DNA from: Crocinitomicaceae bacterium
GTDB taxonomy: Bacteria; Bacteroidota; Bacteroidia; Flavobacteriales_D; Crocinitomicaceae
Assembly: GCA_002709305.1 (NCBI GenBank)
Contig: PAQM01000005.1
Coordinates: 1 to 47,374, forward strand
DNA length: 47,374 nucleotides
Direction of reading: 5' to 3'
Of this stretch, positions 1-47,374 are shown piece after piece (the stretch's first letter is position 1; the number at the start of each line of letters is the position of its first letter). A program made the position numbers and the translations under genes. The notes beneath the pieces are model-generated. The model was not told where the DNA came from. It was given only the letters and a program-made list of their open reading frames with translations, and searched no databases.

Positions 1-10
1 TTTTCATAAT

Positions 11-790
11 CTATTTAATTATCATTTTCCTTTCCACTGTACCATCATTATAGATGTATAGAAGAGGTGTGTTTGGTTTAAATGCTGTTTCTCTGCCTAG
101 TACATCAACAATCTTTATTAGTTGTTTAGGGATGTTATTTAGTTCAGAGATATTTGATGTGTTTGAGCAAGCATTATTACAATTTTCACCAAAATAATTT
201 TGTGGGTCTATATTACTATTGTTATTAATCCAATTAATAACAGTTGGAGAATTTACATCATCTACTTCAATACAGGTTAAGTTTTGATTATTTATCACAA
301 TAAAAGAAATCAAATTAGAGTTGTTACCATTTTTAATATTTAAACATTCTAGTTGGTTGTTTGAACAATTAATAATCTCTAGTGGATTATTAGATAAATC
401 TAATGATGTAATGTTGTTGTTATTGCAGTATAATTGAGTTAAAGCTGTATTATTAGATAAATCTAATGATGTCAGTTGATTCTCATTACAATTCAAAAAA
501 GTTAAAGCAATATTATTAGATACATCTAAAGATGTTAGTTGGTTACCCCAACAGTTCAAATTAGTTAAAGCCGTAAAGGCTTCAATACCTGTTAAGTCTG
601 TTATATTATATAGATTGCAATCAATTGTATCTGTAAAAGAACTTGCTTCACTAATCTGTATCTCACTATCTCCATTGGTATTAATAGCTGAATTATTAAC
701 TAAATAGTTTTTAAAGTTAGCATCAGGAATATATACATTTTGGCCAAAACCAATAATTGGGATTAGTATAATAAATAATATTTTTTGCAT
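11..790 (-). CDS. Secreted leucine-rich-repeat protein with short C-terminal T9SS-like tail
   Basis: A 259-aa protein with an N-terminal signal peptide (hydrophobic to about residue 16, ending GFGQ). It has about five leucine-rich repeats of 21-23 residues (pattern LTSLDLSNNxALTxLxCNxNx, residues about 65-150), the Cys/Asn-rich type common in exported flavobacterial proteins. The last ~40 residues (KQLIKIVDVLGRET through DGTVERKMIIK) closely match the tail of the esterase at 43977-45005. I infer that both are export/anchoring tails of the type IX secretion system. LRRs usually mediate binding, but no ligand can be read. The gene is complete: ATG at 788-790, TAG at 11-13. A cat triplet at 5-7 could be the start of a further minus-strand gene beyond the window edge. 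Family call is firm, function unknown. Confidence 0.85.
   Translation of the reverse strand: MQKILFIILIPIIGFGQNVYIPDANFKNYLVNNSAINTNGDSEIQISEASSFTDTIDCNLYNITDLTGIEAFTALTNLNCWGNQLTSLDVSNNIALTFLNCNENQLTSLDLSNNTALTQLYCNNNNITSLDLSNNPLEIINCSNNQLECLNIKNGNNSNLISFIVINNQNLTCIEVDDVNSPTVINWINNNSNIDPQNYFGENCNNACSNTSNISELNNIPKQLIKIVDVLGRETAFKPNTPLLYIYNDGTVERKMIIK
386..574 (-). repeat. 63-bp tandem repeat inside the LRR gene
   Basis: The string attattagata[a/c]atctaa begins at 386, 449 and 512, a strict 63-bp period. It encodes the 21-residue leucine-rich repeat unit. The near-identity at DNA level suggests recent unit duplication or gene conversion within this gene. Confidence 0.8.
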
Positions 791-821
791 TTTACTCTTT
801 AAATAATGAAGTATAAAGATA

Positions 822-847
822 TAATTTTGTCATAAAGTTTATCTTTG
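822..847 (+). promoter_or_regulatory. Two candidate TAnnTTTG promoter elements before tatA
   Basis: TAATTTTG (822-829) and TATCTTTG (840-847) both match the Bacteroidota -7 consensus. The first would give a leader of about 16 nt before the ATG at 852. The second would start transcription almost at the ATG. No clear -33 TTG was found at the right distance for either, so this is a pattern match only. Confidence 0.4.
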
Positions 848-851
848 TTAT

Positions 852-1220
852 ATGATACTAATCCTTAACGATGTTTCGGGTACAGAGATACTTCTTATAT
901 TAATCTTTGTTTTGATTTTTTTTGGTTCCAAAAGTATACCAAGTCTTGCTAGAACAATGGGAAGGGCAATCCGTCAAATCAAAGATGCATCTAATGATAT
1001 ACAAAATGAAATTAAAAAATCTGGAGCTGAAATGAAAAAAGATTTAAATCTTGAAGGGATTATAAAAGAAACAGCAGAAGATATTAAATCACCCTTAGAT
1101 CAAATGGCTCAAGATATTGATAGGTCAGTTAAGTATGAGCCCTCTAAACCTTCACCTATTAAAGAAGAGATAAAAGAAAAATCTTCTACAAAAGTGTCTA
1201 AAGATGATACAAAAGATTAA
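852..1220 (+). CDS. tatA: Twin-arginine translocase subunit TatA/TatB family
   Basis: A 122-aa inner-membrane protein of the Tat system, which exports folded proteins. One N-terminal transmembrane helix (about residues 11-24) ends in the Phe-Gly hinge (F24-G25). An amphipathic helix follows (SIPSLARTMGRAIRQIKDASNDI) and then a charged, low-complexity Lys/Glu/Ser tail. Layout and length fit TatA/TatE-type proteins. The tail is longer than in minimal TatA, so a TatB-like role cannot be excluded. No tatC is nearby. It lies upstream of the RNA helicase in the same direction, but the helicase seems to have its own promoter. Confidence 0.9.
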   Translation: MILILNDVSGTEILLILIFVLIFFGSKSIPSLARTMGRAIRQIKDASNDIQNEIKKSGAEMKKDLNLEGIIKETAEDIKSPLDQMAQDIDRSVKYEPSKPSPIKEEIKEKSSTKVSKDDTKD

Positions 1221-1238
1221 TATTATTTAAATTCTCTG

Positions 1239-1246
1239 TACCTTTG
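1239..1246 (+). promoter_or_regulatory. Bacteroidota -7 promoter element TACCTTTG
   Basis: TACCTTTG, followed by CA, is a textbook match to TAnnTTTG. It lies 24 nt before the ATG of the DEAD-box helicase and predicts a leader of about 17-20 nt. No convincing -33 TTG was identified. Confidence 0.55.
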
Positions 1247-1270
1247 CACCTTGTTTCCAATAATTAAAAT

Positions 1271-2983
1271 ATGTTTAAAGAGTTTGGGTTAAAGAGTGAG
1301 GTTTTGAAATCTCTAGAAGAAATGGGTTTTGAAGTTCCTACACCAATTCAGCAAGAGTCTATTCCTCATTTAATGGGTGAGATTAGTGATTTTGTTGGCC
1401 TTGCACAAACTGGAACAGGTAAGACAGCTACGTTTGGTTTACCATTAGTAAGTAAGGTCAAGCCGGGTGAAAAATTACCTCAAGCTCTCATTATTTGTCC
1501 AACACGAGAATTATGTTTACAAATCACTAAGGATATTCAAAACTACGCTAAATACCTTAAACTAAATATTATTTCAGTTTATGGTGGTTCAGATATACGT
1601 CGTCAAATTACTGACATAAAAAAGGGTGTTTCTATTATAATTGCTACACCTGGTAGATTAGTTGATTTGATAAATAGAAAAGCTGTTTTACTAAGTAACA
1701 TTGAGTGTGTTGTTTTAGATGAGGCTGATGAAATGCTTAATATGGGTTTTAAAGAAGACATTGATAGTATTCTAGATAAAACACCAGATTTTAAAAATGT
1801 ATGGTTGTTTTCAGCTACAATGCCAAAGGATGTTGCTAAAATTGCTCAAAAATATATGGAAAATCCATTAGAGGTATCCATAGGACATAAAAATCAAACA
1901 AATGAAAATATTGAGCATATTTATTTTACTGTTTCCGAAAGAGATAGGTATGATGTTTTAAAAAGAATTATTGATTTTAACCCTACAATTTATGGTGTTA
2001 TTTTTTGTAGAACACGACGTGAAACAGCTAAAGTAGCTGAGAAATTAGCTAAAGAAGGTTACAGTGCTGAAGCCTTACATGGAGATCTTTCTCAAAATCA
2101 ACGTGATAATGTTATGAGAAGGTTTCGAGATAAAACTTTGCAGATTTTAGTTGCAACGGATGTTGCTGCTAGGGGTATTGATGTTGTTGATATTACGCAT
2201 GTAATTAACTATAATCTTCCAGATGAAATTGAAAATTATACCCATAGAAGTGGTAGAACTGCTCGTGCAGGTAAAAAGGGACAATCTATTGTTTTAGTTA
2301 CATCCAAAGAAGTGTTTAAGATTCAAAAGATTGAAAGTAAAATACGTGCAAATTTCACAAAAGGTGTTATTCCAAGTGCCAAAGAAATATGTGATATTCA
2401 ATTAAAGAAGTTAGTTGATAAGATTATTACAACAGAAGTTAAAGAGGGCGATATTGAAGATTTTATCTCAACAATAATGGAATCTTTTGAAAGTTTTTCT
2501 AAAGAAGAAATAATTAAAAAGTTTATTTCAAATGAATTTAATCAGCTTATTGATTATTATCAAAATGCAAGAGATCTAAATTTGAATGCAAATAGTAACT
2601 CTGATAGAAATAGAAGAGATAGAAAACAAAATAATAAAGGAAGACGCGATAGAGAGTCTAGAAGATCTGACGAGAATAAAACTAGATTCTTTGTTAATTT
2701 AGGCAGGAAAGATGGTCTGAATCCTGGAGGTTTGTTACGTATTGTGTGTGATTCCTCTAAACTTGATTCTAGTAAAGTTGGCCGTATTGATATTTTATCC
2801 TCATTCTCTTTTTTTGAAGCTGATAATGAGCTAGTTTCAAAAATTTTAAAAGAAGTAAATGGAGCTCAGTATGAAGGGCATAAAGTTTCTGTTGAGGTTA
2901 CTAAAGAAAACACTAGTAGAAGAAGAAATAGAGGAGGTAATACTAACAGTAGGGCTAGAAGGAATAGGTCCAGAAGACGTTAG
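1271..2983 (+). CDS. deaD: DEAD-box ATP-dependent RNA helicase with DbpA-type RNA-binding domain
   Basis: A 570-aa cytoplasmic SF2 RNA helicase of the DeaD/CsdA type, expected to act in ribosome assembly and RNA turnover, often in the cold. Complete motif set: Q motif (F2 to Q28), motif I AQTGTGKT (45-52), PTRE (77-80), TPGR (126-129), DEAD (150-153), SAT (181-183), motif V ATDVAARGID and motif VI HRSGRTARAG (325-334). A linker rich in Asn/Arg follows, then a DbpA-like RNA-recognition domain (about 474-548, starting FFVNLGRKDGL) and a strongly basic Arg/Ser/Gly tail likely to bind RNA non-specifically. Length matches other Bacteroidota DeaD proteins. A TACCTTTG promoter lies just upstream. 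Confidence 0.93.
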   Translation: MFKEFGLKSEVLKSLEEMGFEVPTPIQQESIPHLMGEISDFVGLAQTGTGKTATFGLPLVSKVKPGEKLPQALIICPTRELCLQITKDIQNYAKYLKLNIISVYGGSDIRRQITDIKKGVSIIIATPGRLVDLINRKAVLLSNIECVVLDEADEMLNMGFKEDIDSILDKTPDFKNVWLFSATMPKDVAKIAQKYMENPLEVSIGHKNQTNENIEHIYFTVSERDRYDVLKRIIDFNPTIYGVIFCRTRRETAKVAEKLAKEGYSAEALHGDLSQNQRDNVMRRFRDKTLQILVATDVAARGIDVVDITHVINYNLPDEIENYTHRSGRTARAGKKGQSIVLVTSKEVFKIQKIESKIRANFTKGVIPSAKEICDIQLKKLVDKIITTEVKEGDIEDFISTIMESFESFSKEEIIKKFISNEFNQLIDYYQNARDLNLNANSNSDRNRRDRKQNNKGRRDRESRRSDENKTRFFVNLGRKDGLNPGGLLRIVCDSSKLDSSKVGRIDILSSFSFFEADNELVSKILKEVNGAQYEGHKVSVEVTKENTSRRRNRGGNTNSRARRNRSRRR

Positions 2984-3089
2984 TATTCAGACCCTTTATT
3001 GATTGTGGAAATAGTGTTAATAATTATGGAATACTATTTGTATATAATACAATCAAATTATCTATCTTAGATTAAAGTAATTTGGACTT

Positions 3090-4508
3090 ATGTTCGACGA
3101 TGAAGAGAATGTTTTTGACGATCAAAACCTCAGAGATGAGTTATTTCGTTTTAATGCATTTATTAATGGAGAGCCTTTTGGTTTTCTGGATAGTGATAGA
3201 TGGGAATTACTTATAGATCACTTTTTGTTACTCGGAAAGTTTGATGAAGCAATACTCTGTATACAAGAAGCGTTATCTCAATTTTCACATAATGATTTAT
3301 TTAGATTAAAATTAGCTCAATGCTTAAGTGCAAAAGGTAAGTTAAAAGAATCAATTGATTTGTTGTCGGATATAGAAAAAGTTGGGTTTAGTTCCTTTGA
3401 ATTATTTCAGACTAAAGCATATATATATAGTCAGTTAAAAGAATCAAATAAAGCCATTTCTTATTACATTAAAGCTTTAGATTCTGCTTCTGACATAGAA
3501 AAAGATGATGTTTTTCTTGATTTGGCAATTGAATACCAAAATACAGGTAATTATAATTTATCTATAAAAGTATTAAAGGAAGCTATCAGGTTGAATTCAA
3601 ATAATGAATCAGCAATTTGTGAAATTGCATCTTGTTACGATTCTTTGGGGGATTTTGATAATGCCATCAAAACATACTCTGATTTTATTGACGAAAATCC
3701 ATATTCATATGTTACTTGGTATAATTTAGGTAATGCATATTCGAAAATAGAAGATTTTGATAATGCTATTAAAGCATATGATTATTCTATTTTAATAAAA
3801 GAAGATTTTGGTCCTGTATATTTTAATCTTGCTAATGCTTACCTTGCAATAGAGGATTATGGTAAAGCAATTGAATGTTTTCATAAAAACATTGAGATTG
3901 ATGGTGAAGATTCTTTAGCCCTTTGCTATATAGGTGAATGTCATGAACAATTAGATGAGTTAGAATTAGCTAAAATTTTTTATAAACGTAGCTTAGAACT
4001 TGAACCGTTATTACCAGATGCTTGGTTAGGTCTAGGTATTATTGAGGATATAGAAGGTAATACAAATATAGGATTAGATTTGATTAAAAAAGCCAGTGAT
4101 TTAGATCCAGAAAATCCCTTTATACAACATATTTTGGCTGGTGCTTATGAAAAGATTGAACAATTTAAAAATGCAGATAGCACCTATCAAATTGCTTTAG
4201 CTCTAGATCCTAATAATGAAGATTGTTTGATTAATTATGTCAAATTATTAAAGAAAGAGTCTGACCAAAATGCATTAGATTATCTAAATGTTTATGATAC
4301 TTTAAAACATGATAATAAAATTTTATCTGTTTTAAAAGTAAGTGTTAATTGGGATTTAGGTAATAAGGAGAAAGCAATAAAATTATTTAAAGAGTGTTTT
4401 GAAATGAATAAATTTAAAGCATTGAAACTATTTGAAATTAATCCAAAATTAAAAACGATAAAAGAGTTTACAAAAATAGTATCTAAGTTAGATAAAGAAA
4501 TAAAATGA
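3090..4508 (+). CDS. Tetratricopeptide-repeat protein
   Basis: A 472-aa protein built almost wholly from tandem TPR units (34-residue periodicity with W/Y-x-x-LG/A...A...Y/F...A...P). Clear examples are SYVTWYNLGNAYSKIEDFDNA and DFGPVYFNLANAYLAIEDYG. There is no signal peptide or membrane segment, so it is probably a cytoplasmic scaffold. Its stop overlaps the start of comA (ATGA), and comA in turn overlaps the WD40 gene, so the three should be one transcript. TPR plus WD40 suggests protein-protein interaction roles, but the client is not readable. The Asp/Glu-rich N-terminus (MFDDEENVFDDQ) is typical of the Bacteroidota orthologues. Confidence 0.88.
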   Translation: MFDDEENVFDDQNLRDELFRFNAFINGEPFGFLDSDRWELLIDHFLLLGKFDEAILCIQEALSQFSHNDLFRLKLAQCLSAKGKLKESIDLLSDIEKVGFSSFELFQTKAYIYSQLKESNKAISYYIKALDSASDIEKDDVFLDLAIEYQNTGNYNLSIKVLKEAIRLNSNNESAICEIASCYDSLGDFDNAIKTYSDFIDENPYSYVTWYNLGNAYSKIEDFDNAIKAYDYSILIKEDFGPVYFNLANAYLAIEDYGKAIECFHKNIEIDGEDSLALCYIGECHEQLDELELAKIFYKRSLELEPLLPDAWLGLGIIEDIEGNTNIGLDLIKKASDLDPENPFIQHILAGAYEKIEQFKNADSTYQIALALDPNNEDCLINYVKLLKKESDQNALDYLNVYDTLKHDNKILSVLKVSVNWDLGNKEKAIKLFKECFEMNKFKALKLFEINPKLKTIKEFTKIVSKLDKEIK

Positions 4509-5326
4509 ATTTTGAATTAACACATATACCTGAAAGGTCAAAAAAACCTAGAAAATCTGGTGTTACAATGATGATGGATAAGGGGCTCTCTGTCAGACAG
4601 GTTGAAGATTTTATAGAATCATCAGGACACTTGACTGATTTAGTTAAGTTTGGCTTTGGTACTTCTTATGTTTCTCAAAATCTACGGCAAAAAATTGATT
4701 TATATAAATCAGCAGGCATCAGACCTTATTTTGGAGGGACTTTATTTGAATCATTTTATGCTCGTGGAATGATTAAAAATTATATAGAAATACTTGATAA
4801 GTATGGTCTAGATCTAGTTGAAGTATCAGATGGTTCAATAATACTTAATCACGATGAAAAGTGTAATTTAATTTATTCTATGTCTAAGGATAGAACAGTC
4901 ATGTCTGAGGTAGGATCTAAAGATTCAGGCATTATTGTTTCACCAGCAAAATGGATTAAGATGATGTCAAATGAACTTGAAGCTGGATCTTGGAAGGTAA
5001 TAGCTGAGGGAAGAGAATCAGGTAATGTTGGTGTTTTTAGACCTAATGGTACAGCACATACATTATTGATTAATAGAATAATTTCAAAGGTAGACCCCAA
5101 TGATATTTTATGGGAGGCTCCAAAGAAGATGCAACAAGTTTGGTTTATTAAATTGTTTGGTCAAAATGTTAATTTAGGTAATATATCATACAATGAAATT
5201 ATTCCTCTTGAATGTTTAAGATTAGGATTACGTGGCGATACATTCTTTAATTTTTTACCCCAAGATTATGCGGAAAGATTAAAGCAAGTTAATGAAGAAG
5301 TTGAAATTGATTCCGAAGAAGAATAA
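4505..5326 (+). CDS. comA: Phosphosulfolactate synthase (ComA family)
   Basis: A 273-aa cytoplasmic TIM-barrel enzyme of the ComA family. Known members add sulfite to phosphoenolpyruvate to make (R)-2-phospho-3-sulfolactate. Recognisable stretches include LVKFGFGTS, RPYFGGTLFE, LVEVSDGS, VMSEVGSKDSG and IAEGRESGNVG, in the usual order. In methanogens the product leads to coenzyme M. In bacteria the related route gives sulfolactate or cysteate-derived compounds. The next enzyme, ComB, is encoded at 10321-11052, so the first two steps are in this window; I saw no ComC-type dehydrogenase. The gene overlaps the TPR gene by 4 bp and the WD40 gene by 35 bp. Family call is strong, the end product is inference. 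Confidence 0.88.
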   Translation: MNFELTHIPERSKKPRKSGVTMMMDKGLSVRQVEDFIESSGHLTDLVKFGFGTSYVSQNLRQKIDLYKSAGIRPYFGGTLFESFYARGMIKNYIEILDKYGLDLVEVSDGSIILNHDEKCNLIYSMSKDRTVMSEVGSKDSGIIVSPAKWIKMMSNELEAGSWKVIAEGRESGNVGVFRPNGTAHTLLINRIISKVDPNDILWEAPKKMQQVWFIKLFGQNVNLGNISYNEIIPLECLRLGLRGDTFFNFLPQDYAERLKQVNEEVEIDSEEE

Positions 5327-6191
5327 AGAGATTTTAGGTCATTCAGGTGCTGTATATGCTTGTATGACTAAAGGTGATTACATTTATACTGGTAGTTCTG
5401 ATAAATATCTTACTAGGTGGAGGATATCTGATGGATCCCAAGATAAATTTGCTATAAAATTTGATCATAGTGTTTATGCTATGAATATTACTAAAGATGA
5501 TTTTTTAGTTGTTGGTTTGTCAAGTGGAGCATTACATTTTTTTGATTTAAATAAACGAAAAGAGATTAAGTTCTATACTCAACATAAAAAAGCTATATTT
5601 TCAATACAATATAATTTAATTAAAAACCATATTTATGTCGCGGATGCTGATGGGAATTTATCTATTTGGGAATCAGATGGCAGTAAGTTACTAATATACT
5701 TGCCTTTAGGTTGTGGTAAGGTTAGATCTATTGATGTATTAAGTGATGGTTCTTGTTTTGCTTTAGCTTGTCAAGATGGAAAGATTCGTGTTTTTGAATC
5801 AGAATTTTTTAACGAAATCTCTTCAATAAATGGCCATAAAGAAGGAGTTAATTCTTTACTTTTTCATCCGCTTAATAATAATCAATTGATTTCTGGAGGT
5901 AAGGATGCATTATTAAAATTATGGGATTGGAAATCTGGTAAAGAATTAAAGTCAATAGCGGCACATAATTATGCAATATATAGAATTTCTTCTATTAAAT
6001 GTGGTGAGTTAATTGTTACGGCTAGTCGTGATAAAAATATTAAATTATGGAATTCCTCTTTAGATATATTGAAAAGAATAGATTATAAGTTGGGCGGCCA
6101 TAATCATTCTGTTAATGATATATGTATTATTGATGAAAGTACTTTTGTTAGTTGTTCTGATGATAAACGAATTATTATTTGGAATTTATGA
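5292..6191 (+). CDS. WD40-repeat beta-propeller protein
   Basis: A 299-aa protein with seven recognisable WD40 blades, enough for one closed propeller. Typical ends are LTRWRI, LHFFDL, LSIWES, IRVFES, LKLWDW, IKLWNS and IIIWNL, with GH/AH dipeptides opening several blades. There is no signal peptide, so it is likely a cytoplasmic interaction platform. The start at 5292 lies 35 bp inside comA. It is kept because the first blade (HSGAVYACMTKGDYIYTGSSD) begins at residue 18 and the next Met would cut it. Operon with the TPR gene and comA. No partner or enzyme activity can be assigned. Confidence 0.88.
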   Translation: MKKLKLIPKKNKEILGHSGAVYACMTKGDYIYTGSSDKYLTRWRISDGSQDKFAIKFDHSVYAMNITKDDFLVVGLSSGALHFFDLNKRKEIKFYTQHKKAIFSIQYNLIKNHIYVADADGNLSIWESDGSKLLIYLPLGCGKVRSIDVLSDGSCFALACQDGKIRVFESEFFNEISSINGHKEGVNSLLFHPLNNNQLISGGKDALLKLWDWKSGKELKSIAAHNYAIYRISSIKCGELIVTASRDKNIKLWNSSLDILKRIDYKLGGHNHSVNDICIIDESTFVSCSDDKRIIIWNL

Positions 6192-6248
6192 CTTTAAAAT
6201 TGCATTTATGTTTAATTAGTAAAAGTTACTTTTTTCTAAATTAGTTAA

Positions 6249-7394
6249 ATGGAAGAAAAAGTCTCGTTAATTAAGTTTATTGGTGCGATTGAACTTTTAT
6301 CAAAAAGTAAGTCCTTAAGATCTGGTGATGTTGAACAATCAGTTAAAGAGATATTAAAGTTGGCGACAGAATCATTGGATTGTGAGCGTGCTAATGCATG
6401 GATATTTAATGATGATATGAGTGTTTTAGAGTCTTTGATGTCATATGTTAAGACAGGTGACACTTACAATATAGAACCAGAATTACATAGAGTAGATCTA
6501 CCAAAGTATTTCAATGAGCTAACGAAGAATGAAATTTTAATTTCCAATGATGCAGTTAAAGAAGATTTAAATTCTGAATTAGTTGATATTTATTTGAATC
6601 CTAATAAAATAAAATCAATGATTGATATACCCATTCGTTCAGAGGGTGAAATGATAGGTGTTGTTTGTTTTGAACAGGTTAATACATTTCGAAAATGGAC
6701 ACATGAAGAAAGAAGATTTGCCCAATCTTTAGCTCAATTAATTTCATTTTCTTTAGAAACAAATAAAAAGAAAAATTATCGTTTAAAACTTGAGAGCCTA
6801 ATTCGTCAAAAAGATGCACTTATTTCTGAAATAAATCATAGGGTAAAGAATAATATATCTGTCATCATAGGTTTAATTAATTTACAACAACACAAATCCA
6901 AAAATTCATATCACACTAATTTATTTCAAGAAATAAAAGATAAGGTTTTTTCAATGTCTGCAGTTCATGAACAACTTCTTTTGAGTAAAGAGATTGATAA
7001 AATTAATATTAGTGATTTTTTATCTACTTTATTAAATAATTTGAGTAGATCTTATGAAAAAAGTGTAGAGGTAATTATTGAAAAAGAAAATATTTTTATT
7101 GATATTACTAAAGGTATCCCTTTGGGTTTAATTGCTAATGAAATAATAACAAATTCATATAAACATGCATTTGGTAAAAACAATATTTATCCAAAACTAA
7201 ATATTAAATGCTTAAAAGTAAAAAATGAAGTGTCTATTGTTTTTCAAGATAATGGCCCTGGATATAATTGGGATAAAGAAAATGTTGGAATGGGAATAGG
7301 GATTATTAAAGATTTATGTAATCAAATTGATGGGCAAATAGATTTTATTAATAGGGAGGGAGCATATACTGTATTAAAGTTTAACGTTAATTAA
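6249..7394 (+). CDS. GAF-domain sensor histidine kinase (HisKA_2/HWE-like)
   Basis: A 381-aa soluble histidine kinase. Residues about 25-175 form a GAF domain (ends MIDIPIRSEGEMIGVVCFEQV...FAQSLAQLISFSLE). A short coiled coil leads to the dimerisation/phospho-acceptor helix with LISEINHRVKNN (His197), the HisKA_2 form. The ATPase domain has an N box (IANEIITNSYKHAFG), DNGPGYNW and a G2-like GMGIGIIKDL. It has no transmembrane segments, so it should sense a cytoplasmic signal. No response regulator is adjacent; this class often works with an unlinked receiver protein. The gene ends inside the left arm of a strong terminator. Confidence 0.9.
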   Translation: MEEKVSLIKFIGAIELLSKSKSLRSGDVEQSVKEILKLATESLDCERANAWIFNDDMSVLESLMSYVKTGDTYNIEPELHRVDLPKYFNELTKNEILISNDAVKEDLNSELVDIYLNPNKIKSMIDIPIRSEGEMIGVVCFEQVNTFRKWTHEERRFAQSLAQLISFSLETNKKKNYRLKLESLIRQKDALISEINHRVKNNISVIIGLINLQQHKSKNSYHTNLFQEIKDKVFSMSAVHEQLLLSKEIDKINISDFLSTLLNNLSRSYEKSVEVIIEKENIFIDITKGIPLGLIANEIITNSYKHAFGKNNIYPKLNIKCLKVKNEVSIVFQDNGPGYNWDKENVGMGIGIIKDLCNQIDGQIDFINREGAYTVLKFNVN

Positions 7395-7425
7395 AAAAGC
7401 TTCCCCTTTATAAGAGGAAGCTTTT
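7395..7425. terminator. Bidirectional intrinsic terminator
   Basis: AAAAGCTTCC (7395-7404) pairs perfectly with GGAAGCTTTT (7416-7425), with an 11-nt loop and A/T tracts on both sides. It lies between the convergent histidine kinase (+) and small lipoprotein (-) genes and can serve both strands. Confidence 0.85.
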
Positions 7426-7449
7426 AATATATAACTTGAAATTATAAGT

Positions 7450-7737
7450 TTATTTTTTCTTTGCACATTTTAATACCTCTGTCATATTTCCATCAAAATG
7501 TTTACATGGCCCCCACATTTCTGCCCATTTTTCTGTTAATGCAACTCTATCTTCTTCAGTCATGTCTTCTTTGTCTTTGGCAATATTCATTGTAGGATTA
7601 TTGTTATAGATCTCAGCACATTCACAAGCAGATAATTTACCTTCATTGTTTTTATCATTTGATGAACTAGATTCATCTGTTCCCTTACATGAAAAAAGGA
7701 AGGATACTAATGCGATTGGTATGAATAATTTTTTCAT
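7450..7737 (-). CDS. Small Cys-rich lipoprotein (four-Cys module, single copy)
   Basis: A 95-aa predicted lipoprotein with signal peptide and lipobox LFSC (Cys17), then a Ser/Asn linker. Its single module has the order C-E-C-A ... W-x-x-M-W-G-P-C ... V-L-K-C. The same four-cysteine module occurs twice in the neighbour at 7760-8254, so the two are paralogues. Residues 50-60 differ (acidic KDKEDMTEEDR here, PGAENRDR in the neighbour). It should sit in the periplasm or on the outer membrane, with the Cys either disulfide-bonded or binding metal. I recognise no named family. It lies 22 bp downstream of the paralogue and is probably co-transcribed. Confidence 0.8.
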   Translation of the reverse strand: MKKLFIPIALVSFLFSCKGTDESSSSNDKNNEGKLSACECAEIYNNNPTMNIAKDKEDMTEEDRVALTEKWAEMWGPCKHFDGNMTEVLKCAKKK

Positions 7738-7759
7738 TTTTTTAAATTTATAGTTAATA

Positions 7760-8254
7760 TTATTTGTTATTGTTACACTTCATCACCTCCATCATAAATT
7801 CTGCATCATTGTCTGCACAAGGTGCCCAAATTTCCTCCCATTCTTTTTGCATTTCAGCTCTATCTCTGTTTTCAGATCCTGGTTGTATTGTTGGGTTCTT
7901 TTTCATTAAATCTGCACATTCACAAGGTGTTAATTTGTTTTCATTATCAGATGTTGCTTGTTTATTTGAATCATTTGATGTTTCATTTCCACACTTAAGT
8001 ACTTCTTGCATAAACTCTGCATCATTGTCTGCACAGGGCGCCCATATTTCTTCCCATTCTTTTTGCATTTCTGCTCTATCTCTGTTTTCAGCTCCAGGCT
8101 GTGTTGTTGGGTTCTTTTTCATTAAATCTGCACATTCACAAGCTGTTAATTTGTTTTCATTATCAGATTCTTTTTCTTTGTTTTCTTCACTATTTCCACC
8201 AGCACAAGACGCTAGAAATAGAATTAGTGTAAAAGGTAAAAATATTTTCTTCAT
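7760..8254 (-). CDS. Lipoprotein with duplicated four-Cys module
   Basis: A 164-aa predicted lipoprotein (lipobox LASC, Cys17). Residues 30-88 and 102-160 are two copies of a 59-residue module differing at only about five positions (A38/P, T51/I, A55/S, Q83/M, L86/M). Each copy carries four cysteines (39, 41, 74, 88 in copy 1), the CECADLMKKNPT motif and a conserved EEIWAPCADNDAEFM. The downstream gene has the single-module version. The linker ETSNDSNKQAT separates the copies. Function unknown; periplasm-facing by its lipobox. The large opposite-strand frame over this gene is only a shadow of the repeats. Confidence 0.82.
   Translation of the reverse strand: MKKIFLPFTLILFLASCAGGNSEENKEKESDNENKLTACECADLMKKNPTTQPGAENRDRAEMQKEWEEIWAPCADNDAEFMQEVLKCGNETSNDSNKQATSDNENKLTPCECADLMKKNPTIQPGSENRDRAEMQKEWEEIWAPCADNDAEFMMEVMKCNNNK
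7775..8167 (-). repeat. 177-bp direct duplication within lipoprotein gene (copies 7775-7951 and 7991-8167)
   Basis: The two copies, offset by 216 bp, encode the duplicated 59-aa Cys module. Protein identity of about 54/59 and visible near-identity at DNA level indicate a recent tandem duplication, or repair by gene conversion. Confidence 0.85.
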
Positions 8255-8340
8255 TTTTAAATAAGTTTTTATTGTGTCAAATATAGCAATGTTATCTAAA
8301 TATATTATATAATCATTTTATAATTGATTTTTTCTTTTAG

Positions 8341-8422
8341 TACCTGGGATGGGAGTCGAACCCACACGTCCTAAGACACACGCCCCTCAAGCGTGCACGT
8401 CTACCAATTCCGTCACCCAGGT
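8341..8422 (-). tRNA. tRNA-Leu (anticodon GAG)
   Basis: On the minus strand, acceptor ACCTGGG (8416-8422) pairs with CCCAGGT (8342-8348), with discriminator A at 8341. The anticodon stem CACGC/GCGTG encloses TTGAGGG, giving GAG. The long variable arm (GTCTTAGGACGT region) and the T-arm with TTCGACT fit a class II leucine tRNA of 82 nt. CCA is not encoded. It sits between the duplicated lipoprotein gene and the T9SS cargo gene. Confidence 0.95.
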
Positions 8423-8434
8423 TTAAAATTTTAT

Positions 8435-9775
8435 TTATTCAACAATTAATTTGTAATTTTCTTTATTATTTATTTTTATGAAATAGGCTCCAGAATTTAA
8501 ATGGTCTATGTCAACTTCTATTGCTGATGTATTGTTATCACCACTCATTACAATTTTACCTGATAAGTCTATTATTTTGTAATTAAAAATATCATTTGAT
8601 TTAATCATAACTTTATTATTTGCTGGGTTAGGATATATATTAACTTTCATATTTGAAAATTCTTCTATTCCAACATTATTTCCTGAAAAACTTAAGTCAT
8701 CTAGTATTAATACTGATCCTATATTATTTCCAGATGAAGCAATAATGGACATTGAATCAGGAATTCCTACTAGAATAATATTAGAAGAGAAAGTAGTATA
8801 ATTTGATTGATTAGTAAAAGTTTCTATGTGGCCACCTATAACATTACCTAACTTAAAAAATTGAATATACATCTCTCCATTATCATTACCATTTGGTGAA
8901 TATTTGTATGCTCCTGAAATTGTTGTGGGTGATGCATTATATGGAATTGGTTTAAAGCCATAAGTGCTGAAGTTTAATGGGCCATTAGCAAGTAATCCTG
9001 GAGTTGCATCTCCTTCAATATCAATAGTTGTCATTTTAACAGCAAAAGAACCGGAATTTGCGTCAGTAGTCTTTGTTACATTTTCAAGATCATACGCAGT
9101 TAAAAGTTGATTATAAGAGTACCAATTTTCAGGGTTTTGGTATGTTATTTCTTCCCAATTCTCAAAGCTATAGTTGGGTAATTTTGTTTGCTCGGTATTT
9201 CCTGAAAACAATTGAATATTATCAATTTGAACAGTTGAATTAGGAGATGGCAAAAAGTTTAATCCAGGTTCTTTACCTATTGTGAACCCTATGCCTATTT
9301 TAGCTTGAGATTGGTTTCCTACATTAACTATTGATTGTATCCAATTATTATTTATTCCATAACCAACAGGACGAATTTGTAATTCAAGTTGATTATCAAA
9401 TTGATCATATCTAGTCAGGATCATATATAATGTATCATCTTGAGTTAAATTTGATTTGAATTGTATTGAAACTGTTTCAAAATTATCAATGTAATCTATA
9501 CCTGTATCATCTAAACCATGATACACATAACCTGAAATTGTATCCTGGTCTTTTATAATTGTCTTCAATATTACTGAAGATGATCCTTCTTGTGCGTCAG
9601 GTGATTTTGTTACTGTTTCTATTCCATATTCTAGATTTGAACTATTCCAATCCTGTGGAGTATAAAAAAGAGGAGTGTTAGTCCAATTTTCAAAGCCTCC
9701 ATTTTCAATTTGACCAAATTGTGCACTAGTTGTGAAAACGATTATTATAGAGAGTAGGGTAATAAATTCTTTCAT
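8435..9775 (-). CDS. T9SS-secreted protein with two jelly-roll-like domains and type A sorting domain
   Basis: A 446-aa exported protein. The signal peptide ends near residue 19 (TTSAQ). Two homologous domains of about 170 residues follow. The first opens NGGFENWTNTPLFYTPQDW and carries TVTKSPDAQEGSSSV. The second opens NYSFENWEEITYQNPENWY and carries NVTKTTDANSGSFAV. Each has a conserved aromatic N-terminal segment and ends as a beta-sandwich (VQIDNIQLF; LILDDLSF). Such folds are usually carbohydrate-binding. Residues about 375-446 are a classic Por-type C-terminal sorting domain (IYPNPANN ... YKIIDLSGK ... LNSGAYFIKI), so export by the type IX system is very likely. No catalytic domain is visible. 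The stop lies 12 bp upstream of tRNA-Leu. Confidence 0.88.
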   Translation of the reverse strand: MKEFITLLSIIIVFTTSAQFGQIENGGFENWTNTPLFYTPQDWNSSNLEYGIETVTKSPDAQEGSSSVILKTIIKDQDTISGYVYHGLDDTGIDYIDNFETVSIQFKSNLTQDDTLYMILTRYDQFDNQLELQIRPVGYGINNNWIQSIVNVGNQSQAKIGIGFTIGKEPGLNFLPSPNSTVQIDNIQLFSGNTEQTKLPNYSFENWEEITYQNPENWYSYNQLLTAYDLENVTKTTDANSGSFAVKMTTIDIEGDATPGLLANGPLNFSTYGFKPIPYNASPTTISGAYKYSPNGNDNGEMYIQFFKLGNVIGGHIETFTNQSNYTTFSSNIILVGIPDSMSIIASSGNNIGSVLILDDLSFSGNNVGIEEFSNMKVNIYPNPANNKVMIKSNDIFNYKIIDLSGKIVMSGDNNTSAIEVDIDHLNSGAYFIKINNKENYKLIVE

Positions 9776-9845
9776 TTTAATTATTTTTTAATTGATTTTT
9801 TTTAAAATTATGTAATAGGCATAATATATACAAGTTAAAGATAAT

Positions 9846-10328
9846 TTAAAATTTATCACTTAAGGAAGAAAAAATAGCAATGAATATTATAGCTTTTTTT
9901 ATTTCATCTGATACTGTATTAAAATCAATATTTATATTCCATCTACTCATATCATTAGAAAAAATTGTTTTCATGGATCCTTTTATATCACCATATATAT
10001 TCCATCGATTTTTGTTGTTTGAAAATGTAGTTTGAATACGTATCTTTTTCCCTTTACTAGTAATTTCCCATGAATTAAAATTATTAGAAAATGTTGTTTT
10101 TAAACTAGTTGAATTACCTATTCTCCAATTATCCCAATCATTATTAAAACTGGTTCTAATTTTTGTTCCATTACATGACCATTGATTATATTCATTATTA
10201 AATGTAGTTTTGAAAGTTATATTTTCATATTTCCAAGTATTAAAATCATTAGAAAATTGAGTTTTTAAAATCTGATTGTAAGAAATATTACTTATGAAGA
10301 TGATAATTATGGTAATGATCCTATTCAA
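9846..10328 (-). CDS. Small secreted protein with six F-[SN]-N-x3-W repeats (hypothetical)
   Basis: A 160-aa protein of unknown family. A hydrophobic N-terminus (MNRIITIIIIFISNISYNQ) looks like a signal peptide. The body is six short repeats centred on FSNDFNTW (25-32), FNNEYNQW (43-50), FNNDWDNW (61-68), FSNNFNSW (80-87), FSNNKNRW (102-109) and FSNDMSRW (123-130), at 18-22 residue spacing. Hydrophilic strand-like stretches lie between, suggesting a small beta-repeat fold. The C-terminus is hydrophobic (KKAIIFIAIFSSL). The only start that keeps the signal peptide is TTG at 10326-10328, overlapping the comB stop region by 8 bp, so translation is probably coupled to comB. Existence supported by the repeat pattern; function unknown. 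Confidence 0.65.
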   Translation of the reverse strand: MNRIITIIIIFISNISYNQILKTQFSNDFNTWKYENITFKTTFNNEYNQWSCNGTKIRTSFNNDWDNWRIGNSTSLKTTFSNNFNSWEITSKGKKIRIQTTFSNNKNRWNIYGDIKGSMKTIFSNDMSRWNINIDFNTVSDEIKKAIIFIAIFSSLSDKF

Positions 10329-11052
10329 TTGATTGTAATTTAATTAATCTTCCATCTTTTAAGACAGGAATAGATTTAGATGAATTTGGTGTTAGGCAGT
10401 ATTTTAAATCTTCACTTAAATTTAATTTTTTCAATCGTCTTCGGTGTGAGCTAGATTTTAAGTATCCTAATGGATTATCTTTAGCAGAAAGATATAAATA
10501 TTTAGCTGCAATTGAAGAATCTTCGTCGGATGTAAATTTCCCTGTATTGATTAAATATTCTAAAATACCTCCGGCACATATAGTATCTTCTAAGTTGAAT
10601 TTATCTTGCCATCCAGAACAAAGACAAAGTATATTTTTATTTTGTTTAGCTAACCATTTAGATAATACTTCTAAATTTAGAAGTGAACCAACAATTACAT
10701 TTTTAGCGTTTTTTGCAATGTCCAATGCCTTTGTTCCATTTGTTGTAGAAAGGACAATGTCTTTATCTTTTAATTCTTTTTTCATATATGAATATGGGGA
10801 ATTACCAAAATTAAATCCTTCGACAATTTCTCCTTTTCTTTCAGCACCAACTAAATATCCTTTTTTTTGATATTCTCTTGCTTCTTCTATTGAAGCTACA
10901 GGTATAATTGAATTTACTCCATTGTCAAATGCTGTGCATATTGCAGATGTAGCTCTTAAAACATCAATTACCACAACTATCTCATATTCATCTTTGAAGT
11001 ATTTATATTCTCCAGGAGTAAAACAAACTTCTACGTGTTTTCGTGTATCCAT
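10321..11052 (-). CDS. comB: 2-phosphosulfolactate phosphatase (ComB family)
   Basis: A 243-aa cytoplasmic enzyme of the ComB family, a Mg-dependent phosphatase that releases (R)-3-sulfolactate from 2-phosphosulfolactate. Family hallmarks are VVVIDVLRATSAICTAFDNG (about 25-44), a GxxVGAERxG-like YLVGAERKGE, GFNFGNSPYSY, VLSTTNGTKAL and ICAGGILEYL. It is the next step after ComA, encoded 5 kb away on the other strand. It lies in the minus-strand run uvrB - DUF3817 - comB - F/W-repeat protein, with a 24-bp gap from DUF3817. A bacterial role other than sulfolactate formation is possible, but the presence of comA supports the pathway call. Confidence 0.9.
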   Translation of the reverse strand: MDTRKHVEVCFTPGEYKYFKDEYEIVVVIDVLRATSAICTAFDNGVNSIIPVASIEEAREYQKKGYLVGAERKGEIVEGFNFGNSPYSYMKKELKDKDIVLSTTNGTKALDIAKNAKNVIVGSLLNLEVLSKWLAKQNKNILCLCSGWQDKFNLEDTICAGGILEYLINTGKFTSDEDSSIAAKYLYLSAKDNPLGYLKSSSHRRRLKKLNLSEDLKYCLTPNSSKSIPVLKDGRLIKLQSIE

Positions 11053-11076
11053 ATTAATACGAAGTTATAAAAAAGG

Positions 11077-11373
11077 TTATTTAATTTCTTGTTGTAGTAT
11101 TTTATTATCAATAATAAATGTGGCAAAAGGTATTAGTGAAGATGTTAAACAAACAAGTGTTTTTTTTATTTTCCATTTTTTTTTATTAGCAAAATAAAGT
11201 GTCCAAATGCAAAATAAAATAAATAAGATGCCATGAATTAGACCTACAATTTTATTTGGCATACTTATTTGATAATAATACTTTAAAGGAATTGTGAAGC
11301 TAAATAATAAGTAGGATATTCCTTCTGATATAGCAAGTAATCTAAGTTGTCCTATTAATGTGTTTAAATGCAT
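11077..11373 (-). CDS. DUF3817-family small membrane protein
   Basis: A 98-aa inner-membrane protein starting at the ATG 11371-11373 (MHLNTLIGQLRLLA). A TTG one codon upstream is less likely. There are about three hydrophobic helices: SEGISYLLFSFTIPLKYY, IVGLIHGILFILFCIWTLYFA and LVCLTSSLIPFATFII. The HG in the second helix and the RLLAISEGISYL opening are typical of DUF3817 proteins. Function is unknown for the family. The start lies 5 bp after the uvrB stop, so the two are co-transcribed. Confidence 0.85.
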   Translation of the reverse strand: MHLNTLIGQLRLLAISEGISYLLFSFTIPLKYYYQISMPNKIVGLIHGILFILFCIWTLYFANKKKWKIKKTLVCLTSSLIPFATFIIDNKILQQEIK

Positions 11374-11378
11374 CAAGT

Positions 11379-13382
11379 TTATTTTTTTAGTTTTTCAAGT
11401 TCGAATATTACATCACGTAATCTTGCAGCTTCTATAAAATCTAAGTTTTTAGATGCTATTTTCATTTCTTTTTTTGTGTTTATAATTTTCTTTTCTAATT
11501 CTTCTGTATTCATTTTATTTATCGACTGATTAGATAATACTTCTGATTTCCATTTATAATTTTCATATTCTTTTTTGTTAGCAACTTGAGTGCTATTTAT
11601 TATCTTCTCTTCTGATGTTATTAATGGTGTAGGTGTAATTTTATTTTTTGTGTTGTAATCTTCTTGAATTTTTCTCCTTCTATTTGTTTCATTAATTGTA
11701 AGCTCCATTGAATAAGTTATTTTATCAGCGTACATAATTACAAATCCATTTATATTTCTAGCTGCACGACCAACTGTTTGTACTAATGATTTTTGGTTAC
11801 GAAGGAATCCTTCCTTATCTGCATCCATAATAGCAATCAATGAAACTTCTGGAAGATCCAATCCTTCTCTAAGAAGATTAACTCCTACTAATACATCAAA
11901 TACACCCAGCCTCAGTTTTCTTAAAATTTCTACACGGTCAAGTGTGTCGATTTCAGAGTGTATATAGCTAGAATTTATATTTAATTTATTTAGATATTTG
12001 TGAAGTTCTTCTGCCATACGTTTTGTTAATGTGGTAATTAAAGTTCTTTCCTTTTTAGCAATACGAATATGTATTTCTTTTATCAGATTATCAATTTGAT
12101 TTTTAGTAGGTCTAACTTCAATTACTGGATCTAATAATCCTGTTGGTCTTATTATTTGTTCAACTATGAAACCTTCTGATTTTTCTAATTCGTAATCAGA
12201 AGGTGTTGCAGAAACATATAATGAATTTGAAACAATCATTTCAAATTCTTCAAATTTTAATGGTCTATTATCCATAGCAGATTTTAAACGGAATCCGTAA
12301 TCAACTAAATTTGTTTTTCTAGCTTTATCACCTCCATACATTGCTTTTATTTGTGGTATTGTTACATGGCTTTCATCTATAACTATTAAAAAGTCATTTG
12401 GGAAATAATCTAACAAACAAAAAGGGCGTTGCCCTGGTTTACGTCGATCGAAGTAGCGTGAATAGTTTTCGATTCCTGAGCAATATCCTAATTCACGTAT
12501 CATTTCTATATCATATGATGTTCTTTCTTTGAGCCTATTGCTTTCTTCAATTTTGCCAGATTTTCTTAGTGATTCAACTTCGACATTCATGTCTTTATTG
12601 ATCATATCTATAGCATCTTTTATTGAATCTGTGTTTGTAACGAAAATATTTGCTGGATAAATAGTAATCTCTTCATGTTCTTCCAATATATTGTTTGTAG
12701 TTGGATCAATTGTAAATATCGCTTCAATTTCATCTCCAAAAAAATCAATTCTAATTGCATTATCACTATAAGCTAGGTATATATCAATAATATCTCCCTT
12801 TACACGAAAAGTTCCTCGTTTAAATTCTTCTTGTGCTCGAGAATATAGGTTTTCTACAAATTTAAATAGTAGCTTATTTCGTGATAATATTTGACCTTTT
12901 TTAATTAAAATTTTATTTTTAGAAAATTCATCAGGATTGCTCATTCCGTATATGCATGATACTGATGATACAATGATCACATCATTTCTTTTTGATAAAA
13001 GAGCAGATGTAGCTGCTAAACGTAATTTTTCAATTTCATCATTTATAGATAAATCTTTTTCTATATAAGTACCAGTTACAGGAAGATATGCTTCTGGTTG
13101 ATAGTAATCGTAATATGAAACAAAATACTCAACTATATTTTTAGGGAAGAATTGTTTGAACTCACCATATAGTTGTGCCGCTAATGTTTTGTTGTGTGAC
13201 AAAATTAATGTAGGCTTATTGGTTTTTTCTATAATATTTGCGACAGTAAAAGTTTTTCCAGAACCTGTCACACCAAGAAGTGTTTGATGTGCTATATTTT
13301 CATTAATCCCATTAGTTAATTCAGAAATAGCTTTTGGTTGGTCTCCTGTTGGTTTAAAGTCAGAAATTAACTTAAAATTCAT
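11379..13382 (-). CDS. uvrB: Excinuclease ABC subunit B
   Basis: A 667-aa UvrB, the damage-verification subunit of nucleotide excision repair that works with UvrA and UvrC. Walker A is GVTGSGKT (37-44). The damage-gripping beta-hairpin is YDYYQPEAYLP (91-101). Motif II is seen as VIDESHVTIPQ. The C-terminal helicase half carries VGVNLLREGLDLPEVSL and QTVGRAARN. The UVR motif that contacts UvrC is at the end (about 632-665). Length and motif set are those of an intact enzyme. It is the first gene of a minus-strand operon, divergent from the antiporter, with a promoter region containing an inverted repeat. Confidence 0.97.
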   Translation of the reverse strand: MNFKLISDFKPTGDQPKAISELTNGINENIAHQTLLGVTGSGKTFTVANIIEKTNKPTLILSHNKTLAAQLYGEFKQFFPKNIVEYFVSYYDYYQPEAYLPVTGTYIEKDLSINDEIEKLRLAATSALLSKRNDVIIVSSVSCIYGMSNPDEFSKNKILIKKGQILSRNKLLFKFVENLYSRAQEEFKRGTFRVKGDIIDIYLAYSDNAIRIDFFGDEIEAIFTIDPTTNNILEEHEEITIYPANIFVTNTDSIKDAIDMINKDMNVEVESLRKSGKIEESNRLKERTSYDIEMIRELGYCSGIENYSRYFDRRKPGQRPFCLLDYFPNDFLIVIDESHVTIPQIKAMYGGDKARKTNLVDYGFRLKSAMDNRPLKFEEFEMIVSNSLYVSATPSDYELEKSEGFIVEQIIRPTGLLDPVIEVRPTKNQIDNLIKEIHIRIAKKERTLITTLTKRMAEELHKYLNKLNINSSYIHSEIDTLDRVEILRKLRLGVFDVLVGVNLLREGLDLPEVSLIAIMDADKEGFLRNQKSLVQTVGRAARNINGFVIMYADKITYSMELTINETNRRRKIQEDYNTKNKITPTPLITSEEKIINSTQVANKKEYENYKWKSEVLSNQSINKMNTEELEKKIINTKKEMKIASKNLDFIEAARLRDVIFELEKLKK

Positions 13383-13421
13383 TCATATTATTTTATAACA
13401 AAATTAATAATTAAAGATGCA

Positions 13422-13463
13422 TTTTAACCTTAACTATTATCTTTGATTTATCTAAGGTTAAAA
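13422..13463. promoter_or_regulatory. 11-bp inverted repeat enclosing a TAnnTTTG promoter (antiporter/uvrB intergenic)
   Basis: TTTTAACCTTA (13422-13432) and TAAGGTTAAAA (13453-13463) form a perfect 11-bp inverted repeat with a 20-bp spacer. The spacer contains TATCTTTG (13438-13445), a match to the Bacteroidota -7 element, placed 31 bp before the antiporter ATG. Either a repressor operator over the promoter or a leader hairpin is possible; the RNA start would lie at the edge of the right arm. Confidence 0.5.
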
Positions 13464-13475
13464 TAGATTTTTTCT

Positions 13476-14444
13476 ATGGGAATTTTAATATTATTATTTG
13501 GCCTATCTGTATTAGTTGTCGGAGGTGAATTATTGGTTAGAGGTGCTGTAGGTTTTTCTAAAAAAATGAAAATTTCATCATTGGTTATTGGTATGACTGT
13601 TGTTGCTTTTGGTACATCAGCACCAGAATTATTGGTTAGTGCGCAAAGTGCTATAGGAGGAAATCCTGGTATAGCTATTGGGAATGTTATAGGTTCTAAT
13701 ATTGCTAATATATCTTTAGTACTTGCTTTGACTGTGATAGTGTTCCCAATTGTGATGGATCGACAAACTATGCGGATTGATTTTCCAATCATGATATTCT
13801 CTATGTTTTTGTTTTCTTATTTTTCATTTGATGGTATAATTACATTAATAGAAGGACTTATTCTTTTTTCTTTAGTATTCATTTTTACATTTTTTCTTTT
13901 TATAAATTCTCGTAGTAAAGAAAATAAGTCTGTAGTAGAAATTGAATTATCAAATAAAGAGTCTTTTGGTAAATTAATTCTTTTCTTTTTGTTAGGATTT
14001 ATTTGTTTGTATTTTGGTGCAGAGTGGTTTATAGATGGCTCTGTTATAATAGCTAATTATTTATTTGAGGGGAATCCGGATAAAGATTTAATTATTGGTG
14101 TTACAGTTGTAGCTTTTGGAACAAGTGTTCCTGAATTGGCTACATCACTTGTTGCTGCATATAGAAAAGAGCCAAGTCTTTCTATTGGTAATTTGATTGG
14201 GTCTAATATATTTAATATTTTATTGGTTTTAGGCTTTACATCTATTATTAAACCTATAAAAGTTTCACAAGATGTTTTAATTTTTGATTCTGTATATATG
14301 ATTGGTGTTGCTTTTTTGTTAATGATCTTATTTCTTATAGGTAAAAAAATCAATAGGTTTAAAGGAATTGTATTAATACTCTCATATATCGTATATATTT
14401 TAATTGTATTATTTCGAATGAAAACGGGTGTCCTTGAATTTTAA
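13476..14444 (+). CDS. Calcium/sodium antiporter (CaCA family, YrbG-like)
   Basis: A 322-aa inner-membrane exchanger with about ten hydrophobic helices. It has the two inverted alpha repeats of the CaCA family. Repeat 1 has GMTVVAFGTSAPELLVS and GNVIGSNIANI. Repeat 2 has GVTVVAFGTSVPELATS and GNLIGSNIFNI. The Glu and Asn/Ser residues of these repeats form the ion sites in known members. A hydrophilic loop (residues about 140-155) separates the halves, far shorter than in eukaryotic NCX. It likely exports Ca2+ against Na+ (or K+/H+). A candidate regulated promoter lies directly upstream. Confidence 0.93.
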   Translation: MGILILLFGLSVLVVGGELLVRGAVGFSKKMKISSLVIGMTVVAFGTSAPELLVSAQSAIGGNPGIAIGNVIGSNIANISLVLALTVIVFPIVMDRQTMRIDFPIMIFSMFLFSYFSFDGIITLIEGLILFSLVFIFTFFLFINSRSKENKSVVEIELSNKESFGKLILFFLLGFICLYFGAEWFIDGSVIIANYLFEGNPDKDLIIGVTVVAFGTSVPELATSLVAAYRKEPSLSIGNLIGSNIFNILLVLGFTSIIKPIKVSQDVLIFDSVYMIGVAFLLMILFLIGKKINRFKGIVLILSYIVYILIVLFRMKTGVLEF

Positions 14445-14501
14445 TATTGGGATTATTGTATTAATAAGAATGATTTATTTTTTTTGTATAAAAATAATTA
14501 A

Positions 14502-15482
14502 ATGAAATTTTATAATAATATTTTGGATACTATTGGTAATACACCTTTAGTTAAATTGAATAATGTTGTTTCTGACATAAAAGCAACAGTTCTCGCTAAA
14601 GTAGAGACAACAAATCCTGGTAACTCTGTGAAAGATAGAATGGCTCTTCAAATGATAGAAGATGCTGAGAAAGATGGAAGGCTTAAGCCGGGTGGTACTA
14701 TTATTGAAGGTACCTCTGGTAATACAGGAATGGGATTAGCACTTGTTGCTATTATTAAAGGATATAAATTGATTTGTGTGTTAAGTGATAAACAGTCTAA
14801 AGAGAAAATGGATATTTTAAGAGCTGTAGGTGCAAAAGTCCATGTTTGCCCAACAGATGTAGATCCAGAAGATCCTCGTTCTTATTATTCTGTCTCCAGA
14901 AGACTTGCAGATGAGACTCCGAATTCTTGGTATGTAAATCAATACGATAATCCATCTAATACAAAAGCTCACTATTTAACTACAGGTCCAGAGATATGGG
15001 AACAAACTGAAGGTAGGATAACTCATTTTATTGTAGGCGTAGGGACTGGAGGAACAATTTCTGGTGTTGGAAAATATTTAAAAGAGAAAAACTCCAATAT
15101 AAAGATATGGGGAATAGATACTTATGGATCAGTCTTTAAGAAATATCATGAAACTGGAATTTTTGATGAGAATGAAATCTATCCTTATATAACAGAGGGA
15201 ATTGGAGAAGATATTCTCCCAAAAAATGTTGATTTTGATTTGATTGATAAATTTGAGAAGGTTACGGATAAGGACGCTGCTATTTGGCAACGAAAAATAG
15301 CTAAAGAAGAAGGGATATTTGTTGGTAATTCTGCTGGTTCTGCTATTAAAGGATTAATTCAGTTAAAAGATGAGTTGTTAGATACTGATGTAGTTGTTGT
15401 TTTATTTCATGATCATGGTAGTAGATATATTGCTAAAATGTTTAATGATGACTGGATGCGTGAGAATGGATTCATGGAATAA
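14502..15482 (+). CDS. PLP-dependent cystathionine beta-synthase/cysteine synthase family enzyme
   Basis: A 326-aa fold-type II PLP enzyme. The Schiff-base lysine lies in NPGNSVKDRM (Lys44), the phosphate-binding loop region in EGTSGNTGMGLA (69-80), and the cofactor glycine loop in VGVGTGGTISGVGKYL. The middle segment (GIDTYGSVFKKYHETGIF, then EGIGEDILPKNVDFDLID) is closer to cystathionine beta-synthase than to CysK/CysM. The enzyme lacks the N-terminal heme region and C-terminal CBS regulatory domains of animal CBS. The likely reaction joins serine (or an activated serine) with homocysteine or sulfide. A cysteate-forming role with sulfite is a speculative alternative suggested by comA/comB in the window. 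Confidence 0.85.
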   Translation: MKFYNNILDTIGNTPLVKLNNVVSDIKATVLAKVETTNPGNSVKDRMALQMIEDAEKDGRLKPGGTIIEGTSGNTGMGLALVAIIKGYKLICVLSDKQSKEKMDILRAVGAKVHVCPTDVDPEDPRSYYSVSRRLADETPNSWYVNQYDNPSNTKAHYLTTGPEIWEQTEGRITHFIVGVGTGGTISGVGKYLKEKNSNIKIWGIDTYGSVFKKYHETGIFDENEIYPYITEGIGEDILPKNVDFDLIDKFEKVTDKDAAIWQRKIAKEEGIFVGNSAGSAIKGLIQLKDELLDTDVVVVLFHDHGSRYIAKMFNDDWMRENGFME

Positions 15483-15494
15483 AATTTAATATTT

Positions 15495-16283
15495 ATGGGT
15501 TATTTTATTGATCAAATGAATAATAAGATTCATTTAGACTATTATCCATCTAGAATTATTTCTTTGGTTCCATCCCAGACTGAGTTACTATATACTCTTG
15601 GACTTTCAAATAGAGTGGTTGGAATTACTAAGTTTTGTATTCATCCAAAAAAATGGTTTAGAACAAAAAATAGAATTGGGGGTACTAAGAATGTTGATAT
15701 TCAAAAAGTGAAAAATTTAAAACCAGATTTGATTATTGGCAATAAAGAAGAAAATAATATTAAAGATATTCAATCACTTGATGGTATTGCGCCCATTTGG
15801 ATGAGTGATATTTATACTTTAGATGATGCTTATTCTATGATTAAGTCAATTGGTCAAATCACAGGTATGGAAACACTGAGTAAACAGCTTGTTATTGATA
15901 TTAAAAATGAATTTCAAAACCTTAAGGATATTTCTTTGTATAAAGATTTAAAAGGTAAAACAGTTCAATATTTCATGTGGCATAATCCTGATATGGTTGC
16001 AGGTAAGTCAACATTTATTAATTGTATTCTTGAAGAATGTGGTTTTATTAATTTAACTAAAGAAAATCGTTATCCTGAAGTCAGTTTAAATGTTAACCCA
16101 GATTTTGTTTTTTTAAGTTCTGAGCCTTTTCCTTTTGGCAATAATCATTTGTCATATTTTAAGGATGCTTTTCCGAATTCAAAAATTGTATTTGTTGATG
16201 GGGAAATGTTTAGTTGGTATGGATCACGTTTAAAGATTGCTCCATCATATTTTCAATTACTTTTTGAAAAAATGATTAGTTAA
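15495..16283 (+). CDS. Helical-backbone metal-receptor / BtuF-like substrate-binding protein
   Basis: A 262-aa protein of the periplasmic-binding class III type. RIISLVPSQTELLYTLGL and VGITKFCIHP open the first lobe. IGGTKNVDIQKVKNLKPDLIIG is the standard stretch before the linker helix. VAGKSTFINCILEECGFINL and FLSSEPFPFG are in the second lobe. Unusually for a binding protein it has no signal peptide or lipobox; the N-terminus is hydrophilic. No ABC permease or ATPase is near. Cytoplasmic BtuF-like proteins occur in Bacteroidota, and their ligand (cobalamin, heme or metal) cannot be read here. It follows the CBS-like gene by 12 bp and precedes the acyltransferase by 19 bp. Confidence 0.82.
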   Translation: MGYFIDQMNNKIHLDYYPSRIISLVPSQTELLYTLGLSNRVVGITKFCIHPKKWFRTKNRIGGTKNVDIQKVKNLKPDLIIGNKEENNIKDIQSLDGIAPIWMSDIYTLDDAYSMIKSIGQITGMETLSKQLVIDIKNEFQNLKDISLYKDLKGKTVQYFMWHNPDMVAGKSTFINCILEECGFINLTKENRYPEVSLNVNPDFVFLSSEPFPFGNNHLSYFKDAFPNSKIVFVDGEMFSWYGSRLKIAPSYFQLLFEKMIS

Positions 16284-16302
16284 GGTTCTTTAATTTTAAT
16301 GC

Positions 16303-16851
16303 ATGCAAAAAATATCTGTTTTAATTTTAAGAATACTAGGTTGGAGGCTTGAGGGCGGAATCCCTAAAGATGTTGATAAATGTGTTGTTGTAATGGGGCC
16401 TCATACCTCTAATTGGGATTTTTTTATTGGTCGATTAGGTTTCTTTGCGCTTGGTGTTAAAGCATATTTTTTAATGAAGAAAGAATTGTTTTTTTTTCCT
16501 CTTGGATTTTTTTTGAAATATTTAGGTGGAATACCTGTAGATAGAAAAGGTAACACCACACAAAAGATTACAGATTTAGCAGTTTCTTATTTTAATAAGA
16601 ATGAAAAAATGTTTTTAGTTTTTACACCAGAAGGAACTAGAAGTTATAATTCCAAATGGAAAACAGGATTTTATTATGTTTCTTTAAAAGCAAATGTTCC
16701 AATTTATATTGGTTATATGGACTACGAAAAAAAAATAGGAGGTTTTCATAGTAAATTTAAGCCATCAGGAGATATTGATAATGATATTGAGTATATTAAA
16801 AGTATTTTGAAACAATATAAGGGTAGATATCCAGAAAATGGTATAAATTAA
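16303..16851 (+). CDS. PlsC-type 1-acyl-glycerol-phosphate acyltransferase family protein
   Basis: A 182-aa membrane-associated acyltransferase. The catalytic HX4D box is HTSNWD (His34-Asp39), the glycerol-phosphate motif FTPEGTRS (107-114), and GGIPVDR (75-81) corresponds to block II. The hydrophobic stretch ELFFFPLGFFLKYLGG would dip into the membrane. It is shorter than PlsC of about 240 aa and resembles the short acyltransferase group in Bacteroidota, so the acceptor may be a lysophospholipid or an ornithine-type lipid. Convergent with the DUF5522 gene, their stop codons overlapping. Confidence 0.85.
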   Translation: MQKISVLILRILGWRLEGGIPKDVDKCVVVMGPHTSNWDFFIGRLGFFALGVKAYFLMKKELFFFPLGFFLKYLGGIPVDRKGNTTQKITDLAVSYFNKNEKMFLVFTPEGTRSYNSKWKTGFYYVSLKANVPIYIGYMDYEKKIGGFHSKFKPSGDIDNDIEYIKSILKQYKGRYPENGIN

Positions 16852-17036
16852 TTTTTTTTAAATCTTCTAGACTTTTTACCAAAACTGTAGGGGCAATGTT
16901 TACATCCATTTTTACAACAATAACCACGCTTTAATAAATATTTTTCTGTAAATATAATATATCCTTCAGGGGAGGTATAGAATTCGTCTTTTTTCAGATT
17001 TTTTAAATTAGAAAACCTTGACATATCATCTTCCAT
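16848..17036 (-). CDS. DUF5522-family small Cys-rich protein
   Basis: A 62-aa protein. A short charged N-terminus precedes the family core DEFYTSPEGYIIFTEKYLLK, then RGYCCKNGCKHCPY with Cys40, 41, 45 and 48, arranged as a small metal-binding site. The tail is basic (GKKSRRFKKN). This matches the DUF5522 proteins found across Bacteroidota and in eukaryotes. Function unknown; zinc or iron binding is plausible. The stop overlaps that of the acyltransferase, and the start is 43 bp from the divergent PLP enzyme. Confidence 0.85.
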   Translation of the reverse strand: MEDDMSRFSNLKNLKKDEFYTSPEGYIIFTEKYLLKRGYCCKNGCKHCPYSFGKKSRRFKKN

Positions 17037-17079
17037 AGTATAAATTTACATCATATTTGTTAATGTATTATTATAAGTA

Positions 17080-17973
17080 ATGATAGATGTTGGTAAATCA
17101 ATATTAGAGCCCATTAATATTTTATCTTCAAAGAGTAGAGGGTTACGTGTGTTTATTAAGCGAGACGATTTAATTCATACATATGTGTCGGGTAATAAAT
17201 GGCGAAAATTAAAATATAATATTGAAGTTTGTATTTCACTTAAAAAAAGTGGAATATTAACTTTTGGAGGTGCATTTTCTAATCATCTCCTTGCTACTGC
17301 ATCAGCTTGTAATCAATTTGGATTTAAATCAATTGGAATAGTTCGTGGTGAAGAGTTAGATGTAAATAGTAATTCAACATTAGGGAAATGCGCCTCTCTT
17401 GGTATGAAATTAGTTTTTGTTTCTAGAGAAGAATATAAGCATAAGAATGAAAAAGTATACCATGAATTATTGTCATTAGATTATCCTAATTATCATATAA
17501 TTGAGGAGGGGGGAGCTAATTATTATGGTGTAATTGGTTGTCAAGAGATGATGGCTGAAATAGATGAATGTATAGATCATGTTTTTGTCGCTCAGGGTAC
17601 CTCCACAACTAGTTGTGGTATATTGATTTCCTTGAATACAAATCAATTTTTACATGTCATCCCTATTTTAAAAGGATATAAATCTATTTCAGAAATGAAA
17701 TCATTAATTAGTAAGTGCGGTATTGATGAATTGTTAGTTAATAATTTATTAACTCAAGTTGAAGTTTTAGATCAATACCATTTTGGTGGTTATGCTAAAT
17801 ATAATTCTGACTTAATTAATTTTATTGACAATTTTTATAAAGAAACTAATTTGAAATTAGATTCTGTTTATACCGGTAAAGTCATGTTTGGTATGGTTAA
17901 TGAGCTAAAAAAAACAAAGTATGATAATTCATCTGTATTATTTATTCATACTGGCGGTATTCATGATGTTTAA
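17080..17973 (+). CDS. 1-aminocyclopropane-1-carboxylate deaminase / D-cysteine desulfhydrase family
   Basis: A 297-aa fold-type II PLP enzyme. It has FIKRDDLIHTYVSGNKWRKLKYN with the PLP lysine (Lys40), then TFGGAFSNHLLATASAC and VAQGTSTTSCGIL for cofactor phosphate binding. In this family the substrate can be ACC, D-cysteine or other beta-substituted D-amino acids; sequence reading does not separate them. In Bacteroidota such genes are common as stand-alone copies. It is divergent from DUF5522 and convergent with folP, with no operon partner. Confidence 0.88.
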   Translation: MIDVGKSILEPINILSSKSRGLRVFIKRDDLIHTYVSGNKWRKLKYNIEVCISLKKSGILTFGGAFSNHLLATASACNQFGFKSIGIVRGEELDVNSNSTLGKCASLGMKLVFVSREEYKHKNEKVYHELLSLDYPNYHIIEEGGANYYGVIGCQEMMAEIDECIDHVFVAQGTSTTSCGILISLNTNQFLHVIPILKGYKSISEMKSLISKCGIDELLVNNLLTQVEVLDQYHFGGYAKYNSDLINFIDNFYKETNLKLDSVYTGKVMFGMVNELKKTKYDNSSVLFIHTGGIHDV

Positions 17974-18017
17974 CCAAATACTAGCTAAGTAGTTTGTAAT
18001 TTTTTAAATTTTAATAT

Positions 18018-18869
18018 TTATTGTATTATATCGTATGCTTCTTTAACATCATGAACACGAAGAATTTTTACTCCTTTTGAAATACAAATTTTATTTAATT
18101 TTATTGTTTCCTTTAGTGTTTCTTTAGAGTTTTGATCACTATTTATTCTTTTGTAAATCATTGATTTACGTGACAGTCCAGCAAGTATAGGTTTATCTAA
18201 TATGTTGAGGTAGTTTAATTTATCTAAAAGATAATAATTTTGTTCAATAGTTTTGCTAAATCCAAATCCTGGATCAATAATAATATCGTTTACACCAGCA
18301 TTGTTAAGTTCTTTGATTTTTTTAGAAAAATAATATATGATTTCATTAAAGATGTTTTTATAATTAGTCAATTTTTGCATTGTTTTAGGGTTTCCTCTCA
18401 TGTGCATTAATATATATGGAGCATTATATTTAGAAGCAACATTAATTATTTCCTTATCTGACTCAAATCCACTTATGTCATTAATTATATGTGCGCCCTT
18501 CTTTAGAGCTAAATCAGCAACTTTAGATCTAAAAGTATCTACAGAGATTATTAGATTTGGAAATTTATCTGATATTAATTCTATCGTTGGAATAATTCGG
18601 TTAATTTCTGTTTTAACACTTATGTTTTTTGCTCCAGGACGAGAGGAATAACCACCAACATCAATAATTGATGCACCTTCTTTCTTCATTTTAGAAACTT
18701 TTACAATAATATCATTTATGTTATTTATACGACTTGTTGAATAAAAAGAATCGGGAGTATTATTTATAATACCCATTATTAGGGGTGTTGATAAATCCGT
18801 TAATTTATCATTTATTCTAATGCTTTGTTTTGAATGTATTTTTGTATTTTCAAAGTTTAAATTATGCAT
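18018..18869 (-). CDS. folP: Dihydropteroate synthase
   Basis: A 283-aa cytoplasmic TIM-barrel enzyme of folate synthesis, joining 6-hydroxymethyl-dihydropterin pyrophosphate to p-aminobenzoate. Signature 1 is IMGIINNTPDSFYS (31-44). EGASIIDVGGYSSRPGA is the second. ISVDTFRSKVADLALKKGA, INDISGF, YILMHMRGNPKTMQ, IIDPGFGFSKT and ILAGLSRKSMI follow in order. All conserved ligand residues appear present. The start codon is only 9 bp from the divergent DUF1599 start, so each gene's promoter must lie within the other's coding sequence. Confidence 0.95.
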   Translation of the reverse strand: MHNLNFENTKIHSKQSIRINDKLTDLSTPLIMGIINNTPDSFYSTSRINNINDIIVKVSKMKKEGASIIDVGGYSSRPGAKNISVKTEINRIIPTIELISDKFPNLIISVDTFRSKVADLALKKGAHIINDISGFESDKEIINVASKYNAPYILMHMRGNPKTMQKLTNYKNIFNEIIYYFSKKIKELNNAGVNDIIIDPGFGFSKTIEQNYYLLDKLNYLNILDKPILAGLSRKSMIYKRINSDQNSKETLKETIKLNKICISKGVKILRVHDVKEAYDIIQ

Positions 18870-18878
18870 AGCTAATTT

Positions 18879-19427
18879 ATGAGTAAAGTCGATAAAGAAT
18901 ATACAAATGTAATCAATGTTTGTCGTGATGTTTTTTATAAGAAAACAAAAGATTATGGTACAGCATGGAGAATATTGCGTCCAAGTTCATTAACTGATCA
19001 GATTTTTATTAAAGCACAACGTATTCGAACTGTTCAAGAGACAGGTCAGAATAAAGTTGGTGAGAATATTGAAGATGAGTTTATAGCAATTATAAATTAT
19101 TGTGTTATGTCTATAATACAAGTTAGAGAATCTGATTTAAATGAGTTTGAATTGTCATTAGAAGATGCTATGTTGTATTATGAGAAGTATCTTAAGGAAG
19201 CATCTGAATTAATGTTGAAAAAAAATCACGATTATGGTCAAGCTTGGAAAGATATGCGTGTTAGTTCCTTAACGGATTTAATACTTCAAAAAATATATCG
19301 TGTTAAACAAATAGAAAATAATAATGGGGAAACTATTATTAGTGAGGGAGTAGATGCAAATTATTTTGACATGCTTAATTATGCTGTCTTTGCATTGATT
19401 CATTTAAATGTTGGGCAAAATAATTGA
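18879..19427 (+). CDS. DUF1599 domain protein (two-copy domain)
   Basis: A 182-aa protein with the DUF1599 unit in duplicate. Copy 1 has KTKDYGTAWRILRPSSLTDQ and IEDEFIAIINYCVMSIIQ. Copy 2 has KNHDYGQAWKDMRVSSLTDL and ANYFDMLNYAVFALIHL. The unit resembles an all-alpha nucleotide-pyrophosphatase-like helix bundle, but activity is unproven. Its place beside folP and before the BT_3928-like gene and tpiA is the usual Bacteroidota arrangement. Likely co-transcribed with the downstream genes. Confidence 0.9.
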   Translation: MSKVDKEYTNVINVCRDVFYKKTKDYGTAWRILRPSSLTDQIFIKAQRIRTVQETGQNKVGENIEDEFIAIINYCVMSIIQVRESDLNEFELSLEDAMLYYEKYLKEASELMLKKNHDYGQAWKDMRVSSLTDLILQKIYRVKQIENNNGETIISEGVDANYFDMLNYAVFALIHLNVGQNN

Positions 19428-19432
19428 AATGT

Positions 19433-21175
19433 ATGAATAAATTAATTTTTAAGGATAATTTTTTGTTTACTAATATTACTCTTATTGTAGTAAACTTAAT
19501 AGGATTAGTATTTTTAGTTCTTGGTTTTCATGATAATTTTGAACAAAATTCAATAATTTTTCGAGTTCTAGGATTTGGCTTTTTACTTCTCAGTTCATTT
19601 GGTATAGTCTTCTATAATGGTAAAAATTATATGTCCGATGTTTCTAGAGTTTTAGTTGGAGGATTATTTATTGTTTCTGGTTTGGTTAAAGCTAATGATC
19701 CTATTGGATTTTCATACAAATTAGAGGAGTATTTTGAAGATGGAGCCTTAGCATATCGAATTAAAGAGTGGTTTTCTTTACCTAGTTTTTCACTTGAATT
19801 TTTAATTGATTATGCATTGTTTTTTAGTATCGTAATATGCATAATAGAGATAATTTTAGGGGTTCTGACTATTATTGGAGGTAAAATGAAATTAGTTTCA
19901 TATTTAATGTTATTAATGATGTTTTTCTTCACATTTCTTACTTGGCATACAGCAAATTGCAATAGTAATGAAAAATTTAAAGATCGTGATACATATTTAA
20001 TTTCAGATCCCATTGCAAAAACAAAAATGGATCAAGCACAGTATGACTCCGAGATAAATGTTTTTCAAGACTCTGATGTGTTAGTAATAGAAGAAATGAA
20101 AAATCCACAATGTGTTGATGATTGTGGTTGTTTTGGTGATGCTATGAAAGGATCCGTTGGACGTTCTTTAACCCCAAAAGAATCCCTTTGGAAGGACCTA
20201 GTATTATTGTATTTAATTATTTGGATCTTCGCATCTCAATCTTCTACTAAACCGAATAATAAAAAGCAAAATATTCTATTTATATCAGCTTCAATGCTAG
20301 TTATAGTTTTTTTCTCATGGGTTTTTGGTTGGTATTTTCCAGTATTTTTTTCAATTATTTCAATCTTGGGAGCCCTCTCTATATTAAGATATGGAGGTAA
20401 ATATTTAGGTAATCATTATGGAAGTATACTCGTCCTATTTCTTTTATCTTCAACTTTAGTTTGGTATGTATATAGTTATTCTCCAATAAAGGATTATAGG
20501 CCTTATGCTGTTGGTTCAAATTTAATAGAGAAAATGAACGATGGTGTTGCAGGTATATATGAGAATATTTTAGTTTACAAAAACAAAAAAAATAATAAAG
20601 AAAAAGAGTATTCTGATACATCTAAAGAGTATTTTGATTCTAAAATTTGGGAAAATAAGGACTGGGAGTTGAAAACACAGGTGAAAAAAGTCATCTTACC
20701 AACTAAGACACCATCTATTACTGAACAATTTGATCCATTTATAAGTAGAGAAGATATAGGTGAATATGAGATGAATCTTGATATTGTGAAATCGAAAATT
20801 TCAGATTCAATGTTAACACATATTTCTATTAGAGATTATATAACTGATGTAAGTAAAATTGTTCTAATTTCTTCAAAAAGCTTAGATGAAGGCAATTGGC
20901 AAAATATTAATAGAATAAAAGATATTCAAAAAATTTGCAGAGATAAGGATGTTCCATGTATAATGATGTGTGGAGAGAGTAGAGAAAGTGTAAATATGTT
21001 TAGAGAAAAATATGATCTTGAATTACCAGTTTTTATAAATGATGGTACTGAATTAAAAACAATTTCAAGATCAAATCCTTCAGTTTTATTTATTGAAAAT
21101 GCTGTTGTAAAAGCTAAATATTCTGCTAGATCAATTCCTACAAGAGAAGAATTTTTAACGAAATATTTTAAGTGA
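19433..21175 (+). CDS. BT_3928-like membrane protein: DoxX/MauE-like region plus thioredoxin-like C-terminus
   Basis: A 580-aa protein from ATG 19433 (MNKLIFKDN); a TTG at 19424, overlapping the upstream stop, would add three residues. The N-terminal half has about eight hydrophobic helices resembling DoxX/MauE proteins, with RVLVGGLFIVSGLVKANDPIGF after the second. A periplasmic segment contains the CGCFGD motif. A linker rich in Lys/Asn leads to a soluble C-terminal part (about 460-580) with a thioredoxin-like pattern (ISIRDYITDVSKIVLISS; VPCIMMCGES; PVFINDGTELKTI; PSVLFIENAVV), apparently without a CxxC. Probably a redox-related inner-membrane protein. Stop overlaps the tpiA start (TGATG). 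Confidence 0.85.
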   Translation: MNKLIFKDNFLFTNITLIVVNLIGLVFLVLGFHDNFEQNSIIFRVLGFGFLLLSSFGIVFYNGKNYMSDVSRVLVGGLFIVSGLVKANDPIGFSYKLEEYFEDGALAYRIKEWFSLPSFSLEFLIDYALFFSIVICIIEIILGVLTIIGGKMKLVSYLMLLMMFFFTFLTWHTANCNSNEKFKDRDTYLISDPIAKTKMDQAQYDSEINVFQDSDVLVIEEMKNPQCVDDCGCFGDAMKGSVGRSLTPKESLWKDLVLLYLIIWIFASQSSTKPNNKKQNILFISASMLVIVFFSWVFGWYFPVFFSIISILGALSILRYGGKYLGNHYGSILVLFLLSSTLVWYVYSYSPIKDYRPYAVGSNLIEKMNDGVAGIYENILVYKNKKNNKEKEYSDTSKEYFDSKIWENKDWELKTQVKKVILPTKTPSITEQFDPFISREDIGEYEMNLDIVKSKISDSMLTHISIRDYITDVSKIVLISSKSLDEGNWQNINRIKDIQKICRDKDVPCIMMCGESRESVNMFREKYDLELPVFINDGTELKTISRSNPSVLFIENAVVKAKYSARSIPTREEFLTKYFK

Positions 21176-21921
21176 TGGCTCAGAAAATTATTGCTGGTAA
21201 TTGGAAAATGAATCTTGATATAGATCAATCAGTTAAATTGATTAGAGAGTTAAATACTGAAAAATTTGACAGTGATGTTCGCATTATTTTATTTCCTCCA
21301 TCATTATTTATAGATCGAATATCAAAGGTTATTGAATCAAGTATTCAGTTAGGTGTTCAAAATTTCAGTAATAATTATAACGGCGCTTATACTGGTGAAA
21401 TTTCTATTAATCAAGTAAAGAGCGTTGGTGCTAAAATAGGTTTAATTGGACACAGTGAGCGAAGATCATATTATAATGAGGGGGACGATATTTTGAGATA
21501 TAAAGTTAATCAAGCGGTAAAACACAATTTTGAATTTATTTTTTGTTGTGGTGAACCATTGTCTGTTCGCGAGTCTGGTGATGAATTTGTTTTTGTGAAA
21601 AATCAACTTCAAGATAGTTTATTTCATTTAAATGTTGAACAAATACAAAATTCTATAATAGCTTATGAACCTATATGGGCAATTGGTACTGGAAAAACTG
21701 CATCAAGTTCGCAAGCAGAGGAAATGCATAAGAATATTCGTCTTTGGTTAAAAGAATTATATGGTCCTAAAGTTGCTAATAGTATCTCTATTTTATATGG
21801 AGGAAGTTGTAATGCATCTAATTCGAAAGAGTTATTAGCCTGTCCTAATGTTGATGGAGCTCTTGTCGGAGGTGCTTCATTAAATGCTGACGATTTTAGT
21901 AAAATAGTTCAATCTTATTAA
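21175..21921 (+). CDS. tpiA: Triosephosphate isomerase
   Basis: A 248-aa cytoplasmic enzyme interconverting dihydroxyacetone phosphate and glyceraldehyde 3-phosphate. GNWKMN (Lys11), IGHSERR (catalytic His), AYEPIWAIGTGKTAS (catalytic Glu and loop 6) and LYGGSC are all present. The start chosen is ATG 21175, which forms a TGATG overlap with the upstream stop. A GTG three bases earlier is out of keeping with that arrangement. Fully conserved; a housekeeping gene inside the DUF1599-to-prmA operon. Confidence 0.97.
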   Translation: MAQKIIAGNWKMNLDIDQSVKLIRELNTEKFDSDVRIILFPPSLFIDRISKVIESSIQLGVQNFSNNYNGAYTGEISINQVKSVGAKIGLIGHSERRSYYNEGDDILRYKVNQAVKHNFEFIFCCGEPLSVRESGDEFVFVKNQLQDSLFHLNVEQIQNSIIAYEPIWAIGTGKTASSSQAEEMHKNIRLWLKELYGPKVANSISILYGGSCNASNSKELLACPNVDGALVGGASLNADDFSKIVQSY

Positions 21922-22755
21922 ATGCATACAATAGAGCTGAAAATTAAGTTAATACCAAAAAATCCTTGGAGTGATATCCTGATTGCTGAATTATCTAATC
22001 ATGGTTTTGATAGTTTTGTAGATACAGATGAAGGAATAATGGCTTATTGTGAGGATTCATTAGATATTAATGACATTATTTCTGACTTAGAATCAAAATT
22101 TAAAAATAATGTTTCTATTGAATTGCAAAAGAAATTAATTCCTCATGAAAATTGGAATGCTCAGTGGGAATCAAATTTTCAACCTGTTTATATTGAAGAA
22201 TATGCTACTATTGTAGCTCCTTTTCATAAAGAAGCTAAAACAAAAGGAATTGTTTTATCTATAGAACCTAAAATGTCATTTGGGACAGGCCATCATCAAA
22301 CTACTTGGATGATGATAAAATCTTTATTTGAGATAGGAGATATACCAAATGAAGTATTAGATATGGGAACCGGTACTGGTGTTTTAGCTATTTTGTCAGA
22401 GAAACTTGGTGCTAATGAAGTCATTGCAATTGATATTGATGATACTTCTATTATCAATTTAAAAGAAAATTTGATTAGGAATAATTGTCAAAAAATCCAA
22501 CCTGTATATGGTGATATAGATAAGGTGTTAGGAAGTAAATTTGGATTAATCCTCGCAAATATTAATAAGAATATATTGAAATCACATATGAATGTATATG
22601 CTGATGCTCTAATACGCAAAGGAAAACTTTTATTAAGTGGTTTTCTTAGTTCTGATGTGGATGAAATAATAGAATTTGTTAAACCCTTTAATCTAGATAA
22701 AGTTAGAGTTTTAAGTAAAGATGAATGGGCTTGTATTGAATTAATCAAAGTGTAA
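21922..22755 (+). CDS. prmA: Ribosomal protein L11 methyltransferase
   Basis: A 277-aa SAM-dependent enzyme that trimethylates ribosomal protein L11. An N-terminal substrate-recognition domain (WSDILIAELSNHGFDSF, NWNAQWESNFQPVYI) precedes SFGTGHHQTTWMM, then the SAM-binding site VLDMGTGTGVLAIL and IAIDIDD. ILANINKNIL replaces the usual NILA-type catalytic segment. The ATG directly abuts the tpiA stop. The following giant gene starts 2 bp after the prmA stop. Confidence 0.93.
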   Translation: MHTIELKIKLIPKNPWSDILIAELSNHGFDSFVDTDEGIMAYCEDSLDINDIISDLESKFKNNVSIELQKKLIPHENWNAQWESNFQPVYIEEYATIVAPFHKEAKTKGIVLSIEPKMSFGTGHHQTTWMMIKSLFEIGDIPNEVLDMGTGTGVLAILSEKLGANEVIAIDIDDTSIINLKENLIRNNCQKIQPVYGDIDKVLGSKFGLILANINKNILKSHMNVYADALIRKGKLLLSGFLSSDVDEIIEFVKPFNLDKVRVLSKDEWACIELIKV

Positions 22756-22757
22756 AC

Positions 22758-25700
22758 ATGAAATTTATGCGAATAAAATTTCTTTTATTTTTCTCAATTT
22801 TTTTTATTTCTCCTGTTGTATTAGCTCAGAAATATTCTAAGGATAAGAAAAAATTTGTAAAAGAATTTCAGAAATCTCTTGTTGAATATGGTAGAGGTGA
22901 ATTTCATGATTTTTCAAAAAAAGAATTCCCTGAATTATTATTTAATGATCAGGTTTTTAATGAAAAAAAGTTTTTAAAAATGGTTGAAATATGTAACCAG
23001 ATTGAACAAAAGAAATTGAAAGCTTATCCTGATGTTTATAATTATGTTTATTCTGTAAGCTCTTTATTGAAAACTAAAAAATCATCTGAAAGTTATATTG
23101 CTTGGGAGAGTACGATAGATAAATTTTTGTCTGCTCGTAATGTTAAAAAGTTTGCTGATTTTATTGATATGTCTGAGGGTTTATTTCGTGACTCTTGTAT
23201 TGTTAGTTTCTCAAGTTTTGCTTGGTATTATGAAGGTGGTAGTTTTTATTTTGAATATGATAAAAAATCATCAATCCATTTTCAAGGAGGTAACTTGGTA
23301 TGTAAGTTAATTTCAAAAAAGACTAATAATAGGAAGCTTTTTAATACTATAGATATTATTAATACGTCAGGAGTTTACGATCCTATTGTTAAAAAATGGA
23401 ATGGTCTAGGAGGCAGGATAACATGGGAAAAAGTTGGTTTGGATATCAATACAAATTATGCTGATATAAATAAGTATGATCTGTCTTTAAAAAAATCCAA
23501 AATAAAAATTGATTCTGTAAAAATTAAGACAAAATATTTTGATGACTTTGTTGAAGGGGTTATAATTGATAGGGCTTCTAAGGAAAGTGGGGAAGATAAT
23601 CAAATTTATCCTCAATTTTCATCTTATAATACTAGGCTATTAATTCAAAATATTGTTCCTAATGTAGATTATATTGGAGGTTTTTCATTAAAGGGAGCTA
23701 GTTTCTTTGGATTAGGTAAAAAATTGAATAAAGCACAAATTACAATAAATCACAATGGATCTCCATTAATTTTAGCAAGAGGAAGTGAAGTTTATATTAA
23801 ATCAAAAAATATTTATATAAATAAGTCCACTGTATCTTTTTACCTTAGTAATGGGGATTCACTTTACCATCCTGGCCTTAATTTTAACTACGATTTAGAT
23901 AAGAAAAAAATTCAGTTTACAAGAACAAATCTCGGAATAGGTCAATCACCTTTTCAAGATTCTTACCATAACATATATATTTATGTTCCTAAAGTAGTTT
24001 GGGATGTTGGTTCCGACAATCTTTATTTTACATATGAATTTGGAACAAGTCAAGAACAAAGAATTGCTTCATTTGAATCACAATCTTATTTTGACCCTAA
24101 ATTATATGCTAAATTACAAGGTCAATCAACTGTTCATCCTCTAGTTTCTTTATCAAGGTATTGTTATAAATATGATCAATATAAACTATCTGAGGGGTCT
24201 GCTGCATCTGCTCTTGGAATGACGATATCACAAGCAAAACCAATGTTATTTAGACTTTCTAATTTAGGATTTATTAATTATGATACAGACAATAATTTTA
24301 TCACAATTAATGATAAATTAGAAACTTTTGTGAAAGCAAAATCTGGTGTTATGGATTTTGATAATATTGTTTTTAAATCTGATTTTAGACCAAAAAAATT
24401 AACAGGTTACACAAATGATGAAATAAAAAATGATTCTTATTTACAATCATTACAAGATCAATATAAAAGTCAAAATGAGTTGCGTAGAATTAAGAAAAAT
24501 TTTGCTGTTTTGAATTTAAACACTTTTGATTTAGATATATCAGCCATTGATAACGTATTACTTTCTGAAATGAAGCAAACAGTCGTTTTTCCTAGTAATA
24601 GTGAGATTAAATTGAAGAAAAATAGAGATTTTAACTTTTCGGGTTGGATAAAATCTGGAAAATTAGAGATGAGTGTGAAATCAGCAAAATTTGAATATGA
24701 TAGTTTTAAATTGAATTTAATGAGTTCAGATAGAGCATTATTTAGAGTAATGCCATTGAGAGAAGAAGATAGTAAAGGATTTATATCTATGTTTTCTAGT
24801 ATTTCTGGAGTATCTGGGGATATACTGATTAACGATCCTAATAATAAATCAGGTGTAAAATTAGGTTATGAACATTATCCTAAATTAATATCAACAAATA
24901 TCTCAAAAGTTTTTTACAATAATGAAGATATATATAATAGCGCTTATGATAGTACACGCTTTTATTATTCAGTATTTCCATTTCAATTAGATAGTTTAAA
25001 CGATTTTAATGAAAAATTTTTTCGATTAAAAGGCAAATTGGTATCTGCTGGTATATTTCCTGAAATAGAAGAAGATTTAATCATTATGCCTGATTATTCA
25101 TTTGGTTTTTATACAAGTGCACCAAATGATGGTTTTCAATTTTATAACACAGATTCTAAATATGATAATAGAGTTGTTTTATCAAATAATGGGTTGCAAG
25201 GTGAAGGCACAATTAATTTTGTGCACTCAAAATCAACATCTAATTTATTAACATTCTTACCAGATTCTACAATAGGTATAGCTCAATTTGAAAATTCATC
25301 TATCTCAAAAGGTGTTCAGTTTCCTGATGTTATAGGAGAGAAAGCATATGTTACTTATCTTCCAAAAAAAGAATTGCTTAAGGTTAAATCTTTTCCAGAA
25401 AATGAATTATTTTTCTTTAATCAAGAAGCTAATTTAGAAGGTTCACTTACAGTTAGTCCTAAAGGAATTGTTGGTTCTGGCATTATGTCATTTGATAATG
25501 CAACATTATTTTCAAATAATTTTAAATATAATTCTTTAGGTATTAATGCCGATACATCTAAATTTAATCTTAAGAACCAAACAGTTGATAACAATGACAA
25601 TTCTTTGGCATTTAAAACAGATAATGTAAATGCAGATGTATCTTTTAAGGAAAGGAAAGGTGTATTTAAATCGAATGAGGGAGAATCTTTAGTTGAATTC

Positions 25701-27374
25701 CCTATAAATCAATATAGTTGTAAAATGGATCAGTTTACATGGTTTATGGATGATTTATCTATCGAAATGCAAACAAGTGAAGAGCAAAAGAGCGCTGTTA
25801 ATTCAGGAGTTGATTTACTTGGACCAAATTTCTTCTCAACTCATCCAAATCAGGATTCACTTAATTTTAGGGCACCTCAAGCTAAATTTGATTTGAAAGA
25901 AAAAACTATTTTTTGCCAAAAGGTTGAGTATGTTGATATAGGTGATGCAAGAATTTATCCAGATAGTATGAAGCTAAATATTCGAAAGCAAGCAAAAATT
26001 GATAAGTTATTTAATGCTCAAATTGTTGCTAATTACATTACTAGGTATCATAAATTTGAAAAAGCAGAAGTTCAAATTAATGCACGTAGAGATTATTTAG
26101 CCTCAGGTGAATACCCATATTATGATTTAGATAGTAATCTAACTTATATTTCTATGAACAATATTAAGCTTGATAGCTCTTATCAAACACAAGCTTTTGG
26201 AGAAATTACTCAGGATGCAGCGTTTAAGTTAAGTGATAAGTTTGACTATTATGGTGATATAAATATTTATGCTTCAAATCCATTAATTAGTTTTTCTGGT
26301 GCGGTTAGGATTAATCATTTATGTGATAAATTTGATAGAAATTGGATGGCATTTACATCAGAAATTGATCCTGAAAACATTCAAATTCCTGTTACAAAAG
26401 AAATGAAAGATCTTGATGGGAATCCTATATCTGCTGGGATTGTTTGGAGAAATTCTCCTTCTACCGATAGTATTAAGATTTATCCAACATTTTTATCTCA
26501 ATTGGTTGATATAAATGATCCAATCATAATGACTTCAGATGGTTATTTACAATATGATTATGGTTCTAATGAATTTCAAATAGGTTCTTCTAATAAATTA
26601 GTAAATAGAACTGATAAAGGTAATTATATAGCGCTTCATACTGAAAGTTGTTCAATGAGTGGTGATGGTGTTATTTCACTTGGTATGGATTATGGTGATG
26701 TTACTGTTGATGCTGTTGGTGTCATGAACTATAATCAAGAAAATGAAGAGACGACAATGAATATTACGGCTAGATTTAATATTGATTTGGATAATGGATT
26801 AATGGAAGGACTTGCTTCAAAGATAAATTCTATTGAGGGACTAAAATCTATGGATTTTAGATCAACAACATTAGAACAGGCTATTGTCCAATGGGATAAT
26901 CAAGAAGTGGCTGATAAAATGAAAGATGAATATGTAAGATTGGGAAATATTAAAAAAATTCCTAGCACAATTAAAGAGTCATTTACTATTACAGGGTTGC
27001 GTTTAAGTTCTTTTAATAATGAGAAATTACAAGACAAAGGATTAATAACGAATGTTCAAAGTGCAATTATTGTTAACTTCTATGATCAACCAATAATGAA
27101 ATATGTTCCTATAAAAGCATTTTTTCAAAAAACATACTCAACATCAGGTGCTGATATGTTTGGAACTTATATAAATATTCCTGGAGGTAATGATTATTTT
27201 TTCCATTATGCAATGAAAAAGAAAGATGGAACTCTGAAAGTTTTTACAAACGATATTGACTTTAATGCTAACTTGAACAATATTAAAGAAGAGAAACGTA
27301 AAAAGAAAAGATTCAAATATGAATTGACAAATAATAGCGTATATCTTTCAAAGTTTTTGAATTTATTTAAATAA
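22758..27374 (+). CDS. Very large secreted beta-rich protein of unknown family
   Basis: A 1538-aa protein with an N-terminal signal peptide (FLLFFSIFFISPVVLAQ). The start may be ATG 22758 or 22767. No later membrane helix was seen. The body is long runs of alternating strand patterns with many Asp/Asn/Ser, suggesting repeated beta structure facing the periplasm or surface. One segment (about 470-525) has a helix-helix-turn-wing look (SEGSAASALGMTISQAKPML then FITINDKL), odd for an exported protein. No sorting domain is evident at the C-terminus, which is basic (EEKRKKKRFKYE). It follows prmA by 2 bp, so it is presumably in the same operon. I do not recognise the family and assign no function. 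Confidence 0.8.
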   Translation: MKFMRIKFLLFFSIFFISPVVLAQKYSKDKKKFVKEFQKSLVEYGRGEFHDFSKKEFPELLFNDQVFNEKKFLKMVEICNQIEQKKLKAYPDVYNYVYSVSSLLKTKKSSESYIAWESTIDKFLSARNVKKFADFIDMSEGLFRDSCIVSFSSFAWYYEGGSFYFEYDKKSSIHFQGGNLVCKLISKKTNNRKLFNTIDIINTSGVYDPIVKKWNGLGGRITWEKVGLDINTNYADINKYDLSLKKSKIKIDSVKIKTKYFDDFVEGVIIDRASKESGEDNQIYPQFSSYNTRLLIQNIVPNVDYIGGFSLKGASFFGLGKKLNKAQITINHNGSPLILARGSEVYIKSKNIYINKSTVSFYLSNGDSLYHPGLNFNYDLDKKKIQFTRTNLGIGQSPFQDSYHNIYIYVPKVVWDVGSDNLYFTYEFGTSQEQRIASFESQSYFDPKLYAKLQGQSTVHPLVSLSRYCYKYDQYKLSEGSAASALGMTISQAKPMLFRLSNLGFINYDTDNNFITINDKLETFVKAKSGVMDFDNIVFKSDFRPKKLTGYTNDEIKNDSYLQSLQDQYKSQNELRRIKKNFAVLNLNTFDLDISAIDNVLLSEMKQTVVFPSNSEIKLKKNRDFNFSGWIKSGKLEMSVKSAKFEYDSFKLNLMSSDRALFRVMPLREEDSKGFISMFSSISGVSGDILINDPNNKSGVKLGYEHYPKLISTNISKVFYNNEDIYNSAYDSTRFYYSVFPFQLDSLNDFNEKFFRLKGKLVSAGIFPEIEEDLIIMPDYSFGFYTSAPNDGFQFYNTDSKYDNRVVLSNNGLQGEGTINFVHSKSTSNLLTFLPDSTIGIAQFENSSISKGVQFPDVIGEKAYVTYLPKKELLKVKSFPENELFFFNQEANLEGSLTVSPKGIVGSGIMSFDNATLFSNNFKYNSLGINADTSKFNLKNQTVDNNDNSLAFKTDNVNADVSFKERKGVFKSNEGESLVEFPINQYSCKMDQFTWFMDDLSIEMQTSEEQKSAVNSGVDLLGPNFFSTHPNQDSLNFRAPQAKFDLKEKTIFCQKVEYVDIGDARIYPDSMKLNIRKQAKIDKLFNAQIVANYITRYHKFEKAEVQINARRDYLASGEYPYYDLDSNLTYISMNNIKLDSSYQTQAFGEITQDAAFKLSDKFDYYGDINIYASNPLISFSGAVRINHLCDKFDRNWMAFTSEIDPENIQIPVTKEMKDLDGNPISAGIVWRNSPSTDSIKIYPTFLSQLVDINDPIIMTSDGYLQYDYGSNEFQIGSSNKLVNRTDKGNYIALHTESCSMSGDGVISLGMDYGDVTVDAVGVMNYNQENEETTMNITARFNIDLDNGLMEGLASKINSIEGLKSMDFRSTTLEQAIVQWDNQEVADKMKDEYVRLGNIKKIPSTIKESFTITGLRLSSFNNEKLQDKGLITNVQSAIIVNFYDQPIMKYVPIKAFFQKTYSTSGADMFGTYINIPGGNDYFFHYAMKKKDGTLKVFTNDIDFNANLNNIKEEKRKKKRFKYELTNNSVYLSKFLNLFK

Positions 27375-27458
27375 TTTTAGACATATTGACCCAATCAAAT
27401 GTTTATTTTAAGTCTTTATAATTGAACCTTTTATTAAATTTAATCGTATTTTATTACT

Positions 27459-27478
27459 GATTGAATTTTAATTCAATC
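27459..27478. repeat. 20-bp palindrome GATTGAATT-TT-AATTCAATC
   Basis: A perfect 9-bp inverted repeat around TT, 21 bp before the ATG of the 1707-aa gene, in a 125-bp spacer after the 1538-aa gene. It is the size and symmetry of a dimeric repressor site, or it may form a small hairpin in the leader. No bound factor can be named. Confidence 0.5.
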
Positions 27479-27499
27479 TATGCTATAAAAAATTATAAT

Positions 27500-30400
27500 A
27501 TGAGGGTGGCTATTTTTCTTGTAATTGCTTTCATTTGTTTGTCTCAAAGAGAGGAACAAATTGTTATTAGTGCAAGTAAGTTGTTTGAAAAAGAACAATA
27601 TGTCGATGCTACTCCTTTATATTTAAAGCTTTTATCATTGAACCCTAAGAATTCTGATTATAATTTTCGATATGGTACATGTATTCTGCATAAATCAAGT
27701 GAAAAATCAGAAGCTATTCGTTATTTATCATTTGCTGTAAATGATAAAAATATTGATCCTAGAGCATTTTATTTCTTAGGAAAAGCATTGCATCTTAATT
27801 ATCAATTTCAATCTGCAAAGGAAAATTATAATAAGTATTTATTAAATCGCGTAAAGAAAGACAAACGATATTTGGTAGAAAGGGAAATTGAAATGTGCGA
27901 AAATGGAAAACAACTTTTAAATCAAATTACAGATATTATTGTTAATGAAAAGCAAGAAATAGATAGGGATAAATTTTTTCGATTATATAATGATAAAGAT
28001 AAAATTGGAGGAGAAATTCTTGTTAGTGAAGAATTTCAATCTAGATTAGATAAGAAGAAAGGACATATTCCAATTGTACATTTTCCTTCTGGAGCAAAAG
28101 AGATCTATTATTCTAGTTATGGAAACAAAGATATTTCAGGAAAAGATATTTATATCAGAAGAAGATTGCCAGATGGAAGCTGGGGTGCTCCACAAAAACT
28201 TTCAGGTGACGTAAATACTGATGAAGATGAAGATTTTCCATATATGCATCCTAGCGGTAATTATCTATATTTTAGTTCAAGAGGACATAATTCTATGGGA
28301 GGATACGATGTTTTTCGTTCAGAATTCAATCCTAGAAATAATTCATTTAATCAGCCCGAAAACATTGATTTTGCCGTTAATTCACCAAGTGATGATTTAT
28401 TTTATGTGGTAGATTCATCATATGAAAATGCTTATTTTGCTTCTTCAAGACAAAGTGAAAATGGTAAGTTGCATGTTTATAATGTGCATGTAAATCGAAT
28501 ACCAATTCAAGAAATTATAGTAATGGGTGACTTTCTTTCAGAAATTAACCCTGATAATAAATCCATGCAAATTAAAGTAACTTCAGATGTTACAGGTGGT
28601 GAAATAGGAAAAATTCGATCAAATAATGAAGGCAAGTTTTCTTTTGTTTTCCCCAAGGGAGGTCAATATAACTATGAAGTTATAATAGATGGAAGTAATA
28701 ATATATATAATTTTTCTATTGAGCTTCCTTATTTAGATGAGTTTAAACCTTTAAAACAAAGGGCAATTCATTCAATTATTAATGGTAATGAAACTGTTAA
28801 TATTGTCAATTTATTTAATGATAAAATTGAAGGTGAAGAGGCTTTTTTAGCTGAATTGATTCGTAAAAGATCTGTTTTAGATGTTAATGTTAATCAATTT
28901 GATGTTGCTCAATTAGATGTACAAAAAGAATTGAATGATATTTTATCTGATATAGGATTGAAAAATATGTCTTTATCAGATATTAGTGATGAGCTAGAGA
29001 GGTTATCTGTTAGTGAATCATCAAGAGAAGAAACTAATAGTAGAGCTATATTAAATCTTAAAGGAATCATACAATCAAATTCCGAAATATTAAGTATTCT
29101 AGATAAAGAGGTTAATAGTTTAATTAATCAGTCTGACTCAGATTTGAATCCAGCAGAACAATATGACATTTTAATACAATCAAAACGATTAAATATTGAA
29201 AAAAATGAACTTGCAAAAGATATTCAGAATATTAATAGTATAATCAACGAGTTATCACAGATAAAATCTAATAATAGTGAGGTTAGTGCTTTAAAAAATC
29301 AGTTTAATGATTTATTGTTGGATGATAAGGAAAAAGAAGCACTAGAATTACTAAGAAATAATCAAAGTTTAATTAAAGAAGCGAGAAATTATTCTGGTAA
29401 GACTCTAGTGGATGATTTAATATCAGAGAATGTTAAATTGAATAATGAAATTGTTGCTTTAAAATCACAAAATTTTGAATTTGCAAATATTAAAGATGAT
29501 TTACGATCAGATTTAAATTCAATAAAGAATAAATATGAGATTGCAAGGAAAAAGGAAGCTGAAAGATTAAAAAAACTTATTACAGAAAAAGAGGAGGAGA
29601 TAGAGATTGTAAATAATTCTATTAAAGATCTTGAGAAGAAGATTGATTCTAAAACTGTTCAAGCAGATTTATTAGATAAAAAAATTATCCTATTTCAAAA
29701 AGTAATGTCGAATAATGATGTTGCTGTTATTGACGAATATAAGCTAAAAAAATCTATCCAAAAAGCACAGCAATCATTTGGTGAATTTGATCAATTAATC
29801 GAGACTAAATTAACTGAATCTAAAGAAAAATATGAGAACTCAATTTCTCAGAATACCAATATTGAAATCACTACAAATACCGATAGTGTATTTGATTACT
29901 CGGTAAAAGAGAAAGAATTTATATCTAAATATTCAGATGACATTAGGGATATTGAATCTTCAAATAAAACTGATTTAGAAAAGACAGAGTTATTAAAAGA
30001 GTTAAAGCTAATTCAATTAAAAGATATTGATGAAGAATTAAATATTGTCAATAATGATTTAAAGAATGGTATAGATAATCAATCATTAATTTCCTATGAA
30101 AAATTCTTATCAGATTTGTCTGCCCAGGTGACTGCTGAATTATCAGAATTAAACCAAATGATTAATGCATTAAATAATACTTCTTCAGTAATTGAAAGTG
30201 AATCTGATAATACAAAAGAAGATACTGTTCAGGAAATAGAAAATATTCCTGTTCGAAATGATAATATTGTTGATATTGAGTCTATTGTAGAAACTGATTC
30301 CCTTGTTTTAAATTTACCTCCAGATACATTAGAAATTGAAAATACATTAAATAAAGAGTTAGTTGAATCTTATAAAGTTCAAAAACAAAAAATATTAAAC

Positions 30401-32623
30401 AATGTAGATAATAAAGTAGATGATTATTCATACAATGAATCTTTATTGGTTTTAGAGGTCAATCAATTAGATATTCTTGAATCTAAGAAGGTATCTATTC
30501 AAAAGAAGCTTAATAAGAATCCAGAAAATAGTGAGTTAAATATTCAGATGGATTTTGTAAATAAATTAATAGATGATCAGAAAGTATTAGTCTCATCACA
30601 AAGAGATAAAACTATTGCCTCAATTTCTGATTTACAAATTGTTTCTAATAATATAGATATAGACAGTAATTATTCTAGTGCAAATCCAGAGGAAATAATT
30701 AGTCGTGAACAAGAATTACAAGAGGTTTTGATTCAACTTGTTAGAGAAAACAAAGAAAAGTTAAAACGTTCTTATTCTGTTTCTGTTGATTTGGAAAATG
30801 TCATTTTAGAGCGTGCTATTTCAGATAGTAAAAAACGTATGGTGGAGTTAAATCAAGTTCCTGAAGATAATGAAAACGATGTCTTAGAAGCACAGATTGA
30901 ATTAGATATTGAAAAGAGTAAGGAGGTACAGTTAGATTTAGATTCTACTAATATCAAGCCAATTGAATCAGAAAGTATAGTGATAGAAGAAATTTTGAAA
31001 GAGTCTAATAATGTTAAATCTTTAGAAGATAAAAAGCAGTTGTTACAACAAGCTGAATTAAGACAAGAGAAATTAGATTCTAACATTTTAGAATTATTAC
31101 AAGATCAAAAAATAAATAAAATAGAGCAGCAAAATAATGTTGTATTAGTATCGAAAGAATATTTAGAAGAAAAAAGAAGAAAATTTACTGTTAGAATAGG
31201 TGAGTTGTCTTCTGAGATAATAAGTAAGGAAGAGGAAATAAATAACGCTGTTAAAAAAGATATACCAATTTTAGAAGTTAAAAGAACATCCTTAATAACT
31301 GAAAAGTCATTCCTTGAGTCACAAATAGAAAATATTGATGATCGTATACAGGAATTAAATAAGAATAATGTATCTAGTATTATTAGTGATAAGGCTAAAG
31401 TATTAGATATTTCAAAAGAAAAAGAGCGTGAGATAGCCTTAAGTGAGAATTATAATAGGTATTATGAAATATCAAAAGAGGCTATATCTCTAGAAAATGA
31501 AATAACAAGAGTTAATAGTGAAATTGAAAAAGAGCAAAAACAATTTAATGAGAATTTTGTAGACTTTTCATCTGATGACAATAGGATTAGATTAAAAGTG
31601 AAGTCTATTAAAGATAAACAAGACCTGATTAGAAAGTATACTCTTGATTTGATCAAATATAAAACGGATGCTGAAAAATTATTAGAAAATTCGGAAGATA
31701 AGTTGGCTATTCAAAATTTGGCACTTCGAGGTATTAAACCATTAGAAATCGAAACAATTACCACAGAGTTAGTAAATATACCTGCTACTGGATTTTCTAT
31801 TACTAGAAATAAACCAAGTGTTTATTCTGAAAAAAATCCTATTCCAATTGGAGTGAAGCATCCATCAGGTCTAGTTTATAGAGTTCAGGTTGGTGCTTTT
31901 GCAAAGCCTATTCCTCAAGACTTATTTAAAGAGTTTAATCCAGTATCTGGAGAAAAGATAGGTAAGACTAATATTACTAGATATATGGTTGGGTTTTTTA
32001 ATAATAGTGTTGATGTAGTCAATGCTAGAACACAGATTAGATCACTTGGATATTCTGATGCTTTTGTAGTTGCATATTGTGATGGTAAACGTATAAGATT
32101 TGGAGATGCTCGTAGAATGCAAGCTCAAGGAATATGTGTTTCAAAATCAATGAATGATATTGTATTTGAAGTAGCTAAAAGTACACTAGACAAATTAGCT
32201 ATTTCTCCTACAAATAATTCTAATAATGTTAAACAAGAGAATAAGTTGACTACTACAATAAATTCTGTCAATAGTAGTTTAAAAATAGAAGAAAACATAT
32301 CAGATAATTCTTCTACAAAACCTGTAGCAGAATCTAAAAATGGCTTAAAGAAAGAACTTTTCTTTACTGTTCAAGTAGGTGTTTTTAATCGACCAATATC
32401 TATAGAGGATAGTTTTAAAATTCCAGATGTGTTCAGTATTAAATTGCCAAATGGTCAGGTAAGATATGCATCAGGTATCTATAATACTATTGAAGAATGT
32501 TTACCAAGAAGAGACGAGGCAATCAAATCTGGTATAAAAGGACCATTTATAACTGCATATCTAAATGGTGAAAGAATATCTATTTCAAAAGCAAAAAAAA
32601 TATTACTAGAACAAGGTAATTAA
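27500..32623 (+). CDS. PorE-like envelope protein: TPR - PD40 propeller - CRD - long coiled coil - two SPOR domains
   Basis: A 1707-aa protein starting at ATG 27500 (MRVAIFLVIAFICLS signal peptide). A TTG at 27461 would put 13 residues before it and is unlikely. Residues about 22-140 are TPR-like. About 200-330 carry PD40 propeller strands (KEIYYSSYGNKDISGKDIYI; NYLYFSSRGHNSMGGYDVF). About 335-410 look like a carboxypeptidase-regulatory-type domain. About 440-1440 is Glu/Lys/Ile-rich coiled coil. Two SPOR-like peptidoglycan-binding repeats end it: YRVQVGAFAKPI (about 1460) and FTVQVGVFNRPI (about 1624). PorE of the type IX system has the same front half but an OmpA-like end. An envelope-spanning structural role is inferred. 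Confidence 0.83.
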   Translation: MRVAIFLVIAFICLSQREEQIVISASKLFEKEQYVDATPLYLKLLSLNPKNSDYNFRYGTCILHKSSEKSEAIRYLSFAVNDKNIDPRAFYFLGKALHLNYQFQSAKENYNKYLLNRVKKDKRYLVEREIEMCENGKQLLNQITDIIVNEKQEIDRDKFFRLYNDKDKIGGEILVSEEFQSRLDKKKGHIPIVHFPSGAKEIYYSSYGNKDISGKDIYIRRRLPDGSWGAPQKLSGDVNTDEDEDFPYMHPSGNYLYFSSRGHNSMGGYDVFRSEFNPRNNSFNQPENIDFAVNSPSDDLFYVVDSSYENAYFASSRQSENGKLHVYNVHVNRIPIQEIIVMGDFLSEINPDNKSMQIKVTSDVTGGEIGKIRSNNEGKFSFVFPKGGQYNYEVIIDGSNNIYNFSIELPYLDEFKPLKQRAIHSIINGNETVNIVNLFNDKIEGEEAFLAELIRKRSVLDVNVNQFDVAQLDVQKELNDILSDIGLKNMSLSDISDELERLSVSESSREETNSRAILNLKGIIQSNSEILSILDKEVNSLINQSDSDLNPAEQYDILIQSKRLNIEKNELAKDIQNINSIINELSQIKSNNSEVSALKNQFNDLLLDDKEKEALELLRNNQSLIKEARNYSGKTLVDDLISENVKLNNEIVALKSQNFEFANIKDDLRSDLNSIKNKYEIARKKEAERLKKLITEKEEEIEIVNNSIKDLEKKIDSKTVQADLLDKKIILFQKVMSNNDVAVIDEYKLKKSIQKAQQSFGEFDQLIETKLTESKEKYENSISQNTNIEITTNTDSVFDYSVKEKEFISKYSDDIRDIESSNKTDLEKTELLKELKLIQLKDIDEELNIVNNDLKNGIDNQSLISYEKFLSDLSAQVTAELSELNQMINALNNTSSVIESESDNTKEDTVQEIENIPVRNDNIVDIESIVETDSLVLNLPPDTLEIENTLNKELVESYKVQKQKILNNVDNKVDDYSYNESLLVLEVNQLDILESKKVSIQKKLNKNPENSELNIQMDFVNKLIDDQKVLVSSQRDKTIASISDLQIVSNNIDIDSNYSSANPEEIISREQELQEVLIQLVRENKEKLKRSYSVSVDLENVILERAISDSKKRMVELNQVPEDNENDVLEAQIELDIEKSKEVQLDLDSTNIKPIESESIVIEEILKESNNVKSLEDKKQLLQQAELRQEKLDSNILELLQDQKINKIEQQNNVVLVSKEYLEEKRRKFTVRIGELSSEIISKEEEINNAVKKDIPILEVKRTSLITEKSFLESQIENIDDRIQELNKNNVSSIISDKAKVLDISKEKEREIALSENYNRYYEISKEAISLENEITRVNSEIEKEQKQFNENFVDFSSDDNRIRLKVKSIKDKQDLIRKYTLDLIKYKTDAEKLLENSEDKLAIQNLALRGIKPLEIETITTELVNIPATGFSITRNKPSVYSEKNPIPIGVKHPSGLVYRVQVGAFAKPIPQDLFKEFNPVSGEKIGKTNITRYMVGFFNNSVDVVNARTQIRSLGYSDAFVVAYCDGKRIRFGDARRMQAQGICVSKSMNDIVFEVAKSTLDKLAISPTNNSNNVKQENKLTTTINSVNSSLKIEENISDNSSTKPVAESKNGLKKELFFTVQVGVFNRPISIEDSFKIPDVFSIKLPNGQVRYASGIYNTIEECLPRRDEAIKSGIKGPFITAYLNGERISISKAKKILLEQGN

Positions 32624-32634
32624 TCTATTTTTTA

Positions 32635-32664
32635 TAAATTACACCTATATTTAGATGTAATTTA
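32635..32664. other. Hairpin between the 1707-aa gene and clpS
   Basis: TAAATTACA (32635-32643) pairs with TGTAATTTA (32656-32664), 9 bp with a 12-nt loop, ending 7 bp before the clpS ATG. It is A/T-rich and lacks a U-run on the plus strand, so it may be a processing site or weak attenuator and not a full terminator. Confidence 0.35.
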
Positions 32665-32671
32665 AAAAAGT

Positions 32672-32944
32672 ATGTCACAAATAGAAACATCTTTAGAAGA
32701 GTTATTGTTAGAAACAAAGGTTGAACAAAGAAATTTAATCGTTTTAAATGATGATTTTAACACCTTTGATCATGTAATTGAATCTCTAGTTAAGGTAGTA
32801 AAACATACAAGAATTCAGGCGGAACAATGTACATTAATCGTTCATTATAAAGGAAAGTGTCATGTTAAGACTGGTAGCTATTCTGAATTAGAGCCTATGT
32901 GCACTGCACTCTTAGATCGAGGAATTACAGCAGAAATAGATTAG
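32672..32944 (+). CDS. clpS: ATP-dependent Clp protease adaptor ClpS
   Basis: A 90-aa adaptor that brings N-degron substrates to ClpAP/ClpCP. A flexible acidic N-terminus is followed by LIVLNDDFNTFDHVIESLVKVV, which includes the ND-D-T ligand pocket. EQCTLIVHYKGKCHVKTGSY and LEPMCTALLDRGITAEI complete the fold. Length is typical. prmA and clpS are often near neighbours in Bacteroidota; here two giant genes lie between them. tRNA-Arg follows at once. Confidence 0.93.
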   Translation: MSQIETSLEELLLETKVEQRNLIVLNDDFNTFDHVIESLVKVVKHTRIQAEQCTLIVHYKGKCHVKTGSYSELEPMCTALLDRGITAEID

Positions 32945-32973
32945 TCTAATCGTAAATTACCTTATCTCTCTTA

Positions 32974-33004
32974 TTGCTAATAAGGAAAAAACACGTTATA
33001 TTCG
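32974..33004 (+). promoter_or_regulatory. Promoter of tRNA-Arg (TTG-N20-TATATTCG)
   Basis: TTG at 32974-32976 is 20 bp before TATATTCG (32997-33004), a one-base variant of the Bacteroidota TAnnTTTG element at the standard spacing. The predicted start is a few bases before the mature tRNA 5' end at 33015. Confidence 0.55.
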
Positions 33005-33014
33005 CGCTTCAATT

Positions 33015-33088
33015 GGCCCCGTAGCTCAACTGAATAGAGCACTACATTACGGCTGTAGAGGTTTCAAGTTTGAATCTTGACGGGGTCA
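33015..33088 (+). tRNA. tRNA-Arg (anticodon ACG)
   Basis: Acceptor GGCCCCG (33015-33021) pairs with CGGGGTC (33081-33087), including one G-U, with discriminator A at 33088. The anticodon stem CTACA/TGTAG encloses TTACGGC, giving ACG. T-arm TCAAG-TTTGAAT-CTTGA is intact. 74 nt, no encoded CCA. A terminator follows at once. Its 3' end is the left copy of the direct repeat that marks the accessory region to the right. Confidence 0.95.
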
Positions 33089-33103
33089 CAAAGCACCATT
33101 CCA
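33084..33103 (+). repeat. Putative att repeat, copy A (tRNA-Arg 3' end)
   Basis: The 20-mer GGTCACAAAGCACCATTCCA covers the last 5 nt of tRNA-Arg and the left arm of its terminator. It recurs without mismatch at 36736-36755. This is the typical form of an integrase attachment core at a tRNA 3' end; I infer integration of the 33.1-36.7 kb block. Confidence 0.7.
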
Positions 33104-33124
33104 CCTAAGTTTGGTGCTTTTTTT
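33090..33124 (+). terminator. Terminator of tRNA-Arg
   Basis: AAAGCACCA (33090-33098) pairs with TGGTGCTTT (33112-33120), followed by a T run. A near-identical hairpin follows repeat copy B. Confidence 0.85.
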
Positions 33125-33160
33125 ATTTTATCAAATGTATTATGTTATTATTCTTTAGTA

Positions 33161-36100
33161 CTATACAAAAGTGACAAATTCGTTATAAATCTTTGCAGGT
33201 ACTTTATTTTCTAAATTCATAGTAAATAAGATTGGCTTGGATCCCTCGAAAGAATCTACGACACCTTTACCAATGTAAATGAAATCTTGAGACTCACCGT
33301 CCATTACCTTGAACTTCCTGACGAATAAATGAAGATCAATGTTATATGAAACGTGGTTGATTATATTTTTTCCTTGTGTAGTATCTAGACCTGTTTTATC
33401 TGGGCTATCCCATTGAAATATTGAGTCACTAATAAATTTGTCTCTGAAAGGTGTAGCATCTTCGTCTTTATGTAGGTCAATGAAAAGATAGTATTCTTTG
33501 ACCTTGCCTGTGGAATCATCAAAGTTAGGGATTGTTGAACCTCTAAAAGCACTATGTTTTTTATTGTAGTTACAAGTTAGAGCAACTTTTCTCATGCTGT
33601 ATTGCGTAAAAGGTTTAAGGTCTGGATAATTATGGTCCCGATTAGCAAACTCATTTTCATACCTACAAATTCCATAGTTTATAGAGTCAAGGAATATTTT
33701 TTTGATATGTTCTTCTTTAATTACAGAATTTAAGTTGTCAGATAATCTAAAGAAATCAAAGTTGTCATTGGAATTTCCAATAATTGGATACTTTTTGTTA
33801 TCTGCTGCATCAAAAAATACTCCTGATAACAACTGTAGACAATTTATTAGTGTCTCATCTGAAATATTATTTAGATGTTTTAAGCACTCATTTTTTAATG
33901 TGATTTTAGAAAAGCTTCCTTTTGTAACGATTAATTTAAATGCTATTAAATCAACAAGTCTTTTTGCGGGAAGGTGGTCTTCAATTAACCTTAAGAATTT
34001 TTCAGCTACCTCGTTTGAAAAGAACTTGTTTTGAGTGAAATTATCTTTTTCAACTCTTTTCTGAAAAGCCAGAAACGTTTTTGATTTACTATCTCTAAAG
34101 CCCATAGGGTCAGGTGCACCATCAACTGAGAAAAAATCTAATAATGTTGGGATTCGGTTTCCTAATGATAACTTAAAGGATAAGTAGGCTTCCTTGTTAT
34201 GTGCAAATGAATTAAAATTTTCATTTTCAATTTGTTTCAGTATTTGCTCTTTTGCAATTTTATCTAATTGAATATAAGTACATCCTGGAAGGTTCGAAAA
34301 GTCAGTTTTAACTGATACTTTAAGAGAGTCTTTATCGAAAAATTTCCGACCATTTAAAGCTATTGCAAGCATAAAAGATTTGGAGTAATTTCCAATAAAA
34401 TCTAATATAGTTACAAAGCTTTTAGATTTATGTTTTCTGAGCCCTCTACCAAGTTGTTGGATAAAAATAATTGGAGACTCTGTAGGTCTTAGCATCAAAA
34501 TTGTGTTGATGCTCGGTATGTCTATACCTTCATTAAATATATCAATCGTGAAAATTATTTCTAAGGTATCTGAATCCGATTCTAATTTTTGAATGGCACT
34601 CTTTCTAACTTCTGGTTTGTCATCACCTGTTAGATAAGTAGATACAATTCCTCTGGAATTAAATTCATTTGACATAAATACTGCATGCTCCACAGAAAAA
34701 CAAAAGCCAATCCCCCTTCTTTTGTCTCCCTCGTATCCATAAAAATTCATTTTATTGATTACATGTTCAACACGTGAGTTTGTCTGTAATTGTTTAGCAA
34801 CTTCAGCTATTTCTTTCATATTTACACCTGAATAATCAACACCTTCCGCATCTGTTATTCCAAAATAATGAAAAGGAACTACAAGGTCTTCATCTAGTGC
34901 ATCACGAAGTCTTATCTCAATCGCAATATTGTTATCGAAAGTTTCATAGATGTCCTGAGCGTCACCACGTTCAGGTGTTGCTGTCATTCCTAAAAGAAAT
35001 TTTGGATTGAAGTATTTAATAATACGTTTGTAGGTGTCACCACCTATATGATGTGCTTCATCGATAATGATATATTCAAATTCAGTAGGTGAAAATTTAT
35101 TTTTATAGTTATCAAGCGAAATGTTAGTAGAGAATAAGTAGTCTGCTTCAAAATCTTTGCGATTTCCTGAAAGGATACCGTATTTCTTATTTTCTTTCTT
35201 TGGTATAATGTTGTTAAATGAATCGATAGCTGCGTTCAAAATATCTTCTCTATGAACGATGAAAAGCATCTTATTAGGCTTTACTTTAGCTACATCAAAA
35301 GCTGACATGTAAGTTTTTCCAGAGCCTGTAGCTGCAATCACTATTGCTTTTTTTTCACCGTACAATCTAAGTCTCTCCAGAGAGTTTAATGCATCTACTT
35401 GCATACTGTTCGGCTTAACTTCATTTAATTCTTCTAGAAATAGATTATTTTTTCTTTCGATTGACTTCAATGAAAGAAGAAATTTTTCATATTGATTTAA
35501 CACCTCATCTGTTGCAAAACTGGAAATGTTCCAGATTCTTTCAAAATCTTCTAATATTTTTTGAATTATTTCGTCCTTGTTTTTTGAAATAAATGAAACA
35601 TTCCATTCAATATTGCTCATTAAGGCACTTTGGGTAATATTTGAAGAGCCAATTATTACTTTGAAAAACGCTTCATATTCGAAAATATATGCTTTTGGGT
35701 GGAACCCCTTATTTTTCTCAGCAATAAATATTTTTGTTTTAATATTTTTAAAATTATTTATTTCCCTTACCGCTTTAGGTTCAGTAAAATTAAGATAGGT
35801 TGAGGTAACTACTTTTCCTTCGATTCCAAGTTTTTCAGCAGCAGCCAGTTGCTCTAATAACAGTTGTACTCCACTAAATGTAATAAAGGCTACGTTGAAG
35901 TAAAAACTCTTACAGCCGATCATATTGGTTTTAAGTTCCTGTAGAACATTCTCATTGCTATTATTGAGAATCAATCTATTTTCCATCTCAGATACGAGTT
36001 TTTGAACAATAGGTATATCTGCAGCTGCCCAGTCTAATCGTATCAGGTCCTTAGGTTCAAGCCATTTACAGTCTATGTGCTCTGTCAGTTTTAGATTTCG

Positions 36101-36376
36101 ATCTTTGCAGTTACATAAAAATGCATGCATCGTTAGATGAAAGTCAGGGTATTGATGCTCTACTGTTAGGAATTTTTCTTTTGGCATAACATCAAGCATT
36201 AGCTCTTCTTTAAGCTCTCTAATCAAGGTTTCTTTGAGCGTTTCACCTTCTTCTATTTTACCGCCTGGAAATTCAAATTTTTCTGAAATGTAACTGAATT
36301 TGTTTTTACATCTCTGTACACAAAGAATTTCTCCTTTTTCCATAACGATCGCCGCAGCAACTTCTACTCTTTTCAT
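33161..36376 (-). CDS. NUDIX - PLD-like nuclease - SF2 helicase - DUF3427 fusion protein (candidate defence protein)
   Basis: A 1071-aa multidomain protein. I chose ATG 36374-36376 (MKRVEVAAAIV), the natural NUDIX N-terminus; the open frame extends 26 codons upstream. NUDIX: G39, E45, R53-E54 and E57-E58 of the box are kept, but its final Gly is Met. PLD-like domain: H226-x-K228 and GSSNIT (243-248). Helicase: AATGSGKT (348-355), DEAH (439-442), TAT (465-467), FNEGIDIPSI and QLGRGLRKHK (641-650). The rest (about 690-1071) fits DUF3427, with IFQWDSPDKTGLD near the end. It should hydrolyse a nucleotide, cut nucleic acid and translocate on it. Sole intact gene of block 1, next to tRNA-Arg, slightly higher G+C than the backbone. 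Confidence 0.85.
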   Translation of the reverse strand: MKRVEVAAAIVMEKGEILCVQRCKNKFSYISEKFEFPGGKIEEGETLKETLIRELKEELMLDVMPKEKFLTVEHQYPDFHLTMHAFLCNCKDRNLKLTEHIDCKWLEPKDLIRLDWAAADIPIVQKLVSEMENRLILNNSNENVLQELKTNMIGCKSFYFNVAFITFSGVQLLLEQLAAAEKLGIEGKVVTSTYLNFTEPKAVREINNFKNIKTKIFIAEKNKGFHPKAYIFEYEAFFKVIIGSSNITQSALMSNIEWNVSFISKNKDEIIQKILEDFERIWNISSFATDEVLNQYEKFLLSLKSIERKNNLFLEELNEVKPNSMQVDALNSLERLRLYGEKKAIVIAATGSGKTYMSAFDVAKVKPNKMLFIVHREDILNAAIDSFNNIIPKKENKKYGILSGNRKDFEADYLFSTNISLDNYKNKFSPTEFEYIIIDEAHHIGGDTYKRIIKYFNPKFLLGMTATPERGDAQDIYETFDNNIAIEIRLRDALDEDLVVPFHYFGITDAEGVDYSGVNMKEIAEVAKQLQTNSRVEHVINKMNFYGYEGDKRRGIGFCFSVEHAVFMSNEFNSRGIVSTYLTGDDKPEVRKSAIQKLESDSDTLEIIFTIDIFNEGIDIPSINTILMLRPTESPIIFIQQLGRGLRKHKSKSFVTILDFIGNYSKSFMLAIALNGRKFFDKDSLKVSVKTDFSNLPGCTYIQLDKIAKEQILKQIENENFNSFAHNKEAYLSFKLSLGNRIPTLLDFFSVDGAPDPMGFRDSKSKTFLAFQKRVEKDNFTQNKFFSNEVAEKFLRLIEDHLPAKRLVDLIAFKLIVTKGSFSKITLKNECLKHLNNISDETLINCLQLLSGVFFDAADNKKYPIIGNSNDNFDFFRLSDNLNSVIKEEHIKKIFLDSINYGICRYENEFANRDHNYPDLKPFTQYSMRKVALTCNYNKKHSAFRGSTIPNFDDSTGKVKEYYLFIDLHKDEDATPFRDKFISDSIFQWDSPDKTGLDTTQGKNIINHVSYNIDLHLFVRKFKVMDGESQDFIYIGKGVVDSFEGSKPILFTMNLENKVPAKIYNEFVTFV

Positions 36377-36393
36377 TAAATAGTTTTGGAAAT

Positions 36394-36401
36394 CAAATTT
36401 A
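36394..36401 (-). promoter_or_regulatory. Candidate -7 element (TAAATTTG on the minus strand)
   Basis: Read on the minus strand, TAAATTTG matches TAnnTTTG and lies 17 bp before the chosen ATG (36376) of the NUDIX-helicase gene. It supports the shorter start. No -33 TTG was found. Confidence 0.35.
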
Positions 36402-36476
36402 ATTATTCTTATTTTAAAATCATTTAATGAATGCATTATACACCTTATATGCATATAGGTATTATTGTGTTAAGAA

Positions 36477-36677
36477 GGTTTTACCAGTAATGGATCCGGA
36501 GTTTTCTTAGAAATATTTAACATCTAGGAGGAAGGAACAGTGAGTAACACGTTCTCTAATATGGTCTAAGGGAACTTTGAAGGAGAAGCAGTGCAGATAA
36601 TAAAGGATTTGTTGGCTTACTGTGAAATGGATACGTTTGCTATGGTAAATATTTTGGAGGTTTTAAAACGAGTTTGA
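36477..36677 (+). pseudogene. Remnant resembling the C-terminus of a DUF2779-type nuclease
   Basis: One reading frame from 36477 to the TGA at 36675-36677 gives 66 codons with two internal stops (TAG, TAA). It reads GFTSNGSGVFLEIFNI*EEGTVSNTFSNMV*, then GNFEGEAVQIIKDLLAYC and EMDTFAMVNILEVLKRV*. The stretch YCEMDTFAMVNILEVL resembles the end of DUF2779 proteins (RNase H-like exonuclease fold), where YCxxDTxAMV is typical. The upstream 5' part is missing. It lies between the fusion gene and repeat copy B, so it is cargo debris in block 1. The family assignment is from memory of the motif and is moderate. Confidence 0.5.
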
Positions 36678-36709
36678 ATTCTAATTTTTTAAGATCATTT
36701 AGGTCATTC

Positions 36710-36755
36710 AAAAAGTTTGAACTCTTGCCAGCCGAGGTCACAAAGCACCATTCCA
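36710..36755 (+). repeat. Putative att repeat, copy B
   Basis: 36736-36755 equals the tRNA-Arg 3' end 20-mer. 36710-36745 equals copy C at 42079-42114 in 35 of 36 positions (T36726 versus C). The left part carries the T-loop string TTTGAA, but the T-stem and anticodon half are absent, so this is a tRNA 3' fragment and not a gene. It separates block 1 from block 2. Confidence 0.7.
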
Positions 36756-36776
36756 ATTAGGGTTTGGTGCTTTTTT
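36742..36776 (+). terminator. Terminator hairpin of repeat copy B
   Basis: AAAGCACCA (36742-36750) pairs with TGGTGCTTT (36765-36773), then a T run. Same stem as the tRNA-Arg terminator, with a slightly different loop. Confidence 0.8.
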
Positions 36777-36837
36777 ATTTTAAGTATGGTTAAATCTTCT
36801 AGATTAATTGAATTTTAGCTATTCGTGTAGTGTTAGT

Positions 36838-38490
36838 CTACCTTCTTGTTGCAATTGATGTAATAATACCAAAGAGAACAACCACACTACTGCCTATTAG
36901 ATTATACATTAGGTAGCTCAAATCAAATAAGCCATAAAGCTTAAGAAAATGAATCGTTATAACTGTGATTTGTCCAATAATACCCGCAATAAGAGCTACT
37001 TTGGCTCCTACTTTTTTGAAAAAGAAAGCCAAGAGAAATACTCCTAAAATGGTTCCGTAGAATAAGGATCCCAAAATATTAACTAATTGAATAAGATTTT
37101 CGAATAATCCGGCTGTTAGAGCAATGATAATAGCCAATATACCCCAACCAACGGTCAAAAGCTTACTTACCCTCAAGTCTCGTTTATCGTTATCATCCTT
37201 TGACCAGAATTTTTTGTAGTAATCAACTGTTGTAGTTGCCGCTAAGGCGTTTAACTCTCCAGCTGTTGAAGACATGGCAGCTGAAAATATTACAGCCAGA
37301 AGCATCCCAATGAGCCCTGATGGAAGAAAGCCCAAAATAAATGTCAAGAAAATGTAGTCGCTATCTTTCTGTTCGAAATCAGGGTCGATTCTATTTAATT
37401 GGTTCTTATAGGCTGCTCGGACAGAATCTTGAGCGAATTGAAGTTTTTGAATGCTCTTTTTATTTTTTGAGTAATCGAGGAGCAAAGCTTTTTTACTCTC
37501 AAAAATTGCATCATAGGTTGATTCTATCTTTTGAAGGTTTTGCTCTTCCAAGGATGTCATTTCGACTTTCTGAGGATTAAAGACGATCGGCGGGCGATTG
37601 AATTGAAAGGACACAAATACCATTATACCGATTAAGAGAATGAAAAACTGCATTGGTATTTTAACAAGACCGTTGAACATTAGGCCTAGTCGAGATTCCT
37701 TTAGAGTTTTACCGCCCAAGTATCGTTGCACCTGCGATTGATCAGTTCCAAAATAGGACAGAAATAAAAACACGCCTCCTGTTAGTCCAGATAGAAGCGT
37801 GTATCGATTTGTTATATCTGGAGATAAATTAATGATTTCCATTTTACCCAAGGCGCCAGCAATATCAATACCTTCTGAAAAACTAATGGTACTCGGGAAG
37901 CTTTGAAGAACAAAATAAAAAGCTAAAAACATTCCGGACATTATCACACCCATTTGCCATTTTTGTGTTAATGAAACTGCTCGGCTTCCACCGGAAACAG
38001 TATATATAATTACAAGTCCACCAATAAGCAGACAGGTCAATTGTAAGTTCCATCCTAATAAGGTAGACAATATGATAGATGGTGCGTAAATAGTTATACC
38101 TGCTGCAAGTCCTCTTGATATCAAAAAAAGAGATGAAGTAAAGGAGCGTACCCGAACATCAAAGCGTTCTTCTAGATATTGATATGCTGTGATTACATTT
38201 ATTTTGTAGTAAATGGGGAGAAAGAAGACAGAAATGAGAATCATGGCAATTGGCAATCCAAAATAGAATTGGATAAAGCCCATTCCGCTTTCGTAAGCTT
38301 GCCCGGGGGTAGATAAGAAAGTTATCGCGCTAGCTTGAGTGGCCATTATGGACAGACCGATAGTGGCCCAATTTTCTGAGTTTCCTTTGAGATATGAGTC
38401 TATGCCTATTTGCTTTCGTGTTTTCCAACTGCCGTATCCTGCAATGATCAGCAGGGTAGACATTAAAACCACCCAATCTATCACGCTCAT
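36838..38490 (-). CDS. Sodium:solute symporter (SSS family)
   Basis: A 550-aa inner-membrane transporter with about 13 hydrophobic helices. Family features are SYLKGNSENWATIGLSIMATQASAITFLSTPG near the start (Na-site region of helix 1-2), SGGSRAVSLTQKWQMGVIM, FLSYFGTDQSQVQRYLGGKT and AVIFSAAMSSTAGELNALAATT. A hydrophilic coiled-coil insertion of about 80 residues (about 300-380) interrupts the helices, as in the Bacteroidota branch. Substrate unknown; the upstream PIG-L deacetylase suggests an acetylated sugar or glycan fragment. The start overlaps the stop of the 39-aa gene (ATGA). Located in the higher-G+C block 2. Confidence 0.9.
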   Translation of the reverse strand: MSVIDWVVLMSTLLIIAGYGSWKTRKQIGIDSYLKGNSENWATIGLSIMATQASAITFLSTPGQAYESGMGFIQFYFGLPIAMILISVFFLPIYYKINVITAYQYLEERFDVRVRSFTSSLFLISRGLAAGITIYAPSIILSTLLGWNLQLTCLLIGGLVIIYTVSGGSRAVSLTQKWQMGVIMSGMFLAFYFVLQSFPSTISFSEGIDIAGALGKMEIINLSPDITNRYTLLSGLTGGVFLFLSYFGTDQSQVQRYLGGKTLKESRLGLMFNGLVKIPMQFFILLIGIMVFVSFQFNRPPIVFNPQKVEMTSLEEQNLQKIESTYDAIFESKKALLLDYSKNKKSIQKLQFAQDSVRAAYKNQLNRIDPDFEQKDSDYIFLTFILGFLPSGLIGMLLAVIFSAAMSSTAGELNALAATTTVDYYKKFWSKDDNDKRDLRVSKLLTVGWGILAIIIALTAGLFENLIQLVNILGSLFYGTILGVFLLAFFFKKVGAKVALIAGIIGQITVITIHFLKLYGLFDLSYLMYNLIGSSVVVLFGIITSIATRR

Positions 38491-38606
38491 ACCTTATATA
38501 TATTTGTAATCCATAGGTAAATAGCAATTTGAAAGAACAAAAATATAAGAAGTCCCCAATACCATGCTTTCCAATTTACATTCTCTTTTTTCTTTTTTTC
38601 GTTCAT
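38487..38606 (-). CDS. 39-aa single-pass membrane protein between PIG-L and symporter genes
   Basis: A complete short gene on the minus strand: ATG at 38604-38606, TGA at 38487-38489. The protein is MNEKKKKENVNWKAWYWG followed by LLIFLFFQIAIYLWITNIY and KV. It has a Lys-rich cytoplasmic start and one Trp/aromatic-edged helix. Both ends overlap neighbours by ATGA: its ATG overlaps the PIG-L stop and its TGA overlaps the symporter ATG. This makes translational coupling and real expression likely. By position it could be a small accessory subunit of the symporter. No family name known to me. Confidence 0.78.
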   Translation of the reverse strand: MNEKKKKENVNWKAWYWGLLIFLFFQIAIYLWITNIYKV

Positions 38607-41071
38607 GGCTTATAACTCAATAAATTAGCAAATAATCGATAAGCACCGACTACTCCTTTAGGAAGTTCTCGAAAAAAGGAAATACCGGTGTAAACAAATT
38701 GACCTTTCCCATATTGGGCTACTATAAGCCCTCCCAAAACAGGATCTTCACCTTTATCCGACCATGAAAATAAAGGGGTGTAATTTTCGTCCCATTCACC
38801 TGCAAAGTATAAACCCCGTTCTTGGACCCAACCTTCAAAATCATCTTTTGTAATTTTGTTTGGTAGATTCAATATTGGGTGATCTGGATATAGAAAAGTG
38901 ACCGTTGCATCTTCTTCCGTTACTCGTTTTCTTGATAATTTAAATGGGTACGGACCGAATTCATTGTCTCGGATAGATCTTGACGCTGTGTTGTATTGCA
39001 TGATTAAGTTGCCACCTTTGTGAACATAATTAAACAACTTTTCATGGAAGTTCATTAATTGTGGGTTTACGTTGTATATTCTGATGCCTAGAACAACAGA
39101 ATTGTAATTGGATAACTCTATATCAGAAAGGTCTTCCACTTCAAATGTTTCTATTTTAAACCCGAGTTGAGCAATGGCATTTGGAACAACATCATCTACT
39201 CCTTTTATATATGCCACTTTCCCTTGCTCGATTTTAGCATCTAGGGAAATACATTTTAACACAGAAGGTCTAAATACAATTTGGGTAGGAATGTGATCAT
39301 AGCTAATTTCTTTTTGAGACGATAATACTTCGCCATTGGCTAGCAGTTTTAATGATCCAGATTTGGCTCCTTTGTTAGAATTCAATTCCAATTCTACCCA
39401 TTTTTCACTTTGTTTCTTTTCGATATAAACATTAAAGATTGAAGGTTTGACAATCCATCCTTCAGGTGCCTGTACCTCAATTTTTGTTGTCAAACTATCA
39501 TCAAAAGCGTGGACTTTTACCCTAATCTTTTTCAATTTCCCAGGTTTTGATATTAGGAGTTGTTCCTCGAAACTGCAGGTGAATTGGGGTGTAATAATTA
39601 CAGGTCTTTGTCTTTCGCCATAGGCTGGGTCTCTCCATTTATAAATTGCTGGAACTTTGTAGCTAAATTTGTGCTTCCCAATTTGTAGGTTAAATGTTGC
39701 TTCGAAAGAAGGTTTGCCTTCCGCTAAACAATAATTTGCAGAATCTTGAACATCAAATAAGTTAGAAAAGGGTCTTTCCAACCAATATGGATTATATATT
39801 CCAATTTTACCTGAAGATTGCACTTCCTTTTCCAATGGTATATTAGTAAATATCGTTTCATCATATGTGTAAGTTTCACCTGTGCTAAGTTGAATTGAAT
39901 TTAATATGATCTCCTGGTTAGATCGATTCAATAGCCGAGTATTAACATTAAACTGCTCATTAGTTATAAAGGCAAAATCTTTCCCGAGTAGTTCTAATCT
40001 TAGCCCAAGGCAGTCAACAATAATTTGCTTGCAACGCTCTATTTTTTCATTTTTCATAAAAGAATCAGGCATTAATTGCAACCCCTTCAAAATCTCAAGT
40101 AGGGCAGGGACATTTTTCTCAGTTTCCTTGAAATTGAAGTTGTCGATTAAGGCGTCGAATTGATCTTCAAATTTTTCATCGAGCAATGATGTCCATGTTT
40201 GCTCTTTTTTTTCAAAGAACGACCTTTCGATTTTCTCACCAGCCAAGTGTTTGAAGTACTCTGTTCTACTTCCTCTTTCAGTTATGGCACCAAATCCTTG
40301 GCATTTGTGCTGGCTTCTGGCAATTGTTCCTATTTCATTGTACGACATGCCAAGTGTCTCATTGTACCCCCCGATTTCCATAACGATATAATTTGGATCA
40401 TCTTCTGAAATGTCTTTTATATTCTCATTCCACCAGTAAGAAGTGTTCCAATAAATAGAGGTTGTTTGCCAAGTCCCAAATTTGGAAACTTGATGAGGTA
40501 AAAATTGAGGGTCAGAAGCTTTCGTGAATGCTTCAATCGCTAATAGAGCAGATGCAGTATGGTGTCCATGTCCTGCTCGCTCATCAGGGGGGAACCTTGT
40601 GATAATTACGTCTGGCTGAAATTGACGAATGATTAGAACTAGGTCGTGCATTAACTCGTCTTTACCCCATAATTCGAAGGATTCTTCTGCAGATTTAGAA
40701 TAACCAAAATCTAAAGCTCTGGAGAAGTATTGTTTACCTCTATCGTAGGACCTTGCCTTTAAAAGTTCCTGGGTTCTAAGCACACCTAGGTTTTCACTTA
40801 AGTCATCTCCAATCAAATTTTGACCACCATCACCACGGGTTAAACTAAAATAAGCTGTTTCTGCCTTTTCTCCAAGGGAGAAGTATGCAATTGCTCTTGT
40901 GTTTTCATCGTCAGGATGAGCTGCGACATAGAGTACTTTTTTTAGAGAATGAAGTTTCTGTAAATTGACATAAATAGATGAGCTACCTTCATTTGAAAAT
41001 AAATTCGAGTGAAAGAATACTGACAAAATTAAAATACTTATAAATCGCATGCTGCTGTTTTGAATATGCAT
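38603..41071 (-). CDS. Secreted PIG-L family N-acetyl-glycan deacetylase (822 aa)
   Basis: A large exported PIG-L (LmbE-like) protein. The signal peptide is MRFISILILSVFFHSNLFS; the start could be 41071 or the in-frame ATG at 41050, which gives a cleaner signal. Zinc site: AAHPDDENTRA (about 51-61) and the RAGHGHHTASA stretch. LTRGDGGQN is also family-typical. After the ~330-residue catalytic part come beta-rich domains and a C-terminal domain that looks like a glutamine-amidotransferase-type fold (NYNSVVLGIRIYN; GGNLIMQYNT). Predicted to remove acetyl groups from amino sugars in the periplasm. First gene of the operon with the 39-aa protein and the symporter. Confidence 0.88.
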   Translation of the reverse strand: MHIQNSSMRFISILILSVFFHSNLFSNEGSSSIYVNLQKLHSLKKVLYVAAHPDDENTRAIAYFSLGEKAETAYFSLTRGDGGQNLIGDDLSENLGVLRTQELLKARSYDRGKQYFSRALDFGYSKSAEESFELWGKDELMHDLVLIIRQFQPDVIITRFPPDERAGHGHHTASALLAIEAFTKASDPQFLPHQVSKFGTWQTTSIYWNTSYWWNENIKDISEDDPNYIVMEIGGYNETLGMSYNEIGTIARSQHKCQGFGAITERGSRTEYFKHLAGEKIERSFFEKKEQTWTSLLDEKFEDQFDALIDNFNFKETEKNVPALLEILKGLQLMPDSFMKNEKIERCKQIIVDCLGLRLELLGKDFAFITNEQFNVNTRLLNRSNQEIILNSIQLSTGETYTYDETIFTNIPLEKEVQSSGKIGIYNPYWLERPFSNLFDVQDSANYCLAEGKPSFEATFNLQIGKHKFSYKVPAIYKWRDPAYGERQRPVIITPQFTCSFEEQLLISKPGKLKKIRVKVHAFDDSLTTKIEVQAPEGWIVKPSIFNVYIEKKQSEKWVELELNSNKGAKSGSLKLLANGEVLSSQKEISYDHIPTQIVFRPSVLKCISLDAKIEQGKVAYIKGVDDVVPNAIAQLGFKIETFEVEDLSDIELSNYNSVVLGIRIYNVNPQLMNFHEKLFNYVHKGGNLIMQYNTASRSIRDNEFGPYPFKLSRKRVTEEDATVTFLYPDHPILNLPNKITKDDFEGWVQERGLYFAGEWDENYTPLFSWSDKGEDPVLGGLIVAQYGKGQFVYTGISFFRELPKGVVGAYRLFANLLSYKP

Positions 41072-41188
41072 AAAATTATAAATATTGATGCGTAAAGACC
41101 AATAAGCGGCTTAAAAATAATTTTATTTCTTATTTCAATTCTCTGTTTTAATTGAATTCGTAATTTTATAAAAATAAATCATAAGAAG

Positions 41189-42037
41189 ATGAAAACTATT
41201 CTTACAGCCTTCAGCTGCTTTACGTTAATTGCTATTACAGCACAAATTGAAACACCACAACCAAGTCCTTCTGCGAAATTGACGCAATCAGTTGGTTTGA
41301 ATACAATTGAAATTGAATACTCTAGGCCATTGAAAAGAGATAGAGTCATTTTTGGTGATCTTGTTCCTTATGACAAATTGTGGAGAACAGGTGCAAATAA
41401 AAACACAGTACTTATCACGAGTGATTTGATGATTTTTGGCAAAGACACTTTACTAGCCGGAAGTTACGCAATTTATACGAAACCAATTAAAGATGCTAAT
41501 TGGGAAGTGTACTTTTATTCAGACACGGAAAACTGGGGTACTCCAAAAAGTTGGGATGATTCTAAAATAGCCTTAAAAACCATGGCCGCTTCTCAAGAGA
41601 CTAAGGATGTTGTTGAATCATTCACAATAAGTCTAGATAACGTAGATTCAGATGGAGCTGATTTAGTTCTTACTTGGGATAAATCAAAAGCAACTATTTC
41701 ATTCAAAGTGCCAACAAATGATAGAGTTGCTGCTAATATTAAATCCATTATGTCAGGACCTACTGCAGGAGATTATTACAAGGCGGCTGAGTACTACCTT
41801 TCTCAAAAGATTGAACTTGCAACAGCGTTAGAATATATTAATAAAGCATTGGAGAAGAGAGATCCCCAACCTTTTTGGTATCTAAGAAAAAAAGCTTTGA
41901 TCGAAGCGGAAATGGGTGACTACAAGAAAGCTGTTGAAACTGCAAAATTATCTCTTGCTGCGGCAAAAAAAGCTAATTATGACTCCTATGTTAAATCTAA
42001 TGAGAAGTCGATTGAAGAGTGGAGCAAGAAAAAGTAA
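41189..42037 (+). CDS. DUF2911 domain protein
   Basis: A 282-aa exported protein: signal peptide to about residue 19 (ITAQ), then the DUF2911 domain. Typical strings are SPSAKLTQSVGLNTIEIEYSRP, LVPYDKLWRTGANKNTVLITS, LLAGSYAIYTKP and WEVYFYSDTENWGTP. The last ~90 residues are TPR-like helices (YKAAEYYLSQ; ALEYINKALEKRDPQPFWYLRKKALIE). Function of DUF2911 is unknown; it occurs widely in Bacteroidota. Divergent from the PIG-L gene, inside block 2. It ends 42 bp before repeat copy C, whose hairpin would terminate it. Confidence 0.9.
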   Translation: MKTILTAFSCFTLIAITAQIETPQPSPSAKLTQSVGLNTIEIEYSRPLKRDRVIFGDLVPYDKLWRTGANKNTVLITSDLMIFGKDTLLAGSYAIYTKPIKDANWEVYFYSDTENWGTPKSWDDSKIALKTMAASQETKDVVESFTISLDNVDSDGADLVLTWDKSKATISFKVPTNDRVAANIKSIMSGPTAGDYYKAAEYYLSQKIELATALEYINKALEKRDPQPFWYLRKKALIEAEMGDYKKAVETAKLSLAAAKKANYDSYVKSNEKSIEEWSKKK

Positions 42038-42078
42038 AAACAAAAGCAAGTAATTAAATCAGGGATTTAAAATCCTCT

Positions 42079-42114
42079 AAAAAGTTTGAACTCTCGCCAG
42101 CCGAGGTCACAAAG
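42079..42114 (+). repeat. Putative att repeat, copy C
   Basis: Matches copy B (36710-36745) at 35 of 36 positions and shares GGTCACAAAG with the 3' end of tRNA-Arg. The hairpin that follows has a different stem sequence, so this copy probably came with its own element. It bounds block 2 on the right. Confidence 0.65.
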
Positions 42115-42145
42115 TCTCATTCTATAATAGTTTGAGACTTTTTTT
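42111..42145 (+). terminator. Terminator hairpin of repeat copy C
   Basis: AAAGTCTCA (42111-42119) pairs with TGAGACTTT (42133-42141), followed by a T run. Position relative to the repeat is the same as for copies A and B, but the stem is unrelated. Confidence 0.8.
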
Positions 42146-42216
42146 GTTTTATATTTTAATTCTATAGTAACTTCTTCTTATTAGTATGGGTCATGAAATG
42201 GACCCTGTTAAATTGA

Positions 42217-42540
42217 TTATCTCATTATGCTTTCCAAAACATTGATACAATTATTTGCGAGATCGTTCAATATCGGACAAACAGTTTCTAAGAGTTCACG
42301 ATCAGATTGAATATTATATGATTTTTCTCCGTGGAAAAGGTTGTTTCTAATCCTATTTAGAATGTAGATTAGGGTTTTATTGATGTCTTTTACATTGGCG
42401 TATTTATGTTTCTTATCATTTAGCCAAAAACCTGAGAATTCCTCATGTTTTTTTAATATAAAGTTTCTTTGATTATTCTCTTTTACATCTAAAACATATA
42501 TTGTTCTAGTATGTTATTTATTAATAAATTTTGACACCAT
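42217..42540 (-). pseudogene. HEPN-like protein remnant with an internal stop
   Basis: On the minus strand an ATG at 42538-42540 begins MVSKFINK, then TAA (42514-42516). The same frame stays open for 98 more codons to TAA at 42217-42219. It includes NFILKKHEEFSGFWLND, INKTLIYILNRIRNNLFHGEK and DRELLETVCPILNDLANNC. The string RNNLFHGEK has the R-x4-H form of HEPN ribonuclease domains, in an all-helical context. No alternative start could express the open part at full length. I read it as a nonsense-mutated or truncated toxin/defence gene; a single sequencing error is an alternative. It fills half of the otherwise gene-free 42038-42724 stretch. Confidence 0.55.
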
Positions 42541-42724
42541 AATTTCAATTTTTAAAAGTAAATTTATTTTTAAACAACATAATCTATTTACGAACATAAA
42601 TATTACTACATTTTTTAGTTGTGTATAGATTTTTTGAATTAAAAATGTAAAAACATATTATTATATAAATCTACTTTTTTTCTTATAATTATAATTAGAT
42701 TTATCTCACAATAACACTATTAAG
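42541..42724. other. AT-rich gene-free stretch before the DUF2130 gene
   Basis: Very A/T-rich, without an open frame, repeat or clear TAnnTTTG element that I could defend. It presumably holds the promoter of the DUF2130 gene. Together with the HEPN-like remnant and repeat copy C it makes up the 687-bp gap between DUF2911 and DUF2130. Confidence 0.4.
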
Positions 42725-43969
42725 ATGAACGAAATAAGTTGTCCTCATTGTAAAAAAGCATTTAAAGTTGACAATGTAGGGTATGCAGATATTCTTAAGC
42801 AAGTAAGAGATAAACAGTTTGAAGAAGAATTGAAAGTTAGGCTATCCTTAGCAGAAAAAGAAAAGAATAGTGCTGTTGAGCTCGCAGAGTCGAACATCAG
42901 AAATAGTGCAAAAGACCATTTGTTAAAAAAGGAAAAAGAAATGAATGCAATTCTTTCTTCAAAAGATTCTGAGATAGCAGAAATGAAGTCCAAAATTAAA
43001 AACGCGGAAATTCAAAAAGAGCTAGCGATTCGTAAAGCATTAAAAGAAACAGAAAAACAAAGAGACAGTTTATTAAATGATTTGAAAAGTAAAGACATAG
43101 AGAGGCAGCTTTTTGAGAAATCTTTAAATGAAAAATTCCAAGCGGATTTAAAAACAAAAGATGACATTATTAAAATGAGAGATGAAGAAATAGCATTTCG
43201 TAAAGAAATGAAGCAAAAGCTTTCAACTAAAATGATTGGAGAAACACTAGAGCAGCATTGTGAAATTGAATTCAATAAACTTCGAGCAACGGCTTTTCAA
43301 AATGCTTATTTTGAAAAGGATAATGACTCAAGGCTAGGTAGTAAAGGCGATTATATATATCGAGAAACAGATGAATCGGGTAATGAAATTATTTCGATAA
43401 TGTTTGAAATGAAGAATGAAGGTGATGAGACTGCAACAAAAAAGAAGAATGAAGATTTTTTAAAAGAACTTGATAAGGATAGAAAAGAAAAGAAATGTGA
43501 ATATGCTGTTTTAGTTTCTCTTTTAGAAATAGATAATGAATTATTTAATCAAGGTATTGTTGATGTTTCTCATAAGTATGAAAAAATGTATGTTATTCGT
43601 CCTCAATTTTTTATACCAATTATTACTTTGCTTAGAAATGCAGCTATGAATTCTATGCAATATAAAGCGGAACTAAGCTTAATTAGAAGTCAGAATTTAG
43701 ATATTACAAACTTTGAAGATAAGATTAATAGTTTTAAAGAAGGTTTTGCTAGAAATTATGAGTTAGCTAGCCGTAAGTTTAAAAAAGCTATTGATGAGAT
43801 AGATAAAACAATCACACATCTTCAAAAAACAAAAGAAGCATTGCTTTCTTCAGAAAATAATTTGAGGCTTGCTAATAACAAGGCAGATGATTTAACAATA
43901 AAAAAATTAACTAGGGGTAACCCAACGATGAAGGCAAAGTTTGATAAACTTGATGAAAATCAGGATTAA
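42725..43969 (+). CDS. DUF2130 domain protein
   Basis: A 414-aa cytoplasmic protein. It starts with a zinc-ribbon half-site CPHCKKAF (Cys6, Cys9). A long coiled coil (about 25-165) follows, then the DUF2130 core: [61 protein letters not shown] and [14 protein letters not shown]. The core has a D-x(n)-E-x-K-like arrangement (GDYIYRE, FEMKNE) that may be a nuclease-type fold, but this is a reading and not proof. DUF2130 genes are frequently found in phage and accessory DNA, which suits its place at the right edge of this region. Confidence 0.88.
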
Positions 43970-43976
43970 AAATGTT

Positions 43977-45005
43977 TTAGTTTAATTGTATTATTTTTTC
44001 TTTTGTTCCGTCGCTATAAATTAAAATAAGTGGAGTATTAGTTTTAAATTTTGTTTCTCTACCCATCATGTCGATTATCTTGACTAACTTTTTTGAATTA
44101 TTATTATCTGCTTGATTGATTTGACTTATTTGAGAACATTCTTTTCCATTGAGAAAGTCCCAAATTATTTGCGGAGAGTAGAAATCCATATTGATTGTTC
44201 CAACACCACCCCAGATGGTTAGTATACCTGGCCATTGATGTCCACCTCCGATTACTTTAATATGTTCTAATTCTGCATTATCACAGTTTAAATAGGTATG
44301 TCTTTCAGCATACGATAGATCTAGAATATTTATGTTAGGCATTTGATCTATATTAGGTATTTCATCACAGTTATAGAATGATTTCCAAGTCTGCATAAGC
44401 TCATCTACTGAGATTCCCGTTGAAGGTGAACCATTATAGCTTACAACTCCATCAAGTGTGCCGTGAATATGAAGAATATCTGTATTATTTTGGGGGTTAC
44501 AATTTTGGCTTACAGAATGACTCATTGTTCCAGCAACAGTTGCTGCCCCTGCATAACATTGTGTGGATTCACATAATATCTTGTAACACATAAACGCTCC
44601 ATTGGAAATCCCAGTTAGATATTGTTTTGTTGGGTCTGTATTTAAATTGTTTTGCATATATATCGATAATTCCTCAATAAAACCAAGATCATCTACTTGT
44701 GAATTAATTATATCCATATCTGCATTCCAAGAAGCATTAATTCCATCAGGATAACAAACAATAAAGTTATCTGATTCGGCTATAGAATTAAATCCTGTAA
44801 TATTCATCAGACCTGATCCTGTTTGTGTAACACCATGTAATACTATTAATAGAGGTAACGATTCTGACGGTGTCCAAGATGATGGTTTGTAATAGACAAA
44901 ATTACGTGTTAAGCCATTGTGAATGAAGCTATCATTAGTTTGGGCATTTAAAGTTAAACTGACTAATAATAATAAGATCGATATAATTTTTGTCGTTAAT
45001 TTCAT
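43977..45005 (-). CDS. Secreted PHB-depolymerase/LpqC-type esterase with T9SS-like tail
   Basis: A 342-aa exported alpha/beta-hydrolase. The start chosen is ATG 45003-45005 (MKLTTKIISILLLLVSLTLNA signal peptide); the frame extends to a GTG at 45050. Nucleophile TGISNGAF (Ser134), acid in HGTLDGVV (Asp185) and GGGHQWPG (His256) make the triad, with VLHGVTQTGSG as oxyanion region. Members act on polyhydroxyalkanoates or feruloyl/acetyl esters; the substrate is open. The last ~38 residues (KKLVKIIDMMGRET...YSDGTKEKIIQLN) match the tail of the LRR protein at 11-790. The stop is 7 bp from the convergent DUF2130 stop. Confidence 0.87.
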   Translation of the reverse strand: MKLTTKIISILLLLVSLTLNAQTNDSFIHNGLTRNFVYYKPSSWTPSESLPLLIVLHGVTQTGSGLMNITGFNSIAESDNFIVCYPDGINASWNADMDIINSQVDDLGFIEELSIYMQNNLNTDPTKQYLTGISNGAFMCYKILCESTQCYAGAATVAGTMSHSVSQNCNPQNNTDILHIHGTLDGVVSYNGSPSTGISVDELMQTWKSFYNCDEIPNIDQMPNINILDLSYAERHTYLNCDNAELEHIKVIGGGHQWPGILTIWGGVGTINMDFYSPQIIWDFLNGKECSQISQINQADNNNSKKLVKIIDMMGRETKFKTNTPLILIYSDGTKEKIIQLN

Positions 45006-45043
45006 CCGAGTAAATATAGTGATTCTATTTCTTAAGCCTACTA

Positions 45044-45075
45044 TTTGCACAATATCATTAAAAAAGCTAGTTTTG
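45044..45075 (+). promoter_or_regulatory. Promoter of the membrane pyrophosphatase (TTTG-N20-TAGTTTTG)
   Basis: TTTG at 45044-45047 is 20 bp before TAGTTTTG (45068-45075), which matches TAnnTTTG. The start would lie near 45082, 23 bp before the ATG at 45105. This supports the downstream ATG over the TTG at 45045. Confidence 0.65.
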
Positions 45076-45104
45076 CACCCTTAAATTATTTAAATAAAGA
45101 TATT

Positions 45105-47360
45105 ATGAAATCACTATTTATTTATATGCCAATTGTAGCAGCTATAATTGGATTGTTATATATGTTAATGAAAAAGTCTTGGGTAATGAAGCAAGACGCA
45201 GGAGATGGTAAAATGAAAGAGATCTCTGATTATATATATGAAGGTGCTTTAGCCTTTTTAAAAGCTGAGTATAAATTACTGTCTATTTTTGTTATTGCTG
45301 TAAGTATTGCTCTTGCTGCTGTTTCATATATTGTTCCAACGACCCATATTTTGATAGTTGTTGCATTTATTTTTGGTGCACTTTTTTCTGCTTTTGCAGG
45401 AAATATTGGGATGAAGATTGCAACAAAAACTAATGTAAGAACAACTCAAGCGGCTAGAACAAGTTTACCAAAGGCATTGAAGATATCTTTTGGAGGAGGA
45501 ACTGTGATGGGGTTAGGTGTTGCTGGTCTTGCTGTTTTAGGGCTTACTGGCTTCTTCATTATTTTTTATAGATATTTCATGAATGGTGAATGGACATCTG
45601 CTGAAGATATGACTATTGTTCTTGAGACTTTAGCTGGTTTTTCATTGGGTGCAGAATCAATTGCTTTATTTGCTAGAGTAGGTGGTGGTATTTATACTAA
45701 AGCTGCAGATGTTGGAGCTGACCTTGTAGGTAAAGTTGAAGCGGGTATACCTGAAGATGATCCTAGAAACCCTGCAACAATAGCTGATAACGTTGGTGAT
45801 AATGTTGGTGATGTTGCCGGAATGGGTGCTGACCTTTTTGGTTCGTATGTTGCAACTGTATTAGCTGCAATGGTACTAGGTAATTATGTGATTATTGATA
45901 ACGGTTTCTATGATAATGGATTTGGAGGAATAGGGCCTATTTTACTTCCTGTTGCAATAGCAGGTGTTGGTATTATTATCTCTATGATTGGAACAATGTT
46001 AGTTAGTATTAAAAGTAACGATGCTAAGGAAAAAGAAGTAATGGGAGCATTAAATATAGGTAACTGGGTTTCTATAGTTCTAGTAGCAATATTTAGTTAT
46101 ATTCTTATAATGTGGATGTTGCCAGAGTCTATGAATATGAATTTTTTCGGAGAAGGTTCTAAGGATATTTCTTCGCTTAGAATATTTGGTGCTGCTGTTA
46201 TCGGTTTGATAGTAGGTGGTGTTATATCATCAGTAACTGAATATTATACTGGATTAGGGAAAAAACCAATTTTAAAAATTGTTCAACAATCAAGTACAGG
46301 TGCTGGAACTAATATAATTGCTGGTTTGGCTACAGGAATGATTTCAACTTTCCCAACGGTACTTTTATTTGCAGGCGCAATTTGGGGTTCTTATGCTTTG
46401 GCTGGATTTTATGGAGTTGCGCTTTCTGCATCAGCTATGATGGCAACAACTGCAATGCAGTTAGCTATTGATGCTTTTGGTCCAATTGCTGATAATGCTG
46501 GTGGGATTGCTGAGATGAGTGAGCAAGACCCAATAGTTAGAGAAAGAACAGATATATTAGATTCAGTAGGTAATACAACTGCTGCAACAGGTAAGGGTTT
46601 TGCAATTGCTTCAGCTGCATTAACTTCTTTAGCCTTATTTGCTGCTTATGTTACATTTACAGGAATAGAGGGAATTAATATCTTTAAAGCACCTGTGTTA
46701 GCAATGTTATTTGTTGGTGGTATGGTGCCAGTTGTTTTTTCTGCATTAGCTATGAATGCAGTTGGAAGAGCCGCAATGGAAATGGTTCAAGAGGTTCGTC
46801 GTCAGTTTAAGGAAATTCCTGGTATAATGAAAGGAAAGGCTAAGCCAGAGTACGATAAGTGCGTTGATATTTCTACTAAAGCTTCTTTAAAACAAATGAT
46901 GTTACCAGGTATATTGACTATTGGATTGCCTTTAGTTATAGCATTTTTACCATTAGCATTTGGTATGCAAAAAGAAATTATTGCTGAGATGCTTGGAGGA
47001 TATATGGCTGGTGTTACTGTATCTGGAGTTCTTTGGGCTATTTTCCAAAATAACGCTGGTGGTGCATGGGATAATGCAAAAAAATCTTTTGAAGCTGGTG
47101 TTATGGTAGATGGAGAGATGACATATAAAGGTTCTGATGCTCATAAAGCAGCAGTTACTGGTGATACTGTAGGAGATCCATTTAAAGATACATCAGGACC
47201 TTCTATGAATATATTGATTAAGTTAACTTGTTTGATTGGTTTAGTTGTTGCTCCAATACTTGGAGGTCATACTAGCGAAGATCATTCCACAACAAATAAT
47301 ATAGAAAAATCTATATCTATTGATTTGGATGATGAAATAAATCCATTAGAAGAAGTATAA
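45105..47360 (+). CDS. hppA: Membrane-bound ion-translocating pyrophosphatase (K+-dependent type)
   Basis: A 751-aa integral membrane enzyme that couples PPi hydrolysis to cation pumping. Catalytic signature: [20 protein letters not shown], then [21 protein letters not shown] second acidic loop is [15 protein letters not shown], and a third contains [15 protein letters not shown]. The K+-site position reads [10 protein letters not shown], with Ala (A493) where K+-independent enzymes have Lys. The semi-conserved gate Glu is missing from DLFGSYVA in helix 6, but a Glu (E184) is present in helix 5 (GAESIALF). From memory, this is the K+-dependent H+-pumping subgroup. The C-terminus carries an extra acidic tail of about 30 residues (from GGHTSEDHS). 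Confidence 0.95.
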
Positions 47361-47374
47361 TTTTAAACTTATTA

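Follow-up and report, generated by a model that had tools for sequence, protein, structure and literature searches.

Integrase-less arrays of small islands at tRNA genes are common and have usually not been assigned to a recombinase. Among the closest described systems are the CIMEs, which have lost their integration and transfer genes and keep their att ends, and the tandem accretion of ICEs and IMEs, in which a tandem arises when a further element integrates at the att site of the target gene (PMC5704250). According to a figure legend in the same source, the sites of specific serine recombinases lie within genes and those of tyrosine recombinases at gene ends (PMC5704250). In 'Ca. Methylopumilus', the passages on its additive flexible genomic island describe repeated copies of the final 20 nt of tRNA-Lys (PMC10872708). 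For pTN3, which represents the archaeal integrases, the sections on integration describe an attP within the integrase gene, so that integration splits the gene and rebuilds the tRNA, and a catalytic tyrosine mutant of the integrase (PMC5495485).

The window analysed here is a stretch of 47,374 nt from the 2.3-Mb genome of a Crocinitomicaceae bacterium (G000). Sequence comparison within the genus makes it very probable that the region following its tRNA-Arg(ACG) gene is an array of elements integrated in tandem at the 3´ end of the tRNA by a large serine recombinase (LSR). The array resembles CIMEs and ICE accretions, as presented in the accretion passages, in its decayed elements with att ends and its tandem growth at a target gene (PMC5704250): the att ends, termed LE and RE, are kept and the recombinase is absent from the window blocks. 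It differs from CIMEs in that its cassettes carry one to three genes, with no conjugation gene among those identified, and in that the recombinase inferred here is of the serine rather than the tyrosine type. Recurring tRNA 3´ ends, variable small content and additive growth at one tRNA are shared with the 'Ca. Methylopumilus' island, which has no assigned recombinase in the passages describing it, whereas for the present array we propose both an end sequence and a recombinase family. Tycheposons are likewise cargo islands starting at a tRNA, but the part of the source that treats them names a tyrosine recombinase, xerD (PMC10872708).

The conserved left flank, clpS (32672..32944, + strand; Pfam ClpS, 3.3e-18), is followed by the tRNA-Arg(ACG) gene, the putative integration target (33015..33089, +; ARAGORN). 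Directly after the tRNA lies RE1 (33084..33132, +), a T-type end with a terminator that matches the T-type end of other species at 95.9% over 49 nt. The cargo of cassette 1 (33161..36454, −; Pfam) is a NUDIX-PLD-helicase-DUF3427 protein, a SauUSI-like type IV restriction enzyme assigned by PADLOC to mREase_IV (8.4e-159). It combines in one chain the PLD nuclease, helicase and DUF3427 domains given for SauUSI in the architecture description of that source (PMC3874153), the N-terminal NUDIX domain being additional. A scan of genome contigs with this protein returned other phyla. Next comes a relic, the 3´ end of a DUF2779/Cas4-like gene (36439..36674, +; tblastn), which matches in two pieces and two frames (tblastn, E 2.4e-20) a gene that the relative G126 carries intact in its occupant of this site. 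The cassette closes with the element end LE1 (36701..36741, +), whose antisense strand encodes VTSAGKSSNFLND, and RE2 (36736..36782, +), the second T-type end with a terminator, matches the G126 T-type end at 93.8% over 48 nt.

Cassette 2 contains a sodium:solute symporter (SSF; 36838..38490, −; Pfam SSF, 1.8e-43), a PIG-L domain protein (38603..41071, −; Pfam PIG-L, 8.3e-14) and a DUF2911 protein (41189..42037, +; Pfam DUF2911, 2.6e-42). It is closed by LE2 (42070..42110, +), with an antisense strand encoding VTSAGESSNFLED and a 23-nt core showing zero mismatches to the LE consensus entered as query. The adjoining U-type terminator-bearing flank (42105..42178, +), similar at 81.9% over 72 nt to contig C2 of G126 at about 593.56 kb, may be either the end of a third element or the old chromosomal flank, and the integrations in the array may number either two or three. 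Between LE2 and the conserved right flank lies a DUF2130 gene (42725..43969, +; Pfam, 3.9e-87), present in 4 of 34 genus genomes, the window genome counted, and either mobile or resident. The right flank itself (43977..47360; tblastn) comprises an esterase gene (−) and a gene (+) that we take to be pyrophosphatase-like.

The two blocks had been described from the sequence as differing in cargo and composition. The difference in cargo stands (a restriction gene versus SSF, PIG-L and DUF2911), while the contrast in composition is modest, with GC contents of 31.9% and 36.2% in the blocks, 28.2% in the left flank, 34.3% at the right end and 26.3–37.2% in 3.5-kb windows across the whole window. A view of the SSF/PIG-L/DUF2911 block as plainly foreign cargo was not supported, since relatives keep the trio elsewhere. 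The PIG-L gene occurs in 16 of the 34 genus genomes, and all three genes stand together in seven of eight fetched regions, the eighth being cut by a contig end; no LE, RE or tRNA-Arg was found in these eight stretches. Because the genes around the trio are mostly not shared among relatives, no ancestral location emerged. G083 has the trio by itself on a 5.9-kb contig whose attribution to the tRNA-Arg(ACG) site is uncertain.

As stated in the earlier note, the 20-mer of 33084-33103 recurs exactly at 36736-36755. The related third copy, reported there at 42079-42114, also exists, although it is placed here at 42102-42151. GCCAGCCGAGGTCACAAAG occurs twice in the window and never in 100 shuffles, and CGRGGTCACAAAG has exact copies at these three places only in the whole 2.3-Mb genome, with one-mismatch matches at three further places. 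The intrinsic terminator that the note described behind every copy was recovered too: a 9-bp stem and a T-run follow all three copies at the same offset, with fold z values of -5.1, -5.5 and -4.3 for copies 1, 2 and 3, and a consensus terminator scan with a loop limit of 8 listed none of the three hairpins. Stems of the form AAAG...CTTT are frequent among the tRNA terminators in the family, and this would suit an ordinary dispersed terminator family of the genome as the source of the repeats. This explanation is contradicted by the confinement of the exact copies to three places in 2.3 Mb, all at the tRNA-Arg array, and was rejected as having almost no chance of being correct. The description of the copies as tRNA 3´ ends plus terminators holds for the repeats themselves, but copies 2 and 3 have 44 nt in common (91%) that extend to the left of the tRNA homology, and they are therefore more than tRNA tails. 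As in a tRNA-integrated island, the target tRNA is complete and a partial tRNA 3´ end lies at the far side.

In relatives, tRNA-Arg(ACG) adjoins clpS in 29 of 30 scanned clpS loci. The sequence after the tRNA was compared in the 22 genus genomes with a readable tRNA; the contig stops within 31 nt of it in five, and the remaining 17 show an S-type end (5), a T-type end (3, including the window genome) or other sequences (9). The esterase and pyrophosphatase-like right flank is common to the window genome, G126 and G018 (tblastn). The distance from tRNA to esterase is 10.9 kb in the window and about 33 kb in G126, where it is filled by other genes; in G018 this interval is divided over two contigs. 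In G175, the cluster located past the pyrophosphatase in the window comes 5.6 kb after the tRNA, and no esterase or pyrophosphatase matches were obtained. The comparison of the interval across relatives, suggested in the earlier note, thus yielded alternative content between the same flanks (G126, and partly G018 and G175); in none of the relatives compared was the window's own interval found empty. The same gene order and repeats in all relatives, which would argue against mobile insertion, were not seen, other genus members having other occupants. The occupants in G126 and G131 include restriction and candidate defence genes (PADLOC), and that of G126 also holds IS6-like transposase genes (IS240 DDE domain). 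T9SS sorting domains in a relative point to the Bacteroidota.

On contig C23 of G120, the sequence behind LE is one that directly abuts tRNA-Arg(ACG) in three other genomes, matching G012 at 89% over 74 nt, G165 at 77% over 66 nt and G075 at 97% over 32 nt, up to the contig end. The tRNA, an S-type end and an intact LSR of G120 are on C55, and LE with the displaced flank on C23. In G099, the displaced-flank sequence also follows the tRNA, with an inverted LE farther on. Both ends lie on one contig in G018 (C31), about 26 kb apart, with LE at 576-606 and an LSR and tRNA-Arg(TCG) near 26.9 kb. At the level of sequence, the displaced flank is the picture expected of an inserted versus an uninserted site. 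Together with the alternative occupants and the further arrays with the same ends, it supports the successive integration at a tRNA that had been proposed.

Sixteen copies of the element end LE were detected, in 8 of the 34 genus genomes, by a pattern search that allowed 8 to 20 nt between the two fixed parts; the spacing is exactly 12 nt in all 16 copies, and a reversed control gave one match. The T-type terminator pattern matched at 15 positions, distributed over 7 of 34 genomes, and one match lacks the GGTCAC context. Ten LE copies have a tRNA-Arg in the same stretch (one, in G099, inverted relative to it), another is 0.5 kb from a tRNA-Ser, and five have no tRNA in the available stretch; two of these five, in G147, have none within about 40 kb around, and three are situated close to contig starts. 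On contig C1 of G126, tRNA-Arg(TCG) is followed by three LEs, at 4.5, 6.5 and 11.2 kb, which are separated by small units, and G138 has a single-gene unit at tRNA-Arg(TCG). A second tRNA-Arg carries an array similar to that of the window. It is very unlikely that the tRNA tail and terminator were copied by local duplication or IS-mediated rearrangement rather than by site-specific integration: the IS6-like genes of the G126 occupant would accommodate such an origin, but LE is present in copies 2 and 3 and absent at the tRNA, the same LE is found in 8 species and at two tRNA-Arg sites, the window blocks gave no IS match (Pfam), and the displaced-flank comparison also argues against it.

The antisense strand of LE encodes VT[SPL]xGxSSNFLED followed by a stop, and this frame is open in all 19 distinct rows, 16 of which came from the exact pattern, so that the core is alike by selection. 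Among the 18 unconstrained bases, variation is 0.47 at third antisense codon positions versus 0.28 and 0.29 at first and second positions, in a test of 22 rows chosen for the presence of NFL, among which one LSR tail is represented by three copies. The result favours coding but is not independent of relatedness, and the overall variation figure is biased by the degeneracy of the pattern. A reading of LE as a degraded tRNA T-arm was dropped because the alignment needs a 5-nt gap; the fixed spacing and the antisense frame fit a coding tail.

An LSR with a Recombinase domain lies beside one att end in G120, G131, G126 and G018. It is intact at tRNA-Arg(ACG) in G120 and G131, and in G126 the first gene past the tRNA is a degraded LSR (PF07508, 9.7e-12). 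A search of the genus at E 1e-30 returned 15 rows, from 8 of 34 genomes. Leaving out L198, which overlaps L193, 14 loci were examined, and two PF07508 matches in G147 fall outside the E 1e-30 list and thus outside this count. At 12 of the 14 loci, the LSR 3´ end overlaps an opposite-strand tRNA, namely Arg(ACG) in three cases, Arg(TCG) in five, Arg(TCT) in one, Leu(CAA) in two and Met in one; the two loci away from tRNAs are both in G126. The reading frame of the G120 and G131 LSRs ends in ...FSARVTSSGFKPETSTAVM, the last part being the tRNA antisense strand, and an LSR of G126 away from tRNAs ends in SEGDLSNFLEDDLKLI. LE, on the same strand and in the same frame as the integrated LSR, starts with the same VT, continues with xGxSSNFLED and stops; in G120, the stretch common to the LSR end and LE is CCTGACGAGGTCAC. 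We infer that LE constitutes the C-terminal tail of the recombinase gene, which integration leaves at the far end, and the recombinase of the array is most likely a large serine recombinase. This LSR shares with phage LSRs (TP901-1, Streptococcus phages) the Resolvase and Recombinase domains and a YTRVS motif near the N-terminus. However, it is distant from the LSRs of the phage and plasmid collections searched, with best phage matches of 26–27% identity, all plasmid matches under 60% and none in a search of viral contigs.

No integrase had been visible in the window, and profile searches (Pfam, PADLOC) agree, finding none in the two blocks, and neither an LSR match at E 1e-30 nor a PF07508 match in the window genome. 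Bounded by LE and RE and with no integrase in the blocks, the units appear not to form an integron cassette array. PF07508 matches were also absent from G083, G091, G138 and G156, and G091 and G138 hold exact LE copies nonetheless; arrays thus persist in genomes lacking the LSR. The T-type RE of the window cassettes has no open LSR frame and the LSR-bearing elements of the tRNA-Arg(ACG) site carry S-type RE, so that the LSR is tied to the window cassettes by LE only. This weighs against the LSR reading, as do the five LE copies lacking a tRNA, the two LSR loci away from tRNAs and the placement of the G120 ends on different contigs. In other species, a tyrosine recombinase gene of XerA/integron-integrase-like type has its 3´ tail in the T-type end, and in G091 and G156 the tail and palindrome of this end come after full-length tyrosine recombinase genes. 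The main rival still alive is therefore that the T-type cassettes of the window were inserted by such a recombinase (~383 aa), and that use of one tRNA end by both recombinases accounts for the shared LE; an integrase scrap in G126 (a 35-residue match 1.3 kb from the tRNA) also speaks for it. We regard this as improbable: the window T-type ends are only ~48 nt long and lack the tyrosine-recombinase tail, the antisense strand of LE has an LSR-like tail beside both end types, no full tyrosine recombinase adjoins a tRNA end with LE among the loci examined, and the three PF00589 matches in G000 are all on contigs other than that of the window.

For an array made by the LSR, the following course can be proposed. 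The LSR would join an element circle at the GGTCAC end of the tRNA, which would retain its 3´ end and gain the element's own terminator (RE), the old flank being pushed to the far end, behind LE. LE would represent the last ~20 codons of the recombinase gene, severed on integration. A later element at the same tRNA would produce the order tRNA-RE-cargo-LE-RE-cargo-LE, and the two units visible in the window would have lost the recombinase body and kept their ends and cargo. We thus infer that an LSR made the window joints, that the events took this order and that the LSR gene formerly ran on into LE. As described in the integration sections for pTN3, the attP would lie in the integrase gene, which is broken at entry into the tRNA (PMC5495485). 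Unlike in pTN3, only the last ~20 codons would be exchanged here and the integrated LSR gene stays open. Integrases of the pTN3 type are tyrosine recombinases.

C-terminal regions govern direction in large serine recombinases, and tail exchange could therefore switch between integration and excision. A tentative extension, which we consider rather unlikely as a whole, is that the LSR family is dedicated to tRNA 3´ ends, with its attachment site inside its own gene, that the exchange of the tail acts as the integration/excision switch, and that cassettes are moved in trans. The circle form of the LSR would then end in the SSNFLED tail and the integrated form in the tRNA-antisense tail VTSSGFKPETS. 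Cassettes without a recombinase would be the tRNA-anchored counterpart of integron cassettes, delivering defence genes.

Accretion at tRNAs is already known; the unusual part would be a tRNA-devoted LSR family whose gene ends inside its target. The literature searched holds no report of a tRNA-devoted LSR with a gene overlapping its target, which is no proof of absence. Since LE ties the array to a recombinase family in relatives, a short pattern is enough to map orphan arrays in any genome. Should the exchange of the gene tail matter, it would offer a simple idea for how a serine recombinase senses the integrated state of its element. Finally, restriction and other defence genes are thereby placed at a tRNA site that is shared and subject to turnover.

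Among named genomes, the closest relatives of the cassette 1 restriction protein (window 33161-36454) belong to other phyla, namely to the genera Cetobacterium, Arcobacter and Aliarcobacter, and share 42-45% identity with it. Upstream of the DUF2130 gene, a stretch of 158 nt (window 42524-42681) displays 74.5% similarity to the sequence that surrounds the DUF2779 gene start in the relative G126. Judged by this similarity, the stretch would be a second relic of the DUF2779 cargo gene.

In G099 (contig C37, L161 157-436), LE, the conserved element end at the far side of the cassettes, is inverted relative to tRNA-Arg(ACG), with a palindromic terminator between them that is flanked on both sides by GGTCAC, the end of the tRNA. 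The arrangement looks as if an element had been inserted backwards or inverted. In G147 (contig C14, L066 4374-19510), tRNA-Arg(ACG) lies on the opposite strand, separated from clpS by around 15 kb, and two LE-like copies follow downstream of the tRNA; an inversion at this site is possible.

G126 harbours another large serine recombinase in two copies (L162 4975-6576 and 18345-19871), neither adjoining a tRNA, and one of them has a T-type (terminator-bearing) element end and an IS6-like gene nearby. The Arm-DNA-bind_5 domain, known from tyrosine integrases, occurs at the N-terminus of a cytosine methylase (L055 8341-10548), an odd fusion. The T-type ends of G126 and G018 share 99.6% identity over 228 nt and diverge from a palindrome onwards, which in G091 and G156 is located 3´ of a XerA/integron-integrase-like gene (stretches compared: L094 201-428, L092 3319-3546, L167 554-645 and L170 9283-9360). 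These islands of G126 and G018 possibly bear an integron-like platform.
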